A stretch of 64,000 nt of DNA, from the NCBI RefSeq assembly GCF_030730865.1, contig NZ_JAVALZ010000001.1, positions 1,116,001 through 1,180,000 on the forward strand. The letters are read 5' to 3'. Source of the DNA: Uliginosibacterium sp. 31-16. GTDB lineage: Bacteria > Pseudomonadota > Gammaproteobacteria > Burkholderiales > Rhodocyclaceae. The notes under the pieces were generated by a model. That model was not told where the DNA came from, made no database searches, and was given only the letters and a program-made list of their open reading frames with translations. This document shows, in pieces, positions 1-64,000 of this stretch (the stretch's first letter is position 1; every line of letters begins with the position of its first letter). The position numbers and the translations under genes are program-made.

Positions 1-1
1 A

Positions 2-52
2 TGGGCGGTGCGCTGTGGTGCGCGCGAATCGGTGAAAATGGCGGCGGGGTAG
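2..52 (+). CDS. Possible 3' end of an upstream gene
   Basis: Frame 2 is open from the window edge to a TAG at 50-52, giving a tail that ends VKMAAG. The next gene starts 25 bases later on the same strand. With only 16 codons nothing can be said about function, and the open frame may be chance in GC-rich DNA. Confidence 0.25.
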   Translation, partial: WAVRCGARESVKMAAG

Positions 53-76
53 TCAGGCACCGGAGAGGCAGCAGGC

Positions 77-790
77 ATGGCAAATTATCAGACGAGCGAC
101 AAGGCGTTCCAGCCGAAACCCGACAAGGGGTCGGGCGAGTGGTGTTCGGTGCCGACTACGCTGGAAGCACGTGCCTACAAACAGGCCATCCAGCTGGCGT
201 TGCGCGTCGATGAGGTTGAGTTGCGTGTCGGGCGCGAGGCTGTGGCCCACATGCGCCACTATCTGGACAACACCGGCACCGATCTGCAACTTGATCTGGC
301 CGAGCTGATGCAGCGTTCCAGTTCGGTGCGCAAGTTCTACGCTGCCGAGCTGGCGCAGGCGCAGGCTTTCTGCGAAACCCTGGCGCCGGGCCGGCATACG
401 CTCAATTCAACGGCTCCGCAGGCGGGCTATTTTCTCGACATGGCGACCGAGCGTGGCCTGCAGTACGGGATCGGCGGCTACTCCTGCTGGGGGCAGGGCA
501 CGGTCGAAATCGTCACGACCCGCCAGAATCTGCGTCGCCACAGTCTGGATTTCGAGTTTCATTTCTTTGACCGCTACAACTGGGATAGCGGCAAGAAATT
601 CAAGATCAGCAACTGGGTCGAGGTCGAAGACGAATTCATGCAGCAATTTCACCAGCAATGTCTGGCGAAAGAATTCGACATCAAAGGCATGACCCGCAAC
701 CGGGTCGTCTGGGAGGCGGCACAGCGTGCAGCACCGGCCCCCGCTACCGCCAGACCGCCGAGCAGGAATCCCTTCGATGCGCTGAAGTAG
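77..790 (+). CDS. Unassigned protein, possible effector-type domain
   Basis: This 237-residue protein has no signal peptide and no membrane segment. The N-terminal 140 residues are helical and charged. The C-terminal half holds an aromatic-rich block (FHFFDRYNWD near residue 164, then DEFMQQFHQQ near 190). I recall similar DRYNWD...EF(M/x)xxFHxQ blocks at the ends of secretion-associated effectors in Burkholderia-like bacteria, but cannot verify this. The tail is Pro/Ala-rich. The ATG at 77 has a purine-rich AGGCAGCAGG stretch just upstream. The gene before it lies outside the window, so operon context is missing. A dispersed-repeat copy follows directly. Confidence 0.6.
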   Translation: MANYQTSDKAFQPKPDKGSGEWCSVPTTLEARAYKQAIQLALRVDEVELRVGREAVAHMRHYLDNTGTDLQLDLAELMQRSSSVRKFYAAELAQAQAFCETLAPGRHTLNSTAPQAGYFLDMATERGLQYGIGGYSCWGQGTVEIVTTRQNLRRHSLDFEFHFFDRYNWDSGKKFKISNWVEVEDEFMQQFHQQCLAKEFDIKGMTRNRVVWEAAQRAAPAPATARPPSRNPFDALK

Positions 791-905
791 TGTGCTGGAG
801 ACCCGCTTGCAGCAAGGATCTTTGGCATGGCATGCCTGAAACCCTTGCTGCGTATTGCTGAGCGACAATGCATGCTGAAGACCAAGCCCGCATGCGGCTC
901 TCAGG
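791..905. repeat. Dispersed intergenic repeat, copy 1
   Basis: Holds GGCATGGCATGCC, CTTGCTGCGTATTGCTG and CCGCATGCGGCTCT, the signature blocks of the repeat family seen in most gaps here. Its right end overlaps the stop region of mtgA on the minus strand. Confidence 0.65.
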
Positions 906-1593
906 GCACCTCTGAATATTGCATGCGGCTCTGTACCCGCGCGGCGTGAGCGGCCAAACGGGGCGAAAAGCTTTTCTCGTACTTGCGCGGGTTGGGCAGC
1001 ATAACCGCCAGGCGTGCCGCCTGCGCCGGCGCGAGCTGGCCCGCGCCGATGCCGTAATAGCGCCGTGCAGCGGCCTCGGCGCCGAAGATGCCGTTGCCCC
1101 ACTCCACCGAGTTCAGATACACCTCGAGGATGCGCCGCTTGTCCCACAGGCTTTCGATCATCAGCGTGATGATGGCCTCCTCCGCCTTGCGGACATAGCT
1201 GCGCGAAGGACTGAGGAACAGGTTCTTGGCCAGTTGCTGGCTGATCGTCGAGCCGCCGGCTACGGCCTTGCCTTTTTTCTGGTTCTTTTCCATGGCTTTC
1301 TGGATGCCGTCCCAGTCGAAGCCGTCGTGATCGACGAAACTGTCGTCTTCAGCCGCCACCACGGCGCGCTTCAGGTGCACCGAGATCCTGGCGTACGGCT
1401 GCCACTGGCGTTTGAGCTGTGCGTCCGGATTCTTCTGGCGCAGTTCGCCCAGCCGGATCTGCATGAAACTGGTTTCGCCAGGGTCGAACCATTTCCACCA
1501 CAGCACCCAGCCCAGCAGCCACAGGTGCCAGGCGAGGATGAACAGCAGCAGGGCGACAAGGATGCGGCGTGACCAGAGGGCCAGCGTCTTCAT
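901..1593 (-). CDS. mtgA: Monofunctional peptidoglycan transglycosylase MtgA
   Basis: A glycosyltransferase family 51 enzyme that polymerises lipid II into glycan strands on the periplasmic side of the inner membrane. The 230 residues match the family length. One N-terminal membrane anchor spans about residues 10-33. The catalytic block AAEDDSFVDHDGF places the general base at Glu82. The second conserved block GGSTISQQLAKNLFL lies at 113-127, and ESLWDKRRILEVYLN follows. There is no transpeptidase domain, hence monofunctional. I chose the ATG at 1593 because the frame upstream of it is not family-like. The last codons (SEVP) lie in a dispersed repeat. The gene is divergent from the DUF4914 gene. 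Confidence 0.93.
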   Translation of the reverse strand: MKTLALWSRRILVALLLFILAWHLWLLGWVLWWKWFDPGETSFMQIRLGELRQKNPDAQLKRQWQPYARISVHLKRAVVAAEDDSFVDHDGFDWDGIQKAMEKNQKKGKAVAGGSTISQQLAKNLFLSPSRSYVRKAEEAIITLMIESLWDKRRILEVYLNSVEWGNGIFGAEAAARRYYGIGAGQLAPAQAARLAVMLPNPRKYEKSFSPRLAAHAARVQSRMQYSEVP

Positions 1594-1805
1594 GATGTGC
1601 AGGGGTCGGAAAGTCTGGCGCGCAGCTTCGCAGAGCCCGACCCGCAGGGCAAGAGGCACGACCTGTTGCGTGTGCGCAGCAAGGGGGACCCAGATCAACA
1701 ACTTCGCGCCAACTCCCTGTATCCTTGCGGGTTTCCCCTAGTAAGCCAGGCGTCCCTGCTTTGGCCTCGATAACGTTTTGTCGGGCTTTGCCGCCCTTGC
1801 CGACC

Positions 1806-3764
1806 ATGACTCAAGCGATCAAATCCATCGATTTCAAGAATGACTGGCCCAAGCTGGGCTTGCCGCCGCACGTCATTGAAGTGCTGAGCGCCGCGCCTGC
1901 CATCTACGTGGCCGAGCACCGTGAAGACCTGCTCAACTGGGCGCTGAACCGCGTACCGGGCGAGACCGACTGGCGTCACGGCAACCGCGAGGACAAGGGC
2001 GAAATCGAAGTCGGTTTCGACGTGCCGGGCAAGGGCTACATTGCCGAAGCCACCGTGACCAAGGCGCGCAACGGCATCGCCATCAACTTCATCGATCCGA
2101 AAATGCGCCGCCGCGATCCGGACGCGATGGTCATCGGCGACAAGCTGCCGACCGACAAGCCCACCTATCAGGAACGCTTCGGCGAGAGCTTCGACAAGAT
2201 GCGCCAGAAGACCCTGGACTGGCTCAAGACCCAGGAACTGATCGTGGTGCCGTTCTATGCTGGCCCCGACGAACTGGGCTATGGCGCATTGGCCATCGTG
2301 CCGAAAGCCTCGGCTTTCTTCGCTGGCGCACTGGCTGACCTGCAGGGCATGATCGCCAACAGCGCCGTGCCGGCAAACTTCAAGCTCTCCGGCGGCGTGA
2401 TCTTCATTGCCCCGCCCTTCCGCCACACCCACTTCGACGGCAAGCAGGTCGTGGTGCATGCGCGCAGCGAGACCCATCAGGAAGTCTTCGCCTACAACCT
2501 GTATCCCGGCCCGTCCGCCAAGAAAGGCGTGTACTCGCTGCTGCTGGATATCGGCGAGCGCGAAGGCTGGACCACCAACCACTGCGCTGCCGTTGGCGTG
2601 GTCACCCCGTACGACAATCAGACCATCATCATGCACGAAGGCGCCTCGGGCGGCGGCAAGAGCGAGATGACCGAGCACGTGCACCGCATGGAAGACGGCC
2701 GTCTGCTGCTGGGCAAGAACGTCGTGACCGGCGAGCAACGCACCCTGAACCTGCCGGAAGCCTGTCATCTGAACCCGATGGCCGACGACATGGCTTGCGC
2801 TCACCCGCACTACAACGAAGGCCAGACCAAGCTCAACATCAAGGATGCAGAAGCCGGCTGGTTCGTGCGCGTGGACCACATCAAAGGCTACGGTACCGAC
2901 CCGCATCTGGAGCGTCTGGTGATGCATCCGGAGCGCCCGCTGATTTTCCTGAACCACTACATCGTGCCCGGCGGTCAGGCCCTGCTGTGGGAACACATCG
3001 AGGACGCCCCGGGCAAGCCCTGCCCGAACCCGCGCCTGATCATTCCGCGCGACATGGTGCATGACGTGCAGGACGGACCGGTGGCCGTGAACATCCGCAG
3101 TTTCGGCGTGCGCTGCCCGCCCACCCACAAGGACAGCCAGCTCTACGGCATCCTCGGTATGCTCCACATCCTCAGCCCGGCGCTGGCCTGGCTGTGGCGT
3201 CTGGCTGCGCCGCGCGGCCACGCCAATCCGTCGATTCAGGATTCCGCTGCGGGCGGCATGCAGTGCGAAGGCGTGGGCTCCTACTGGGCCTTCTGTACCG
3301 GTCGCCGCGTTGATCAGGCCAACCTGTTGCTGCGCCAGATCGTCGCCAACACCGAAACCCGTCACGTCCTGATTCCGAACCAGAACATCGGTGCCTGGCA
3401 TGTCGGTTTCATGTCCGAGTGGGTGGCCCGCGAATATCTGGCTCGCCGTGGCTCGGCACGTTTCCACCGCGAACAGCTGGTGGAGTCGCCGTGTTCCCTG
3501 CTTGGCTATGTGCCGCGCCAGATGAAGGTTGAAGGTTCGATGATCCCGCCGGTGTTGCTGCATGTGCAGAGCCAGCTGGAGGGTGGCGCCGAGGTCTTCG
3601 AGCATGGCGCGAAGATGTGGCGCGAATTCTTCCATCGTGAACTTGCTCCCTTCCTGACGCCGGACCTCGACCCGCTGGGCCGCAAGATCATCCAGGCCTG
3701 TCTGGACGATGCTTCGCAAGAGGATTACTGGAAGCTGATTCCGCACCAGATGTTCAAGGAATGA
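1806..3764 (+). CDS. DUF4914 protein, PEP carboxykinase-like
   Basis: A 652-residue protein that I recognise as the DUF4914 family, whose core resembles the PEP carboxykinase / HPr kinase nucleotide-binding fold. A P-loop is visible at residues 278-287 (EGASGGGKSE). Later conserved stretches include NPMADDMACAHPHYNEGQTKLN, given here only in outline, and PLIFLNHYIVPGG. The reaction has not been shown; a phospho-transfer role at the PEP/oxaloacetate node or a protein kinase role are both possible. The ATG at 1806 lacks a good ribosome-binding site; an in-frame TTG at 1725 would add 27 unlikely residues. It lies 138 bases before a PPi-dependent phosphofructokinase on the same strand, which suggests a glycolytic or gluconeogenic setting. 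Confidence 0.8.
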   Translation: MTQAIKSIDFKNDWPKLGLPPHVIEVLSAAPAIYVAEHREDLLNWALNRVPGETDWRHGNREDKGEIEVGFDVPGKGYIAEATVTKARNGIAINFIDPKMRRRDPDAMVIGDKLPTDKPTYQERFGESFDKMRQKTLDWLKTQELIVVPFYAGPDELGYGALAIVPKASAFFAGALADLQGMIANSAVPANFKLSGGVIFIAPPFRHTHFDGKQVVVHARSETHQEVFAYNLYPGPSAKKGVYSLLLDIGEREGWTTNHCAAVGVVTPYDNQTIIMHEGASGGGKSEMTEHVHRMEDGRLLLGKNVVTGEQRTLNLPEACHLNPMADDMACAHPHYNEGQTKLNIKDAEAGWFVRVDHIKGYGTDPHLERLVMHPERPLIFLNHYIVPGGQALLWEHIEDAPGKPCPNPRLIIPRDMVHDVQDGPVAVNIRSFGVRCPPTHKDSQLYGILGMLHILSPALAWLWRLAAPRGHANPSIQDSAAGGMQCEGVGSYWAFCTGRRVDQANLLLRQIVANTETRHVLIPNQNIGAWHVGFMSEWVAREYLARRGSARFHREQLVESPCSLLGYVPRQMKVEGSMIPPVLLHVQSQLEGGAEVFEHGAKMWREFFHRELAPFLTPDLDPLGRKIIQACLDDASQEDYWKLIPHQMFKE

Positions 3765-3831
3765 CGCGGGTTTGCAGACGCAGCTCAAGCCTGCCTGCAC
3801 AGCCGGGATGCCATGTGTAAGCGTCCCGGTT

Positions 3832-3872
3832 TAAAATAGTCCCATCTCTACAGCCGGCTCTGCCGGCTGTTT
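3832..3872 (+). promoter_or_regulatory. -10-like box and hairpin before the PPi-PFK gene
   Basis: TAAAAT at 3832-3837 resembles a sigma-70 -10 box, with no clear -35. It is followed by a perfect 9-bp stem (ACAGCCGGC, loop TCT, GCCGGCTGT) at 3850-3870 and two more T. The hairpin could be a leader structure or the weak terminator of the DUF4914 gene. Confidence 0.35.
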
Positions 3873-3902
3873 CATATCCGGAATTCCACGAAAGAGCCCG
3901 TC

Positions 3903-5615
3903 ATGAGCACACTCGCCACCCAGCTTGAGCAGATGGAAAGTCATCGCTCCGTCTTCGAGAACGAAGTCCGCAACCTGCCCCTGCCGGTGTGCAAGTCCTT
4001 CGGCCCGGCCGCGGCGCCGCAGGCGCTGGCCTTCGCCAGCAAAGGCGAGGTTCTCACCACACGGGATTCCGCCACCGTTGCTGCCCGCTTTCCGCAGAGC
4101 GTCGCCGCCTCCGGCAATGCCGTGCTGCGCGCCGCAGGCGCTGCTGCCGCGCGCGTTACCGGCAAGTGCGTGGCCGCTCTGTTCTCTGGCGGCCCGGCTG
4201 CGGGCGGTCACAATGTGCTGTGTGGCCTGAAGAAGATGCTTGGTGCCGACAACACGCTGTTCGGCGTGAAGGGTGGCCCCAAGGGCCTGCTGCAAGGCAA
4301 GCTGTTCGAGATTACCGATGCCGACGCCGCCAGCATCCTGAATACCGGCGGTTTCGACTTCCTCGGCACCGACCGCACCAAGATCAAGACGGCCGAGCAG
4401 TTCGAGCAGGTCAGACAGACCTGCATCGCCCACAATCTGGACGCCATCGTCATCATCGGCGGCGATGATTCCAACACCAATGCCGCACTCCTCGCCGAGT
4501 TCCTGTACACCGGCATCAAGGCCGATGGCTCGGGCGTACAGGTGATCGGCGCGCCGAAGACCATTGACGGCGATCTGCAGGTGTCGGGACTGCTGCCGAT
4601 CTCCTTCGGCTTCGACACGGCCACGCGCATCTACGCCGAGCTCGCCGGCAACATCCTGCAGGACACCCGCTCCTCGCTGAAGTACTGGCATTTCATCAAG
4701 CTGATGGGGCGCTCTGCCTCGCACGTCACGCTGGAAGTCGCCCTGCAGGTGAAGCCGGCCGTGGCCCTGATCTCGGAAGAGGTTGCCGCAAAGAAAATGT
4801 CACTCGGTGCCATCGTCGACCAGATCGCGAATGCCGTCATTGATCGCTACAAGAACAAGGGCCTCAAGCATGGTGTGGTGCTGGTGCCCGAAGGCCTGAT
4901 CGAGTTCATTCCGGAGATGAATGCGCTGATCGCCGAGCTCAATGATCTGGTCGCGCATCACGTCGATGCGTTTGCCGCACTGGCCGCAGAGGCCCGCCCA
5001 GCCTTTGTTGCCGCCAAACTCTCGGCAGCCAGCGCAGTACTGTTTGCCTCCCTGCCGGGCTATATCGTCAACATGCTGCTGGCCGAGCGCGATTCTCACG
5101 GCAACCTGCAGGTCTCGCTGATCCCGACCGAACAGTTGCTGATCGACATGACCCGTGCCCGCCTCAAGGAAATCGCTCCGGACGTGCCTTTCGGCAGCCA
5201 TCACCACTTCTTTGGCTACGAAGGCCGCTGCGGCGCGCCGACTCTGTTCGACGCGGCTTACACCTACAACCTTGGTCTCACCGTTGGTGCCCTGATCCTC
5301 GACGGCCGCACCGGGTACATGGCCAGCGTTTCCGGCCTGAGTGATGGCGGCGAGCCGCTGGCCATTCCGCTGACCGGGCTGATCAACGTCGAACGCCGTC
5401 ACGGCCAGGACGAATACGTGATCGAGAAGGCGCTGGTACGTCTGGATGCGCCATCCATGCAGTTCTTCAGTGCCCGCCGCGCCGCCTGGGCGGCCGACGA
5501 CCTCTTTGCTTCCCCCGGTCCGCGCCAGCTGTGGGGCCCGGCTGCGCGCCAGATGCCGATGACGGTGGCGCTCAACGACAAGGCCGGGTCGCTGCTGTTC
5601 AAGATCGGCGAATAA
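3903..5615 (+). CDS. pfp: PPi-dependent 6-phosphofructokinase (long form)
   Basis: Diphosphate:fructose-6-phosphate 1-phosphotransferase, which reversibly makes fructose 1,6-bisphosphate using pyrophosphate instead of ATP. At 570 residues it belongs to the long clade with plant PFP and spirochaete enzymes. The nucleotide/PPi loop reads GGDDS at 186-190; Asp189 in place of Gly is the classic mark of PPi use. PKTIDGD at 218-224 gives Lys219, the second PPi determinant, and the catalytic TID. MGRSASH is at 268-274 and the sugar-phosphate motif YEGR lies near the C-terminus. The enzyme works in both glycolysis and gluconeogenesis. A strong terminator follows. Confidence 0.92.
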   Translation: MSTLATQLEQMESHRSVFENEVRNLPLPVCKSFGPAAAPQALAFASKGEVLTTRDSATVAARFPQSVAASGNAVLRAAGAAAARVTGKCVAALFSGGPAAGGHNVLCGLKKMLGADNTLFGVKGGPKGLLQGKLFEITDADAASILNTGGFDFLGTDRTKIKTAEQFEQVRQTCIAHNLDAIVIIGGDDSNTNAALLAEFLYTGIKADGSGVQVIGAPKTIDGDLQVSGLLPISFGFDTATRIYAELAGNILQDTRSSLKYWHFIKLMGRSASHVTLEVALQVKPAVALISEEVAAKKMSLGAIVDQIANAVIDRYKNKGLKHGVVLVPEGLIEFIPEMNALIAELNDLVAHHVDAFAALAAEARPAFVAAKLSAASAVLFASLPGYIVNMLLAERDSHGNLQVSLIPTEQLLIDMTRARLKEIAPDVPFGSHHHFFGYEGRCGAPTLFDAAYTYNLGLTVGALILDGRTGYMASVSGLSDGGEPLAIPLTGLINVERRHGQDEYVIEKALVRLDAPSMQFFSARRAAWAADDLFASPGPRQLWGPAARQMPMTVALNDKAGSLLFKIGE

Positions 5616-5630
5616 GCCGTTTGCTCCGTC

Positions 5631-5662
5631 AAAAAGCCCGTCCATCCCGGACGGGCTTTTTC
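5631..5662 (+). terminator. Intrinsic terminator after the PPi-PFK gene
   Basis: GCCCGTCC / GGACGGGC stem (5636-5643 with 5649-5656), five-base loop, extended by an A-run on the left and a T-run on the right. Confidence 0.9.
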
Positions 5663-5838
5663 ATGTGCCCCTCCTGCAAAAAAACCGTGTGCCAATCGTG
5701 ATATTCCACACGTACGTACCCATCCCGACACCAGCTTTATCAACAGGGTTATGCGAAAATCCGCCTCCTTCGCCTTATCACATAGTCATGTTTTGAGGTG
5801 CTAAGAATTTGAAAAATTTGATAAAACTGGAGTAATTG

Positions 5839-7956
5839 ATGTCTGGTATGCCTGTGCTGATAAATGCGCGCCGCCTGTTGATACTCAGCCTGATCGGCCT
5901 GACGGCTTGTGGTGGTGGCGGTGGAGGAGGAGGTGGTGGAACGGGCACAGGCAGCAGCGGAGGCAGTTCCGGCAGCTCAAGCGGGGGGAGCAGTAGCGGG
6001 CCGATTGCGGACTATGCCGTCGGTGGCAGTCTCAGTCTTTACTCGGGCAGCCTTGGAGGCTACGGCTTTGCCAATGGCAGCGGCAGCAGCGCCCGTTTCG
6101 ACGAGGCCTATGCCATCGCACGTGATGCTGCGACAGGCGACATGTATGTGGCGGATTATTTTTCGCATACGATCCGCAAGGTGAGCTCTGCAGGTGTGGC
6201 GAGCACGTTCGCCGGGAAGGCGTACTACAAGGGCCATATCGACGGCAGTGCCACGAGCGCTCGCTTCAGCGGCCCGGCGGGTGTTGCCTTCAGCAATGGC
6301 ACACTCTACGTGGCCGACATGGACGATCACACCGTCCGCAAGATCAGCAATGATGTGGTGTCTACTCTCGCCGGCAGTACCGGGGTTGCTGGAAACAGCG
6401 ATGGCAGCGGTACGGCAGCACGCTTCAATACGCCGCGCGGTCTGGCCGTCGACAGTTTCGGCAACCTTTTCGTCACCGACACCGACAGCCATACCATTCG
6501 CAAGATCACCGGGACCGGAGTGTCCACCTTTGCCGGCTCGGCAGGTCTCAGCGGTGTTGTCGATGGAGCCGGCAGCAGCGCGCGCTTTTCAAGTCCACGC
6601 GCAATAACCGTCGACGGCAGCAACAATCTCTACGTCGGCGATTACAGCGGTATTCGCAAGATTACCGCGGCGGGCGCCGTCACCACAGCGACATCCATGA
6701 TGGCACTGGTCACCGCTGGTTGTAGCGGCACCATCTCCGCTCTTGCGGTGGACAGCAGCAGCAACCTCTACGTCAGCAACTACAGCCGTATCTGCAAGGT
6801 TGCCAGCAATGGGACCGTGACCCTTCTGGCTGGCAATGGCGAGTACAACGCCGCCGATGGCACGGGCTCTGCGGCAAGTGTTTACACCATGGGCATGACC
6901 ATCAATGCGGCAGGCGATACCCTTTACCTCGCCGACAACTATGCGGTGCGCCAGCTGGCTATCACAACCGGGGTTGTCACCAGCCTGGCTGGCAAGGGTT
7001 TTGGCAACCGCTATGGTCATCTTGATGGGGCCGTGGCCAGCGCCCAGTACAAGCAGCCTTACGGTATCGCGGCAGATGCTACGGGTCGCTTGATCGTGGC
7101 TGATCTCGATAACAGCGTGGTGCGTCGCATCGACAGCGGTACGGTGAGCACTCTGGCAGGTACGCCGGGTACGTATTTCAGTACCACGGACGGCACCGGC
7201 TCTGCGGCCCGCTTCTACCTTCCCACCGCGGTGGCGACCGATACCGCCGGCAACGCTTACGTCCTGGATGGCAATGCGGTCCGCAAGATCACGCCGGCTG
7301 GCGTGGTCACGACGCTGGCCGGCAACGCGAGTACCGCCGGCAACGCCGACGCTTCTGGCACAGCTGCGAGCTTCAGAAGCCCGAACGGGTTGACGGTCGA
7401 TGCGGCGGGTAACGTTTTTGTTGCCGACACCGGCAACAACAGCATCCGCAAGATCACGCCGGCTGGCGTCGTCAGTACCTTTGCTGGCAGCACCGCCGGT
7501 CTCACCGGCAGTGTCGATGGCAGTGGCACGGCAGCGCGCTTCAGTTATCCGGCCGATATCATCAGCGATGCCAGCGGCAACCTCTACGTGGCTGATGCCA
7601 ACAATGCAACCGTGCGCAAGATCACCCCGGCAGGCGTGGTCACTACTCTGACGGGAAGTGCCGGTGCCTTCGGCTACATTGACGGAGCCCTGAGCAGCGC
7701 GCGGTTCAATGCGCCGACCAGTATTGCCATTGATGCAGCGAGCAATCTCTATGTTGGAGACTCTCTCGATCTGGTGGTGCGCAAGATTTCAACGGCAGGT
7801 CAGGTCACGACCGTCGTGGGCAGTTCGCGCAATCGCTGGATTGCCGAGCCGGGCGCCGTATCCGGCAATCTGAATGGCCTGCATGCCATGACCGTGATCG
7901 GCAAGAAGCTGTACATGACGACCGAGAACGCGATCCTCGTGACTGATCTGCCCTGA
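5839..7956 (+). CDS. NHL-repeat beta-propeller lipoprotein
   Basis: A 705-residue predicted lipoprotein. Residues 1-24 form a lipoprotein signal ending in the lipobox LTAC (Cys24). A Gly run and a Gly/Ser linker extend to about residue 55. The rest is a chain of roughly ten NHL repeats with recurring units of the type ARF..P.G...D..GNLYVAD...IRKIT.AG.VTTLAG. These fold into beta-propellers and usually serve binding rather than catalysis. The ATG at 5839 is preceded by GGAG six bases upstream; a TTG at 5836 is less likely. It stands alone between two terminators. The ligand is unknown. Confidence 0.85.
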   Translation: MSGMPVLINARRLLILSLIGLTACGGGGGGGGGGTGTGSSGGSSGSSSGGSSSGPIADYAVGGSLSLYSGSLGGYGFANGSGSSARFDEAYAIARDAATGDMYVADYFSHTIRKVSSAGVASTFAGKAYYKGHIDGSATSARFSGPAGVAFSNGTLYVADMDDHTVRKISNDVVSTLAGSTGVAGNSDGSGTAARFNTPRGLAVDSFGNLFVTDTDSHTIRKITGTGVSTFAGSAGLSGVVDGAGSSARFSSPRAITVDGSNNLYVGDYSGIRKITAAGAVTTATSMMALVTAGCSGTISALAVDSSSNLYVSNYSRICKVASNGTVTLLAGNGEYNAADGTGSAASVYTMGMTINAAGDTLYLADNYAVRQLAITTGVVTSLAGKGFGNRYGHLDGAVASAQYKQPYGIAADATGRLIVADLDNSVVRRIDSGTVSTLAGTPGTYFSTTDGTGSAARFYLPTAVATDTAGNAYVLDGNAVRKITPAGVVTTLAGNASTAGNADASGTAASFRSPNGLTVDAAGNVFVADTGNNSIRKITPAGVVSTFAGSTAGLTGSVDGSGTAARFSYPADIISDASGNLYVADANNATVRKITPAGVVTTLTGSAGAFGYIDGALSSARFNAPTSIAIDAASNLYVGDSLDLVVRKISTAGQVTTVVGSSRNRWIAEPGAVSGNLNGLHAMTVIGKKLYMTTENAILVTDLP

Positions 7957-7980
7957 GTCTGCGTGGTTTCGCCCTGCAAA

Positions 7981-8003
7981 GCCCGTCTGCGGACGGGCTT
8001 TTT
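7981..8003 (+). terminator. Intrinsic terminator after the NHL lipoprotein
   Basis: GCCCGTC, loop TGCG, GACGGGC, then TTTTTC (7981-8003). Confidence 0.9.
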
Positions 8004-8005
8004 CT

Positions 8006-8117
8006 TTGCCTGCCCGCCGAGCCGCATGCAGCGGGCGTCTGCAGGTATGCCTGTTGCGCAGCGCCGTCCGGGGCGCTTCTACAGGCAGCACTGTTGCAGA
8101 GGCTCTTCCCATGCAGC
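8006..8117. repeat. Dispersed intergenic repeat, copy 2
   Basis: Begins TTTGCCTGCCCGCCGAGCCG and ends GAGGCTCTTCCCATGC, the opposed arms typical of the family. It fills most of the gap before iorA. Confidence 0.6.
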
Positions 8118-8220
8118 TCTCCGGATACCGCGCCGCACCAACCGGACGCCTTGACCTGTGGCAAGCCGGCCTGTCGGTGCGCGCCTAGAATCCTCAGCAC
8201 CGAATACCAATGGTGCTGAT

Positions 8221-9861
8221 ATGGCTAAACAGCTGTCCGAGCGCATGCTCCTGTCCGGTGACGAAGCGGTCGCCCTTGCTGCCCTGAATGCGGGCGTCCT
8301 GCTCGGCACCGGTTATCCCGGCACGCCGTCCACCGAAATCCTCGAAGCTTTCGGCGCATTGGGTGGCAAGGCGCAGTGGGCACCGAACGAGAAGGTGGCG
8401 CTGGAGGTCGGCCTCGGCGCTGCGTTCGGCGGCGCCCGCGCGCTGGTGACGATGAAGCATGTGGGCGTGAATGTCGCCGCCGATGTGCTGTTCACCGCCA
8501 CCTACACCGGCGTCAGTGGCGGGCTGGTGCTGGTTTCCGCCGATGATCCCGGCATGGCCTCCAGCCAGAACGAACAGGACAACCGCAACTTCGCCCGCGC
8601 CGCCGGCACGCTCATGCTCGAACCGGCCGATTCGCAACAGGCCTACGACTTCACCGCTGCCGGGTTCGTGCTCTCCGAACAATTCGGCCTGCCGGTGATT
8701 CTGCGCATGACCACCCGCGTCTGCCATTCCAAGAGCATCGTCGTGCAGCGTCCGCTGCCACAGCCGGCCGCCGCCCCGCACTTCGAGCGCAAGGTCAGTG
8801 AGCGGGTGATGATTCCCGCCCATGCCCGTCCGGCGCACCGCCGCCTGCGCGACAAGCTGGCGCGTGCCGCGACCTACGCCGAGCACTGTGCGCAAACCAT
8901 CGTCGAGCTGCGCGGCAAGGCGCTGGGCATCATCACCTCGGGCATCAGCACCATGCACGCGCGCGATGCGGCGCCCGATGCGTCGATCCTCCAGCTCGGC
9001 CTTTCCTACCCGCTGCCGATGCAGGCGATCCGCGATTTCGTCGCCTCGGTTGAGCGCTGCGTGGTGGTGGAGGAAGGCGACCCGATCCTTGTCACCGAAC
9101 TGCTCGCTGCCGGGCTCAAGGTCGAGGGCAAGAGCGAGCGTTTCCGCTTTGGCGAACTGAATGTCGATCGTGTGCGCCGCATCCTCGCGCATGACGAGTC
9201 GGAAGAGGCCAAGGTGCCCGCCGGCAAGCCGCCGGCATTGTGCGAGGGCTGCTCGCACCGCCCGGTGTTCGAGACGCTGGCGAAGCTGGACTGCATCGTC
9301 TCCGGCGATATCGGCTGCTACACGCTGGGCGTGCTGCCACCCTTCTCGGCGATGGATACCTGCGTATGCATGGGCGCTTCGATCGGTGTCGGCCTGGGCC
9401 TGCGCCATGTGCTGCCCGAGGCCGAAGCGCGCCGCGTCGTCAGTGTGATCGGCGATTCCACCTTCATGCACAGCGGGCTCACCGGGCTCGCCGAGATGGT
9501 CTACAACGTGCCGCCCACCGGGCACCTGCTGCTGATTCTCGACAACGGCACCACCGCCATGACCGGCCAGCAGGAGCACCCCGGCACTGGCCGCAGCCTG
9601 CTGCACGATCAGGCCGGCAAGATCGACTTCGAAGCCGTGGTGCGCGCCATGGGCATCACAAACGTCAGCACCATTGACCCGATGGCTGATGCGGCCGGGC
9701 TGGAAGCGGCGATCACGGCGGCGCTGGCGCGGAACGAACTGAGCGTCATCGTCGCGCGTCGCCCCTGCATTCTGGCCGCACCGAAGATCCGCCAGTACGA
9801 AAAGGCGGTCGCCGAAAAACTCATGGCTGGCACGGCTTGCTGTGCCGCTGTGGCGGAATGA
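8221..9861 (+). CDS. iorA: Indolepyruvate oxidoreductase, alpha subunit
   Basis: Large subunit of indolepyruvate:ferredoxin oxidoreductase, which turns aryl pyruvates from Trp, Phe or Tyr into aryl-acetyl-CoA. The N-terminal pyrimidine-binding domain starts LLSGDEAVALAALNAG, with GTGYPGTPSTEI following. The TPP-binding half carries CEGCSHR at 341-347, GDIGCYTLG, and GDSTF (411-415) through N442 for Mg-TPP. The 546-residue protein ends soon after the TPP domain and has no C-terminal pair of CxxCxxCxxxC ferredoxin clusters, which archaeal IorA has, so electrons must leave by another carrier. ATG at 8221. iorB follows after 10 bases. Confidence 0.9.
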   Translation: MAKQLSERMLLSGDEAVALAALNAGVLLGTGYPGTPSTEILEAFGALGGKAQWAPNEKVALEVGLGAAFGGARALVTMKHVGVNVAADVLFTATYTGVSGGLVLVSADDPGMASSQNEQDNRNFARAAGTLMLEPADSQQAYDFTAAGFVLSEQFGLPVILRMTTRVCHSKSIVVQRPLPQPAAAPHFERKVSERVMIPAHARPAHRRLRDKLARAATYAEHCAQTIVELRGKALGIITSGISTMHARDAAPDASILQLGLSYPLPMQAIRDFVASVERCVVVEEGDPILVTELLAAGLKVEGKSERFRFGELNVDRVRRILAHDESEEAKVPAGKPPALCEGCSHRPVFETLAKLDCIVSGDIGCYTLGVLPPFSAMDTCVCMGASIGVGLGLRHVLPEAEARRVVSVIGDSTFMHSGLTGLAEMVYNVPPTGHLLLILDNGTTAMTGQQEHPGTGRSLLHDQAGKIDFEAVVRAMGITNVSTIDPMADAAGLEAAITAALARNELSVIVARRPCILAAPKIRQYEKAVAEKLMAGTACCAAVAE

Positions 9862-9871
9862 GGAACACGCT

Positions 9872-10381
9872 ATGACCCAGGAAAAAGTGATGAATGTGGT
9901 GCTCGCCGGGCTCGGTGGCCAGGGCGTGGTGAAGGCATCCGACATCCTCGCCGACGTGGCTTTCCGTGCCGGGCTGGATGTGAAGAAAAGCGAGATCCAC
10001 GGCATGAGCCAGCGCGGCGGCTCCGTTGCCACCGATGTGCGTTACGGCACCGTGGTGAACAGTCCGATGATCACGCGGGGCGAGGCGGATTGTCTGGTGG
10101 TCGTGGCCCCGGATCAGGTCGAGGTGAATCGCGGTGTGCTCAAGCCCGGCGGCGTGCTGATCGAGCCTGCCGTGCTGGCGAATGCGCCGGGCAAGCTGCC
10201 GGCCAAGTCGATCAATGTGGCCCTGCTCGGCGCCCTGTCCACCCACCTTGATCTGCCCGTTGCTCTGTGGGAAGACGCGATCAGGGCCAATCTGGCCGAG
10301 AAGCATCACAAGCTGAATCTGGAGGCTTTCGCGCAGGGGCGGGCGGCCGCAGAAGGCGTGTCAGAAGGCCGGATAGCGTGA
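9872..10381 (+). CDS. iorB: Indolepyruvate oxidoreductase, beta subunit
   Basis: Small (gamma-type) subunit of the 2-oxoacid oxidoreductase, 169 residues. The family signature LAGLGGQGVVKASDILAD lies at residues 11-28, followed by the conserved EIHGMSQRGGSV block near 50. It forms the IorAB heterodimer with the product of the preceding gene and likely contributes to CoA binding. The ribosome-binding site AGGA overlaps the iorA stop codon, which implies coupled translation. Its stop codon overlaps the GTG start of the next gene (GTGA). Confidence 0.92.
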   Translation: MTQEKVMNVVLAGLGGQGVVKASDILADVAFRAGLDVKKSEIHGMSQRGGSVATDVRYGTVVNSPMITRGEADCLVVVAPDQVEVNRGVLKPGGVLIEPAVLANAPGKLPAKSINVALLGALSTHLDLPVALWEDAIRANLAEKHHKLNLEAFAQGRAAAEGVSEGRIA

Positions 10382-10968
10382 AGGGGCTGATCCTCGGCCT
10401 TGCGCTGGCAGCGACCTGCACGGCTGTGCAGGCGGCACCGGCAACGGTGTTCTCGAGTCGTTACACCGATCTGGGTAAGGACTGCAAGACGCCCGCGTGG
10501 GTTGAGCAAGAACGCCTTGCGTGGGAGATGAAGTACAAGGGAAAGGCCTACCCTGAGCAAGATCCTGAAGTCATGGAATGCAAGGCCGTTGGCCGCTGGC
10601 GGGCGAACATCCAATGGAGTGCGGTCGGTATGACGCTGTACGTCGGGCCCAGCAAACAGCCTCAGCGATATGCCGAAGATATCGTGGTCGGAAACCGTCT
10701 GGGCGAAGGGCGTTCACGTGCGCCGCTGGAATGGCGTTTGGCCAACGGTGTTCCTTTCGCTGTCATCTTCCGCGTGCAGCAGTGGCAGGACAATCCACGC
10801 TGGCCCGACGCGAAAGGCGCTCCGCAGTTCATTGTGACTTCGGAGAACATCGCTGTGCGAGGACTCGGAGCGTTATCCGGCTTAAACGCCGAATTGCCGG
10901 CAGGTGATCCTCAGGCAAACCTGAAAGCTCGACAAATGGCCGACGCAGCTTTCGATGCTGCGCGCTAG
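10378..10968 (+). CDS. Secreted protein of unknown function in the ior cluster
   Basis: A 196-residue protein with a Sec signal peptide (KGLILGLALAATCTAVQA, cleavage after about residue 19). The mature part has two cysteines (in KDCKTPAW and VMECKAVGRW) that could pair. I do not recognise a family. The GTG start at 10378 overlaps the iorB stop in a GTGA arrangement, so it should be co-translated with iorAB. A periplasmic protein within an intracellular oxidoreductase/ligase operon is unexpected. It may have been inserted, or may sense or bind an aromatic substrate; both are guesses. Confidence 0.7.
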   Translation: MKGLILGLALAATCTAVQAAPATVFSSRYTDLGKDCKTPAWVEQERLAWEMKYKGKAYPEQDPEVMECKAVGRWRANIQWSAVGMTLYVGPSKQPQRYAEDIVVGNRLGEGRSRAPLEWRLANGVPFAVIFRVQQWQDNPRWPDAKGAPQFIVTSENIAVRGLGALSGLNAELPAGDPQANLKARQMADAAFDAAR

Positions 10969-11012
10969 CGGCGGCCAATACCTATCAGTGCCAAACGTAC
11001 GGGGGACAAGAC

Positions 11013-12350
11013 ATGATGTTGCGTGAAAACTGGAACGATCTCGGCCAGGGCTTCCACCCCGTGTCGGCGCCGGACTACCTGCCGGTGGCGCAGTTGCGCG
11101 AACTGCAGCTGCGGCGCCTGCGTGCCGTCGTGACGCGGGCTTACGACAACGTGAAGCTGTTCCGCGAGCGCATGGACGAGCGTGGCCTCACCCCGGCCAG
11201 CATCGAGTCGCTGGCCGATCTCGGCCGCCTGCCCTTCACGATCAAGACCGACCTGCGCGACACCTATCCCTTCGGTCTGTTCGCCAGCCCGATGGGCGAG
11301 ATCGTGCGCCTGCACGCCTCCAGCGGCACCACCGGCAAGCCCATCGTGGTGGCCTACACGCAGGAAGACCTGCAGGTGTGGGCCTCGGCCATGCTGCGCA
11401 CCTTTGCCTCGGCCGGCGTGCATCGCGGCGACATCGTGCAGAACGCTTACGGCTACGGCCTGTTCACCGGTGGCCTCGGCGCGCACTACGGGCTGGAAGC
11501 CATTGGCGCCACCGTGGTGCCGACCTCGGGTGGCAACACTGATCGCCAGATCATGCTGATGCGCGACTTCGGCGTCACTGGCATCTGCTGCACGCCGAGC
11601 TACTTCGTGCATCTGATCGAGCGGGCGAAGGAGCTGGGCGTGAATCTCAAGGAGCTGCCGCTGCGTGTCGGCATCTTCGGTGCCGAGCCGTGGACCGACG
11701 AGATGCGCCGCCACATCGAAGCCGAGACCAACATCAAGGCCTACGACATCTACGGCCTGTCCGAGATCACCGGTCCAGGTGTGGGCAGCGAGTGCTCGGC
11801 GCAGAGCGGCCTGCACATCTTCGAGGACCATTTCTACCCGGAGATCGTCGATCCGGAGACCCTGCAGGTGCTGCCGGACGGCGAAGAAGGCGAACTGGTG
11901 CTGACCACGCTGTCCAAACGCGCCATGCCGATGATCCGCTATCGCACGCGCGACATCACCCGCATCATCGCCGAGCCGTGTTCGTGCGGCCGCACCGTGC
12001 GCCGCATCGCCCGCATCGCCCGCCGCTCGGACGACATGTTCATCATCCGCGGGGTCAACGTCTTCCCCTCGCAGATCGAGACCGCGCTGCTCGCTGTCGA
12101 AGGCGCGTTGCCGCACTATCGCATCATCCTTTCGCGCGACAAGGGGCTGGACCAGATGGGCGTGGAGGTCGAAGTCAGCGCCGCGGTGTTCAGCGATCAG
12201 GTGCGCGCGATGGAAGAGCTGCACAAGCGCCTGGCGCACAGCATCGAACGCATCACTGGCATCCGCGCCGCGTTGCGCCTGGTCGAGCCGCACAGCATCC
12301 CGCGCAGCGAAGGAAAAGCGAAGCGCGTGTGGGACGAGCGGAATTCATGA
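11013..12350 (+). CDS. paaK: Phenylacetate--CoA ligase
   Basis: An AMP-forming ligase that makes phenylacetyl-CoA (or a related aryl-acetyl-CoA) from the acid, CoA and ATP. The 445 residues match PaaK. The adenylate-forming P-loop ASSGTTGKP is at 102-110. Later motifs are FGAEPWTDEMR, YGLSEITGPG and the hinge region RSDDMFIIRGVNVFPSQIE. Downstream of iorAB it would re-activate free aryl acetates or work with Ior in the hydrolytic direction. GGGGGAC precedes the tandem ATGATG start. Confidence 0.95.
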   Translation: MMLRENWNDLGQGFHPVSAPDYLPVAQLRELQLRRLRAVVTRAYDNVKLFRERMDERGLTPASIESLADLGRLPFTIKTDLRDTYPFGLFASPMGEIVRLHASSGTTGKPIVVAYTQEDLQVWASAMLRTFASAGVHRGDIVQNAYGYGLFTGGLGAHYGLEAIGATVVPTSGGNTDRQIMLMRDFGVTGICCTPSYFVHLIERAKELGVNLKELPLRVGIFGAEPWTDEMRRHIEAETNIKAYDIYGLSEITGPGVGSECSAQSGLHIFEDHFYPEIVDPETLQVLPDGEEGELVLTTLSKRAMPMIRYRTRDITRIIAEPCSCGRTVRRIARIARRSDDMFIIRGVNVFPSQIETALLAVEGALPHYRIILSRDKGLDQMGVEVEVSAAVFSDQVRAMEELHKRLAHSIERITGIRAALRLVEPHSIPRSEGKAKRVWDERNS

Positions 12351-12446
12351 ATAAAGCTACTGCGCATCGCGACCTCGAGCCGCTCGCTAGGCTTTTCTCA
12401 CGAATTCAATCCCCATGGAAAAACTGAAGCAGAAGGAAGAACAACC

Positions 12447-12878
12447 ATGAAAGTCACCCAGATTTCCAGCTTCATCGAGAACCGCCCCGGCCGCCTGCAT
12501 GCGGCCTGCGAGGCGCTGGCCGCCAAGGGCGTGAACATCCACACCCTGATGCTCGCCGACACCGCCGAGTTCGGCATCCTGCGCCTGATCGTGGCCGACC
12601 CCGAAGCCGGCAAGGTGGCGCTGGAAGCCGCGGGCTACATCGCCAAGCTGACCGAAGTCGTCGCCGTCGAGATTCCGGATGACGCCGGCGGCCTCGCCGG
12701 CATCCTGGCCAAGGCCGATGCGGCCAAGCTCGACATCGAATACATGTACGCCTTCAGCACCGCCGTGGGCCAACGTGCGGTCGTCATCATCCGCTTCAGC
12801 GATCCGGATCAGGCGGTGGATGAACTGCTCGCGCGGGGTGTGAATGTGGTGGCGCCCGTGGAATTGCTGCGGGGCTGA
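12447..12878 (+). CDS. Tandem ACT-domain protein linked to paaK
   Basis: A 143-residue protein made of two ACT repeats: residues 1-68 (ISSFIENRPGRLHAACEAL...) and about 70-143 (VEIPDDAGGLAGILAKAD...). ACT domains bind amino acids. This stand-alone form commonly sits beside paaK and iorAB, so I infer that it senses an aromatic amino acid for this pathway. The ribosome-binding site AGAAGGAAGA is strong. The gap of 96 bases from paaK has no terminator, so co-transcription is likely. Confidence 0.88.
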   Translation: MKVTQISSFIENRPGRLHAACEALAAKGVNIHTLMLADTAEFGILRLIVADPEAGKVALEAAGYIAKLTEVVAVEIPDDAGGLAGILAKADAAKLDIEYMYAFSTAVGQRAVVIIRFSDPDQAVDELLARGVNVVAPVELLRG

Positions 12879-12879
12879 G

Positions 12880-13287
12880 ATGGACTCGCGCTACCAGATC
12901 TTCGAGGCCACGCCGAGCGCCGAGGAATTCAACCATCTGCGCGAACTGGCGGGCTGGGGAAAGATCGACCCGGCGGTGGTGAACGTCGGCCTGTGCAACA
13001 GCGTCCATGCGCTGTGCGCCTGGGAAGACGATGAACTGGTCGGTTTCGTGCGTCTGGTGGGTGACGGGGCGATGAAGCTCAGCGTGGAGGAATTGCTGGT
13101 GCATCCCGAGCATCGCCGCCGCGGGATTGCCACGGCCTTGATGGCGGGCGTCATGGCCTACATCGCGGTTCTGCCGCCCGGCTGCACCATCAACCTGATG
13201 GCGGCAGAGGGCCTGAGTGACTTCTACACCAAGCTTGGCTTCCGGGTCCGGCCGGAAACGCGGCCCGGCATGCAGATGCGGCGCTGA
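12880..13287 (+). CDS. GNAT-family N-acetyltransferase
   Basis: A 135-residue acetyltransferase. The acetyl-CoA binding motif A reads VHPEHRRRGIATALM near residues 71-85. FYTKLGFRVRPETRPGM near the end is the usual C-terminal beta-bulge region. The ATG at 12880 follows the ACT-gene stop by one base, so it is the last gene of the ior-paaK operon. The substrate cannot be told from sequence. Confidence 0.88.
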   Translation: MDSRYQIFEATPSAEEFNHLRELAGWGKIDPAVVNVGLCNSVHALCAWEDDELVGFVRLVGDGAMKLSVEELLVHPEHRRRGIATALMAGVMAYIAVLPPGCTINLMAAEGLSDFYTKLGFRVRPETRPGMQMRR

Positions 13288-13296
13288 ACTCCAGGT

Positions 13297-13415
13297 GGCT
13301 GAAGAGCCGCATGTGGCGGACCTGTGCCGGCAGGTTCACCGCTCAGGCCCGTCTGGCAAGCCTCTCCAGACCATAATTCTGGAGAAGCCCGCCACAAGCC
13401 GCTCTTCAGGCTGCC
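13297..13415. repeat. Dispersed intergenic repeat, copy 3
   Basis: An outward-facing inverted pair: GGCTGAAGAGCCGCATGTGG on the left and CCACAAGCCGCTCTTCAGGC on the right. Its right arm contains the stop codon of the minus-strand VOC gene at 13406. Confidence 0.75.
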
Positions 13416-13780
13416 TCGGTAAACGCGGCGAGCTTGTTGCCATCCAGATCGCGGAAGTACGAACCGTAATAGCCGCCCGTGCCGCGCGGGCCGGGTGCGC
13501 CTTCATCCTTGGCGCCCAACTCGATGGCCTTGGCGTAGAAGGCATCCACGGCGGCGCGGCTGGGCATGGCCAGCGCGATCATGGTGCCGTTGCCGGCGGT
13601 GGCGGGCTGACCGTCGAAGGGCTTGATCACACAGAGCGCCGGCGTTTCGGCGCTGGTTCCCCAGGCGGTGCTGCGTTCGGACTCCCACTGGCGCTTGGCG
13701 CCGATGCTGGCAAACAGGGCGTCGTAGAAAGCACTGGCGCGGGGCAGGTCGTTGGTGCCCAGGGTGACATAACCGATCAT
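13406..13780 (-). CDS. VOC-family (glyoxalase-like) protein
   Basis: A 124-residue vicinal-oxygen-chelate protein with two beta-alpha-beta-beta-beta modules. The N-terminus IGYVTLGTNDLPRASAFYDALF and the C-terminal GGYYGSYFRDLDGNKLAAF are typical of the family. Candidate metal ligands are few, as in many antibiotic-resistance-like or unknown members, so no reaction is assigned. The last residues (TEAA) and the stop lie inside a dispersed repeat. Confidence 0.88.
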   Translation of the reverse strand: MIGYVTLGTNDLPRASAFYDALFASIGAKRQWESERSTAWGTSAETPALCVIKPFDGQPATAGNGTMIALAMPSRAAVDAFYAKAIELGAKDEGAPGPRGTGGYYGSYFRDLDGNKLAAFTEAA

Positions 13781-13831
13781 GACAGTTCCTCGAGAGTGAA
13801 AGACAGCCGGCGATTATGGCCGGGCTGACAG

Positions 13832-13858
13832 AAAAAAGGCCTGTCCGCAGACAGGCCT
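13832..13858 (-). terminator. Intrinsic terminator after serA
   Basis: Read on the minus strand: AGGCCTGTC, loop TGCG, GACAGGCCT, then a T6 run. It lies 25 bases past the serA stop. Confidence 0.9.
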
Positions 13859-13882
13859 CCGATGCATTGCGGCAGGAGCTGC

Positions 13883-15058
13883 TTACTTGCAGTTCGGAAT
13901 CACGCGCACGCCGATCACGCCATCCACCGCCTGCAGTTTGGCAACCAGATCACCGCTCACGTCGCCGGACACGTCGATGATGTTGTAGGCGTAGTCGCCA
14001 CGGTTCTTGTTGATCATATCGTCGATGTTCAGACCCGACGAGCCGATGGCGGCGGTCAGGCTGCTGATCACGTTGGGCACGTTCTTGTTGCTGACCGTGA
14101 CGCGGGTCTTGCCGCTGGGGGCCATTTCGCAGGCCGGGAAGTTCACCGAGTTCTTGATGTTGCCGCGTTCCAGATATTCACGGATCTGATCGGCTGCCAT
14201 CACGGCGCAGTTGTCTTCGGATTCCGGGGTGGAGGCGCCCAAGTGCGGCACGCACAGGATCTTGTCCACACCCAGCAGCTCGTCTTCCGGCAGGTCGATC
14301 ACATAGCCGGCGACGTGGCCGGAAGCGATGGCGGCCTTGATGGCGGCGTTGTCGACCAGACCATTGCGGCTGAAGTTCATCAGGCGGGCACCCTTCTTCA
14401 TGCGGCCGATGCGCTCTTCGTTGAAGAGGTTCTTGGTGTCCTTGGTGGCCGGCACGTGGATGGTGATGTAGTCGCACTCGGCGATCATGGCGTCCAGGCT
14501 GGCGGCCTTCTGCACTTCATGCGACAGCTTCCAGGCTGCATCGACGCTCACGAACGGGTCGAAGCCGATGACGCGCATGCCCAGCGCATTGGCGGCATTC
14601 GCCACCAGCACGCCGATGGCGCCCAGGCCGATCACGCCGAGGGTCTTGCCCTGGATTTCCGGACCGACGAACTGGGCCTTGCCCTTTTCCACCAGCGGCG
14701 GCACTTCGTCGCCCTTGCCCTTGAGCGTGTTGGCCCAGGTGATGCCTTCGTACAGGTTGCGCGAGGACAGCAGCAGCGAGGCGATGACGATTTCCTTCAC
14801 GCCGTTGGCGTTGGCGCCCGGTGTGTTGAACACCACGATGCCGCGCTCGGCGCACTTGTCCAGCGGAATGTTGTTCACGCCGGCACCGGCGCGGGCGATG
14901 GCCTTCACGGACGCCGGAATGTCCATGTTGTGCATGTCGGCCGAGCGCAGCAGGATGCCGTCCGGGTTGACGATCTCGGTGGCGGATTCGTAGTTGTCAC
15001 GCGGCAGGCGGTCGAGGCCGCAGGCGGCGATCTTGTTGAGTGTCTGGATCTTGAACAT
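13883..15058 (-). CDS. serA: D-3-phosphoglycerate dehydrogenase
   Basis: First step of serine synthesis: oxidises 3-phosphoglycerate to 3-phosphohydroxypyruvate with NAD. The 391 residues are a short SerA with one C-terminal ACT domain (about 320-391). The Rossmann motif GLGAIG is at 144-149. RSADMHN, GAGVNNIP and the active-site segment PHLGASTPESE are visible. The ACT domain suggests serine feedback control. The ATG at 15058 has AGGA upstream. TACAAT on the minus strand at 15181-15186 is a possible -10 box. serC lies 4.6 kb away on the other strand. Confidence 0.95.
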   Translation of the reverse strand: MFKIQTLNKIAACGLDRLPRDNYESATEIVNPDGILLRSADMHNMDIPASVKAIARAGAGVNNIPLDKCAERGIVVFNTPGANANGVKEIVIASLLLSSRNLYEGITWANTLKGKGDEVPPLVEKGKAQFVGPEIQGKTLGVIGLGAIGVLVANAANALGMRVIGFDPFVSVDAAWKLSHEVQKAASLDAMIAECDYITIHVPATKDTKNLFNEERIGRMKKGARLMNFSRNGLVDNAAIKAAIASGHVAGYVIDLPEDELLGVDKILCVPHLGASTPESEDNCAVMAADQIREYLERGNIKNSVNFPACEMAPSGKTRVTVSNKNVPNVISSLTAAIGSSGLNIDDMINKNRGDYAYNIIDVSGDVSGDLVAKLQAVDGVIGVRVIPNCK

Positions 15059-15386
15059 CGTGGAGTTCCTCAAACGTAGGTAATGACGGAATCGGGCTGA
15101 ATCGGAAAACCTGACCAGGGCGCGGGACGAACGCTCCGGAAGAAATCTGTGGCATCGCCGGCTGCGGGCGGAAAGGCAGCATTGTACGGCGTTCACGCCC
15201 TCCCTGACTTGAAGCGGGTCAAGTGGGCTACGGGCAGGCCGCTTTCGCGAGGACCACCCGAAGAGCCGCCTCCCGCCTTGCTCTCCGGCGTGGCATGGCG
15301 GAAAGGCATGCTGTGCGCGGTTATCCGGGCTCCCGTCGGGCAAGAAGGCCGCAAATTTCGTAACCACCAGTGCAATGGGGCGTGTT
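15059..15386. repeat. Gap with serA leader and dispersed repeat, copy 4
   Basis: This 328-base gap holds the serA leader (a TACAAT -10 candidate for serA at 15181-15186, minus) and, at about 15230-15320, a repeat copy with CCGAAGAGCCGCC, GCTCTCCGGCGTGGCATGG and GGCATGCTG blocks. I see no gene in it. Confidence 0.6.
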
Positions 15387-16397
15387 TTAGTCTGTCTGCT
15401 CCGCGCGGCGGCGGGCTTTTTCCAGCCAGCCCAGCAGGGCGTCTGCCTGGCCTTCGATGGGGATGAGGTGGAGTGATCGTCCGCGCGCCGGGTGAAGGCT
15501 CACGAACCCGAATTCATAGCCGATGCCGGATGCCCGGTGGCTGCGCAGGCGTGTGCTGCGCAGATCAATCTGCCAGTGGCCATCGGTGCTGTGCAGCAGT
15601 GCTCCGTCCAGATAGAAAGTGCGCATGCGCGGGCCTGCCAGCAGCCCGATTGTCGCCAGCGGAATCGCCCAGATCAGCCAGGCGAGCAGCGGGCCCACCA
15701 CGAAAACCAGCGCCAGCACCCCGAGCAGACCCTTGTTGTTCTCCGGCAGGGAGGCGATCACCACGGCGGCCGGCAGCACATAGCCCGCCACGATCCACGC
15801 CAGAAAGCGCCAGCGACGGAACAGCAGTGCCCGCACGCAGCCACCGCCAGCCTGCGGGTTCAGCGAATTGCTGGCGTTCAGATGCCAGCCGATGCTGCGG
15901 GCGAGCAGCCCGGCATCGTCATCCAGCATCAGGCTCCACGGACTGGCGTGCACGATCAGGTGACTGTCACTGTCGGGCACGCCTTCGTAGCCGGCGATTT
16001 CGCGCCAGGGGATGAGCCGGTAGCCCTCGATCGCGAGCCCCTCCGGGCGGGCTTCGACCAGGACTTTCTGGCTGAAGTCCGGCACGCCGCGCAGTTTTTC
16101 GTAGCCAAACAGGATGAGGCCAAAGCCGGCCAACATGCCGATCAGCGCCAGCAACATGCCGCCAATCCCGAGCAGCATGGCCCACCAACTCTCGTCGGAG
16201 ATGCCCCAGAACATCAATGCAAAGCCTGGCGCGGCGCCGATCATCGCGCCCAGACAGCCGAGGCCGAAGCCGCTGAACTGCTGGTCCATGAGGGTGACCT
16301 GCATCCGGCGCCGGAGGGGCGGTGGCGCGGCGTCAGTACTGGCGCGCGTTGGCAGATCAGGAGTGTGCGAGTGGGAGGTGGTGGTCGTGGCGTTCAT
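15387..16397 (-). CDS. Multi-pass membrane protein of unknown function
   Basis: A 336-residue protein. A short Thr/Pro-rich cytoplasmic head is followed by about four or five hydrophobic segments: a pair near residues 40-95 (FGLGCLGAMIGAAPGFALMF, MLLGIGGMLLALIGMLAGF) and a second group near 215-275. Between them lies a polar PH-like stretch (GLAIEGYRLIPWREIAGYEG). I recognise no named family. The start is uncertain: the ATG at 16397 avoids translating an upstream repeat copy, and an internal Met near residue 32 is an alternative. Confidence 0.65.
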   Translation of the reverse strand: MNATTTTSHSHTPDLPTRASTDAAPPPLRRRMQVTLMDQQFSGFGLGCLGAMIGAAPGFALMFWGISDESWWAMLLGIGGMLLALIGMLAGFGLILFGYEKLRGVPDFSQKVLVEARPEGLAIEGYRLIPWREIAGYEGVPDSDSHLIVHASPWSLMLDDDAGLLARSIGWHLNASNSLNPQAGGGCVRALLFRRWRFLAWIVAGYVLPAAVVIASLPENNKGLLGVLALVFVVGPLLAWLIWAIPLATIGLLAGPRMRTFYLDGALLHSTDGHWQIDLRSTRLRSHRASGIGYEFGFVSLHPARGRSLHLIPIEGQADALLGWLEKARRRAEQTD

Positions 16398-16416
16398 GGG
16401 GGCCCGGCTCTGATCA

Positions 16417-16500
16417 CTGCCTGCCAAGCCGCATCCAGCTTTGCTCTGCGGCATGCCATGCCGGAGAGGCACGCCAGTGGCGGCTCTCCGGGCAGCAGGG
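16417..16500. repeat. Dispersed intergenic repeat, copy 5
   Basis: Opens CTGCCTGCCAAGCCGCATCC and closes GGCGGCTCTCCGGGCAGC, with GCATGCCATGCCGGAGAGG in the middle. Confidence 0.65.
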
Positions 16501-16501
16501 C

Positions 16502-17044
16502 TTAAAGCACGTAAAGCACGAATTTGTCCACGCGGCTCATTGGCGTGGCGCTGTCGAAGCGGAATTCGACGTAGCTGGCGTCGTCTGCGCCCAGGTCGCT
16601 GTCAATCTTGTCGCTGCGACCCACCTCGCTACCCTTGCCATCTACCGCACGCAACTGCAGCTTGCCCTTGAAAGCCTGGGCAGACAGGACATAGACCTTC
16701 ACGCCATCCTTCTTTTCCCCGTCGGCGCCGAGCAGCACGGCGCGTTCGCTCTTGAGCTGGCGACCGCTGGCTGACGCATCCAGCGCGATCTTCGCTTCAT
16801 GCGCCCGATCCACGCCTTCCGCAACGCCGCCGAATACCTTGCCTACGCCGGTGGTGATCTCGGCGGCGGCTTTCTTGCCGTCATTCTGCAGCGCCTGACC
16901 TACGCCCTTCACCAGTGCGGCCTTGTCCTCAACCATCTCGGCGCCCTTGCTGCGCTCTGCTTCCAGTTGTTCCTCGCGGTTCTTGCAGCCGGCCATTGCG
17001 CAGGCGGCACCCACGATGCAGAAGGCGATCAATGCTTTTTTCAC
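16502..17044 (-). CDS. Small lipoprotein of unknown function
   Basis: A 180-residue predicted lipoprotein: signal KKALIAFCIVGAACAMAGC with lipobox AMAGC, then a charged spacer (NREEQLEAERSKGAEMVEDK). An amphipathic, Gly-containing helix (GVGQALQNDGKKAAAEITTGVGKVF) follows, then a beta-rich C-terminal half with FRFDSATPMSRVDKFVLYVL at the end. No family recognised. It stands alone upstream of the pectate lyase gene, in divergent orientation. Confidence 0.75.
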   Translation of the reverse strand: MKKALIAFCIVGAACAMAGCKNREEQLEAERSKGAEMVEDKAALVKGVGQALQNDGKKAAAEITTGVGKVFGGVAEGVDRAHEAKIALDASASGRQLKSERAVLLGADGEKKDGVKVYVLSAQAFKGKLQLRAVDGKGSEVGRSDKIDSDLGADDASYVEFRFDSATPMSRVDKFVLYVL

Positions 17045-17329
17045 GATGCAGTCCTTTTAGTGCTGTTCGAGCCCGCAATGGGCGGCGCGCCATGCTGCCG
17101 CAAAACCGGCTTTTTGGCAGCGTGGTCCCGACAATCGGCCGGGCTGACGCCAGGGCACGCCTGTCATGTTGTGTAGGCCGTATTCTTACAAAGACATTTC
17201 CATTCCATGGAATGCCTGCTATGTTTTTCTGGTCGATCTGCGGAATTCGTCACACTTTTTGAAGGGTCGGCGCAGCACAACAACAAGTCGTGGCACCCAG
17301 CCACACCGACAAATCCAGGAGACAAAACA

Positions 17330-18409
17330 ATGCATATCACACACCTCGCGCTGGGCTTTGCCGCCCTCGCACTGGCGGGCACCGCCTCGGCCGCCAATCG
17401 CCCGGCCGGTTACAAGACCATCTGCACCGAAGGCAAGACCTGTACGGTCGCCGCTGCCACCAGCGTGGCCTATGGCCGCGCCGACAAATTCACCTACAAG
17501 ACCCTGACAGGCAGCTTCGTTTGCGGTGAAGTCACCTTTGGCGCGGGCACCAAGGTCGCTGGTGGCACCAACGAGTGTTCGATCCCGACCAGCGCCAGCG
17601 GCGGCTCGAGTTCTTCGTCCAGCAGCTCCTCGTCAAGCAGTTCGTCCTCCTCCTCCTCCAGCAGTTCATCCTCGGGTGGCAGCAGCTCCAGCAGTTCGTC
17701 GTCGAGCTCCTCCAGCGGCGGCTCCACCGGTGCCTGTACGCCGGGCAGCGTGATTTCCAACACCACCGTTGATTGCGGCGGCATCACCGTCGGCACCTCC
17801 TGCGCCGGCGGCAGCGAATCGCAACAGCCGGTGTTTACGCTCAACAATGCAACCATCAAGAACGTGCACCTGAAGGCGGGCGCGGCGGCGGATGGCATCC
17901 ATTGCGCCAGCGGCAATTGCCGGCTGGAAAACGTGGTGTGGGACGAGGTCTGCGAAGACGCTGCCACCAACAAGTCCGAGGGCGGTACCATGACCATCTC
18001 GGGCGGCTCGGCGACCAACGCGCCGGACAAGACCTTCCAGCACAACTCGAAGAACAGCACCACGGTCATCGAGAACTTCAACACCTACGGCAAGATCGGC
18101 AAGCTGTGGCGCTCCTGCGGTGACTGCACCAACAACGGTGGCCCGCGCTACGTGCAGATCAACAACGTGACCATCAACGGCACGGTTGGCAGCACGGTGG
18201 TTGGCGTCAATCGCAACTACGGCGACAAGGCCACGATCCGCAACCTGAAGGTCAAGGGTCTGACCCGCCCGACCGCCACGACCACCAAGCCGCGCATCTG
18301 CGAGGAGTGGAAAGGCATCGAGAAGGGCAACGGCTCGACCGAGAAGTACGGCGAGTTCTTCAATACGGCGTACTGCGATGTCAGCCCGTCGGATGTGAGC
18401 AGCTTCTGA
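17330..18409 (+). CDS. Secreted pectate lyase, PL3-like, with polyserine linker
   Basis: A 359-residue exported enzyme. Residues 1-22 are a Sec signal (LALGFAALALAGTASA). A small domain with three or four cysteines spans about 23-85. A Ser/Gly run fills about 90-135. The C-terminal 220 residues match the family 3 pectate lyase fold: VISNTTVDCGG, ENVVWDEVCEDAAT, a KTFQHNSKN block and DCTNNGGPRYVQINNV. These cleave polygalacturonate by beta-elimination with Ca. Polyserine linkers of this kind are best known from marine and soil polysaccharide degraders. AGGAG sits seven bases before the ATG. Confidence 0.85.
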   Translation: MHITHLALGFAALALAGTASAANRPAGYKTICTEGKTCTVAAATSVAYGRADKFTYKTLTGSFVCGEVTFGAGTKVAGGTNECSIPTSASGGSSSSSSSSSSSSSSSSSSSSSSSGGSSSSSSSSSSSSGGSTGACTPGSVISNTTVDCGGITVGTSCAGGSESQQPVFTLNNATIKNVHLKAGAAADGIHCASGNCRLENVVWDEVCEDAATNKSEGGTMTISGGSATNAPDKTFQHNSKNSTTVIENFNTYGKIGKLWRSCGDCTNNGGPRYVQINNVTINGTVGSTVVGVNRNYGDKATIRNLKVKGLTRPTATTTKPRICEEWKGIEKGNGSTEKYGEFFNTAYCDVSPSDVSSF

Positions 18410-18424
18410 AAACCTGATGTACGC

Positions 18425-18456
18425 AAAAACGGGAGGCCGCGGCCTCCCGTTTTTTG
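18425..18456 (+). terminator. Intrinsic terminator after the pectate lyase
   Basis: A perfect palindromic stem ACGGGAGGCC / GGCCTCCCGT (18429-18450) with flanking A and T runs, so it may act in both directions. Confidence 0.9.
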
Positions 18457-18583
18457 TGCCTGCCCGCAGAGCCGCATCTGGCAAGGATCTGCAGGCGGTA
18501 TGCGCCAGGAGGCAGGCCAAATCTTGCTGGCAGTCATGCCCGCCTGAAGAAGGCCGCCACAAGCGGCTCTCCGGACAGGCTGT
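18457..18583. repeat. Dispersed intergenic repeat, copy 6
   Basis: TGCCTGCCCGCAGAGCCGC on the left, AAGCGGCTCTCCGGACAGGC on the right, with GCAAGGATCTGCAGGC inside. One of the most complete copies. Confidence 0.75.
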
Positions 18584-18592
18584 GAAAACTGC

Positions 18593-18952
18593 CTACTCGG
18601 CCGCGCAGCTGAAATGCAGGTTCAGTTCCGTCAGCGTGCGGGTCTGGGCGCGGGTGCCCAGCGTCAGGCGTTTGTGCAGGTCGCCACGCAGGGTGAAGCG
18701 CTGATGGCGCAGGGTCTTGCCGTCGGCCTCGCTGCGGTAGGCCACGCGCATCGAGGTGCAGCCGCAGGCCGCGGTGGATTGCAGCATGCGCAAATCCACA
18801 TCCACCTGCAGCGCCTGACGGGCCGCTAAGGGCGTGGCCGTCTCGATGCTGACGCAGTCCGCCAACGCATTGTGCACGGTGATGCGTGGCGGCTCGGCGG
18901 CCAGCACAGCCCCCGGCAGTAACAAGCCCAGCAGGGCCGCCTTAATAGACAC
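18593..18952 (-). CDS. DUF2195-like periplasmic protein, candidate immunity protein
   Basis: A 119-residue protein starting at a GTG (18952) that overlaps the 3' end of the L,D-transpeptidase-like gene by 11 bases. It has a signal peptide (KAALLGLLLPGAVLAA). The mature part reads ITVHNALADCVSIETA, then TAACGCTSMRVAYRS and a final LHFSCAAE, so four cysteines are conserved-looking. From memory this matches DUF2195. Its tight coupling to a Tlde1-like gene and its periplasmic address fit an immunity protein against a peptidoglycan-directed effector. That role is inferred. Confidence 0.75.
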   Translation of the reverse strand: MSIKAALLGLLLPGAVLAAEPPRITVHNALADCVSIETATPLAARQALQVDVDLRMLQSTAACGCTSMRVAYRSEADGKTLRHQRFTLRGDLHKRLTLGTRAQTRTLTELNLHFSCAAE

Positions 18953-19460
18953 GCGTGCCTCCGTTGGTGATGCGATCCGCAACGTATTGCACGCGCAAGG
19001 CCAGCGATTGCTTGCCGGTGGTGACGACATGGCCGTGCAGGGCCTGGAAGAACGCGGGTTCCACTTCAATGCAGCCGTGGCTGTAACCCTTGGTCGAATC
19101 GTGCAGATAGAAGCCGCTGCGCGCCGGCTTGCAGGCCTGCCGGGTTTTCACGTCGGCGGCTTCCAGACGCACCCGGTTGCGGCCCCAGTTGGCCCAGTAG
19201 GGCTCGCACTGCCCGGCCGCTTCGCCGCGCGGAATGGTCTGGATGCCTGCCGCCGGGGTCAGCCGGCACTGCTGGGTGCCATCGTCGCGGGCGCTGCCGG
19301 CATCCTTGATCGAGAAACGGTAGAAACCTTCGGGAATCGGCCCCTGATCCGGCAGGCACTGATTCTGCGGCATCTGCCAGCCCGGCAGGCCGCTGGTTGC
19401 CTTGAAGCGGCGCCCACCCCAGCTCAGCACCTGTCCATCGAAAAGCATGTCGGTCAGCAT
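18942..19460 (-). CDS. Tlde1-like (DUF2778) L,D-transpeptidase-fold protein, candidate T6SS effector
   Basis: A 172-residue protein with no signal peptide. It opens LTDMLFDGQVLSWGGRRFKATSG and carries PIPEGFYRF and the catalytic block HDSTKGYSHGCIEV (about residues 134-147) with the His...Ser-His-Gly-Cys arrangement of L,D-transpeptidases; the Cys is the nucleophile. This small signal-less layout matches the DUF2778/Tlde1 family of type VI effectors, which attack peptidoglycan tetrapeptides of rival cells. The lack of a signal peptide argues against a housekeeping L,D-transpeptidase. No VgrG, Hcp or PAAR gene is in the window, so it would be an orphan cargo. ATG at 19460 chosen; a Met 17 codons upstream is possible. 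Confidence 0.78.
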   Translation of the reverse strand: MLTDMLFDGQVLSWGGRRFKATSGLPGWQMPQNQCLPDQGPIPEGFYRFSIKDAGSARDDGTQQCRLTPAAGIQTIPRGEAAGQCEPYWANWGRNRVRLEAADVKTRQACKPARSGFYLHDSTKGYSHGCIEVEPAFFQALHGHVVTTGKQSLALRVQYVADRITNGGTRVY

Positions 19461-19691
19461 TGTCCGGTTCCTGTCGTGTGCGTATTGGAAGTGTGGCCAG
19501 TTTAGGGACATGTCCGGCCAGCATGCAGCCAGATATCGGCAGAAGCCTCGTGTCTGTCGGCCGTGTCCGTGATGGCCTGTTCGTGCTGGGGGCTTGCCCG
19601 CCGGGAACCCGTTCTGCACCCCGGCCTGCATCGGGCTACAATACCGAGCTCAGAATTTTCCCAGTTTCGTCATCCTTGTCTGGAGCTCACC

Positions 19692-20810
19692 GTGAAACCC
19701 ACCATCAAGCCCAATTCGCCGAATTTCTCTTCCGGCCCCTGCGCCAAGCGCCCCGGCTATTCGCTGGCCAACCTGCCGAAAGACATCCTCGGCCGCTCGC
19801 ACCGCAGCTCGCTGGGCAAGGCCCGTCTGGCCAAGTCGATCACCGAAACCAAGCGCCTGCTGGGCATCCCGGCTGACTACCACGTCGGCATCCTGCCGGC
19901 CTCCGACACCGGCGCCTTCGAGCTGGCCATGTGGAACTTCCTCGGCGCTCGTCCGGTGGATACCTTCGCCTGGGAATCCTTCGGCGAAGGCTGGGTGACC
20001 GACATCGTCAAGCAATTGAAGCTGAAAGACGTGCGCAATTTCAGCGCCCCTTACGGCGAGCTGCCGGACCTGTCGCAATGGAACCCGGCCAACGACATCG
20101 TGTTCACCTGGAACGGCACCACCTCCGGCGTGAAAGTGCCGAATGGCGACTGGATCCCCGCTGACCGCGAAGGCCTGACCCTGTGCGACGCGACCTCCGC
20201 CGTGTTCGCCATGGAACTGCCGTGGGACAAGCTGGACGTGGTGACCTACTCCTGGCAGAAGGTGCTCGGCGGTGAAGGTGCCCACGGCATGCTGATCCTG
20301 TCGCCGCGCGCTGTGGCTCGCCTGAAGGACTACAAGCCGAGCTGGCCGCTGCCGAAGATCTTCCGCATCGCCAAGGGTGGCGAGCTGATGGCCGAAATCT
20401 TTGAAGGTGCCACCATCAACACCCCGTCGATGATCGCCAACGAAGACTATCTGGACGCGCTGGCCTGGACCGATTCCATTGGCGGCGTGCCGGAACTGAT
20501 CAAGCGCTCCAACGCCAACCTCGCCGTCTTCGAGCGCTTCGTCGCCAAGACCCCGTGGATCCACTTCCTGGCCAAGGACGCAGTCTCCCGCTCCAACACG
20601 TCCGTGTGCTTCTCGCTCGACGCCACGCCGGATCAGGTCAAGGCGCTGGTCAAGCTGCTCGACAAGGAAGGCGTTGCGTATGACATCGGCGCCTACAAGG
20701 ACGCCCCGAGCGGCCTGCGCTTCTGGTGCGGCGCCACGGTCGAAACTGCCGATCTGGAAGCCGTGCTGCCCTGGCTGGAATGGGCCTACGCTGAAGTTAC
20801 CAAGGCCTGA
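19692..20810 (+). CDS. serC: Phosphoserine aminotransferase
   Basis: Second step of serine synthesis: PLP enzyme converting 3-phosphohydroxypyruvate and glutamate to phosphoserine. The 372 residues with N-terminus [16 protein letters not shown] and the PLP-lysine segment [16 protein letters not shown] (Lys near 194) match the alternative SerC type found in alphaproteobacteria and Methanosarcina rather than the 360-residue E. coli type. The GTG at 19692 is preceded by GGAG at ideal spacing. It is separate from serA. Confidence 0.93.
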
Positions 20811-20832
20811 GCACACCCGCTCTCGTCTCAAG

Positions 20833-20858
20833 CGCCCGGCCACAAGCCGGGCGTTTTT
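20833..20858 (+). terminator. Intrinsic terminator after serC
   Basis: CGCCCGGC, loop CACAA, GCCGGGCG, T5. Confidence 0.92.
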
Positions 20859-20902
20859 GTTTGCGCGATACTTCTCGCACGCCGGTGCACGGCGGAGGGC
20901 TG

Positions 20903-21679
20903 CTATGGTTTTGTCTTGAGGCTGGCACGTTCAGAAAGCCGCGCCAGCGTCCCGTCCTGGCGCATTCCTCTGATTGCCTGGTCGAAACCGTCCGCAAGCG
21001 CCGAAGTATCGTACTGGCGGGTGAATACGATGAAGCTGTGCGTCGTCTCCGAAGGCGGGCCACTGATCATGATCCGGCCGGCCGGATCAAGCTCCTGGAT
21101 GAATTGCATGCCCACCAGGCGGCTGCAGATCATGGCGTCCACATGCCCCGCCAGCAGCATGCGGAAAATGTTCGTCAGGGCATGCGAGTTTTCCAGATGC
21201 GGAAAGGCTCCCTGCCTGCGCGCCGCATCGAATCGCCCGCCATAGGACATGTTGTTGACCACACCGATGCGTGCATTGGCGATCGAGGCGTAATCGCCAT
21301 TGAAGCGGAAGTGTGAGTCCTTGCGCACGAAGAACACGAAATCCTGACTCAGCAGGGGCTCGCGGGGAAAGCGCAGGCTGCGTTCGCGTTCAGGCGTTTT
21401 CTTGACCGTGAAGAAGCCATCCACGCTGCCCGCTTCGACCATGAGCAGTGAGCGCGTTACCGGAAAAAATCCAATCCTGAGCGGCTTGCCCATGCGCCGG
21501 AACGCCTCATTGACGACATCGACAACCGGCCCTTCGGCCTGGCCATTTGCGTCGTGGATGTACGGCGCAAACTCCAGCGCGGCAAGCCGGACCACGCCAT
21601 CGGCGGCCATGGCACCGCGTCCCGGCCAGACCAGCAGGACAAGAATGAGAACCCGGAAAATTCCGTTCAGAGCATGCAC
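20903..21679 (-). CDS. Periplasmic amino-acid-binding-type protein (SBP family 3)
   Basis: A 258-residue exported protein with a signal peptide ending GRGAMAA. The mature part follows the extracellular solute-binding family 3 pattern: LAALEFAPYIHDANGQAEGPVVDVVNEAFRR, then VDGFFTVKKTPERE and LSQDFVFFVRKDS. No permease or ATPase gene lies next to it, so it may be an orphan binding protein, perhaps a sensor input, rather than part of an ABC importer. The GTG at 21679 has AGGG seven bases before it and gives a clean signal peptide. Confidence 0.85.
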   Translation of the reverse strand: MHALNGIFRVLILVLLVWPGRGAMAADGVVRLAALEFAPYIHDANGQAEGPVVDVVNEAFRRMGKPLRIGFFPVTRSLLMVEAGSVDGFFTVKKTPERERSLRFPREPLLSQDFVFFVRKDSHFRFNGDYASIANARIGVVNNMSYGGRFDAARRQGAFPHLENSHALTNIFRMLLAGHVDAMICSRLVGMQFIQELDPAGRIMISGPPSETTHSFIVFTRQYDTSALADGFDQAIRGMRQDGTLARLSERASLKTKP

Positions 21680-21842
21680 GATCAATCCCTGCCTTTGCTG
21701 TCTTGATTCTGCGGCCTGTGCAGACCTTGCCGTACTGTCCCGATGGGCAAGGCCTTCCCCATTTTGTCGCAAACGCGCCGTGGCCTGTGCTGCCCGCGGA
21801 CTACGGTAAAATCCATGTACTCAACAATTTGCCGGACTCACC

Positions 21843-22658
21843 ATGCCCTTCATCACCGACCTCGCCGCTGCCTGGCAAAAGAACAACTCCCTGCTGTGCG
21901 TGGGCCTGGACCCGGATCTGAGCAAGTTCCCCGCGCACCTGCAGGGCAAGCCGGATGCCATTTTTGAATTCTGCAAAGCCATCGTCGATGCCACCGCCGA
22001 TGTCGCCTGCTCCTTCAAGCCGCAAATTGCCTACTTTGCCGGCGAATCCGCCGAAGCACAGCTCGAAGCGCTGATCGACTACATCCACGTCAACTATCCG
22101 GACATTCCGGTGATTCTGGATGCCAAACGCGGCGACATTGGCGCCACCGCCGCCCAGTACGCCCGCGAAGCCTTCGTGCGCTATCAGGCCGACGCGCTGA
22201 CCGTGAATCCCTACATGGGCTTCGACTCGGTCGAGCCCTACCTCGAATACCCGGACTGCGGCCTCATCGTGCTGTGCCGCACCTCCAACCCCGGCGGCTC
22301 CGATTTGCAGAACCTCACGGTCGAAGGTGGCAAGAAGCTGTATCAGCACGTCGCCGCGCTGGTCGCCGAGAAGTGGAACAAGCACGGTCAAGCCGCACTG
22401 GTCGTCGGCGCCACCTTCCCGCAGGAGCTGGCAGACGTGCGCCGCATCGTTGGCGACCTGCCCCTGCTGGTGCCCGGCGTCGGCGCACAGGGCGGCGACG
22501 TGCAGGCCACCGTGACGGCCGGCAAGACCGCCGCTGGGCTGGGCCTGATGATCAACTCCTCGCGCGCCATCCTCTACGCCGGCAAAGGCGAAGATTTCGC
22601 CGAGCAGGCCCGCAAGATGGCGATTGCCACGCGCGACGACATCAACCAGTACCGCTGA
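21843..22658 (+). CDS. pyrF: Orotidine 5'-phosphate decarboxylase (type 2)
   Basis: Last step of UMP synthesis. The 271 residues fit the longer type 2 PyrF of betaproteobacteria and actinobacteria. The catalytic Asp-x-Lys-x-x-Asp is LDAKRGDIG, residues 92-100, with Lys95 central. LCVGLDPD near the N-terminus and PGVGAQGGD at the phosphate site are also present. Single gene with its own terminator. Confidence 0.95.
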
Positions 22659-22690
22659 GCCAAGCCGCCTTGCGCGGCTGTGTCAGATGT

Positions 22691-22717
22691 AAAACGGGCC
22701 GCAATGCGGCCCGTTTT
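22691..22717 (+). terminator. Intrinsic terminator after pyrF
   Basis: 12-bp stem AAAACGGGCCGC / GCGGCCCGTTTT with a three-base loop. Confidence 0.92.
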
Positions 22718-22720
22718 GCT

Positions 22721-22804
22721 TGCTGCCCGGAGAGGCCCTCCCTGCTTGGGTCGCCAGCGTGGCTGCTCGCAGAGCAAGGCTGCAAGCGGCTTTCCGGACG
22801 CCTT
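22721..22804. repeat. Dispersed intergenic repeat, copy 7
   Basis: TGCTGCCCGGAGAGGCCC at left, GCAAGCGGCTTTCCGGACGCC at right, with GCTCGCAGAGCAAGGC inside. Confidence 0.65.
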
Positions 22805-22805
22805 G

Positions 22806-22836
22806 CGTAGGACAGGTTAGCGCAGCGTAACCCGCT
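22806..22836. repeat. Widespread palindromic repeat GGTTAGCGCAGCGTAACC-type
   Basis: GTAGGACAGGTTAGCGCAG continuing CGTAACCCGC is close to a palindrome (GTTAGCGC / GCGTAAC). I recall the same element, GGGTTAGCGCAGCGTAACCC, scattered through many unrelated bacterial genomes. Here it borders the compositionally distinct DUF3883 gene. Confidence 0.55.
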
Positions 22837-22895
22837 GCATAGTGACTAACATTCCCTCGCGCGGCTTATTCCATTTACGATTCGCCTGATGATGG

Positions 22896-23768
22896 ATGCG
22901 CAGCGGGGCTGATGTGGCAAAAGGCGAAAACTGGAGTGATGTAGAGGTCGCTGCGACGGTGGCCGATTACATGCGCATGCTGACACTAGAACTATCTGGG
23001 CAGCACTACAACAAAACAGCACACCGTCGAGCGCTGCTGAAATTGCTGGATGGACGCAGCGATGCCGCTGTAGAACTCAAGCATCAGAACGTCAGCGCGA
23101 TCCTTCTTAAACTTGGCTGCTACTACATTTCCGGTTACAAACCACGTGGTAACTATCAGCAAGCGCTCGGTACATTTGTCGAAAACTGGATCAATGAACA
23201 TCCGGAATTTGACCGGATCGCATTAGCCGCGGCAGACCAGCCTGCAGTCGTTCCAAGCGCAGTAGATTTCTCTCGATTGATCGTCGATGCGCCCAAGCTC
23301 TCGCTTGTCGTGGAAGAGGCACGCAAGCCCTATGTCGTCCCCGTCAGAGCAGCGATTAAGCGTGACTACGTCGCACGCGAAGCGCGAAACTCAGCCCTTG
23401 GCAAAGCGGGAGAATTGTTGGCGCTTGAGTACGAAGAGTTTCGTTTGCGCTCAGCTGGACAAAAGCATTTAGCGGAACGAATCGAGCACGTTTCCACGAC
23501 AAAAGGAGACGGCCTCGGCTATGACATCTTGTCATTCGAAGTAAGCGGCAAAGAGCGCTTTGTGGAGGTCAAGACAACCGCGTTCGCGAAGGAAACGCCC
23601 TTCTTCGCTTCGCGCAATGAGGTCGCTTTTGCCCGCGAAATGTCAGGTCAATTTCATCTGTATAGATTGTTTGATTTCCGGAAGGCTCCAAGGCTTTTCT
23701 CACTGCAAGGTGATATTGGGCAGTACTGCAGACTTGATCCTGTTAGTTACCTTTGCCAGTTCCAATAG
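22896..23768 (+). CDS. DUF3883 protein, PD-(D/E)XK nuclease-like
   Basis: A 290-residue protein. The N-terminal domain (about 12-110) carries NWSDVEVAATVADYMRML, YNKTAHRRALLKLL, ELKHQNVSAILLKLG and ISGYKPRGNYQQ, a common front end of such proteins. The C-terminal DUF3883 domain has the restriction-enzyme-like core with Asp210 (GYDILSF) and Glu224-Val-Lys226 (VEVKTT). Base composition is visibly more AT-rich than the neighbours. It stands alone between a widespread repeat and a dispersed repeat, which suggests transfer. A role in restriction or defence is plausible but unproven. An in-frame GTG at 22914 is another possible start. Confidence 0.82.
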   Translation: MRSGADVAKGENWSDVEVAATVADYMRMLTLELSGQHYNKTAHRRALLKLLDGRSDAAVELKHQNVSAILLKLGCYYISGYKPRGNYQQALGTFVENWINEHPEFDRIALAAADQPAVVPSAVDFSRLIVDAPKLSLVVEEARKPYVVPVRAAIKRDYVAREARNSALGKAGELLALEYEEFRLRSAGQKHLAERIEHVSTTKGDGLGYDILSFEVSGKERFVEVKTTAFAKETPFFASRNEVAFAREMSGQFHLYRLFDFRKAPRLFSLQGDIGQYCRLDPVSYLCQFQ

Positions 23769-23827
23769 TTGTCTTGATCGTTCTTGTGCCGCGCATGGGC
23801 ATCCTCCCGGATATTGCCCGCTAACCC

Positions 23828-23900
23828 GCACCCAGCCTGCCTCTCCAGCCACCCTGTCCGCTCAGGTCCGTCCGGGGCGGGTCTTCAGGAGGGGCTTGCA
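23828..23900. repeat. Dispersed intergenic repeat, copy 8 (diverged)
   Basis: CACCCAGCCTGCCTCTCCAG and GGCGGGTCTTCAGGAGG match blocks seen in the copies at 62 kb and 35.8 kb. Confidence 0.5.
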
Positions 23901-23932
23901 CGCTTAGCCAGACTGTAAGCGAAGGTTAAATC

Positions 23933-23978
23933 GGTTGCTATACGCAACGATCTGGCTAGACTGTTGCGTATAGCAACC
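23933..23978 (+). promoter_or_regulatory. Paired MarR-type operator with embedded promoter
   Basis: A perfect 16-bp inverted repeat, GGTTGCTATACGCAAC (23933-23948) and its complement (23963-23978), 14 bases apart. Each arm is itself a TTGC-N5-GCAA operator, so two sites lie 30 bp (three helical turns) centre to centre. TTGCTA (23935) and TAGACT (23957-23962) with a 16-bp spacer could be the -35 and -10 of the marR promoter, which the two sites would cover. The marR start is 17 bases downstream. Confidence 0.75.
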
Positions 23979-23994
23979 AATAAAGCATCCCCTC

Positions 23995-24444
23995 ATGTCT
24001 TCCCCCCAATCAAAACAGCTTCTCGCGCGCCAGTTGCGCGAACTCATCGGTCTGTACCTCGCCAGCCAGCGCCGCCATGCCCACGATCAGGGCTTGTCCC
24101 AGCAGGGGCGGCTGCTCATGTTGCTGCGCAAGCACGGGCCGTCTCCGCAGGGTGATTTCGGTCGTCTGGCCGGGCTGGACAAGAGCTGGATCAGCCGCAT
24201 CGTCGAGCGCTTTGTCGCGGACGGGCTGGTCGAGCGGCGTCCCCTCGATTCGGATCGGCGCTGTCTGGAGTTGCATCTGACCGCCGCGGGCGAGGACGAG
24301 GCTAGGCGTTACGACGATGTGCTCACCGCGCACGCCGAGAGCTTCTTCGAGGCGATTCCGGCCGAGCGCCACGCGGCGCTGGAAAGTTCGCTGGCGGGTC
24401 TGGTCGATGCCTTGCGCAGCCAGACGAAGCGGACGGAGGTCTGA
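23995..24444 (+). CDS. MarR-family transcriptional regulator
   Basis: A 149-residue winged-helix repressor. The DNA-binding part reads LSQQGRLLMLLRKHG, then GDFGRLAGLDKSWISRIVERFVADGLVERR with the wing LDSDRRCLELHLTAAG (about 74-104). It lies directly before an MFS exporter gene and behind a paired palindromic operator, so I infer autorepression plus control of the exporter, relieved by a drug-like ligand. Confidence 0.92.
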   Translation: MSSPQSKQLLARQLRELIGLYLASQRRHAHDQGLSQQGRLLMLLRKHGPSPQGDFGRLAGLDKSWISRIVERFVADGLVERRPLDSDRRCLELHLTAAGEDEARRYDDVLTAHAESFFEAIPAERHAALESSLAGLVDALRSQTKRTEV

Positions 24445-24445
24445 G

Positions 24446-26002
24446 ATGGAACACAGCACCCGCAGTTTCCGTGCTTCGCTGGCCGCCATGCTGGGCATCT
24501 GTCTGGTGATCATGCTGATCGCGCTGGACTCCACCGTGGTCGGCACGGCGATGCCGCGCATCGTCGCCGAGTTGCGCGGCTATGACCTTTACCAGTGGAT
24601 CGCTTCGGCCTACCTGATGGGCAGTGCGGTGATGATCCCGATTACCGGACGCCTCGGCGATCTGTACGGGCGCAAGCCTTTCGTGCTGCTGGCCGTGGTC
24701 TTGTTCACGGCGGCCTCGGCTGCCTGCGGTCTGGCCCAGACCATATTGCAACTGGTGCTGGCGCGTGGCGTGCAGGGCTTGGCCGGCGGCATGCTGGTCG
24801 GGGTGGCCTTTGCCTGCGTGCCGGATCTGTTCCCGGACCGGCTGCAACGCGTGCGCTGGCAGGTGATGCTGTCGGCCAGTTTCGGTGTGGCCTCGGCGCT
24901 GGGCCCGGCGCTGGGCGGCTGGATGACCGAGCATGCCGGCTGGCGCAGCGTGTTCTACGTGAATCTGCCGGTGGCCTTGCTGGCTTTGCCCGTGATCTGG
25001 CGTTATCTGCCGCATATCGTGCATCACGATGGCGAGGAGGAGCGCAGCATCGACTGGCTCGGTGCGCTGCTGATGGCTGCGGGGATCTGTGGCCTGCTGC
25101 TGGCGACCGAGCGCGGGCAGGTGCATGGTTTCGGCAATCCGCTCACGCTGGGCCTGTGTGTGCTGGCGCTGGTCTGCGGAGGCGTGTTCATCTGGCATCA
25201 GCATCATTCACGCGCGCCGATCATTCCGCCGCGCCTGCTGGCCAATCAGGGCGCACGCCAGCTGATGCTGCTGGGCCTGAGCACCGGTATGACGATGTTC
25301 GTGCTGGTTTTCTATTCGCCGCTGATGCTGCAGGGCGGTTTCGGCTACTCGCCGGCACTGGCCGGTTTCGTCATGACGCCCCTGCTGGTCAGCGTCACCT
25401 TGGGCAGCATCGTCAATGGGCGGGTGCTGCCACGCATGAAAAAGGCCGAGCGCATGATTGCCTGGGGCCAGTTTGGCACGCTGCTCAGTTCCCTGTTGCT
25501 GAGTCAGGTCGGCGCCGGTCTGCCGCAGGGCTGGATGATGGCGGCCTTTGCGTTGTGCGGCTTCAGCCTTGGCTTCCAGCTGCCCAACCTGACCCTGCAG
25601 ATGATGGCGGCGGCCGGCAAGCGTGATCTGGGCGTGGGCTCGGCGATGATCCAGACCACGCGCATGCTCGGCAGCATGATCGGTGTGGGCGTGGCCGGCG
25701 TGATCGTCAATGCGGCCTACGTGCGCCACATCGGCGCGGAGCTGGCGGCGCGGCATCTCACCGAGCCGGCGCTGGTCGAGTTGCTCGCGTCGCCGCAATT
25801 GCTGATCCGCCAGCAGGATCAGGCGACCTTGCTGACCCTGGCGCAGCAGATCGGCGTGGATGCCGCCGCACTGCTGGACACTGCCCGACTGGGCCTGGTT
25901 GGCGGCATTCACACGGCTTTCCTGCTGTGCGCCGTGCTGGCGGGGCTGAGTATCTTCATCAGTTGGCGTTTGCCCCCTTACGAAATCGCGAAAAACCGCT
26001 AG
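24446..26002 (+). CDS. MFS drug exporter, DHA2 (14-TM) type
   Basis: A 518-residue proton-driven efflux protein of the EmrB/QacA class. The opening segment has LDSTVVGTAMPRI, the DHA2 hallmark in TM1. The loop motif GRLGDLYGRKPF is between TM2 and TM3, and GPALGGWMTEHAGWRSVFYVNLP marks motif C and the following loop. The start at 24446 is one base after the marR stop and has GGAGG upstream, so marR and the exporter form an operon. No EmrA-type adaptor is adjacent. Confidence 0.92.
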   Translation: MEHSTRSFRASLAAMLGICLVIMLIALDSTVVGTAMPRIVAELRGYDLYQWIASAYLMGSAVMIPITGRLGDLYGRKPFVLLAVVLFTAASAACGLAQTILQLVLARGVQGLAGGMLVGVAFACVPDLFPDRLQRVRWQVMLSASFGVASALGPALGGWMTEHAGWRSVFYVNLPVALLALPVIWRYLPHIVHHDGEEERSIDWLGALLMAAGICGLLLATERGQVHGFGNPLTLGLCVLALVCGGVFIWHQHHSRAPIIPPRLLANQGARQLMLLGLSTGMTMFVLVFYSPLMLQGGFGYSPALAGFVMTPLLVSVTLGSIVNGRVLPRMKKAERMIAWGQFGTLLSSLLLSQVGAGLPQGWMMAAFALCGFSLGFQLPNLTLQMMAAAGKRDLGVGSAMIQTTRMLGSMIGVGVAGVIVNAAYVRHIGAELAARHLTEPALVELLASPQLLIRQQDQATLLTLAQQIGVDAAALLDTARLGLVGGIHTAFLLCAVLAGLSIFISWRLPPYEIAKNR

Positions 26003-26010
26003 GATTGAGA

Positions 26011-26049
26011 GCGTTCCGGATTTCAGGCAGATCAAGTCCGGAACGCCTT
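26011..26049 (+). terminator. Stem-loop after the exporter gene
   Basis: GCGTTCCGGA (26011-26020) pairs with TCCGGAACGC (26037-26046) across a 16-base loop, followed by CTTTG. The long loop and short T-run make it a weaker terminator candidate. Confidence 0.5.
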
Positions 26050-26099
26050 TGTCTGGGTACGCTGTACCCTCGTCATTCCTTCCTTCGGGGCATTTTCCA

Positions 26100-26939
26100 A
26101 TGGCAATCTTTCAGGGTATCGAACACGTCGCGGTTTTCTCCACCGACACCACGCGCCTGCGTGACTGGTATGTGAGCAACCTCGACATGAAGGTCATTCT
26201 CGACAATGGCGCAGGCGTGTACTTCCTGCTCATGGGCAATGGCTCGATGATCGAACTGGTACCCTGCGCCGGGCCTTCGGTCTGTGCCGGCAAGCCGCAG
26301 GTGAAGGACAGCGGCCTGCGTCACATTGCGCTGACGGTGGATACGCAGGATTTCGGCGCTGCCGTGCATCGCCTGTCCGAAGCCGGGGTGGAAACCATTG
26401 GCAAGACCCCGCACCAGTTCCCCGAGGGGCTGGCGACTTTCCACTTCCGCGATCCGGACGGCAACATCCTGCACCTGATTTCGCGCCCGAACCGCCTGTC
26501 GCTGGCCGTGGTGCCGCGTCTGGCGGATGCACCGAAGGACGCGCTGATCCAGGGCATCGAACACACCTGCATCATCGCCAACGATCCGGAAGCGCTGCGC
26601 CAGTGGTACATCGACGCGCTGGGCTTCCAGCTCATCGTGCGCGACGACGGCCACGGCACCGCCTTCGTGCTCGGCGCCGATGGCAGCTCGATCATCGAAT
26701 TCATCCAGGCCGAGAACAACATTGGCGTGGAGCCGTACAAGGCCCAGGGCATCCGCCATATCGCCATCCGCATCGGTCAGGCCGACGCAGCGCAGGGTGC
26801 GGCGCGCCTCAAGGCGCTGGGGGTCGAAGTGCTGGAAGACTACAAGGCGCTGGACAACGGTGTGCACCTGTTCTTCTTCCGCGACCCGGAAGGCAATGTG
26901 CTGCATCTGGTCGGCCGCTCACAACCCCTCGCAAAGTAA
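26100..26939 (+). CDS. Two-module VOC-family dioxygenase-like protein
   Basis: A 279-residue protein with two tandem VOC domains, each starting with the same pattern: IFQGIEHVAVFSTDTTRLRDWY (about 3-24) and LIQGIEHTCIIANDPEALRQWY (about 148-169). Each ends with FRDPDGNILHL or FRDPEGNVLHL. Conserved His (GIEH), Glu and internal His residues fit metal ligands. The layout resembles glyoxalase or extradiol dioxygenase duplications, but the substrate is unknown. ATG at 26100; the next gene begins 6 bases after the stop. Confidence 0.88.
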   Translation: MAIFQGIEHVAVFSTDTTRLRDWYVSNLDMKVILDNGAGVYFLLMGNGSMIELVPCAGPSVCAGKPQVKDSGLRHIALTVDTQDFGAAVHRLSEAGVETIGKTPHQFPEGLATFHFRDPDGNILHLISRPNRLSLAVVPRLADAPKDALIQGIEHTCIIANDPEALRQWYIDALGFQLIVRDDGHGTAFVLGADGSSIIEFIQAENNIGVEPYKAQGIRHIAIRIGQADAAQGAARLKALGVEVLEDYKALDNGVHLFFFRDPEGNVLHLVGRSQPLAK

Positions 26940-26945
26940 GCATTC

Positions 26946-27440
26946 ATGAGCACCAAGCTGCATCAGCGGTCGACTGCACAGGCAGACCGTGTCTTCTGGA
27001 TCACCGTGGGCGTGGGCGTGGTATGCGCCCTGTTCGTGATGTTCGTGACCGAAAACCGCACGATTGCCGGCGTCATCATGGCGCTGGTGTTCTATCACCT
27101 GATCCGGCGTCTGCTGAAGGGCCCGCCGGTGGGCGTGGCGGTGCTGGAAGTGGCGGACAGCTTCCTGATCCTGCGCAATCCGTCGACCACGCCGGCCAAG
27201 GTGGACCGCATTGCGCTGGAGAAGCTGCATTCCGTCGAGCTGCAGGGCGAAGAGCATCTGCGCTACTTCAACTGCAAACTCATGAATGGCGACATTGCCC
27301 GTATCGGCCCCTTCGAGCGGGGGCAGGGCGAAATGGCGATTGCTGAATGGTTCTACGCCAACCTGCCGGAAACACCTTTCCACGTTGATCCCTCGGCGAC
27401 GCCGGTGCATCAGCTCAGCAGTCGTCCGCCCGGCATGTAA
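26946..27440 (+). CDS. Small two-TM membrane protein
   Basis: A 164-residue protein with two close membrane segments (about 19-35 and 40-56), then a soluble PH-like beta domain (VLEVADSFLILRNPSTTPAKVDRIALEKLHSVELQ). It is in tight tandem with the VOC gene. I recognise no named family. The PH-like layout suggests a membrane-anchored adaptor; this is inference. Confidence 0.75.
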   Translation: MSTKLHQRSTAQADRVFWITVGVGVVCALFVMFVTENRTIAGVIMALVFYHLIRRLLKGPPVGVAVLEVADSFLILRNPSTTPAKVDRIALEKLHSVELQGEEHLRYFNCKLMNGDIARIGPFERGQGEMAIAEWFYANLPETPFHVDPSATPVHQLSSRPPGM

Positions 27441-27443
27441 TCC

Positions 27444-27560
27444 TCGCGGAGAGCTGCCCCCGGCGGACCTCTCCGGCCTGCCTGCCGGCTCAGGCTTGGC
27501 AGGCGCGCCTCTCCACGATGCCTGCCTGAAGACGCTTGCTGCATGCGGCTCTTCAGGTTG
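27444..27560. repeat. Dispersed intergenic repeat, copy 9
   Basis: Contains GCCTGCCTGAAGACGCTTGC and GCATGCGGCTCTTCAGG at right, TCGCGGAGAGCTGCC at left, and GGCTTGGCAGGC in the middle. Confidence 0.7.
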
Positions 27561-27643
27561 CTCATCCAGCGCAAGAATCGGGTGGCTGCCAGTCGCCAGC
27601 GGTGAGACACTGCGTCTTCACGAACTATTGCAGCACCGCACTC

Positions 27644-28528
27644 ATGGATTCGCGCAACCTCACCCGCCTGTTTCTGCTCGCCCTCATCTGGGGCGCGTCC
27701 TTCCTGTGCATGCGTGTGGCTGTGCCGGCGCTTGGCCCGATTGCCCTGATGGAAGCCCGCGTCGCGCTGGCCGCGCTGCTGCTCGGGGCGCTGGCATTGT
27801 ACAAAGGCCAGACCTTCTGGCCGCGCGGGCACTGGCTGGATTTCTGGGTGCTGGGCCTGTTCAACACGGCACTGCCCTTCGTGCTCTTTGCCTGGGCGGC
27901 GCAGACCCTGACCGCCTCCACCCTGTCCATTCTGAACGCCACCGCGCCGATCTGGGGGGCACTGTGGGGCGCGCTGTGGCTGCGTCAGCTGCCCGGCCTG
28001 CGGGCGGGGGCGGGTTTGCTGATCGGCCTGTGCGGGGTGGCGCTGGTGGTGGGCTTCGATCCGACCGCGCAAACTCGCGGCGGCCTGCTGGCCTACGCGG
28101 CCGGGGTGCTGGCACCGTGCTGTTACGGGCTGGCCACGACCTGGATGAAATCCCGCCGCAGCGGACCGAGCCCGGCGCAGGCGGCACACGGCAGCATGGC
28201 CGGCGCCAGCCTGATCCTGCTGCCTTTCCTGCCCTTTGCACCGCCCGCCGCGCTGCCCTCGGCCTGGGGCGTGGTGGCCGTGCTGGTGCTCGGGCTGGTG
28301 TGTACCGGCGTGGCGTATCAGATGTATTTCCGGCTGGTCGAGGAAACCGGACCGACCCGCGCGCTGACCGTGACCTTTCTGGTGCCAGTGTTCGGCGTGC
28401 TGTGGGGGCATCTGCTGCTGGGCGAGGCACTCGGCCTGCGCAGCCTGATCGGCGCGGCGGTGGTGATCGTCGGGACGGCCCTGAGCACCGGTTTTTCGCT
28501 GCGCAAGCTGCTAGCCAGGGCGCCATGA
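27644..28528 (+). CDS. EamA/DMT-family transporter
   Basis: A 294-residue, 10-segment drug/metabolite transporter made of two EamA repeats: the first starts LFLLALIWGASFLCMRVAVPALGP, the second ends TALTVTFLVPVFGVLWGHLLLGE-like. Such proteins export metabolites or amino acids. Its stop overlaps the start of the Ada-like gene (ATGA), so both are translated together. Confidence 0.88.
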   Translation: MDSRNLTRLFLLALIWGASFLCMRVAVPALGPIALMEARVALAALLLGALALYKGQTFWPRGHWLDFWVLGLFNTALPFVLFAWAAQTLTASTLSILNATAPIWGALWGALWLRQLPGLRAGAGLLIGLCGVALVVGFDPTAQTRGGLLAYAAGVLAPCCYGLATTWMKSRRSGPSPAQAAHGSMAGASLILLPFLPFAPPAALPSAWGVVAVLVLGLVCTGVAYQMYFRLVEETGPTRALTVTFLVPVFGVLWGHLLLGEALGLRSLIGAAVVIVGTALSTGFSLRKLLARAP

Positions 28529-29391
28529 GCGAGGCTGCCTATGCCACCGTGGCGCAGGCGATCCGCTTCCTGCGCAGTCATGCCCGCGAGCAGCCCGGTC
28601 TGAGTGAGCTGGCTGCGGCGCTGGGCGTGTCCGAATTCCATCTGCAGCGGCTGTTCAGCGACTGGGCCGGGATCAGCCCGAAGCGCTTTCTGCAATTCCT
28701 GAGCAAGGAAGACGCTCGCCAGCGTTTGCGTGCCTCGGCCTCGGTGCTGGAGGCCAGTCTGGAGGCCGGCCTGTCCGGTCCCGGCCGTCTGCATGATCTG
28801 ATGGTCAGTTGCGAAGCCGTCACGCCCGGCGAATATGCGGCGGGTGGCGCCGGACTGGAGATCCGTTATGGCGTAGCCGCGACCCCCTTCGGCGAGGCTT
28901 TCGTGGCAAGCACGTTGCGCGGCATCTGCCGGCTCGAATTCATCGACCCCGAGCACGGAGCAGCACACGCACTGGACAACCTGCAGGCCGAATGGCCGCA
29001 TGCCACCTTGCTGTGCGCGCAGGAAGCCGCGAAAGCCTTGCTGGGCGCGGTTTTCCAGGGCGACCCCCGGAAAACGCCGCTGCGCCTGCTGCTGCGTGGC
29101 ACCAACTTCCAGATCCAGGTCTGGCAGGCCTTGCTGCGGATTCCGCCCGGCGCGCTGGCCAGCTACGGCCAGATCGCCCGGGCCATCGGCAAACCGCAGG
29201 CCGCCCGGGCCGTGGGCAGCGCCATTGGCGCCAACCCGATTGCCTGCCTGATTCCGTGCCACCGGGTGATCCGCGAGAGCGGCGACTTCAGCAGCTACCG
29301 CTGGGGCATCGAACGCAAGCAGGCCCTGATTGCCTGTGAGGCCGGGCGGCACTCTCTAGAGGCTGTTCATGATCTTACTGCGAGGCCGTGA
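28525..29391 (+). CDS. Ada-like AraC regulator / O6-alkylguanine-DNA alkyltransferase
   Basis: A 288-residue fusion. Residues 1-95 are an AraC-type helix-turn-helix domain (LSELAAALGVSEFHLQRLFSDWAGISPKRFL). Residues about 110-275 are the methyltransferase: FQIQVWQALLRIPPGALASYGQIA and the acceptor site IPCHRVI with Cys245. It lacks the N-terminal zinc Ada domain that senses methylphosphotriesters, so its trigger must differ from E. coli Ada. It repairs O6-alkylguanine by suicide transfer to Cys245 and may regulate the coupled exporter gene. Confidence 0.92.
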   Translation: MSEAAYATVAQAIRFLRSHAREQPGLSELAAALGVSEFHLQRLFSDWAGISPKRFLQFLSKEDARQRLRASASVLEASLEAGLSGPGRLHDLMVSCEAVTPGEYAAGGAGLEIRYGVAATPFGEAFVASTLRGICRLEFIDPEHGAAHALDNLQAEWPHATLLCAQEAAKALLGAVFQGDPRKTPLRLLLRGTNFQIQVWQALLRIPPGALASYGQIARAIGKPQAARAVGSAIGANPIACLIPCHRVIRESGDFSSYRWGIERKQALIACEAGRHSLEAVHDLTARP

Positions 29392-29499
29392 TCAGGGCTC
29401 ATGCGCTGCTCGGAATCCTCATTTATCAACATAAACTCCGGTTCCTGTGCTGCTCTTCACCCTGCTGACGGCCTCTCGCTACAGATCGTGAACGGCCTC

Positions 29500-30072
29500 T
29501 TAGAGCATGTCACCCAGATTCAGCAGGGCGGCCAGACCGAGCGCCACGAAGATCAGCGCGCAGACGCTGTGCACCACCTTGATCGGCACGATCTTCGTCA
29601 GCTTGTCGCCGAAATAGACGACGGGCGCATTGGCCAGCATCATCCCCGCCGTGGTACCGGCCACCACCCAGACCAGCGACGAATACTTGGCCGCCAGCGC
29701 CACCGTGGCGATCTGCGTCTTGTCGCCCATTTCGACGATGAAGAAGGCGATTACGGTCGTGAGGAAAGCGCCAAAACGTTGCGGCTTGGCGCTCTCGTCA
29801 TCGTCCAGCTTGTCCGGAATCATCATCCAGGCGGCCATGGCGAGGAAGGAGATGCCCAGAATCCAGCGCATCGCATCGGCGCCAAGATAGGTCGTGATCC
29901 ATTGCCCGACGGCGGCCGCACAGGCGTGATTGACCAGCGTGGCAACGAGAATGCCCAGACAGATCGGCAGGGGTTTCTTCAGGCGGGCGGCCAGCACGAG
30001 GGCCAGCAACTGGGTTTTGTCGCCCATTTCAGCGAGGGCGACGAGACCGGTAGAGACGAGGAAGGCTTCCAT
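29500..30072 (-). CDS. mneA: TMEM165/GDT1 (UPF0016) manganese exporter
   Basis: A 190-residue inner-membrane cation/proton exchanger. It has two inverted halves, each with the signature Glu-x-Gly-Asp-Lys-Thr: ALAEMGDKTQ near residue 15 and IVEMGDKTQ near 113. Vibrio homologues export Mn. Six hydrophobic segments are visible. A yybP-ykoY Mn-sensing riboswitch precedes it, which supports the assignment strongly. The symbol follows the Vibrio name. ATG at 30072. Confidence 0.92.
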   Translation of the reverse strand: MEAFLVSTGLVALAEMGDKTQLLALVLAARLKKPLPICLGILVATLVNHACAAAVGQWITTYLGADAMRWILGISFLAMAAWMMIPDKLDDDESAKPQRFGAFLTTVIAFFIVEMGDKTQIATVALAAKYSSLVWVVAGTTAGMMLANAPVVYFGDKLTKIVPIKVVHSVCALIFVALGLAALLNLGDML

Positions 30073-30149
30073 GAATTTCTCGGGTGCGGGCTGGCGACAG
30101 ATGAACCAATGACTGCCGCAGCCCGCCAACCCGCGTTGGCACTGCAGCA

Positions 30150-30250
30150 GTCAAAGGTCTCGCCAAGCACTTGCGTGCCCTCCGCACCATGCCCGAAGGC
30201 AAGTCTGTTGATGCGGCGCTCTCTTGAGAAAGAGGCTACTCCCCGATGAC
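30150..30250 (-). ncRNA. yybP-ykoY manganese riboswitch
   Basis: On the minus strand the leader reads GTCATCGGGGAGTAGCC, a hairpin (CTCTTTCTCAAGAGAG), CATCAACAGACTTGCC and, at the 3' side, CTTGGCGAGACCTTTGAC. GGGGAGTAG and GGCGAGACC are hallmark blocks of the yybP-ykoY aptamer. GTCA/TGAC close the basal stem. The 3' strand of that stem overlaps a rival hairpin (GACTGCTGCAG with CTGCGGCAGTC, 30110-30152), a likely expression platform. The regulated gene is the Mn exporter. Confidence 0.88.
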
Positions 30251-30257
30251 GGGGCGG

Positions 30258-30263
30258 ATTATA
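30258..30263 (-). promoter_or_regulatory. -10 box of the riboswitch transcript
   Basis: A perfect TATAAT on the minus strand, eight bases before the riboswitch 5' stem. The -35 is weak (TCGACG at 30283-30288, spacing 19). Confidence 0.7.
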
Positions 30264-30294
30264 GCCGTCCCGGCCCGTTCGGCGTCGAGCTTTT

Positions 30295-31179
30295 TCAGGC
30301 CGCTTTGCGCCGGTAGGCCCACACCATCATCGCCACGCCCGCCAGAATCATCGGCAGGCTGAGCCACTGGCCCATCGAGAGATGCCCGGCGAGCAGGCCG
30401 AGGAAATCATCCGGCTCGCGAGCGAATTCGGCGATGAAACGGAAGCTGCCGTAGCCGATCAGGAACAGGCCGGACACTGCGCCTACCGGGCGTGGCTTGC
30501 GCGAGAACAGCCACAGGATCACGAACAGGGTCACGCCTTCCAGCGCAAACTGGTAGAGCTGTGAAGCGTGACGCGGCAGGCCGGCCTGCATTTGCTGGCT
30601 CATCGGGTTGAGATAGGAAAGTACCGAGGTTTGCAGCGACGGGTTGGCTGCCACTTGCGCGGCATCTGTCTGGGCGGCTTGCGGGAAGATCATCGCCCAG
30701 GGCGCATCCGGCGCCGTCACGCGGCCCCACAGCTCGCCATTGATGAAGTTGCCCAGACGCCCGGCAGCCAGCCCGGTCGGCACCAGCGGGGCGACGAAAT
30801 CGCCGACCTGCAGGAAGTGGCGCCCGGTCTTGCGGCCGAAGTACCACAGTGCGAAGAGTACGCCGAGCAGACCGCCATGGAAGGCCATGCCACCTTCCCA
30901 GACCTTGAAGATATCCAGCGGATGGGCGAGATAGTCGCCCAGTTTGTAGAAGATTACGTAGCCGAAGCGCCCGCCGAGGATCACCCCGAGCATGCCGTAG
31001 AACAGCAGATCATCCAGCTCGGTACGCTGCCAGCCCAGATCGGGGCGAGTCTTGATACGCTGGCGCCCGAGGAACAGGAAGAGCATGAACGCTACGAGAT
31101 ACATCAGCCCGTACCAGCGCACATGCAGCGGGCCGAGGGAGAAGGCTATCGGATCGAATTGGGGATGAATGAAGGGCAT
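30295..31179 (-). CDS. lgt: Prolipoprotein diacylglyceryl transferase
   Basis: An inner-membrane enzyme that attaches diacylglycerol from phosphatidylglycerol to the lipobox Cys, the first step of lipoprotein maturation. The 294 residues have about seven membrane segments. The signatures [30 protein letters not shown] and [16 protein letters not shown] are complete. I prefer the Met at 31179; a Met four codons upstream (31191) is equally open. It serves lipoproteins such as those at 5.8 and 16.5 kb. Confidence 0.95.
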
Positions 31180-31281
31180 CTTGCAGGCCATGGGCTAGAA
31201 TCCAGAGTTCAATTGAACCACATTGGCGCGACAAACCGCTTGCTCCTCCCGACGCCGCGCGCAAATCCGGAGAAAAACACC

Positions 31282-33141
31282 ATGCCCCAGTATCGTTCCC
31301 ATACCTCCACCCACGGCCGCAACATGGCGGGTGCCCGCTCCCTGTGGCGCGCCACCGGCATGAAGGATGGCGATTTCGGCAAACCCATCATCGCGGTGGT
31401 GAACAGCTTTACGCAATTCGTGCCCGGCCACGTGCACCTGAAGGACATGGGGCAGCTCGTCGCGCGCGAGATCGAAGCCGCTGGCGGCGTGGCCAAGGAA
31501 TTCAACACCATCGCGGTGGATGACGGCATCGCCATGGGCCACGGTGGCATGCTGTATTCGCTGCCCAGCCGCGAACTGATCGCCGACAGCGTGGAATACA
31601 TGGTCAATGCGCACTGTGCGGATGCGATGGTGTGCATTTCGAACTGCGACAAGATCACTCCGGGGATGCTGATGGCCGCGCTGCGCCTGAACATCCCGAC
31701 GATCTTCGTGTCCGGCGGGCCGATGGAAGCCGGCAAGGTCACGATGGTGAAGGATGGCAAGCAGCAGGTGATCCATCTGGATCTGGTGGACGCCATGGTC
31801 AAGGCCGCCGACAAGACCGTGTCGGATGCGGAAGTCGACGAGATCGAGCGCAGCGCCTGCCCGACCTGCGGATCATGCTCCGGCATGTTTACCGCCAACT
31901 CGATGAACTGCCTGACCGAAGCGCTGGGCCTGTCGCTGCCGGGCAACGGCACCATCGTCGCCACCCATGCCGACCGCAAGGGCCTGTTCGTCAAGGCTGG
32001 CCACCTGATCGTCGAACTGTGCAAACGCTATTACGAGAAGGACGACGACAAGGTCCTGCCGCGCTCGATCGCCAACTTTGCTGCATTCGAAAACGCCATG
32101 AGCCTGGATGTGGCCATGGGCGGCTCCACCAATACCGTGCTGCACCTGCTGGCCTGTGCGCATGAAGCGGGCGTGAATTTCACGATGACGGACATCGACC
32201 GCATCTCGCGCAAGGTGCCCTGCCTGTGCAAGGTGGCCCCGGCGACCGACAAGTTCCATATCGAAGACGTGCACCGCGCAGGCGGCATCATGGGCATCCT
32301 CGGCGAACTGAACCGCGCCGGCCTGCTCAATCACAACACCTACACCGTGCACAGCCACACCATGAAGGGTGCGCTGGAGCAGTGGGACGTGATGCACTCC
32401 GGCGACCCGGCGGTGTTCGAGTTCTACCGCGCTGCGCCCGGCGGCGTGCCGACCCAGGTGGCCTTCAGCCAGAACAAGCGTTTCCCCGAGCTGGACATGG
32501 ACCGCAGCAAGGGCTGCATCCGTGACAGGACCAATGCCTACTCGCAGGACGGCGGCCTCGCCGTGCTGACCGGCAACATCGCGCGCAAGGGCTGCATCGT
32601 GAAGACCGCCGGCGTCGATGAATCGATCTGGAAATTCACCGGCAAGGCCCGCGTGTACGAGAGCCAGGACGACGCGGTGGAAGGCGTGCTGAATGAAGTG
32701 CAGGCCGGCGACGTGGTCATCATCCGTTACGAAGGCCCGAAGGGCGGCCCGGGCATGCAGGAAATGCTCTACCCGACCTCGTATCTGAAGAGCCGTGGCC
32801 TCGGCAAGGAATGCGCGCTGCTGACTGACGGGCGTTTCTCCGGCGGCACCTCGGGTCTGTCGATTGGCCACACTTCGCCGGAAGCGGCCATGGGCGGCGA
32901 GATTGCCCTGATCGAAGACGGTGACACCATCGAGATCGACATCCCGAACCGCACGATCAACCTGAAGATCAGTGACGCCGAAATGGCCAAGCGCCGCGCC
33001 GCCATGGAAGCCCGCGGGCCGGAAGCCTGGAAGCCCGCCAACCGCGTGCGCCACGTCTCCGCAGCACTGCAGGCGTACGCCGCGATGACGACCTCGGCCG
33101 ACACCGGCGCGGTGCGCGATCTGTCGCAACTCAAGCGCTAA
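31282..33141 (+). CDS. ilvD: Dihydroxy-acid dehydratase
   Basis: Iron-sulfur dehydratase of valine, leucine and isoleucine synthesis, also feeding pantothenate. 619 residues, as in the E. coli enzyme. Cluster-binding cysteines sit in [10 protein letters not shown] and [11 protein letters not shown] (193-203). [14 protein letters not shown] near the C-terminus is the family signature. GGAGA lies upstream of the ATG at 31282. The long in-frame extension upstream runs antisense through lgt and is not used. Confidence 0.95.
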
Positions 33142-33164
33142 AGCAGCCCGGCAGCAAACCGGCT

Positions 33165-33234
33165 CCCAGACCCGGCCTTGAGCCGGGTCTTTCGTTAACG
33201 CGCGCCGGTATTCGGTCTTCGGGCAGGCATGCTG
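33165..33234 (+). repeat. 70-bp direct repeat, left copy, flanking the WG gene
   Basis: Matches 35793-35862 at 66 of 70 positions in the same orientation; the first 48 bases are identical. It contains the ilvD terminator and ends GGCAGGCATGCTG, the head of a dispersed repeat. Confidence 0.9.
33168..33193 (+). terminator. Intrinsic terminator after ilvD
   Basis: AGACCCGGC, loop CTTGA, GCCGGGTCT, then TTC. Identical to the terminator at 35796. Confidence 0.85.
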
Positions 33235-33270
33235 GAGAGCAAGGCTGAGGGCGGCATTCCAGCATGCCGG
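33219..33270. repeat. Dispersed intergenic repeat, copy 10 (short)
   Basis: GGCAGGCATGCTGGAGAGC on the left pairs with GGCATTCCAGCATGCC on the right (GGCATGCTGGA / TCCAGCATGCC). Confidence 0.65.
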
Positions 33271-33358
33271 TTAATGGGTCATGGGCCGATGAACGCAGTG
33301 CTGCCGCAAATGATTTCAGGGCACCATACGCGCTGCCTGTTGATCAGAAGAGAGCGTC

Positions 33359-35773
33359 ATGAAACCGATGTGCCACGCGAAACGCTGTGCGAGCGTCTTC
33401 CTCCTGTGTATGGCTGCGTTCCTGAATCCGGGGCTTGCCCGGGCGGCGACGGCAGCGGATTTTCCGGGGCTGCGCGTCGAACGCAGTCCGGTCGGGGAAG
33501 GGCGCTTGCGCATGCTGTCGGCGCGCACGGGAGCCGTCATTTTCGACAAGCTGGAGGCGGCCTACCCCTACGACGGTTACGTGACCGTTTCCCGTGACCT
33601 GCACTACGGCGTCGTCGATGCCGAGGGCCGTGTGCTGCTGCCGCTGGAGTTCGAACGCATCGAATTCCATGCCGCGTGCGACTGCTTCGAAGTCAAGCGC
33701 AAGGGTCAGACCGGGTTGCTCACGCGCGCCGGCAAGCCGCTGCTGCCCCTGACCTATGAATTCATTCAGGACGATGAGCAACCCGGCCTGTGGGTGGTGC
33801 GTGCGAAGACGGGCTATGGCGCCATCGATCCGCGCAGCGGCAAGATCGTGCTGCCAGCGGTCTACAAGGAAATGCAGAAACGCGGCAGCTTCATCATTGC
33901 CGGCAACGAGAGCCAGCGGCGGGGCGAGGCCATGGTCTGGCAAGCCTGGGACAGCACCGGCCGGCCGGTGCCCGGCCTGCAGCGGGCAGGCGGCCTGAAT
34001 ATCCTGGACAAGACTGACCTGCTGCTCGTCGATGGCCGCCGGGTGATCGACGTGCAGGGCCGGGAGCGCATCCCCGCTGGGCGCTACGACTACCTGATGG
34101 AAGCCGGCGAACGGCTGATCACCGTGCTCAAGGATCGCTACGGCCTGATCGACGCCACGGGGAAGGAAATCATTCCGCCGCGTTACCAGCATCTGGGCTA
34201 CTTCAACTCAAACCCGTTCTGGTTGCAGGCCACCCTTTTCGGCCCGGATGGCGAGGCAGGCCACATCGGTGTCGTGGATGCCGATGGCAAGGTGGTGATC
34301 GACCCGCAGTGGGACAGTGCTGACCTCGACTATTCCCGTGCCCGCGAGGGCAAGCCGGCCAGCGGTTTCTTTCTGGTCGAGCGCAACCGGCGTTACGGCG
34401 TTTTCGGGCTGGACGGGCGCCTGCTCTTCCCGGCACGTTTCGAGAAGCACCACAGCATCGACCGTGACAGCCCGCTGCACCTCGTGACGCTGGATGGGCT
34501 GCGCGGCCTGTGCGATTTCACCACCGGGAAATGTCCGCTGCCGGTGCAATACGAGGTGCTGGGCGTGCTGGACCGCATCGGCAACGGCGAAGAGCTCTTC
34601 ATCGCCGGCAAGCCCGGCGCACTCGGCGTGGTCGATATCGAGGGGCGCCCGGTCCTGCCGCCCGCATTCGGCAGCATCCTTGAGGACAGCTACACGGGCG
34701 TCATCACCTCGGGTGCGAAAGGCGTGCAGCCTTACCGTTTCGAGCGCGACGCGGCCGGCCGCTGGCAGGCCAGCGCCGAAAAGACCATTCCGCTCGCCGA
34801 GTTGCCCTGGGACCGTCATCCGCTGGCCAGCGAAACCCATCCCCTGATCGAGGCGCGTTACGTGCCGGAGCAATACCAGACCGAAGCGCAGGTGCTGGCC
34901 GGCGTTGAGGCGCTGAAGCTGCGCGACGCCCAGTTCCCCAGCATCCAGCTTTCGGCGCAGGCCGCCTATGTGCAGTTCGGCGAATTCGTCAGCCCGCGCA
35001 TCCCGCTCTGGCGCAACACCCTGCCCTGGTGCCGCACGCCTGATGGCTGGCGCGTGGTGGTGGACACCTCTGTGGAACGCGACGCGAAGGATGTGTGCGC
35101 CGATGCGACCCTGAGCGCGCTGCATTTCCGTGGCGATCCGGACAAGCGCCTGCTGTGTGCGGATTGTGCCCGCTACGATCTGCCCGAAGTCTGGGTGCGG
35201 CAGGATCGTGCAGCGCCGGGTCAGTGCAAGGCCGGTGCGTGGAACGCGGCGCAGGCCCGCGCCGACTACGCCAGCTGGCTGAGTGCTTGGCGTACGACCT
35301 GGCAAGCCGCCGTCAAGAGCCCGAAGACCATCACGCGCAGCACTCTGGGCGTCAGTGTGGCGCCAGTCTCGCGGGCCACGGTCGCGCTGGGCCAGATCCT
35401 GCTCGAACCGGAGAACCTGCAGGTGCCGCTGCCGGCAGGCATCGAGGCGGTCGCTCCCGAGCACCTGGCCGCCCGCCTCGACGCCCTGTTCGCCGAGGCG
35501 CAGCCGGTCGGTTATGGCGGCCTTTACCCCGAGCCGGAAGCACGCTTTGCCGGGCTCTGCGCCGAAGTCTGGTATCTGCGTCTGCCCTCGCTGGAAGTGC
35601 GCCTTGCCGCTGGCCAGCCCAGCCCGCTGGGTAGCGCCACGTCCTATGCCTTGCCGGCAGAGGGCACGCTGCGTCGCGATGCTTACCCCTTCATCCTCGT
35701 CAGTCGCGAAGGCGGCACGCTCAGGCTGGCGGGGCTGTCGAAGGAGTGGGTGCAGGTCCTGCGCGCGAAGTAG
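33359..35773 (+). CDS. Secreted WG-repeat protein
   Basis: An 804-residue exported protein: signal peptide ending ALARAATA (about residue 32). The first 480 residues are WG-type beta repeats, recognisable as YGVVDAEGRVLLPLEFERIE, YGLIDATGKEIIPPRYQHLG, IGVVDADGKVVIDPQWDSAD and GVVDIEGRPVLPPAF. The C-terminal 300 residues form a separate region with a Cys pair (LLCADCARYD). Function is unknown; WG proteins often bind surfaces or act in envelope processes. The gene sits between 70-bp direct repeats, so it may be a removable cassette. Confidence 0.82.
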   Translation: MKPMCHAKRCASVFLLCMAAFLNPGLARAATAADFPGLRVERSPVGEGRLRMLSARTGAVIFDKLEAAYPYDGYVTVSRDLHYGVVDAEGRVLLPLEFERIEFHAACDCFEVKRKGQTGLLTRAGKPLLPLTYEFIQDDEQPGLWVVRAKTGYGAIDPRSGKIVLPAVYKEMQKRGSFIIAGNESQRRGEAMVWQAWDSTGRPVPGLQRAGGLNILDKTDLLLVDGRRVIDVQGRERIPAGRYDYLMEAGERLITVLKDRYGLIDATGKEIIPPRYQHLGYFNSNPFWLQATLFGPDGEAGHIGVVDADGKVVIDPQWDSADLDYSRAREGKPASGFFLVERNRRYGVFGLDGRLLFPARFEKHHSIDRDSPLHLVTLDGLRGLCDFTTGKCPLPVQYEVLGVLDRIGNGEELFIAGKPGALGVVDIEGRPVLPPAFGSILEDSYTGVITSGAKGVQPYRFERDAAGRWQASAEKTIPLAELPWDRHPLASETHPLIEARYVPEQYQTEAQVLAGVEALKLRDAQFPSIQLSAQAAYVQFGEFVSPRIPLWRNTLPWCRTPDGWRVVVDTSVERDAKDVCADATLSALHFRGDPDKRLLCADCARYDLPEVWVRQDRAAPGQCKAGAWNAAQARADYASWLSAWRTTWQAAVKSPKTITRSTLGVSVAPVSRATVALGQILLEPENLQVPLPAGIEAVAPEHLAARLDALFAEAQPVGYGGLYPEPEARFAGLCAEVWYLRLPSLEVRLAAGQPSPLGSATSYALPAEGTLRRDAYPFILVSREGGTLRLAGLSKEWVQVLRAK

Positions 35774-35895
35774 GCCTGCCCGCAGACCCGCCCCCAGACC
35801 CGGCCTTGAGCCGGGTCTTTCGTTAACGCGCGCCGGTATTGGGTTTGCAGGCAGGCATGCTGCGGAGACCCGCCAGAAGCGGGTCTTGAGGCATG
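35773..35895. repeat. Dispersed intergenic repeat, copy 11, with right 70-bp direct repeat
   Basis: Bases 35793-35862 are the right copy of the 70-bp direct repeat of 33165-33234. Around it lie GGCCTGCCCGCAGACCCGCC and GGCATGCTGCGGAGACCCGC / GCGGGTCTTGAGGCATGG, the family blocks. Confidence 0.75.
35796..35820 (+). terminator. Intrinsic terminator after the WG gene
   Basis: AGACCCGGC, loop CTTGA, GCCGGGTCT, TT; a duplicate of the ilvD terminator. Confidence 0.85.
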
Positions 35896-35988
35896 GGCTG
35901 ATGCAGCGCAGCATTTTGCCGTCAAGGCATGTGCTCTGGCGCGGCGGTTTGGCCCTTGCAGTCCGGTGGACTCCAGTTCTGTGCTGTG

Positions 35989-38805
35989 ATGCCGTTAGAC
36001 CTGACTGATGAGCCAGAAAACCTGACCGGCACGCGCGTAACCATGCACCCCGTAGCGGACCAATTCGACAATCTGAGTGATCGCCTGCAGGCCGCGTTCA
36101 ACCGTCTGGCCAAGGACGAGCATCTGTGGCAGAGCGATCTGTACGGCGCGCTGCGCGATGCGACGACCTCGCTCGCCGCCGCGCTGGAGGTGACGCGGGC
36201 CAGTGTCTGGTATCTGAACGATGAGCACACGGCGCTGGAATGCCAGTTGCTGTTCCGGGCTGACCGGGGCGCTTTCGAGTCGGGGGCCAGCCTGACGATG
36301 ACGGAATGTCCGCGGCTGTTCGGGGCCTTGAATGACGGGCGCCTGCTGGATGTGTCGGATGCGGCCAATGATCTGCGCGTGGCGGAGGTCTATGGCTGGC
36401 TGCTGCGGCCACAAGGGGTTGGCGCGGCGATGATCGCGACCCTGAACGAAGCGGGTCGGCTGGCGGGCATCCTGTGTCTGGAGCATGTCGGCAGTCCGCG
36501 CCTGTGGAGTCGCGACGAGCAGACTTTTGCGGTGTCGGTCGCCGATCTGTTGTCGCAGTTGCGGGTGTTCCATGCCTTGAAGAACCGCGAGCGCAGTTAT
36601 CGCGCGGTCTTCGATGCGGCGGGTGACGCAATCCTGATCATCATTGATGGCGTGATCACCGATTGCAACCCGCAGGCGCAGACGCTGAGTGGTTATTCCC
36701 GCGAACAGCTGATCGGCATGACCCCCGGAGAATGTTCGCCGGAATTCCAGAGCGACGGCAGCCGCTCGCAGGACAAGGCCGCCGAGCTGATCCGGGCCGC
36801 CGTGGATGTGGGGCCGCAGGTGTTTGAATGGACCCATCTGACCGCCGGGGGCAGTCTGCTTGAAGTTGATGTCAGCCTTTCTGCCATCTGGGTTGGCGGG
36901 CGTTGCCAGATTACCGCCATCGTGCGCGATGTGACCGAGCGGCGCCTGACCGAGCAGATCCGTCAGGCTTCAGCCGAGGTGCTCAAGCAGCGCAACACCG
37001 CGCTGCAGGTGATCAACAATCTGGCCAACCGTCTGCATGGCAGCAAGGACAGCCATGCGATCGCCGATGAAACCCTGCGCGTGCTGCAGGTGCTGCAGCG
37101 TTCGCCCCTGTCGCTGTTCCATCTCTATGATCCGGCCACGGATGATTTTGAAGTCGTCGCGGCCATCGGTTACAGCCCGGAGGAAATCGCCGTGCGCCGG
37201 CGCATGTCTCTGGGCCGCAGCATGAGCCAGTTTGCGATTAATGAACATCGCATCCTGCATAGCGACGACATTGCCAATGATCCGCGCATGGATCCGGACA
37301 TCTGCGAGTTGCTGCTCGCCACCGGCATCCGTTCGCAAACCGTGCTGCCACTGCTTTATCACGATCAGGTGCTCGGCATCATCGGTCTGCATTTCCACGA
37401 TTGTGGCAACGAGTTTTCCGATACCGAGCTCGACACCTTGCGGGCCGTCAGCCAGACCGTGGCGCTGGCGCTGGCCAATGCGCGTCACCTGCACGACCTG
37501 GAATTCCAGGCCACCCATGATTCGCTCACCAGCCTGCCCAACCGCATGCACCTGCACCGCGACGCCACCGCAGCCTTGCGCAGGATTGCCGGTACCCAGC
37601 AGGGGCTGGGCTTGCTGCTGCTGGATCTGGACAAGTTCAAGGAGGTCAATGACACCCTTGGGCATCGCACGGGCGACCAGATTCTCAAACAGGTCGCCCT
37701 GCGTCTGCAGACCGCGCTGGAGCCGCACGATGCACTGCTGGCCCGCCTCGGCGGTGATGAATTCGCCATCGTGCTGCGCAGTGTGAGCGGCGCACCACAG
37801 GCCTGCGGCATTGCCAGCACGCTGCTGGCCGCCCTGCGTCAGCCCATGGAGGTGGAGGGCATCTTCATCGAGCTGGGCGGCAGCATCGGTGTGGCGGTCT
37901 ATCCGCAGCACGGTGGCACCAGCCATGCGCTGCTGCGCTGTGCCGATGTGGCCATGTATGCGGCCAAGACGGCGCCAGGTTCGGTCAGTCTGTACGACAG
38001 CAGCCACGACGCGCACAACCCGCGCCGGCTGGCGATGATCACCGAGCTGGGCGCTGCCATCCGTGGGAATCAGCTCATCGTGCATTACCAGCCGCGCTTT
38101 GCGCTGCAAGAAGGGCACTGGTGCAGCTCCGAGGCGCTGGTGCGCTGGCAGCATCCACGTCTGGGCTTCATTCCGCCGGGCGAGTTCGTGCAGTTTGCCG
38201 AGACCAGCGAGCTGATCCGTCCGCTTACCCTGTGGGTGGCACGGCAGGCCGTAATGCAGCTGGCTGCCTGGCAGCGCGCCGGCATGCCGCTGTCGATATC
38301 GGTCAATCTGTCCACGCGCAACCTGCTTGACGTGACCCTGCCTGAAGCGCTCGCCGAGTTGCTGCGCGAGTTCGACGTGCAACCCGGCTCGCTGGAACTG
38401 GAGATCACCGAAACCGCCCTGATGACGGACCCCGAGCGGGCCATGCAGGTGGTGAACCAGATTGCTGCGCTGGGCATGCGCCTGTCGATCGATGATTTCG
38501 GTACCGGTTATTCCTCGCTCGCCTATCTCAAGCGCCTGCCGCTGCATTCACTGAAAATCGACCGCTCCTTCGTGCGCGACATGCTGGTCGACGATCAGGA
38601 CGCCATCATCGTGCGTTCCACCATCGGTCTGGCTCACAGCCTAGGTCTGCAGGTGGTAGCGGAGGGTGTGGAAGATCTTGACACTCTGGCACGTCTGCGC
38701 GAATACGGTTGCGACGAAGCGCAGGGCTATGTACTCAGCAAACCACAACCGGCCGCAATTGCCGGTGCCACCATGCAGGCCCCGCCGCCCGGCAACCCGG
38801 CCTGA
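35989..38805 (+). CDS. GAF-PAS-GAF-GGDEF-EAL c-di-GMP enzyme
   Basis: A 938-residue sensor of cyclic-di-GMP turnover. Domains in order: GAF (about 30-185, [18 protein letters not shown] start), PAS (about 200-320, [20 protein letters not shown]), a second GAF (about 335-490), GGDEF (about 500-660) and EAL (about 675-925). The cyclase motif RLGGDEF (586-592) and the phosphodiesterase motif SEALVRW (EAL 715-717) are both intact, with [10 protein letters not shown] also present, so either activity is possible. No RxxD inhibitory site precedes GGDEF. The start is uncertain; ATGs at 35929 and 36043 are alternatives. Cytosolic. It precedes two chemoreceptors on the same strand. Confidence 0.9.
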
Positions 38806-38827
38806 CTCCTGCAAAGGGCAAACAACC

Positions 38828-41014
38828 ATGGCCAGATTCCGCGAAATTTTCGCTTCCTTCACTGACGTTCTGCAGCGCTGGCTGCCGGCGAAGCGTTTCA
38901 ATCTGTCCGCCGAGGCGCGTGCGCGCCTGCACCCCGGCTCGCTGGCAAACACGATTCGTGAGCAGCGCGCACAATTCCAGCGCGCCTGGCAGGAAGACAA
39001 ACTGGGGGCGGTATTCAACCCGGGTATTCGCCATCTCAACCGTCTGAGCTATCCGTGGAAATTCGGCCTCATCGGCCTGCTGGCCCTGGCATCCATCGGT
39101 TTTTACGTCATCTCGCTGAACGTCTCGATGCGTGGCGAGCTGAATGCGGCGCGTTCCGAGCGGGCGGCTCTGGAGCTGTATGCTCCGGTGGCAGGCGCTT
39201 TGCAGAAGGTTCAGGGTTATGTCCTGCTCGGCCACGGGGTCGCCACCAATCCTGAGCTTCGACCGACCTGGCAGGCGCGGGGAGCGGAGGTCGACACGGC
39301 CTTCAAGGCGGTTGATGCCCAGCTGGCACGTGATGACGCCTTCGACATGAAAGACAAATGGACCCTGCTCAAAGCCGCCTGGCAAAAGCTGCGCGCGGCC
39401 GAAGCAGGTCTCAGTCCGGAGCAGATCAAGACCGAGTTGCCCGGGTTCGGCCGCCAGACGCTGGATTTCATCGGCGATCTGGGCGAGGCCTCCGGTCTGG
39501 TCAGTGACAAGGGGCATGACAGCAATTACCTGGCCGACAGCCTGATCCGCAAGATTCCGCAGGCAGCCGACCGGCTCGCAGCGCTCAACAACAATGCCAT
39601 TTACATTCTTGGTTCGCGCGACATGGGTGCCGAGTGGATCCGCATGAGCGCCCTGACCAGCAATGCCGGGCGGGGCCGCGACGATCTGCACGAAGCTCTG
39701 CGACGCGCAGGCGTAGCCAACGCGGCTTTGCTGCCGGTCGTACAGAAGGTGGACGGCGCCATCAGCGAGATGTACCCCGCACAGCTTGAGATTACCGACC
39801 GCGAGATCGTCAAGGGCAGTTTCGCCATGTCCGGCGTCGAGTTTGCTGAGGTGGCAACCAAGGCGAGCGATGTCCTGTACGCGCAGATTCCGCTGGTCAG
39901 CACCGCGCTGGCGGGCTTGCTGGACGCTCGCGTGAGCCGGCTGGATGGTGAGTTCTGGACGGCTTCCCTGCTGGGGGCCGGCATGTTGCTGGTGCTGGGC
40001 TATTTTGCAGCGGGCCTGTTTGTGACGATTCTGCATTCCATTGCCGAATTGGGCGAAGGTGCGTGGCGGATTGGCGAAGGTGATCTGAGCAGCCGGATAG
40101 CCTATTCGGCGCGTGACGAAATGCTGGCGGTGGCCGAGCAGTTCAACCACATGGCGGCCACTTTTGGCGGAGTGATCCGTCAGGTGCAGGAGACCGCCAG
40201 TGAGCTGGTCGGCAACGCCGAAACCCTGTCTTCCTCCGCTGCGCAGGTTGCCAACGGTTCCGAACGGCAGAGCGAAGCGGCCTCCAGCATGGCCGCCGCC
40301 GTTGAGGAAATGACAGTGGGCATCGACGAAATTTCGCGCAGTGCCAGTGCGGCAGACGAAGCCTCGACCCGCTCCGGGCAGCTCTCGCAGGAAGGGGGCG
40401 AAGTCGTGCAGCGCACGGTGGCCGAGATGGAACAGATAGCAGGTGCCGTAAACGAATCCGCGCGGGTGATCGAGGAGCTGGGGCGCAATTCACGCCAGAT
40501 TCACTCCATCGTCAAATCGATCAAGGAAATTGCCGACCAGACCAATCTGCTGGCGCTGAATGCTTCGATCGAAGCAGCACGCGCCGGTGATGAAGGGCGT
40601 GGTTTCTCCGTCGTGGCCGACGAAGTACGCAAGCTGGCGGATCGCACCACCAAGGCCACTGCCGAGATCGGCGGCATGGTCGGAGCGATTCAGGCCGGCA
40701 CCACGCGAGCTGTGGCGGCGATGCAGGATGGTGTCAGGCGTGTGCAGGACGGCGTTCAGCTGACCAATCGTTCCGGTGAGGCAATGCAGCGCATCCGTGA
40801 AGAGTCCGACCGGGTCGTGCGCTCAGTCAGTGAAATCTCGGCTGCCCTGCGTGAACAGGCCAGTGCCAGCACCGGTATCGCCCGCAGCGTTGAAAACATC
40901 GCCCAGATGGCCGAAACCAACAATGCCGTGGTTGCACAGACCAGTCACACCGCGCGCCATCTTGCCAGTCTGGCCCAGCAGCTCGGGCAAGACGTCAAAC
41001 GTTTCCGTATCTGA
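38828..41014 (+). CDS. Methyl-accepting chemotaxis protein 1
   Basis: A 728-residue transmembrane chemoreceptor. An unusually long cytoplasmic head (about 78 residues) precedes TM1 (79-97). A periplasmic helical sensor extends to TM2 at about 378-402, then HAMP ([11 protein letters not shown]) and the signalling hairpin with tip [20 protein letters not shown]. No CheB/CheR pentapeptide tether is at the C-terminus. The start at 38828 has AAGGG upstream, 22 bases after the GGDEF-EAL stop, so the genes look co-transcribed. Confidence 0.92.
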
Positions 41015-41029
41015 GCCAGGAGCCCCGGC

Positions 41030-43057
41030 ATGAACATCCTCTCCTTCCTGCTCGCCCCCGCAGTGCTGCTGCTCAAGCGACTGCGCTATCCCGCCCGGTT
41101 CGGCCTGATCGGCACTCTGGCGATCATTCCCATCGGCTACTTCATGATCACGCTGGCGGTGCAGATGCGCAGCGATCTGGCTGTTGCCGCGCGCGAGCAA
41201 AGTGGCCTGGAGCTCTATTCGACAGTCATCGCCGCCGTGCAGCGCACCCAGCATTTCGTGGGTCTGGCGCAGGGGGCAACAGGTGTGGATGTATTCAAGG
41301 GCAGCGCCCAGATTGCGGAAAAGGAAGTCGATGCTGCCATGCAGGAAGTGACTTCCCAGGTGGAGGACATGCCCGAGCTGGCGTTGACCAAGCCCTGGCA
41401 GGAGGTTCGTGCGCAGTGGGATGCGTACCGGAAGAAGTCTGCCAGCTTTGATCGCGCCAGCATGACCACCGAGCATCAGGCCCTGATGGCGAGCCTGCTC
41501 GGTTTCCTGCGCGAAGTGGCGGATGTATCCGGTTTGTCGCGTGACCCGGATGTGCGCGGCGCCTATCTGGCCGAGGCGGTAGTGCGCAGTCTGCCCGAGA
41601 TGGCTGACCAGATTGGCCAGCTCAATGCCACCGGCATCGTTGTTCTGGGCGTGCCCGGCTTTGCCAAGGAGTGGCGGCGCATGAACGCAATGCTCGACAC
41701 CTTGCAGGGCAAGCGCGATGAGCTTGACGATGCCTTGCTGCGAGCCGGCCGTGAAAGCGGTGCGGGTGCCATGGAACGGGCGACCAAGCGGGTGGGTGAA
41801 AGCACCGACAAATTCATCGAGTTGACAAAGAAGAACATTCTCGCCGGTAGCCGGGACATGCCTGCCCAAGCCTGGGCGGAAGCGGGAAACAAGGCATTGG
41901 GTGAGTTTTACCGTGTGGCGGATGAGGAGATTGTCGACGAGCTGCGCAGCGTCGTGGGCTGGCGCAGTTTCTCGCTGTCTTTGCGTTTCTGGGGCATGAA
42001 CCTGCTGGCATTGGGTATGGTTCTGCTGCTGGCTTATGCGGCGGTCAGCATGTTCCTGTCGTTGAGGCAATCGGCCGAAGAGCTGGGCGAGGGTACGCGC
42101 CGGGTGAGCGCCGGAGATCTCTCGCACCGGATTGTCTTCTCTGCCCAGGATGAGCTGAAGACGGTAGCGGATCGATTCAACAGCATGATCGAATCGCTGG
42201 AGGGGGTGATCCGGCAGGTTGAAGGCGCGGCCGCTGATCTCAATGTCGCGGCTGGCGAACTCAGTCAGTCGGCCGGCACGGTGTCGCTGGAGTCCGGCAA
42301 ACAGAGCGAGGCCTCGGCCGGCATGGCCTCCACCATGCAGCAGATGACGGCGAGCATCAATGAAATCGCGCACTTTGCAGGTGATGCGGAGCAGATGGCC
42401 AGCCAGTCCGGCAGGGTTTCTGCTGAAGGTGAACAGCTGACCAGCCAGACCGAGCAGGAAATCGAGCGGATCTCCGAGGCCGTGCAGCAATCTTCGATCG
42501 TGATCGAAGAGCTGGTGTCGAATTCGGCACGCATCAGCGCCATCGTCACCACCATCAAGGAAATTGCCGAGCAGACCAACCTGCTGGCCCTGAATGCGGC
42601 CATCGAGGCTGCGCGGGCGGGTGAAACCGGTCGTGGCTTTGCGGTCGTGGCCGATGAAGTACGCAAGCTGGCCGAACGGACCTCGCGCGCAACACTGGAA
42701 ATCACCGGCATGATCCAGGCGATCCAGCAGGGCACCGAACAGGCTGTGGGGTCGATGCAGCGCGGTGTCGAGCGCGTCGGTGAAGGCGTGGGACTGACCC
42801 GTGCAGCAGGGGAATCGATGCGCAAGATTCGCGCCTCTTCGGCCGAGGTGGTCGGGCTGGTCAGCGACATTTCATCCGCCTTGCGCGAGCAGAGTTCGAC
42901 CAGCAACGAGATTGCCGGCAACATCGAACGGGTGGCACAGATGGCCGAAGACAACAATGAGGCGGCCCGCCAGACGCTGCAGACAACCCAGGCGCTGGAG
43001 GCTCTGGCCTCACGCCTGTCCGGACAGATCCGCCTGTTGCGCGGCGGCCGGACTTAA
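41030..43057 (+). CDS. Methyl-accepting chemotaxis protein 2
   Basis: A 675-residue paralogue of the preceding receptor. TM1 is at about 24-46 ([21 protein letters not shown]). The periplasmic sensor has the same helical layout ([27 protein letters not shown] compared with the matching part of receptor 1). TM2, HAMP ([11 protein letters not shown]) and tip [20 protein letters not shown] follow. It begins 15 bases after the first with CCAGGAG upstream. Receptor 1 differs mainly in its N-terminal cytoplasmic extension. Confidence 0.92.
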
Positions 43058-43075
43058 TCCACAGCAGGAGGCAAC

Positions 43076-43501
43076 ATGAGCGGTTTGCAGGAATTCATGT
43101 GGCGCAGCAACATCAAGTGGCCCGAACTGGTTGCTACGGCCGAAGGCGTGATCCAGCGCTGGAACACGGTGACCCAGTTCGTGACGCAGACCGACAAGCG
43201 CGAGCATATCTGGACCGTGCGCCACAGCAGCGTGGCCCTGCCCTTCCTCGTGTTCAACGAGGATTCCATGCGCGGATCGGTGCCCCGCATCGGCAATCCG
43301 ATGCCCTTCCTGCTTCTGCTGGGCATCTGTATCAGCCGGCCTGGTGCACTGAATATCTCTTTCGCCAACGGACAGAAAATTGACCCGACGAAATTTGATC
43401 TGGCCGACCTGACCGACCTGTTGCCGCACGCCACTCACGCCGCCCATCGCAAGCTGGCAGCACTCGCAATCCAGCCGCCAGCACCCCACGTCACGGTGTA
43501 A
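43076..43501 (+). CDS. Small unknown protein in the chemoreceptor operon
   Basis: A 141-residue soluble protein without signal peptide (starts [23 protein letters not shown]). It is rich in hydrophobic and aromatic residues, with a central [27 protein letters not shown] stretch. No family recognised. AGGAGG lies upstream; it is 18 bases after the receptor and 4 bases before the next gene, so it belongs to the same operon. Possibly an accessory of the receptors; this is context only. Confidence 0.75.
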
Positions 43502-43505
43502 AGCC

Positions 43506-45572
43506 ATGAACCGCCTTGCTCAGGAAAGCTCGCCTTACCTGTTGCAACACGCCACCAACCCGGTCGACTGGTGGCCCTGGTGTGACGAGGCATTCGAACT
43601 GGCGCAGCGGCAGGAGCGCCCCATCCTGCTCTCCATCGGCTATTCCAGCTGCCACTGGTGCCATGTCATGGCCCACGAATCGTTTGCGGATGCCGCGATT
43701 GCCGAGCAGATGAATCGCCATTTCGTGTGCATCAAGGTCGATCGGGAAGAGCATCCCGATCTGGACCAGATTTACCAGACGGCACATCAGTTGCTGACAC
43801 ATCAGGGCGGAGGCTGGCCGCTCACGATATTTCTCACCCCTGAGGCGGCGCCTTTCTACAGCGGCACCTACTTTCCACCGCTGGCTCGCGCCGGCCTGCC
43901 GGCTTTTCCTGACGTGCTGCAGCACGTGACGGACGCCTGGCAGCATCGGCGCCCGGCGATTCTGGCCCGCACCCCGGATGTGCTGGCGTCATTGCAACAG
44001 GCGCTGCAGCCGGTGGCGAAGCCTCCGGGCAAACTGGAGCGTCGGCCAGTGCGGCACAGCATTGGCCGCCTGCTCGAACAATTCGATCCGCGCCATGGCG
44101 GGTTTGGTGCGGCGCCCAAATTCCCGCATCCCACCGAATTGCAGTTGCTGCTCTATGTGGCCACGCTGCAGGACGATGACAATGCCCGGCATGCCGCCCT
44201 GCACAGCCTGCGCAAGATGGCGGAAGGCGGCGTGTACGATCAGCTGGGAGGTGGATTCTTCCGCTACAGCGTCGATGAGCGTTGGGAAATTCCGCATTTC
44301 GAGAAAATGCTGACCGACAATGCCTTGCTGCTGTGGCTATATAGCGAAGCTTTCAGCCTGAGTGGCGAGGAGCTGTTTCGCCGCACGGTGAGCAGCCTGA
44401 TTGATTGGGCCGGGCGCGAACTGCGCACCCCTGAGGGCTTGTTTTACAGCGCGCTGGATGCCGACAGTGGTGGTACCGAAGGCGCGTTCTATCTGTGGGA
44501 CAAAAACGAGATAAGCCGTCTCATCGATGGCGAGCGCCTGGCACTGACAAGCGCCCATTTCGGTCTCGACAACAGGCCCAATCATGACGGCCGCCACTGG
44601 CATCTGCACGTCTGGCGCCCGCTGGAGGAAGTTGCCGGCACGCTGGCCATACCCCCGGCAACCGCGCGCCAGCATATCGATGCTGCCTGCGCCCGCCTGC
44701 TCGCTCAGCGCGACACCCGGCCGCACCCCGGCTGCGACGACAAACTGCTGTGCGGCGCAAATGCCCTGATGATTCGCGCCCTGGTGCGAGCAGCCAGTGT
44801 TTTCGAACGGCCCGAGTGGCTTGCCGGCGCGCAGCATGCCATGCATGCCTTGCGTGCCCGATTTGAAATCGACGGGCGCCTGCATGCCGTCAGTCAGCAT
44901 GATCAGGCGCGTCTCGATGCGGGCCTGGATGACCACGCCTGGCTGCTTGAGGCCAGTCTGGAACTGTTGCAGGCTGATTTCAGCCTGGACGAACTGCAGC
45001 ATGCGCGCTGGCTTGCTGATCAGATTCTTGAGCATTTTGAAGATCGCGAACGGGGCGGCTTCTTTGTCACTCGCCATGACCATGCGCCGCTGATCGCTCG
45101 TGCCCGCACCGGGCATGACCATGCGACCCCCAGCGGCAATGGAGTGGCTGCGCGCAGCCTGATCCGGCTGGGCCATCTTGTCAGCGAACCGCGCTACCTG
45201 CATGCCGCAGAACAATGCCTGCAGGCGTTTCGTGGTGATTTCGACCAGCATGTCGGCCCCAGCCTGTTGCTGGCGCTTGAGGAATGGCTGGCGCCCCCCA
45301 CGCTGGTCATCCTGCGTGGTGTTTCCGCCGGACTGCGAGCCTGGCAGACGCGCCTGCGCATGCGCTGCGAACCGCAGCTCATGGTGCTGTGCATCCCTGT
45401 CGGCATGAGCGGTCTGCCGATCTGTCTGGACAAACCCGCCAGCGCGGACATTACCGCCTGGGTCTGCCGTGGCGGCACTTGCCTGCCCCCGGTCGCCAGT
45501 TATGACGAACTCCTGACCCTGCTGCGGCCGGAGCCTGATTACATGGTGCCGGTGCTTATGCCCGAGCAGTAG
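43506..45572 (+). CDS. YyaL / DUF255 thioredoxin-domain protein
   Basis: A 688-residue cytosolic protein of the spermatogenesis-associated 20 / YyaL family. The N-terminal thioredoxin-like domain starts [21 protein letters not shown] and holds the active-site CHWC at 49-52. The rest is an (alpha/alpha)6-barrel related to N-acylglucosamine epimerases ([46 protein letters not shown]). The biological reaction is unresolved; redox or sugar-linked roles have been suggested. Family assignment is very safe. Confidence 0.93.
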
Positions 45573-45641
45573 CCGGGTGTGTGCCGTGGAGGCGGTTCAA
45601 TGCCTGGCTTCCGCCGCGGATTCACATCCTGCGGCAGCCGG

Positions 45642-45665
45642 AGGCCACCTTCGGGTGGCCTTTTT
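45642..45665 (+). terminator. Intrinsic terminator after the DUF255 gene
   Basis: AGGCCACC, UUCG-type tetraloop, GGTGGCCT, then T4. Confidence 0.93.
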
Positions 45666-45671
45666 CATGTG

Positions 45672-45744
45672 CCTGTAGAGCCGCGCCCCGCTTGCGTCTC
45701 CATGATGCAGGCTGGAAACGCAAGCGGGGCGCGGCTCTTCAAGG
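45672..45744. repeat. Dispersed repeat copy 12 with a perfect 21-bp inverted repeat
   Basis: A perfect 21-bp inverted repeat: 45677-45697 with 45718-45738 (arms begin AGAGCCGCGCCCCGCTTG), 20-base loop holding CATGATGCAGGC. It is the strongest hairpin in the family and lies between convergent genes, where it could stop transcripts from both sides. Confidence 0.85.
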
Positions 45745-45747
45745 GGG

Positions 45748-46944
45748 TCAGCCTTCCTGCCCGTCCACCCGCGGGTGCCACAGCATCGGCGCGTATTTCC
45801 ACAGGTAGAGCGCAAAGCACAGCGACCACAGCGTGGCTGACAAGTGCAGGCCCGGCATGTAGGCCGCCGGCCACAACACCGCAGGCAGCACGCGTGCCAG
45901 CAGGGCTGCCTGCAGCAGCACGTAGCAGCTCGTCTCGATGCGCCCGGCCTTGAGTAGCCGGCCGGTGTGGCCCAGGGCGGTGCGGGTGATCATGCCGAGG
46001 ATCAGACCGGCGATCGTGCCGACAGTCAGCACATGCACCGCCACATTGCTGCCCACCCAGCCGGCTGCGCTGGCTGCCAGCACCAGCAAGGCAATGATCA
46101 GCCAGCCATGCGACACATGCAGGATCCACAGCAGCGGTGTACGCAGGGTGGCGAACGGACGCCAGCCCTGGCAGCGCACCGCTTGCGCCAGGGCGGCGAG
46201 CAGCGTCAGCGGGCCGAGCACGCTGGCCGGCGCTTCGACTACCCAGGCCAGCAGGCCGAGGATTGTGGCCGTGATCGCCACCCGATCCACCCAGACATTC
46301 CGCCAGGGAACGGTCTTGAGGGCATTGGCGGTGAAGCTCGGCACGATGCGCCCGGCAATCACGGTGCACAGGGTTGCGATCAGGGCGATGGCCAGATGCG
46401 GGCCGAGCAGGGGTGAAACGGCGAGCCAGCCGTGTGCGCCGGCATGGCTCAGGGCGTTGGCAAGAGTCAGCAGAGCCAGGATCAGCAGCACGAAATAGTT
46501 GCGCCGGCTGCCGGCACGGATCAGCACCTGCGCCACGAGTATCCCGACGACGGGCAGGAAGGCCAGATCCACCACAGCCGCCAGCCAGGGTGGCGTGGTC
46601 AGCAGGGCGATACGACCTGCCAGCCAGAGCAAGACCAGCGCTGCCAGCGATTTGCCGGTAGGCGTGGGCAAGCCGGTCCAGTTTTTCGCGGCGGTGAACA
46701 CAAAGCCGACGATCACCGCACAGGCAAAGCCAAAGATCATTTCATGTCCGTGCCACAGCAGTGCCGGCATGGCCGGTTGCAAGCCGATGGCGCCGGCCAG
46801 CAGCAGCACCCACAGTGGCACCAGCAGCACTGCCAGCCCGGCGGCGAGCAGGTAGAAGGGGCGAAAACCCAGTGCAAACAGGGCAAAGCCGCGAGGTGGC
46901 GCGACAGGTTTGCGGCGTGGTTCAGAAAGCGGGATGACGGCCAT
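45748..46944 (-). CDS. nnrS: NnrS-family haem/copper membrane protein
   Basis: A 398-residue inner-membrane protein with about twelve segments. Recognisable NnrS motifs are FALGFRPFYLLAAGLAVLLVPLW, ALLWHGHEMIFGFACAVIVGFVFTAAKNWTGLPTP (shown only in outline) and GMITRTALGHTGRLL. NnrS binds haem and copper and protects against nitric oxide and nitrosative stress. The ATG at 46944 has GGAG upstream. No nor or nir genes are adjacent. Confidence 0.93.
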   Translation of the reverse strand: MAVIPLSEPRRKPVAPPRGFALFALGFRPFYLLAAGLAVLLVPLWVLLLAGAIGLQPAMPALLWHGHEMIFGFACAVIVGFVFTAAKNWTGLPTPTGKSLAALVLLWLAGRIALLTTPPWLAAVVDLAFLPVVGILVAQVLIRAGSRRNYFVLLILALLTLANALSHAGAHGWLAVSPLLGPHLAIALIATLCTVIAGRIVPSFTANALKTVPWRNVWVDRVAITATILGLLAWVVEAPASVLGPLTLLAALAQAVRCQGWRPFATLRTPLLWILHVSHGWLIIALLVLAASAAGWVGSNVAVHVLTVGTIAGLILGMITRTALGHTGRLLKAGRIETSCYVLLQAALLARVLPAVLWPAAYMPGLHLSATLWSLCFALYLWKYAPMLWHPRVDGQEG

Positions 46945-47404
46945 GAGGGCTCCGGAGAAATCTGGGGGAATGCTGCATTGTTTCAAGCTCATTGAGGCAG
47001 ACGCCTTACTTCACGTCAATTTCCGCGCTGCGTACCGGTTCAGGGTCTGTCCGGCTCCACGCAAGCAGTCCGGCATTCCTGTCGGTGCGCCGAGCGAGGA
47101 TCGCAAGAACATCCTCTGACCTTCCCTCCACAAAGGATGGCTGGAGAGACGCTCGATGACAAGCAAAAGACCGGAAAGAGCTTCTTACGGAGTTCTTACG
47201 AGCGTGCGCGAGACTTTAATGGTTCGGGGCAACTATCTGTTTGCATGTGCGAAAACCATCATGGCAGGCAGTCCGTCAGGGGGCGGCGGACCGAGCGGAA
47301 CGCCCCGAGCGCGGGAGCGTACACATTTCAGCTTCGCAATTGCGAAGCCGCCACGCAGGCGATCAAACAACAGGGAACAGGACCACAGTTCCACAGGGGA
47401 AATC
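46945..47404. other. 460-base gap between nnrS and the autotransporter gene
   Basis: I see no gene. It holds the divergent nnrS promoter, an 18-bp perfect palindrome at 47331-47348, and a purine-rich leader of the autotransporter gene with CACAGGGGAAA as ribosome-binding site. An in-frame extension upstream of the autotransporter start is open but shows no protein-like pattern. Confidence 0.6.
47331..47348. promoter_or_regulatory. 18-bp perfect palindrome before the autotransporter
   Basis: GCTTCGCAATTGCGAAGC, 57 bases before the start codon. It could be a dimeric repressor site or an mRNA hairpin without a loop; no T-run follows, so it is not a terminator. Confidence 0.5.
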
Positions 47405-49867
47405 ATGAAAAAACAGTCGTGCAATAGTCAAGCTGGGCAATTCAGTCTGAAGCTCATTCCGGTCGCCGTGGCGCTGGCGCTGGCGCCGCAAGCATTTGCC
47501 CAGCAACAGTGGACGCCGACCATCGAGCCCATTGCCAAGCACAGCAACAAACGCAGCTCCGGCAGCATCAATGCGGCCATTCCCTTGCAACAGGATACAA
47601 GCAGCCTGCTGTTTGCCGATATCAAGGGCAGTATCAGCCACCCTCGCGACCATCAGGATGGCGAGAGCGATGGCAATGAATTCAATCTTGGTCTGGCTTA
47701 TCGCAAGCTCGTCGCTGAAGGTCAGTGGGCCGTTGGTGGTTACGGCGCCTGGGACCGTCGTCGCAGTTTTCTTGGCAATTATTTCAATCAGATCACGCTC
47801 GGTGTTGAGGCCCGCAACAGCTGGATGGACTGGCGCCTGAATTACTACCAGCCGATTACCGGCAAGAAGGAAATCGGTCTGGGTGATCTGAATCACTTCT
47901 CCGGCAATAACATCTACCGGAATGGTGTGTACGAAGAGGCCTTGCGTGGCGCCGATCTGGAGTTAGGTTTTGATCTGCCGCTGTTCCAGAGCCTCGAAAC
48001 CCGTATCTATACCGCCGCTTACACCTTCAAAGGTGACGTTTCCGGCCCGGCGGCCAATGGCTGGCGCGGACGCCTGGAGGCGCGCCTGAACAAGCGCTTC
48101 ACCCTGGGCCTGGGTACTCAGCATGACAAGAAATCCGGCACCACCAATTTTCTCAGCCTCAGCTACGCATTCGGTGGTGGTTATTCGGGCGACGGCAAGC
48201 GGTCACTTCGCGAGCGCATGATCGAGCCTTGGGTTCGTGATGACGACATTGTTCTGGCGGCGGCTGAATCCGGCAGAGAGAAGGATGCAAAGCAGACCTC
48301 GGATCAGGCCATCCACATTGACAACTCGAAGGCCACCAACGGTGACGGCAGCTACGAGAACCCGTACAACAGCGTTGCCAATTGTGAAGCTGCCAAGTGC
48401 TTTGCGGCGAACGGTGACGGTAGTGGCAGCTACAACATGATCCGCCTGTGGCAGGGCAATTCGGCAATGGGCATGATGGTTGGGCCGGGTAGCCTGCAGA
48501 CTGCGGTCTATGCAGGCCCGGACGCTGCCTATACCGGCATGACCCTGCTGGACGGGCAGACCCTGTGGGGCGAGGGCTACAACATCTATACCAACGTGGC
48601 TACGCCGGCCAAGGCGCCCGTGATTAGTGGCTGGAATGGCAATGGCAATGGTGTGACCCTGGCCAGCAATGGCAGCCGCGGCAACACTGTGGCGGGCGTA
48701 AAGATCAATGCGCCGGTCAATGGCATCTACGGCTCGAATACCTGGGGTATGGTCAACATCATCGGCAACCAGATTGATTCTGTCCGTCCCGGCATCAATC
48801 TGAGCTCCGATACTGGCGGCTATGCGGGCTATGCGGGCATAGCTGCCGTGCCTGCGGTTTCTGCAGAAACCCCGGTGAGTCGCAGCCAGATCATCAACAT
48901 CCGTGACAATACGATCACCACAAAATATGGTCATGGCATCCGTGTCGTCGGTAACTCCACCAGAACCAGCGCCAGCCTGAGCCAGAGTATTACGATCGAG
49001 GGTAATACGGTCGGGGCCGGTCTTTCCGGCAGCAGCAAAAAGGCGGGCCTCACCGGCAAGTCAATACTGAGTCCGGCTGGCAATGGAGGGTATGGCGGTA
49101 ACGCCGTGAGTATCTCGACCAGCGCATACTATGGCGGTCCGATCAGCCAAAGTGTGGTGATCCGCAACAATACCCTGAGTGCTGTGGCCGGTAATGGCAT
49201 CAATCTGACCAATTACGGTGACAGCACCGCGACACAGACCATCAGTATTACCGGCAATACCATCACTGTCCGCGACAATAGCACTGTCACCAGTCTGGAT
49301 TCGGGTCCTGGCGCGAGCCGTGGCGTCGGGATTTCCCTGAACAACTTTGCCTATGATGCGGATGTCACCCAGACCGCCCAGATCAGTGGCAATATCATCG
49401 ACGCCAGCAAGGTGGCTATTTACGCGACCAACGAATCAGCTTACGGTGGCAAGGCCATGCAGAGCCTCACGATCCGCGACAACTCTCTGACGGCAGGCCT
49501 GGGTGGCATCGCGCTGGGCAATGGCAGTTCCCGCAAACGTGCTGTCGCTACAACGGCTGATGTGGTCAAGGCCATGCCGGCCAGCGCCCCTCCTATCGCC
49601 TCGACCAGCGAAGTCCAGACGGCGGAGATCTCTGGCAATACCCTCCGCGGGGGCTCCGTTGGCGTGGCGGTCTATAACATGGCGGCAACGCCTGGTGCCC
49701 AAAGTGTGACCATCAGCAATCTGACCTACACCACCCCGGTCAGCAATGCTGTTGTGGCCATGCGTTGCACCCAGGCCAGCGGTTCCCAGACGGTAACGCT
49801 GGACAGCGGTGTGACGCTCAACGGCAATCCTAAAACCGGTACTGTTGCCAACGGCTGCGTGAATTAA
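47405..49867 (+). CDS. Inverse autotransporter (intimin-like barrel) with beta-helix passenger
   Basis: An 820-residue outer-membrane adhesin-like protein. Signal peptide about 1-34 (ending PQAFAQ). The intimin-type beta-barrel domain spans about 60-270, with NEFNLGLAYRKL, GQWAVGGYGAWDRRRS, LEARLNKRFTLGLGTQHDK and the closing block LRERMIEPWVRDDDIVL. The passenger (about 300-820) is a right-handed beta-helix with repeats such as SQIINIRDNTITTKYGHGI, QSVVIRNNTLSAVAGNGI and QTISITGNTITVRDNS. Intimin family passengers are normally Ig-like; a pure beta-helix is unusual. The C-terminus has a Cys pair. A terminator follows. Confidence 0.87.
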   Translation: MKKQSCNSQAGQFSLKLIPVAVALALAPQAFAQQQWTPTIEPIAKHSNKRSSGSINAAIPLQQDTSSLLFADIKGSISHPRDHQDGESDGNEFNLGLAYRKLVAEGQWAVGGYGAWDRRRSFLGNYFNQITLGVEARNSWMDWRLNYYQPITGKKEIGLGDLNHFSGNNIYRNGVYEEALRGADLELGFDLPLFQSLETRIYTAAYTFKGDVSGPAANGWRGRLEARLNKRFTLGLGTQHDKKSGTTNFLSLSYAFGGGYSGDGKRSLRERMIEPWVRDDDIVLAAAESGREKDAKQTSDQAIHIDNSKATNGDGSYENPYNSVANCEAAKCFAANGDGSGSYNMIRLWQGNSAMGMMVGPGSLQTAVYAGPDAAYTGMTLLDGQTLWGEGYNIYTNVATPAKAPVISGWNGNGNGVTLASNGSRGNTVAGVKINAPVNGIYGSNTWGMVNIIGNQIDSVRPGINLSSDTGGYAGYAGIAAVPAVSAETPVSRSQIINIRDNTITTKYGHGIRVVGNSTRTSASLSQSITIEGNTVGAGLSGSSKKAGLTGKSILSPAGNGGYGGNAVSISTSAYYGGPISQSVVIRNNTLSAVAGNGINLTNYGDSTATQTISITGNTITVRDNSTVTSLDSGPGASRGVGISLNNFAYDADVTQTAQISGNIIDASKVAIYATNESAYGGKAMQSLTIRDNSLTAGLGGIALGNGSSRKRAVATTADVVKAMPASAPPIASTSEVQTAEISGNTLRGGSVGVAVYNMAATPGAQSVTISNLTYTTPVSNAVVAMRCTQASGSQTVTLDSGVTLNGNPKTGTVANGCVN

Positions 49868-49883
49868 GTCATCCGCGTGCAGC

Positions 49884-49913
49884 AAAAAGCCCGGCTGTGT
49901 GCCGGGCTTTTTG
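49884..49913 (+). terminator. Intrinsic terminator after the autotransporter
   Basis: AAAAAGCCCGGC, loop TGTGT, GCCGGGCTTTTT. Confidence 0.93.
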
Positions 49914-49959
49914 TGTCAATCTTGCCTTTCAAGACCTGCTCCTGCGTTGAGGAACCCGC

Positions 49960-51705
49960 ATGCTCCCTCCAGAACCCGCTCCCGTCGTCACTGTCGAGCA
50001 GCTCATCGCGCAATGTCTTGCCCAGTATGAGTCTGCAGACAGGGCTGGCGCATTGACACGCTTGCAGGCAATGACCACAGCGTACCCGGATCACCCCGGC
50101 GTGTGGGAGGCGCTGGCGCGTGTGCTGCGCCATGCTGGGTGCCGCGAAGAGGCCGTCGTGGCGCTGCGTCAATGGGTTGTATCCGCGCCGGATAGCCACG
50201 ATGCCCACACTGATCTGGCCGGCCTGCTGCATGAACTGGGTAACAAGGTGGATGTTGAATACCACGCCCGCCGCGCGCTGGCGCTGAACCCGCTGAACGC
50301 TCAGGCGCATAATTTGCTCGGCATGCTGGCGCTGGACGACTTGCGTGCTGAGGAGGCCGAGTTCCACTTCCGCCAGCTTCTGCTGCTGCATGAGCCGCTC
50401 GCCCCGCTGTGCGCCAACCTGGCCACTGCCCTGCAGCGTCAGGGCAAGCTGGACGAAGCGGCGGCGATCTTCAGCCAGATGCTGGAACTCGACCCGGCCA
50501 ATGTAGACGGCTGCATCAGCTGGGCACGCATGGAAGAAGCACGCCGCAATTTCTCCCGTGCCTGGGAGCTGCTGGCGCACGCCGAACGTATCGCCCCGCT
50601 ACGTCCGAACGTGGTAATTGCCCGCGCGGTGTTGTTGCGTCGCGAGAAGCAGCCCGAAGCAGCGCTCGCCGTACTGGATACGCTGGGCAAGTCGTCTGCA
50701 CGACTCATGCCTGATTACCTGCGCGAACGTGGTGAGGTCCTCGATCGGCTGGGGCGCTACCCGGAAGCCTTTGCCGCCTATAGCCAGGCCAAGGCCCTGA
50801 TTCACGCCAATCGGCCGGGCTATGATGCCGCTGCCCAGCAGCAGCTCGCCGTACGACTCAAGCAGGTATTCACGCGCCACCGCATGGCGCCAGTGCTGCT
50901 CAATCTGCCCGCGGTGCAAACCACCGGCACGGCTGCCCAGCCCCTTTTCATCATCGGTTTTCCGCGCTCCGGTACGACCCTGACCGAACAGATCCTCGCC
51001 TCGCACCCGCAGATCTCGGCCGGTGACGAGCTGGATTTCATCCACCGCCTGAGCCTGCTCGGCAGCCACCTGTGCGCTAGCCCTCAGCCTTATCCTGAGT
51101 GCATGCTGGATCTGGCTCGCCCCGGCAACGGCGCGGCGATTGAAACATTCCGCCATTACTACCTGTGCAATGCGCAGCTGGCAGGCGTGATCGAGCCTGG
51201 CCGCGACCTGTTCACCGACAAGATGCCACTCAACGAGGTGAATCTCGGGTTGATTTACCTAGCCTTTCCGCAGGCCCCCATCGTCCACCTGCTGCGTCAT
51301 CCACTGGACGTGGTGCTGTCCACCTTTTTCACCGATCTGAGCCACGGCGGCCACTGCGGCGACGAGCTGGTGAGCGCCGCGCAGCATTACGCACTGGCCT
51401 TTGACCTGATCCAGCACTATCGCCGCGAGCTGGACCTGAACTACCTCGCCGTACGCTACGAAGATCTGGTCACCGACCCGGAGCCCCATGTGCGCCGCCT
51501 GCTCGATTTCATCGGCAAGCCTTTTGATGCGCGCTGCCTGGCCTTCCACGAAAACACCCGTACCGCCCGCACCGCCAGCTACGCTCAGGTCAGCGAGAAG
51601 CTGTACACCCGCTCCCGTTACCGTTACCGCAACTACCTGCCGCAGCTCGAAGCGGTGCTTCCCATCCTGCGGCCGGCTATCGAGCAGCTCGGTTACGAGG
51701 TCTGA
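49960..51705 (+). CDS. TPR-repeat sulfotransferase
   Basis: A 581-residue two-part protein. About residues 10-310 are TPR repeats (AHTDLAGLLHELGNKVDVEYHARRALALNP, LATALQRQGKLDEAAAIFSQMLELDP). About 325-581 is a PAPS-dependent sulfotransferase: 5'-phosphosulfate loop IIGFPRSGTTLTEQIL (331-346) and the 3'-phosphate segment VHLLRHPLDVVLSTFF. No signal peptide. The TPR part probably selects a protein or peptide acceptor. It follows the adhesin gene, separated by a terminator, so modification of a surface protein is a natural but unproven idea. Confidence 0.9.
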   Translation: MLPPEPAPVVTVEQLIAQCLAQYESADRAGALTRLQAMTTAYPDHPGVWEALARVLRHAGCREEAVVALRQWVVSAPDSHDAHTDLAGLLHELGNKVDVEYHARRALALNPLNAQAHNLLGMLALDDLRAEEAEFHFRQLLLLHEPLAPLCANLATALQRQGKLDEAAAIFSQMLELDPANVDGCISWARMEEARRNFSRAWELLAHAERIAPLRPNVVIARAVLLRREKQPEAALAVLDTLGKSSARLMPDYLRERGEVLDRLGRYPEAFAAYSQAKALIHANRPGYDAAAQQQLAVRLKQVFTRHRMAPVLLNLPAVQTTGTAAQPLFIIGFPRSGTTLTEQILASHPQISAGDELDFIHRLSLLGSHLCASPQPYPECMLDLARPGNGAAIETFRHYYLCNAQLAGVIEPGRDLFTDKMPLNEVNLGLIYLAFPQAPIVHLLRHPLDVVLSTFFTDLSHGGHCGDELVSAAQHYALAFDLIQHYRRELDLNYLAVRYEDLVTDPEPHVRRLLDFIGKPFDARCLAFHENTRTARTASYAQVSEKLYTRSRYRYRNYLPQLEAVLPILRPAIEQLGYEV

Positions 51706-51706
51706 G

Positions 51707-52198
51707 ATGCTGGCCAGTGAATACCTTGTCGAAGCCGTCTACGGGCAGGTTTCTCTGGCACTTGCCGACGCGTTATGTGCGTTCTGGCTGGCCAACGGGG
51801 CGATCAGCGATTCCGCCGAAGCGCTTCGCCGCGCTTCCGAAGTGGTGATCGTGGCACGCACGCCAGCGGGCGAAATCGTTGGCGTGAATTCCGTTTACCC
51901 CGGTCGTTTCAGTGATTCCGCGCAGAACTATCATTTCTACCGCCTGTTCATCCGTAGCAGTGACCGTGTGCGCGGCCTCGGCTCGCGCATGACGCGTGCC
52001 GCTGCGGATTGCCTGCGCCAGCGTCAGGACGGCATGGCCGGAATGGCGTTGATTACCGAGAACCCCAAGCTCATGGAGCGTGGCGGTCAGCGCCTGCTGC
52101 AGCGTCTGGGCTGGGAATACGCCGGGCGTGGTCTGCTGGGGCGCGACGTATGGAAGATTGATTTTCATGCCCTGCCGGAGACCCGCACGCAGCCTTGA
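51707..52198 (+). CDS. GNAT-like acetyltransferase
   Basis: A 163-residue protein starting one base after the sulfotransferase stop. The GNAT core is visible as VVIVARTPAGEIVGVNSVYPG, YHFYRLFIRSSDRVRGLGSRMTRAAADCL (a variant of the Q/R-x-x-G-x-G/A loop: RVRGLGS) and RLGWEYAGRGLLGRDVWKIDF. The last residues (LPETRTQP) are read from the head of a dispersed repeat. Likely same operon as the sulfotransferase. Confidence 0.78.
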   Translation: MLASEYLVEAVYGQVSLALADALCAFWLANGAISDSAEALRRASEVVIVARTPAGEIVGVNSVYPGRFSDSAQNYHFYRLFIRSSDRVRGLGSRMTRAAADCLRQRQDGMAGMALITENPKLMERGGQRLLQRLGWEYAGRGLLGRDVWKIDFHALPETRTQP

Positions 52199-52285
52199 TC
52201 TGCAGGCATGCATTGTGTGAGGGCGCATCCGGCAATGATGAACGGGCAGGCCTGCTGAAGACGCCCGCCACATGCGGCTCTTCAC
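52170..52285. repeat. Dispersed intergenic repeat, copy 13
   Basis: Left end inside the GNAT gene (CCCTGCCGGAGACCCGCACG), right end GCCTGCTGAAGACGCCCGCC and ACATGCGGCTCTTCAC. Confidence 0.7.
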
Positions 52286-52390
52286 AAAGCTCATGATTCG
52301 GTAAAGAAGCGTAACGGTTTGTAAGTGTCGTCCTCGCCGGAACGGCTGCCACGTTAATGGGAGTGGAGGCCCTGTTTTGAGGAGATTTGC

Positions 52391-52888
52391 ATGAACCCCC
52401 TGATCCGCCCTGTTGTCGCCCTGAGCATCCTGCTGGCCCTGCCGCTGGCTCAGGCTGCCGATTTTGACGATTACGCCCGCGTGCTCAGTGTCGAACCACG
52501 CATGCAGCAGTTCAACGAACCGCGTGAGGAATGCCGCACCGAATATCGGCGCATTGAAAGCCGCGAGGGTGGGCCGAATGCCGGCACCCTGATCGGCGGC
52601 GTGGCCGGTGCCATCCTCGGTCATCAGGTTGGCCGTGGTGGTGGCCGCGATGTTGCAACTGTGGCCGGCGCAATCACCGGGGCGGTCGTGGGCAGCGAGC
52701 TGGGCAGCCGCGAGCGCACTGCATCCGAGCGCCCGGAACGTGTCTGCCGCGTGGTGGATAACTGGGTGAGCCGCCCGGATGGCTATGACGTGCGTTACGA
52801 GTATCAGGGCCGCGAATACAGCACCGTGCTGTCCCGCGATCCGGGCCGGCGCATGCGTCTGCACGTGAGTCTGACGCCCGACGAGTGA
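52391..52888 (+). CDS. Glycine-zipper 2TM-domain envelope protein
   Basis: A 165-residue exported protein: signal peptide ending PLAQAA (about residue 23), a polar stretch with EECRTEYRR, then the glycine-zipper hairpin TLIGGVAGAILGHQVGRGGGRDVATVAGAITGAVVGSELG (two Gly-rich helices at about 66-105, quoted in outline), and a C-terminal beta region with CRVVDNWVSRPDGYDVRYEYQGREY. It resembles SlyB/YmgG-like outer-membrane associated proteins. Two cysteines may form a disulfide. AGGAG upstream. Confidence 0.85.
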   Translation: MNPLIRPVVALSILLALPLAQAADFDDYARVLSVEPRMQQFNEPREECRTEYRRIESREGGPNAGTLIGGVAGAILGHQVGRGGGRDVATVAGAITGAVVGSELGSRERTASERPERVCRVVDNWVSRPDGYDVRYEYQGREYSTVLSRDPGRRMRLHVSLTPDE

Positions 52889-52907
52889 TGGTCCGGCCGG
52901 AAATGCA

Positions 52908-52935
52908 AACGGCCTGCCGCATGCGGCAGGCCGTT
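52908..52935. terminator. Palindromic bidirectional terminator candidate
   Basis: A 13-bp stem (AACGGCCTGCCGC / GCGGCAGGCCGTT, loop AT) between convergent genes. T-runs are short. Confidence 0.7.
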
Positions 52936-52954
52936 GCGCGTCGGGCAGGGCGGA

Positions 52955-53260
52955 TCAGGCTTTCTTGACCCAGGCCGAGCACCAGCCCTTGCTGGCGACC
53001 AGACGGTTGCCCAGCGCCGCACAGGTGCCTTCGGCGGGCGTCTTGGTCTTGTAGAAGTTGCAGTTCGCGCAATTGCTGCCTTTGACGAACTGTTTGAACT
53101 TGGCGGTATCCACCTTGGCGGCGTCTTCCTTGTAGCCGAGTGCGGTGGCGGTCGGGTCGTTCTCGGGCACCTTGGCCTGCGCAGCGGCTTCGCGCATGAC
53201 ACCCAGGCCCAGAGCCAGTGCGGGGGCGGCAATCAGAATGGAACGGCGGCGGCTATCCAT
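52955..53260 (-). CDS. High-potential iron-sulfur protein (HiPIP)
   Basis: A 101-residue periplasmic electron carrier with one 4Fe-4S cluster. A twin-arginine signal (RRRSILIAAPALALGLG) precedes the mature protein. The ligands Cys64, Cys67, Cys80 and Cys94 sit in NCANCNFY, GTC and GWCSAW, the HiPIP pattern. It usually shuttles electrons between bc1 and a reaction centre or oxidase. It is the last gene of the minus-strand run with the flavoprotein and SpeE-like genes, 64 bases from the flavoprotein gene. Confidence 0.95.
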   Translation of the reverse strand: MDSRRRSILIAAPALALGLGVMREAAAQAKVPENDPTATALGYKEDAAKVDTAKFKQFVKGSNCANCNFYKTKTPAEGTCAALGNRLVASKGWCSAWVKKA

Positions 53261-53324
53261 GAGTTTCTCCTGTGGGGTTTGTGGTTTGACAGCCCCTGAA
53301 GCATCGGCTGTGCAGCGGTGCGCG

Positions 53325-54926
53325 TCAAGTCAGGATCTTGCCCGCCGCCTTTTCGCCCCACCAGGCGGCCTCTTCAAACACCGACAGACCGGACAGGTCG
53401 GCATGGGCAAACAGGATGCGCCGGTCTGCCGCGCACAAGGCGGCAATGCCCGGCCGGGCGAGGAATCCTGGTGCGGGCGTGGCCATGGCATGGCCGCGCA
53501 CGGTGATGGCGACCTGCTGTACCTGTCGCGCAAAGCCGTTGCCATAGGCGGCGTGCAGATCGCTGCTGGCGAGTGCCAGCAGTTCGGCCGGCGGGGCATT
53601 CACCAGCCAGGCCCGCAGCGCCTGCGGCGGCAGGTGGTCAAGCGCACGATAAGCCGTGAATACGGTCTGTGCCGGCCGGGCCTGACGAATCCACTGGTGG
53701 GTGGCGACCACCCAGCCCAAGCCCTCACCGCCATATACCACGTTGTCCCAGGCCAGCGGCTGGTGCGGATCGGCCTCTTGCGGGAAACGGTTCAGCAGGA
53801 AATTGCTGACCAGCCAGCTCGCGCTGGCGGGCAGATCGCGCGCCTTGTCGAAGCCGAAGTCGGCAAGATTGGCCACCGCATGCGCGGCCACATGCAGCGG
53901 CATCGCCACGATTACCCGTTTGGCGTGCAGGGTAAAAGCTTCATTCCTGGCCGCGTCGAAGCACAGCACGTCCACGCCCTGCTTGTGCTCGCTGACCTGC
54001 AGGGCCATGCCGTCGATCCAGCGTGCAGCTCCGATGCGCGAGCGCAAGCCCTGCGCCAGGGGTTGCAGGCCATCCGGCCAGGTCAGCACGGCGCCGTCTT
54101 CCGCATTCGCGGCATGCCCACCGCGGCTGGCAAAGTAATGCAGACCGGCCCAGGCCGACACCTGTTCGATGCCCGCGCCGTAATCATCGCGGCAACAGTA
54201 ATCGGCATACCAGCGCAGCGGCGGCGCCGTGAAACCCTGACGGTTCAGCCAGGCCACAAAGGTTTCGGTGGCCAGCGCGGTGAACACCGGGTCTGCCGAA
54301 GACAGTGCCAGCGGAATGACGAAGGCACGCCGGCCATCCTGGCCACGTGCCTCGCGCAGGCGGGCGATCTCGCCGAAGAAGCGCCGGATCTGCGCCTGAT
54401 CGTCGGCACCCAGGCCGTGTTGCGGCACGATGCCGTCCTGCCACGCGGCGTTGATGAACAGGCGCTCGTCCGGGGCGTGTACCAGCGCGCGTTCGGCGTA
54501 CTCGGGTCGCAAGGCAAAGGGGTCACCGTGCAGCACACCGAATTCCGCCAGCATCTCGCGCACATGCGTCGATTCCATCGATGGCAGCGGCAGATAATGC
54601 GCGCCGGTGGGACACGGGACGCCTCCCAGCACGCTGCCGGCGGTGTTGCCCAGCGGCTCCGGCCCGCCGAGCAGGCAGAAATCGCGGTAGCCCGCCTGGG
54701 CCAGCCGCCAGCCTGCAAACAGCCCGGCCACGCCGCTGCCCAGAATCGCCACGTCAACGGAGCGTTGCCGCGTCGGATTGGGCGTCGGCAGGCGGTCGCG
54801 CAGGCGGTGGCCCAACTCCATGCCCGGCATGTGCACGCTCACCGGAGGTGCCTGCCAGGGCAGGCGCTCGCTGCAGCCGGCAAGGCTGGTCGCAGCAGCG
54901 AGTTTCAGGAAGTCACGGCGCTTCAT
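53325..54926 (-). CDS. Exported FAD-dependent amine-oxidase-like protein
   Basis: A 533-residue flavoprotein. The N-terminus KRRDFLKLAAATSLAGC combines a twin-arginine motif with a lipobox, so it is probably a Tat-exported lipoprotein. The FAD dinucleotide motif VDVAILGSGVAGLFAGWRLAQAG lies at about 57-79. The C-terminal FAD segment RRILFAHADLSGLSVFEEAAWWGEKAA is present. The overall fold is that of flavin amine oxidases, so polyamines from the neighbouring aminopropyltransferase are a natural substrate guess. It may pass electrons to the adjacent HiPIP. ATG at 54926; upstream in-frame Met lies in repeat DNA. Confidence 0.85.
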   Translation of the reverse strand: MKRRDFLKLAAATSLAGCSERLPWQAPPVSVHMPGMELGHRLRDRLPTPNPTRQRSVDVAILGSGVAGLFAGWRLAQAGYRDFCLLGGPEPLGNTAGSVLGGVPCPTGAHYLPLPSMESTHVREMLAEFGVLHGDPFALRPEYAERALVHAPDERLFINAAWQDGIVPQHGLGADDQAQIRRFFGEIARLREARGQDGRRAFVIPLALSSADPVFTALATETFVAWLNRQGFTAPPLRWYADYCCRDDYGAGIEQVSAWAGLHYFASRGGHAANAEDGAVLTWPDGLQPLAQGLRSRIGAARWIDGMALQVSEHKQGVDVLCFDAARNEAFTLHAKRVIVAMPLHVAAHAVANLADFGFDKARDLPASASWLVSNFLLNRFPQEADPHQPLAWDNVVYGGEGLGWVVATHQWIRQARPAQTVFTAYRALDHLPPQALRAWLVNAPPAELLALASSDLHAAYGNGFARQVQQVAITVRGHAMATPAPGFLARPGIAALCAADRRILFAHADLSGLSVFEEAAWWGEKAAGKILT

Positions 54927-54960
54927 CGCTCGGGAGTTGGAAGTCGTGAGTCGGGAGTGG

Positions 54961-55078
54961 GATGCCCGGAGAGCCGCGCGCACAGCGCTTCTTCGAGAAG
55001 GCATGCCAGAGACGAAACAGGAGCGCGGTTCTTCAGGCGGATAGCCTGAAAACCCTTGCCGGAAGCGGGTTTCCGGTC
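54961..55078. repeat. Dispersed intergenic repeat, copy 14
   Basis: GATGCCCGGAGAGCCGCGCG at left, GAGAAGGCATGCC and GCGCGGTTCTTCAGGC inside, AAACCCTTGCCGGAAGCGGG at right. Confidence 0.7.
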
Positions 55079-55101
55079 GCTGGCCGGCCGACTCCCCCGC
55101 C

Positions 55102-56637
55102 TCACCGGATCACCCGATGCCAGTCTTCCTCGAAGTAGCGCACCAGGGCCTGGCTGTTGAGGCGATTGGGCTCGACTTCGATGCGCTGCATGTCCGCCGG
55201 GAAGCGGAACATGTCGCGCGTGGCGGTGCCGTCCAGCCAGCGCATCGGCAGGGCGTAATGCGTGGGCGGCTGGTAGCGGCCGGTGCGATCCGCAATCACG
55301 AAGCCCCATTCGCCGAAGGAGGGCACGTAAGCGTGATACGGATAGGTCTTGAAACCTGCCGCTTCCAGCGTGGTGACCACACACCAGTAGGCATGCGGGG
55401 CGAAATAGGGCGAGGTGGATTGCACCACCATCAGGCCGTTTTCGGCCAGATGCTCGCGCACCAGCCGGTAGAACGGCTCGGAGTACAGTTTGCCAAGGCC
55501 GTAACTGTTCGGGTCCGGCAAGTCGATGATGATTGCATCGAAGGCCGTGCCCGCCGTTTCCAGCCACTGGCCGGCGTCGGCATTGATGATGTGCACCCGG
55601 TGGTCCTTGAAGGCATTCCGGTTCAGTGCCGTCAGCGGCGCGGCGCTGGAGAACAGGCGGGTCATCGCCGGGTCCAGATCGACCAGGGTGACTTCTTCCA
55701 CGCTCGGGTATTTCAGGATCTCGCGGATCGCCAGCCCGTCGCCGCCACCCAGCACCAGCACGCGTTTCACGCCCGGCAGTGCGGCCAGTACCGGATGCAC
55801 CAGCGCCTCGTGATAGCGATGCTCGTCGCGGCTCGAGAATTGCAGGTTGCCATTGATGTACAGGCGCAGGTCGTCCTTCCACTTGGTCACCACCAGGCGC
55901 TGATAAGGCGTGGTCTCGGCGTGCACAATCTCGTCGCCGAAGACACCGCGTTCGCTCCATTGCGTGATGCGTTCGGATGCCGCAAAACCACCGACCAGCA
56001 GCACCAGCACGATGCTTGCGCGCAGGGTCAGTGCGCGGCGCTGGCGGATCTCGCTGCGAAAGACACGAATGGCCAGCAAAGCCACGCCGGCATTGGCGAT
56101 GCCGAACAGGAACGCCGTGCGCGCCAGCCCCAGATGCGGCGCCAGCACGATGGGAAAGAGCAGCGACACGAACAGCGCGCCCAGGTAATCGAAGGTCAGC
56201 ACCCGGCTGACGATCTCGCTGAACCCGGTCTTGCGCTCATTCAGCAGGCGCATCACCAGCGGGATCTCCATGCCCACCAGCACGCCCAGCGCGAACACCA
56301 GTGCATACAGCACGCTGCGGAAGGGGCCGGCCATCCACGCGAAAATCACGAACAGCACGGTGGCCGAAGCGCCACCGATCAGGCCGACGAGCAGCTCGAT
56401 GTCGATGAAGCGGGCCAGCAGGTCTTCATCCTTCACGTACTTCGACAGATGCGAACCTACTCCCATGGCAAACAGATAGCAGCCGATGATCGACGAGAAC
56501 TGCAGCACCGAGTCGCCGAGCAGATAGCTTGCCAGCGCGCCGGCCACCAGTTCGTAGGCCAGGCCGCAGGAGGCGACGATGAAAACCGAGAGGATCAGCA
56601 GGCGGTCTGGCCGCCGGGTGCTCGAAGGGGATGACAT
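55102..56637 (-). CDS. Membrane-anchored spermidine-synthase-like protein
   Basis: A 511-residue fusion. Residues 1-215 hold about seven membrane segments (LLILSVFIVASCGLAYELVAGALASYLLGDS opens the first). Residues 225-511 are an aminopropyltransferase domain with QRLVVTKWKDDLRLYINGNLQFSSRDEHRYHEALVHP (outline), the SAM-type loop VLVLGGGDGLAIREIL and DLPDPNSYGLGKLYSEPFY. The catalytic Asp region IIIDLPDP is kept. The acceptor amine is unknown; membrane anchoring is not typical of housekeeping SpeE. It is divergent from the small membrane gene at 56697 with only about 60 bases between start codons. Confidence 0.9.
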   Translation of the reverse strand: MSSPSSTRRPDRLLILSVFIVASCGLAYELVAGALASYLLGDSVLQFSSIIGCYLFAMGVGSHLSKYVKDEDLLARFIDIELLVGLIGGASATVLFVIFAWMAGPFRSVLYALVFALGVLVGMEIPLVMRLLNERKTGFSEIVSRVLTFDYLGALFVSLLFPIVLAPHLGLARTAFLFGIANAGVALLAIRVFRSEIRQRRALTLRASIVLVLLVGGFAASERITQWSERGVFGDEIVHAETTPYQRLVVTKWKDDLRLYINGNLQFSSRDEHRYHEALVHPVLAALPGVKRVLVLGGGDGLAIREILKYPSVEEVTLVDLDPAMTRLFSSAAPLTALNRNAFKDHRVHIINADAGQWLETAGTAFDAIIIDLPDPNSYGLGKLYSEPFYRLVREHLAENGLMVVQSTSPYFAPHAYWCVVTTLEAAGFKTYPYHAYVPSFGEWGFVIADRTGRYQPPTHYALPMRWLDGTATRDMFRFPADMQRIEVEPNRLNSQALVRYFEEDWHRVIR

Positions 56638-56696
56638 GCTGGCATCGTGAATGCGGAGCGTGGCATTATGCAGGCAAGCCGCAATCCACGGGTCTA

Positions 56697-56987
56697 TTGA
56701 AATTGCTCAAACTCATCAAATACGCGCTTTTGCTTGCTGCGATCCTGCTTTGCTATAAAGGCTTGGAGATTTACGGCACAATCAGCAGCGGCAAGATCAT
56801 GCTCAATGAATGTCATGCTGATACAAAGCTGACCGAAGCGCGCAAGCGCGGAGGCTCCAAGGAAGACGTGGAGCATCTTTACCGAGAAGTTTTTACGTGC
56901 GTGAAGGAAAGGCAGAATTTCATTCAAGCTTATTTCTTCAAGGTCACTGACAAAATGATTCATCCAGAATTTTCCGAAAAGCGATAA
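56697..56987 (+). CDS. Small single-TM protein of the SpeE/DUF350 cluster
   Basis: A 96-residue protein if translation begins at the TTG (56697): KLLKLIKYALLLAAILLCYKGLEIYG is a membrane segment, followed by a charged helical tail with two cysteines (LNECHADTKL, VFTCVKERQNF). An ATG at 56631 would extend it into the speE-like gene and give a less protein-like N-terminus. It is 19 bases before the DUF350 gene. No family recognised. Confidence 0.65.
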   Translation: MKLLKLIKYALLLAAILLCYKGLEIYGTISSGKIMLNECHADTKLTEARKRGGSKEDVEHLYREVFTCVKERQNFIQAYFFKVTDKMIHPEFSEKR

Positions 56988-57006
56988 GACTCACAGGAGC
57001 CCCGGC

Positions 57007-57399
57007 ATGAGCATTGACATGATTTATGGTTACGTTCTCCACCTGCTGACCGGCCTGGCGCTGGTTGGCGTCTTCGTCGTCATTTACCTGTGGCTCACCC
57101 CGTTCGACGAGATTGCGCTCATCTGCAAAGGCTGTGTGGCACCGGCGCTGTCTTTCGGCGGCACCCTGATCGGCTTCTCCTGGACAGTCGCTTCCGGCAT
57201 CCTGCATGTGCCGGGCTATCTGGCCTTTCTCGCCTGGGCCGCCGCCGCCATGGTCGTGCAGCTTGTCGCCTTCCTGATTCTGGAACGCACCTTGCCCAAC
57301 ATGAAAGAAGCACTTGAATCCAATAACGTGGCGATGGGCGCCCTGCTCGGTTCGATCTCGCTGGCGATTGGCCTGATCAATGGTGCGTGTCTGTCGTAG
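57007..57399 (+). CDS. DUF350 membrane protein
   Basis: A 130-residue protein with about four membrane segments and little else: LLTGLALVGVFVVIYLWL, CVAPALSFGGTLIGFSWTVAS, LAFLAWAAAAMVVQLVAFLIL and VAMGALLGSISLAIGLINGAC. The FGG..IGF and GA..GS..L.IGL..GA patterns are those of DUF350 (YjfL). CAGGAG precedes the ATG. DUF350 genes often keep company with SPFH, SpeE and DUF4178 genes, as here. Function unknown; perhaps a channel-like membrane component. Confidence 0.9.
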   Translation: MSIDMIYGYVLHLLTGLALVGVFVVIYLWLTPFDEIALICKGCVAPALSFGGTLIGFSWTVASGILHVPGYLAFLAWAAAAMVVQLVAFLILERTLPNMKEALESNNVAMGALLGSISLAIGLINGACLS

Positions 57400-57443
57400 A
57401 AACCGCAGAAATGGTTCTGGCGGCTTCGCTGTTCCGACCTGAA

Positions 57444-57899
57444 ATGAGCCCTCTGAGCATTCGCAAGCTCGCCGAAGCCGATCTTGCCGCCCTGCTCGCC
57501 CTCTATCGCGAGCTGCATCCGGGCGATGCGCCTTTGCCGGAAGCCGCGCAGGTGGCCGATGTCTGGCGCACGATTCTCGCCGATCCGCGCCAGCATTGCC
57601 TCGGCGGATTCCTGGATGAAAGGCTGGTGTGCAGCTGCACGCTGGTGATCATTCCGAACCTTACACGCGGCGGTCGGCCGTACGCCCTGATCGAAAACGT
57701 CGTGACCACCGCCGCACATCGCGGCCGGGGCTACGGACGGGCAATCCTCGCGCACGCCTGCAACATCGCATGGCAACATGACTGCTACAAAGTCATGCTG
57801 CAGACCGGTCGCAAGGATGACGCGACCCTCGCTTTCTACGAATCAGCCGGCTTCGACCGGACCACCAAACAGGCGTTTTACGCCGCTGCTCCGACCTGA
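57444..57899 (+). CDS. GNAT-family N-acetyltransferase
   Basis: A 151-residue acetyltransferase with a clear motif A, VVTTAAHRGRGYGRAILAHA, and the C-terminal CYKVMLQTGRKDDATLAFYESAGFDR. The start may instead be an ATG at 57411 or the GTG at 57387 that overlaps the DUF350 stop. It sits between DUF350 and the SPFH gene in one transcription unit (11 bases before the latter). Polyamine acetylation is thinkable in this setting, but nothing in the sequence proves it. Confidence 0.88.
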   Translation: MSPLSIRKLAEADLAALLALYRELHPGDAPLPEAAQVADVWRTILADPRQHCLGGFLDERLVCSCTLVIIPNLTRGGRPYALIENVVTTAAHRGRGYGRAILAHACNIAWQHDCYKVMLQTGRKDDATLAFYESAGFDRTTKQAFYAAAPT

Positions 57900-57910
57900 A
57901 AGGAACCATC

Positions 57911-58933
57911 ATGGGCCTGACCGATTTCATCAAGAAACAGTTTATCGACATCCTGCAGTGGAACGAGGATCAGGACGGCGTGCTCGCCTGGCGCTTCCCG
58001 ATGCAGGACATGGAAATCCAGAACGGCGCCAGCCTCACCGTGCGCGAATCGCAGATGGCCGTGTTCGTCAATGAAGGCAAGGTCGCCGACGTGTTCGGCC
58101 CCGGCATGTACAAGCTCACCACCCAGACCCTGCCGGTACTCACCTACCTGAAGAACTGGGACAAGCTTTTCGAGTCGCCCTTCAAGAGCGACCTCTACTT
58201 CTTCTCTACGCGCCTGCAGATCGGCCGCAAGTGGGGCACCCAGCAGCCGGTGACGATCCGCGACAAGGATTTCGGCATGGTGCGTCTGCGCGCCTTCGGC
58301 ATCTATTCCTACAAGATGGCCGATCCGAAGAAGTTCTTCGCTGAACTCTCCGGCACGCGGGAAACCTATACCGTCGACGACGTCGAGCAGCAACTGCGCA
58401 ACCTTGTCGTCGCCAACATGACCGGCTTGTTCGGCTCCAGCGAGCTGCCCTTCCTCGACATGGCCGCCAACCAGATGCTGCTCTCCGAAAAGCTCAAGGA
58501 AAGCATGCTGCCGGTCTTCGACAAGTACGGTCTCGCGCTCGACAACTTCGCGGTCGAAAACGTCTCCCTGCCCGAAGAGTTGCAGAAGGCCATCGACACC
58601 CGGATCTCGATGGGCATGATGGGCGACATGGGCAAGTTCACCCAGTATCAGATGGCCAACGCCATCCCGCTCGCCGCGCAGAACGAAGGCGGGCTGGCCG
58701 GCATGGGTGCCGGCGTCGGCGTGGGTCTCGGCATGGGCCAGATGATGGCTGGCACCATGGCGCAAACCATGGCTGGCGTGGCCCAGCCTGCTGCTGCAGC
58801 CCCCGCCGCTCCGGCAGCCGAAGACCCCACTGCCAAGCTCGCCAAGCTGAAGGTCATGCTTGATCAGAACCTGATTACGCAGGCCGATTACGACACGGCG
58901 AAGGCTGAAGTGCTGAAGAAGATGCTGGGCTGA
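57911..58933 (+). CDS. SPFH-domain protein with C-terminal SHOCT motif
   Basis: A 340-residue protein of the YdjI-like virion-core SPFH class. Residues about 1-265 are SPFH/band-7 (GLTDFIKKQFIDILQWNEDQDGVLAWRFP start, GVYKL-like PGMYKLTTQTLPVLTYLKNW). A Gly/Met/Ala-rich linker follows, then SHOCT at about 306-339 (DPTAKLAKLKVMLDQNLITQADYDTAKAEVLKKML, outline). There is no membrane segment; it probably assembles on membranes as a scaffold. SPFH-SHOCT proteins are common partners of DUF350/DUF4178 and PspA-type envelope systems. Confidence 0.9.
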   Translation: MGLTDFIKKQFIDILQWNEDQDGVLAWRFPMQDMEIQNGASLTVRESQMAVFVNEGKVADVFGPGMYKLTTQTLPVLTYLKNWDKLFESPFKSDLYFFSTRLQIGRKWGTQQPVTIRDKDFGMVRLRAFGIYSYKMADPKKFFAELSGTRETYTVDDVEQQLRNLVVANMTGLFGSSELPFLDMAANQMLLSEKLKESMLPVFDKYGLALDNFAVENVSLPEELQKAIDTRISMGMMGDMGKFTQYQMANAIPLAAQNEGGLAGMGAGVGVGLGMGQMMAGTMAQTMAGVAQPAAAAPAAPAAEDPTAKLAKLKVMLDQNLITQADYDTAKAEVLKKMLG

Positions 58934-58942
58934 AACCGGATG

Positions 58943-59041
58943 GTTCCCATGCTCCGCGTGGGAACCTGAATTGCGACGCTCTGCGTCGAAGGGGGCGCTG
59001 GAGCGTCCCGGCAGCAGTCCCACACAGAGCATGGGAACAAT
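58943..59041. repeat. MITE-like palindromic element (GGTTCCCATGCTC type)
   Basis: Terminal arms GGTTCCCATGCTC and GAGCATGGGAAC face each other across about 75 bases, with inner blocks GCGACGCTCTGCGTCG and GCGCTGGAGCGTCCCGG. I recall this GGTTCCCA...TGGGAAC element as a widespread, non-autonomous repeat in many proteobacteria. It sits exactly before the odd glycosyltransferase gene. A further hairpin, CCCACGCGCTTGCGTGGG, follows at 59121-59138. Confidence 0.7.
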
Positions 59042-59185
59042 CAAACTTAATTTTTCGGGGCGGACAAGTTAGAGGGGCGCGGCTCGAATACATCAAGGCC
59101 CGGATGAATCAGGAACGTACCCACGCGCTTGCGTGGGGGTGGTCAAAATCTCATTACTCGATACAACGCTTGGCAGGAAACGTGA

Positions 59186-60181
59186 ATGAAAAAAACGGCA
59201 GTATTCACCATGGTGTACAACGAATCATTGTTTCTGCCGATCTGGTTGCAGCACTATGGGAGTATCTTTGGCCTTGAAAACTGTTTCGTGCTTGATGATG
59301 GCTCCAACGATGGTTCCACAGGAGACCGTCGCATACGCAATCTCATCAGCAAGAAACGCAGTGAATTTGACGAAGATGATCGCGCCCGTCTGATCAGCAG
59401 CCTGCACACCGAGCTGCTTGCGGATTACGAGCAGGTCATTTACACCGACACCGACGAACTGATCGCGGTCGATCCCGCGCTAGGCGTTGATCTTGCTGCG
59501 TACCTCGCTACGCAGGACGCCACCCATTTCACGCCTGTCGGTTTTGATGTGATCCACAGGGCGGCTACAGAGCCGGATCTGGTCCTGACCGGCAAGCTGT
59601 TCGAGCAGCGCAGCTACTTGCGTTTCAGAAAAGACTATTGCAAGACTCTCATCTCGCGAATTCCCTTGCGCTGGTCCGTAGGCTTTCACTACGCCAGTCT
59701 GCCGCCGAATTATGATCGCAACCTCTATCTGTTTCATTTGCGGGCCGTTGATCGCGAGTCTTCACGCCAACGCATCGCAGTCTTGAATCAGGTCCGGTTT
59801 TCTGAGAACTCGCGGAGAAAGTCGCATGGCGCACACTTTCTGTGGAGTGAGTCAGACTATCTGGATCACCTGTACGGAACTTCCGACGCGGTATTTGCGG
59901 AGGCCCTGCAGACCGACCCGATGGAGTTGTTTAGCGAGGAAAATCCGTGTGACTCTGCGCAACTGGTCAGGATTCCGCAGCGTTTCGAGCAGTCTATCCA
60001 GTTGTCGCCCCTGCAGACAGAGTCGGCCGGCAGTGATACAAGACCAAGGGAAGCACACACGGCGCTGTTTGAACGCGCCCTACGCCGGGCAATAGCAAGC
60101 GCGCCAGAGCGCAAGCGCAATGATCCTTGCCCTTGTGGTTCTGGCAAGAAATTCAAACATTGTCACGGGGCTCTGGCGTAA
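59186..60181 (+). CDS. Family 2-like glycosyltransferase fused to SEC-C zinc motif
   Basis: A 331-residue protein. The glycosyltransferase part starts KTAVFTMVYNESLFLPIWLQHY, with FVLDDGSNDGS (34-44) and the metal-binding DTD at 88-90, like the glyco_tranf_2_4 group. The last 21 residues are a SEC-C zinc-binding motif (DPCPCGSGKKFKHCHG, Cys ligands CxC...HC). SEC-C on a glycosyltransferase is unusual. The gene is more AT-rich than its neighbours and lies between a MITE-like element and the DUF4178 gene, so it looks inserted into the cluster. GGCAGGAAA upstream of the ATG. Confidence 0.82.
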   Translation: MKKTAVFTMVYNESLFLPIWLQHYGSIFGLENCFVLDDGSNDGSTGDRRIRNLISKKRSEFDEDDRARLISSLHTELLADYEQVIYTDTDELIAVDPALGVDLAAYLATQDATHFTPVGFDVIHRAATEPDLVLTGKLFEQRSYLRFRKDYCKTLISRIPLRWSVGFHYASLPPNYDRNLYLFHLRAVDRESSRQRIAVLNQVRFSENSRRKSHGAHFLWSESDYLDHLYGTSDAVFAEALQTDPMELFSEENPCDSAQLVRIPQRFEQSIQLSPLQTESAGSDTRPREAHTALFERALRRAIASAPERKRNDPCPCGSGKKFKHCHGALA

Positions 60182-60220
60182 AACTCCTGATCGAAGGCCG
60201 GACTTGAATCAGTCCGAATT

Positions 60221-60236
60221 AGCCTGAAAGGCTTTT
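60221..60236 (+). terminator. Small terminator after the glycosyltransferase gene
   Basis: AGCCT, loop GAA, AGGCT, TTT. Another perfect hairpin (GCCGGC-AAA-GCCGGC) lies at 60270-60284 in the leader of the DUF4178 gene. Confidence 0.45.
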
Positions 60237-60346
60237 CGCGGTCTGGACGTTGCATTTAAGAAACATTGTGCCGGCAAAGCCGGCGGAAGTTCGAAATACA
60301 AACCATCCGGTGCAATTCGCTACGCTCATTGACACCCTACGAAACC

Positions 60347-61834
60347 ATGTACAAAACCGCCTGCCCCGCCTGCGGGGCGCAAGTCGAATTCAGGTCCGCC
60401 GGCTCGGTGATGGCGGTGTGTGCGTATTGCCGCAGCACGCTGCTGCGCGATGCGGACAGCGTGCGCAACATCGGTCGCATGAGCGAGGTGATCGAGGATC
60501 ACACACGCATCCAGATCACCACCTCCGGTCAGTACGAGGGGAAGAACTTCGGGGTGGTCGGGCGCATCCAGCTCAAGTACGAGGATGGTTTCTGGAACGA
60601 GTGGTATGTGCTGTTCGATGACGGCACGGCGGGCTGGCTCTCCGATGGCTCCGGCCAGTATGCGCTGACCTTGCCGAAGGGAACTCCGAACAAGGCGCCG
60701 ACCTTCAGGCAGATCCGCCCCGGTGCGTCGATCCCGTGGGATGGCGCACGTTTCACCGCGACCGACGTGCGCACCGCGACCTGTGTGGCTGGCGAGGGCG
60801 AGTTGCCCTTTCAGGTTGGCAGCGGCTACGTGGTGCGCGTCGCAGACTTCCGCAGCGATGATCGCTTCCTGACCCTCGATTATTCCGACGGCGACACGCC
60901 GCAGGTCTTCCTCGGCACGGCGACCACGCTGGAGGATCTGAAGTGCCAGTTGCTGCGCAGTGAAGATCAGGTGAAGGACACGGCCGGCAAGCTCAAGGGC
61001 AAGACGAAGGCACTCGAATGCCCGAACTGCGGCAGCGGTATCGACAGCATTCCCGGCAAGGCCGAGCATCTGGTCTGCCCGAGCTGTCATGCCGAGGTGG
61101 GGCTGGAGGGTGACAAGGCCGAGGTGTTGCAGAAGCATGCCGGGCTGCAGACGCATGTCACCAGCCTGCAGCTGGGCGACACCGCCAGCCTGGAGGGCGT
61201 GAAGTGGCAGCTCATCGGGCTGATGGTGTGCCGGGAGTTCGGCTCGGATGAATCTTCGGTGTGGACCGAATATCTGCTGTTCAACGCGAGCAAGGGTTTC
61301 CTGTGGCTGGTGGAAACCGACGAGAAGTGGACCCGTACCGCCGTACTCAACAAGCTGCCGGCCGATGCGGGCCAGAGCGTGCGCTTCGGCGGCAAGACCT
61401 ACACCAAACAGTGGGATTACGGCAGTGAAGTGATCTACGCCGCCGGGGCTTTCAACTGGCGTGTGAAGATCGGCGACAAGACACAGATCACGGATTTTCA
61501 GGGGCCGGACGGCACCCTGTGCAAGGAGCGCACCGCGGAGGAAATCACCTGGTCGCTGGGTACCGACATGGATTCCGCGCTGCTGGCCAAGGCCTTCGGC
61601 AAGGCGCCGGAGCTGCTCGCCAAATCAGTCAGCAGCGCGCCGTCGTCGCTGACCTTGTTTGCCAAGATCGCGTCGGGCATCCTGATCTTTCTGAATATCA
61701 GCAACATTTTCCGGGGCAGTTTTGGGGCCATCGTCTTCACCGGACTGGCCCTGCTGCTGCTGTGGCTGCCGGTGTGGATGGGCGGCGGAACGGGTACCGA
61801 CAGTTCGGACGGCGACGAAGGGGATGAGGAATGA
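60347..61834 (+). CDS. Double DUF4178 protein with zinc ribbons and TM segment
   Basis: A 495-residue protein. A zinc ribbon opens it (Cys6, Cys9, Cys25, Cys28: ACPACG...VCAYCRS). The first DUF4178 module is about 45-195 (IQITTSGQYEGKNFGVVGRIQLKY, WNEWYVLFDDGTAGWLSD). A second ribbon (LECPNCGSG...LVCPSCHAE) lies at about 222-250, then a second DUF4178 module (about 270-420). Two membrane segments near 440-480 precede an acidic tail (SDGDEGDEE). Function unknown. Its stop overlaps the ATG of the next small gene. Confidence 0.9.
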   Translation: MYKTACPACGAQVEFRSAGSVMAVCAYCRSTLLRDADSVRNIGRMSEVIEDHTRIQITTSGQYEGKNFGVVGRIQLKYEDGFWNEWYVLFDDGTAGWLSDGSGQYALTLPKGTPNKAPTFRQIRPGASIPWDGARFTATDVRTATCVAGEGELPFQVGSGYVVRVADFRSDDRFLTLDYSDGDTPQVFLGTATTLEDLKCQLLRSEDQVKDTAGKLKGKTKALECPNCGSGIDSIPGKAEHLVCPSCHAEVGLEGDKAEVLQKHAGLQTHVTSLQLGDTASLEGVKWQLIGLMVCREFGSDESSVWTEYLLFNASKGFLWLVETDEKWTRTAVLNKLPADAGQSVRFGGKTYTKQWDYGSEVIYAAGAFNWRVKIGDKTQITDFQGPDGTLCKERTAEEITWSLGTDMDSALLAKAFGKAPELLAKSVSSAPSSLTLFAKIASGILIFLNISNIFRGSFGAIVFTGLALLLLWLPVWMGGGTGTDSSDGDEGDEE

Positions 61835-62001
61835 ACCGCCTTATGTACATCGTGTACGCCATCGTTGTCACCACCGTTACCACCGGCATCAACAGTGGCA
61901 TCAGCTCCAGCTCGGGCGGCGGCAGCTACCGCTCCTGGGGGAATTCCTCGAGCTATTCGAGCGGCTCCGGCAGTAGCTGGAGCGGTGGCGGGCACAAATA
62001 A
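61831..62001 (+). CDS. Small Ser/Gly-rich membrane protein
   Basis: A 56-residue protein. NRLMYIVYAIVVTTVTTGI is a membrane segment; the rest is Ser/Gly/Tyr/Trp-rich (SSSSGGGSYRSWGNSSSYSS, ending SWSGGGHK). The ATG overlaps the DUF4178 stop (ATGA), so translation is coupled. Similar small Ser/Gly tails accompany DUF4178 operons as far as I recall. It is the last gene of the cluster. Confidence 0.75.
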   Translation: MNRLMYIVYAIVVTTVTTGINSGISSSSGGGSYRSWGNSSSYSSGSGSSWSGGGHK

Positions 62002-62010
62002 ATCCCGCTC

Positions 62011-62125
62011 CAGGCTGAAGAGCCGCACCCAGCCTGCCTCTGCGGACAGGCTGTCTGCCAAGCGGCGACTGATGCGCTTCTTCAGCATGCCATGCCGGAG
62101 AGGTCCGTCAGGCGGCGCTCTCGCA
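62011..62125. repeat. Dispersed intergenic repeat, copy 15
   Basis: CCAGGCTGAAGAGCCGCACC at left, GCGCTTCTTCAGCATGCC and GGCGGCGCTCTC at right. The right end contains the stop and last codons of the U32 gene (62108). Confidence 0.75.
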
Positions 62126-63454
62126 ACCACCGCTGGCGCAAGCGCCTGAGCCGCAACTGGCAGCCGCCTCCACCGGGATCGATTCCAGCGGCTTGATGAA
62201 GCGGGTCAGGAAACCGCCGAGGCTGTCCGCCGGCAGGGGAATCCACACGCGATGGCCGTTGCCGGGGGCGACCGGCATCACAGCACCTGCCGCATCCTGC
62301 ATGGCGGCAAGCTCGATCACGCGGTTGCCGCCGGGCTGCACCAGTTCCAGCCGGTCGCCGATGGCGAAGCGGTTCTTCACATCGATTTCGGCCAGCCCGC
62401 GCGCCGTATCGAAAGCGACGACATCCCCGACGTAGAGGCTGCGCTCCGACACCGAATTGCCGCGCTGATAGTTCTGCGTGCTGGCTTCATGGTGGCGTTC
62501 GAAGAAACCGGTGGTGTAGCCGCGATTGGCCAGGCCGTTGAGCGAGTCGATCAGGGCCGGCTCCAGCGGCTGGCCGGCGACGGCGGCATCAATCGCGGCG
62601 CGATAGGCCTGGGCTGTGCGCGCGACGTAGTACGGGCTCTTGGTGCGGCCTTCGATCTTCAGCGAATCGACGCCGATCTCCACCAGCCGATGCACGTGCT
62701 CGATGGCGCGCAGGTCCTTGCTGTTGAGGATGTAGGTGCCGTGCTCGTCTTCCTCGATCACGTTGTATTGCCCGCTGCGCCGGCTGTCCTGCTCTTCGAT
62801 CAGGTACACATCGCCGCTGGCGTCGGTGCGGCCTTCGCGCAAACGATAATCCCAGCGGCAGGAATTGGTGCAGCTGCCCTGGTTCGGGTCGCGGTGGTTG
62901 AAGTAGCCCGAGAGCAGGCAGCGGCCGGAATAGGCAATGCACAGCGCGCCGTGCACGAAGACTTCAAGCTCGGTATCCGGGCAGGCCTGACGGATGTCCT
63001 CGATCTCTTCCAGCGACAGCTCGCGCGACAGGATCACGCGCGACACACCGTTGCGCGCCCAGAATTTAACCGCCGCCGCATTCACCGTGTTGGCCTGCAC
63101 CGAGAGGTGGATGGGCTGGTCGGGCCATTCCTCGCGCACCATCATCATCAGGCCGGGGTCCGACATGATCAGGGCATCGGGCTTTAGCGCGATCACCGGT
63201 GCCATGTCGCGCACATAGGTCTTGATCTTGGCGCCGTGCGGGAAGATGTTGGAGACGAGGTAGAACTGGCCGCCGGCGGCATGCACGTGGTCGATGCCGG
63301 TTTTGAGCACGGCCAGATCACCGAAGTCGTTGTTGCGCACGCGCAGCGAGTAGCGCGGCTGGCCGGCATAGACGGCATTGGCGCCGAAGGCCAGGGCGGT
63401 GTCGAGCATGGCCAGCGAGCCGGCGGGAGCGAGGAGTTCGGGTTTGCGTGACAT
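62108..63454 (-). CDS. trhP: TrhP (YegQ)-like U32 tRNA hydroxylation protein
   Basis: A 448-residue member of the peptidase U32 family, of the kind needed for prephenate-dependent 5-hydroxyuridine formation at position 34 of tRNA. Signatures: KPELLAPAGSLAMLDTALAFGANAVYAG, FVHGALCIAYSGRCLLSGYFNHRDPNQGSCTNSCRWDY (outline; four iron-sulfur-type cysteines) and LKIEGRTKSPYYVA. An extra Cys-rich tail (CGSGACASGGC) closes the protein and borders a dispersed repeat. No protease activity is expected. ATG at 63454. Confidence 0.88.
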   Translation of the reverse strand: MSRKPELLAPAGSLAMLDTALAFGANAVYAGQPRYSLRVRNNDFGDLAVLKTGIDHVHAAGGQFYLVSNIFPHGAKIKTYVRDMAPVIALKPDALIMSDPGLMMMVREEWPDQPIHLSVQANTVNAAAVKFWARNGVSRVILSRELSLEEIEDIRQACPDTELEVFVHGALCIAYSGRCLLSGYFNHRDPNQGSCTNSCRWDYRLREGRTDASGDVYLIEEQDSRRSGQYNVIEEDEHGTYILNSKDLRAIEHVHRLVEIGVDSLKIEGRTKSPYYVARTAQAYRAAIDAAVAGQPLEPALIDSLNGLANRGYTTGFFERHHEASTQNYQRGNSVSERSLYVGDVVAFDTARGLAEIDVKNRFAIGDRLELVQPGGNRVIELAAMQDAAGAVMPVAPGNGHRVWIPLPADSLGGFLTRFIKPLESIPVEAAASCGSGACASGGCESAA

Positions 63455-63564
63455 GGCGTTGTGGAAACCGGTAATTGCTGGGGGAAGGCGGCGCTTATTT
63501 CTTTGGCATTCGATGGGAGGGGCGCCTAATATCCCATGATGCAAACAGTGTTTCGGGCGAATTC

Positions 63565-64000
63565 GTGAATGAAAAAACCGACCTGAAGGATGTGTTCGTC
63601 TGGTCCAGCCGTTTTGAAACCGGCTTGCATGACGTTGACCAGCAGCACACCCGGCTGGTTCAGCTGATCAACAGCCTGTCGCAACTGGCCATCGAAGGCA
63701 GCACCCAGGCGAAGCTGATCAGCCTGCTCGACGAACTGCAGGACTACGCCGGCTATCACTTCAAGACCGAAGAAGACCTGATGGCGCAGTTTGCACTGAA
63801 CGCTGATTTTGTAGCTTCGCACGTGCATGCCCATGCATCCCTGCGCGAACAGATCCGGATTGTACGCAACCTGGCCGAGAGTGCCGAATCCAGCGCCGGG
63901 GCGGCGGTTGGGCGGCTGTTACCCTTTCTGACGAAGTGGTTGATGTTCCATGTGCTCGGTACCGACATGCGCATGGCCCATGAAATCATCGCCCTGCAAC
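63565..64000 (+). CDS. Bacteriohemerythrin domain protein (5' part)
   Basis: Open to the window end, so partial. Translation from GTG 63565 gives FVWSSRFETGLHDVDQQHTRLVQLIN, then YHFKTEEDLM, HVHAHASLREQI and WLMFHVLGTDMRM. These are the His/Asp/Glu ligands of the oxygen-binding di-iron site of bacteriohemerythrin (HDVDQQH, HFKTEE, HxxxH, HVLGTD). In this lineage the domain often leads a diguanylate cyclase or chemoreceptor, but the rest lies outside the window. The GTG is the only in-frame start after the last stop. Confidence 0.85.
   Translation, partial: MNEKTDLKDVFVWSSRFETGLHDVDQQHTRLVQLINSLSQLAIEGSTQAKLISLLDELQDYAGYHFKTEEDLMAQFALNADFVASHVHAHASLREQIRIVRNLAESAESSAGAAVGRLLPFLTKWLMFHVLGTDMRMAHEIIALQ

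Follow-up and report, generated by a model that had tools for sequence, protein, structure and literature searches.

The cluster analysed here raises the question of what an aminopropyltransferase fused to a membrane domain uses as its acceptor. It lies at positions 52955-62001 of the window, that is, of the whole 64,000-nucleotide stretch of Uliginosibacterium sp. 31-16 DNA that was analysed. Operons combining this enzyme (7TM-SpeE) with DUF350, DUF4178, AdoMet decarboxylase (AdoMetDC) and a polyamine oxidase, and a Band-7/SHOCT variant of them, are already named in the sections of Ravi et al. (2024; PMC11237479) consulted here, which propose roles in membrane dynamics and in the aminopropylation of other substrates. 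A previous sequence-only reading of the locus was fair in stating that such clusters have no established function, but the cluster is not undescribed.

Gene content and conservation of the cluster

Genes were identified from open reading frame coordinates and from Pfam and NCBIfam profile matches. The minus strand encodes a HiPIP (52955-53260; PF01355, E = 1e-21, 77.5 bits against a cut-off of 22) with a Tat-like signal, a flavoprotein with an amine oxidase fold (53325-54926) and 7TM-SpeE (55102-56637). The plus strand encodes a small TM ORF (56703-56987), a DUF350 membrane protein (57007-57399; PF03994, E = 3.6e-29), a GNAT acetyltransferase (57411-57899; PF00583, E = 4.7e-15), an SPFH protein (Band_7_1; 57911-58933; PF13421, E = 1.2e-79) with a C-terminal SHOCT-like segment that scores below the cut-off, a DUF4178 protein that combines two zinc-ribbon/DUF4178 modules with two TM segments at its C-terminal end (60347-61834; PF13785, E = 1.5e-33, in two stretches) and a 56-amino-acid Ser/Gly TM peptide (61831-62001) that belongs to no Pfam family and whose gene shares 4 bases with that of DUF4178. 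Every gene named in the sequence-only reading was found in place, but that list had omitted a plus-strand gene with Glyco_tranf_2_4 and SEC-C matches (59186-60181; PF13704 and PF02810) between SPFH and DUF4178. The two transcription units, described as starting about 60 bases apart, do so at about 60-66 bases if the small ORF begins at TTG 56697 or TTG 56703; a further candidate start is ATG 56631. The DUF350 and GNAT genes overlap by 13 bases with an alternative GTG start at 57387 and by 0 with the start at 57411.

We compared this neighbourhood over 81 loci (the window and 80 relatives, some cut by contig ends). SPFH was present in 79 loci, the FAD flavoprotein in 78, DUF4178 in 76 and DUF350 in 74. 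This co-occurrence with 7TM-SpeE is far beyond chance, and 7TM-SpeE belongs to a single conserved cluster together with the flavoprotein, DUF350, SPFH-SHOCT and DUF4178. The comparison, proposed beforehand as a test of whether the flavoprotein and SpeE genes keep company with DUF350 and DUF4178, upheld both associations. By contrast, HiPIP and GNAT, which had been counted as general parts of the system, each occur in only 4 of the 81 loci, ruling them out as core components. The small TM ORF, similarly counted, has no counterpart at the loci of the 80 relatives and scores weakly as coding sequence; it was rejected as a part and may not be a conserved gene. The Glyco_tranf_2_4/SEC-C gene, also confined to the window among the 81 loci, was rejected as well; GC content falls at this gene, which is probably an insertion outside the system. 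None of the ten cluster proteins matched PspA in a Pfam search, which excludes membership of the PSP (PspA/CesT) system.

The window matches the Band-7/SHOCT operon variant in holding 7TM-SpeE, DUF350, DUF4178, Band-7 with SHOCT and an oxidase together, with SHOCT below the Pfam cut-off and the polyamine oxidase recognized by fold only. The variant is further marked by a 2TM segment between Band-7 and SHOCT; over 79 relatives, the best 19-residue hydropathy had a median of 1.39 and a maximum of 1.71. AdoMet decarboxylase, a trait of that variant, is absent from the window's operon: the sole SpeD gene of this genome lies on another contig (C6), whereas SpeD is cluster-linked in most of the 80 relatives (at least 66). 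Loss of function as the meaning of this unlinking was ruled out, because all 10 genomes searched contain one SpeD. The window genome also encodes a soluble SpeE homologue, which could draw on the same SpeD.

A small tail peptide ending in His-Lys

The 56-amino-acid peptide consists of a short basic N terminus, one TM helix and a Ser/Gly-rich tail ending in His-Lys (codons at 61993-61998). On comparative evidence, it appears to be the most informative part of the cluster. Of 76 loci, 74 have the tail next to DUF4178 or as a fusion with it; the other two are cut or partly masked. All 74 tails (71 separate genes and 3 DUF4178 fusions) end in -His-Lys. This ending persists in diverse sequences, with 59 distinct versions of the last 20 residues among 70 tails, and both terminal codons vary synonymously. 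Among 1,059 other proteins of the same HK-tail loci, 49 end in K and none in HK, a base rate for these loci rather than for the low-GC gamma genomes. Where the peptide and DUF4178 genes are displaced in Uliginosibacterium, about 16 kb from SpeE, the HK end is retained; at locus L004, the tail was located beside the displaced DUF4178 gene.

Across Pseudomonadota, a linked Lys-ended tail (-HK, -GK, -IK or -VK) accompanies 7TM-SpeE in 42 of 45 loci, although the tail families are not all independent of one another. All 42 tails contain a hydrophobic stretch suited to an anchor or signal; the three tail-less loci comprise an orphan SpeE, a PspA-type cluster and a contig end. Fusions of tail and DUF4178 occur in several lineages, and the predicted TM segments before fused tails are not always odd in number (two in L127, L128 and L043). 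The HK ending tracks the flavoprotein, being found in 12 of 14 loci with it and in 0 of 31 others; Gemmatirosa has the flavoprotein, yet its tail ends in GK. In all three haloarchaeal clusters, which like the Gemmatimonadota loci were taken from plasmids, 7TM-SpeE is paired with a Tat lipoprotein without a terminal Lys. Twelve further loci came from viral contigs, 11 of them matching the SpeE domain in part only, and none was used.

The main rival to the reading proposed below, in which the terminal lysine is aminopropylated, is an anchor to the cell wall, as in Lpp (Braun lipoprotein). L,D-transpeptidases would cross-link the lysine to peptidoglycan and so tether the inner-membrane complex, and SpeE would act elsewhere. 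The tail resembles Lpp in being flexible, membrane-anchored and, on its predicted membrane side, probably exported to the periplasm, and haloarchaea, which are not known to have such a wall, lack the terminal Lys in their three loci. However, a wall anchor would not explain why 42 of 45 7TM-SpeE loci pair such a tail with an aminopropyltransferase, and the Gly-Gly tail end found in sister ligase clusters has no side-chain amine. We consider this explanation unlikely.

The membrane enzyme and a proposed reaction

7TM-SpeE matches NF002956 (PRK03612-type membrane aminopropyltransferase) over residues 7-509, with 705.2 bits against 472. Its AlphaFold model bears out the earlier seven-TM assignment, with seven membrane-length helices up to about residue 233, followed by an aminopropyltransferase domain at about 235-490. 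Residues Y275, D300, D322, D354, D372, D375 and Q406, which we presume, partly from alignments, to be catalytic, are invariant in 45 of 45 7TM-SpeE proteins. The domain is closest to the Thermus triamine/agmatine aminopropyltransferase (1uir) and thermospermine synthase, which take long acceptors; the fold and presumed catalytic residues are common to all, but the structures of those two enzymes are of soluble proteins that lack a TM domain, and both act on free amines. A search with PADLOC for anti-phage systems gave a mad2 match on the SpeE domain (7e-18) and weak cross-matches to SEC-C and the zinc ribbon. By prediction, the catalytic domain faces the periplasm. In favour of this placement, K+R counts per loop are 2.67, 3.73 and 4.24 in loops 2, 4 and 6, and 0.11, 0.89 and 1.44 in loops 1, 3 and 5; against it, just 22 of 45 proteins carry a net positive charge at the N terminus, and 14 of 45 do so in loop 2. 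A periplasmic catalytic domain would require decarboxylated AdoMet outside the cytosol, and we know of no exporter for this compound.

The flavoprotein (PF01593 and PF13450; 22.6 bits against a cut-off of 19.8 for PF01593) opens with a Tat-type sequence and carries an LAGC lipobox, and structure comparison supported its amine oxidase fold. This fold is closest to putrescine oxidase, tied with many others; identity to the listed chains, including putrescine oxidase and spermidine dehydrogenase SpdH, is 12-20%, and the flavoprotein differs from these two in its Tat signal and, in part of its family, a lipobox. All four HiPIP copies have four Cys, each is the only HiPIP of its genome and its gene adjoins the FAD gene; none was found in five other cluster genomes searched. 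The earlier suggestion that the HiPIP serves as electron outlet is plausible because of this sole presence beside the FAD gene, and the HiPIP is likely to be the electron acceptor of the flavoprotein, but in this clade only.

These enzyme likenesses also bear on the view of the sequence-only reading, close to that of Ravi et al. (2024), in which SpeE makes a free aminopropylated amine that the flavoprotein oxidises and GNAT acetylates; the tail would then be a sensor or scaffold. Both the long-acceptor relatives of the SpeE domain and the putrescine oxidase-like fold favour it. Against it, GNAT and HiPIP are rare, the membrane SpeE fusion reportedly does not replace spermidine synthase (Li 2019), and the variation of the last tail residue with enzyme type is left unexplained; we regard a small-molecule system as improbable. 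Fusion of the enzyme to a membrane domain would also suit aminopropylation of a lipid head group, such as that of phosphatidylethanolamine, but this too leaves the tail pattern unexplained and seems to us very improbable indeed.

The conserved HK tail, which the sequence-only reading had listed last, points instead to the tail as substrate, and the comparisons suggest that 7TM-SpeE modifies a Lys-ended protein tail rather than producing free polyamine. We give roughly even chances to an envelope system that would cap a membrane-anchored Ser/Gly-rich tail with an aminopropyl (polyamine-like) group. In the mechanism that we infer, SpeD, here encoded outside the cluster, would produce decarboxylated AdoMet, which 7TM-SpeE would take up, possibly through its own TM domain. 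The periplasm-side catalytic domain would then move the aminopropyl group onto the C-terminal lysine of the HK peptide, and the Tat-exported flavin amine oxidase would oxidise or trim the modified end, with the HiPIP removing its electrons in the window's clade. Positioning of the tail and the enzyme would fall to DUF4178, DUF350 and SPFH-SHOCT.

Relation to known polyamine systems

The window shares its core genes and membrane-stress context with the operons in the consulted sections of Ravi et al. (2024; PMC11237479) and differs from them in that its SpeD is unlinked and a HiPIP and a GNAT have been added. The small tail peptide goes unmentioned in these sections, and the word 'lysine' is absent from the main text. 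The literature covered by our search yielded no report of a C-terminal lysine on these tails. Within these sources, the 56-amino-acid peptide is a new element of the described cluster, and its short tail, conserved and with lysine fixed as the last residue, is a concrete candidate acceptor for membrane SpeE fusions.

The E. coli clusters yjfIJKLMC and ygiBC, in which YjfC and YgiC accompany DUF1190 lipoproteins, likewise place a Ser/Gly-rich envelope tail beside a polyamine enzyme, and the yjf cluster also has DUF350 and PspA neighbours. YjfM and YgiB end in GG, and RefSeq names their neighbouring enzymes peptide--spermidine ligases. A Gly-Gly end was found in 26 of 29 DUF1190 tails (locus L209 excluded), and GSP_synth in 38 of 39 DUF1190 genomes. 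Among 299 genomes, in a count that ignores phylogeny, 59 contained GSP_synth, 31 contained 7TM-SpeE and none contained both. Enzyme chemistry appears to fit the tail terminus, ligase with Gly-Gly and aminopropyltransferase with Lys. We tentatively propose, at somewhat less than even chances, that C-terminal lysine aminopropylation by a periplasm-facing SpeE relative is a bacterial post-translational modification interchangeable with the joining of spermidine to Gly-Gly, both capping envelope proteins with polyamine. If so, the idea of polyamine-capped envelope tails would unite the E. coli peptide-spermidine ligase clusters with those of the DUF350/DUF4178/PspA kind, the E. coli type combining an ATP-grasp ligase with a Gly-Gly end and the window type an aminopropyltransferase with a Lys end.

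Gene content of the cluster and SpeD supply

With the window SpeE as query, we scanned the genome collection, retained the best 80 of 404 relatives, used a simple codon model to predict genes, and grouped all resulting proteins with those of the window by clustering (81 loci). SpeE was found in 81/81 loci, SPFH in 79, the flavin amine oxidase-fold protein (FAD; window 53325-54926, minus strand) in 78, DUF4178 in 76 and DUF350 in 74, and SpeD was linked in at least 66 (67 if an unlinked copy in L001 is counted); these counts are lower limits, because contig ends cut several loci. The commonest order was SpeD, short peptide, DUF4178, SPFH and DUF350, followed by SpeE and FAD in divergent orientation. 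The sequence-only reading had proposed a membrane-polyamine cluster here, and all genes that it named are present and the named families matched, but it overlooked a gene inside the rightward unit (59186-60181, plus strand) whose product is glycosyltransferase-2-like and carries a SEC-C motif. Among the 81 loci, this gene and the small TM ORF occur in the window only, and HiPIP and GNAT in four (the window, L002, L003 and L004). Among the best 80 relatives, those nearest to the window SpeE came from a proteobacterial MAG (91%), Rhodocyclaceae UBA1310 (81%) and Uliginosibacterium (80%). The cluster is real and already known in outline; Ravi 2024 (PMC11237479) describes its core operons and, with Li 2019 as reference, suggests aminopropylation of other substrates.

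SpeD is absent from the window cluster, and the single SpeD of this genome (3.9 Mb, 99.75% complete) sits on another contig. Nine more genomes, picked where predicted genes showed no linked SpeD, each gave exactly one SpeD match, which in three (L043, L050 and L069) lay within the cluster after all. The unlinked SpeD proteins of L002, L003, L004, L008 and L081 were nearest to that of the window (76 to 47% identity). Because the window genome also encodes a soluble SpeE homologue, SpeD there need not serve the membrane cluster alone.

Several other features were observed in the window. The catalytic region of the seven-TM SpeE (7TM-SpeE; 55102-56637, minus strand) matched PADLOC mad2 of the MADS defence system at 7e-18; this profile of 492 positions may itself be a related fusion. 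Just past the HiPIP end lies a protein with, by eye, a glycine-zipper-like segment (52391-52888), a relative of which was absent from all 80 loci compared. A long ORF (47156-49867) resembles, again by eye, an inverse autotransporter with repeats.

A His-Lys-ended tail beside DUF4178

A short Ser/Gly-rich ORF downstream of DUF4178, sought without using its last residues as a criterion, was present at 70/76 DUF4178 loci, and all 70 ended in His-Lys (HK), the terminus of the window tail (61831-62001, plus strand). Inspection added a separate HK-ended peptide in L008, and in L059, L066 and L068 the tail is fused to the DUF4178 C terminus, again with an HK end, giving 74/76 loci; the other two are a locus truncated where its contig stops and a partly masked one. 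The terminal codons vary (CAC or CAT for His, AAG or AAA for Lys), the 70 tails comprise 68 different peptides whose last 20 residues form 59 different sequences, and among 1,059 other proteins of the same loci 49 end in Lys and none in HK. Lys or Arg immediately precedes the TM core in 67/70 tails. For L004, whose locus lacks DUF4178, a genome search placed DUF4178 approximately 16 kb away on the same contig, where an HK-ended peptide adjoins it. Herbaspirillum huttiense carries, besides the usual DUF4178 protein and separate peptide, a second, shorter DUF4178 protein (L043:5263-6264) whose own C terminus is an HK-ended Ser/Gly tail.

Terminal lysine across Pseudomonadota and plasmids

Among 398 genomes sampled evenly across Pseudomonadota, 44 carried 7TM-SpeE at a total of 45 loci, all of which we inspected, the window included. 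A linked protein or a fused DUF4178 end terminated in Lys at 42/45 loci; for the non-beta classes, where neighbouring genes were read by eye, this count is less blind than the rule-based 76-locus survey. By our own labels, the terminal pairs were HK (14), GK (23), IK (2) and VK (3). All 42 tails contain a 15-residue stretch with hydropathy of at least 1.6, and 13 have a lipobox-like motif within the first 110 residues. One tail (genome G207) lies approximately 10 kb from SpeE. No tail was seen at three loci, namely an orphan SpeE (G052), a PspA-type cluster (G057) and a contig end (G164), and a genome search found DUF4178 absent from all three genomes. DUF4178 occurred in 19/299 genomes, all of which also have 7TM-SpeE.

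On plasmids, Lys-ended tails were found at six of nine loci (Novosphingobium, Alteromonas, Ensifer, Tritonibacter, Burkholderia and Gemmatirosa); the terminal Lys was absent at all three haloarchaeal loci, which have an internal Gly-rich stretch instead. At these three (L133, L136 and L137), 7TM-SpeE lies beside a Tat lipoprotein with an internal Lys/Gly-rich stretch and a non-Lys terminus; the following gene in L136 is annotated DUF2617. The Novosphingobium tail (L130:8530-8676) ends in PSHK with hardly any Ser/Gly run, so the Lys is kept while tail composition is not. No Pfam match above cut-off was obtained for any of ten tail proteins tested.

Comparison with peptide–spermidine ligase clusters

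E. coli K-12 yjfIJKLMC and ygiBC encode YjfC and YgiC, named peptide--spermidine ligases in RefSeq, a naming that goes back to Pederick 2023. Unlike the Lys-ended tails beside 7TM-SpeE, their neighbours YjfM and YgiB have Gly-Gly termini. DUF1190 gave 41 matches in 39/299 genomes, with a Gly-Gly terminus in 26/29 loci (30 examined, one wrong ORF excluded). GSP_synth was found in 59/299 genomes, including 38 of the 39 with DUF1190, and 7TM-SpeE in 31/299 (matched by handle). Compared by eye, the two lists of genomes shared no member; the chance of zero overlap is 7e-4, a value that ignores phylogeny and assumes that the 398-genome draw contains the 299. Thus, the last residue of the tail tracks the enzyme type, being Gly with the carboxylate-activating ligase and Lys with the amine-alkylating transferase. 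This match to enzyme chemistry is the main argument from which we infer that the tail end is the enzyme's substrate. The conserved Lys-ended tail and its match to enzyme type appear to be undescribed in the literature searched, and they make the question of what 7TM-SpeE modifies directly testable.
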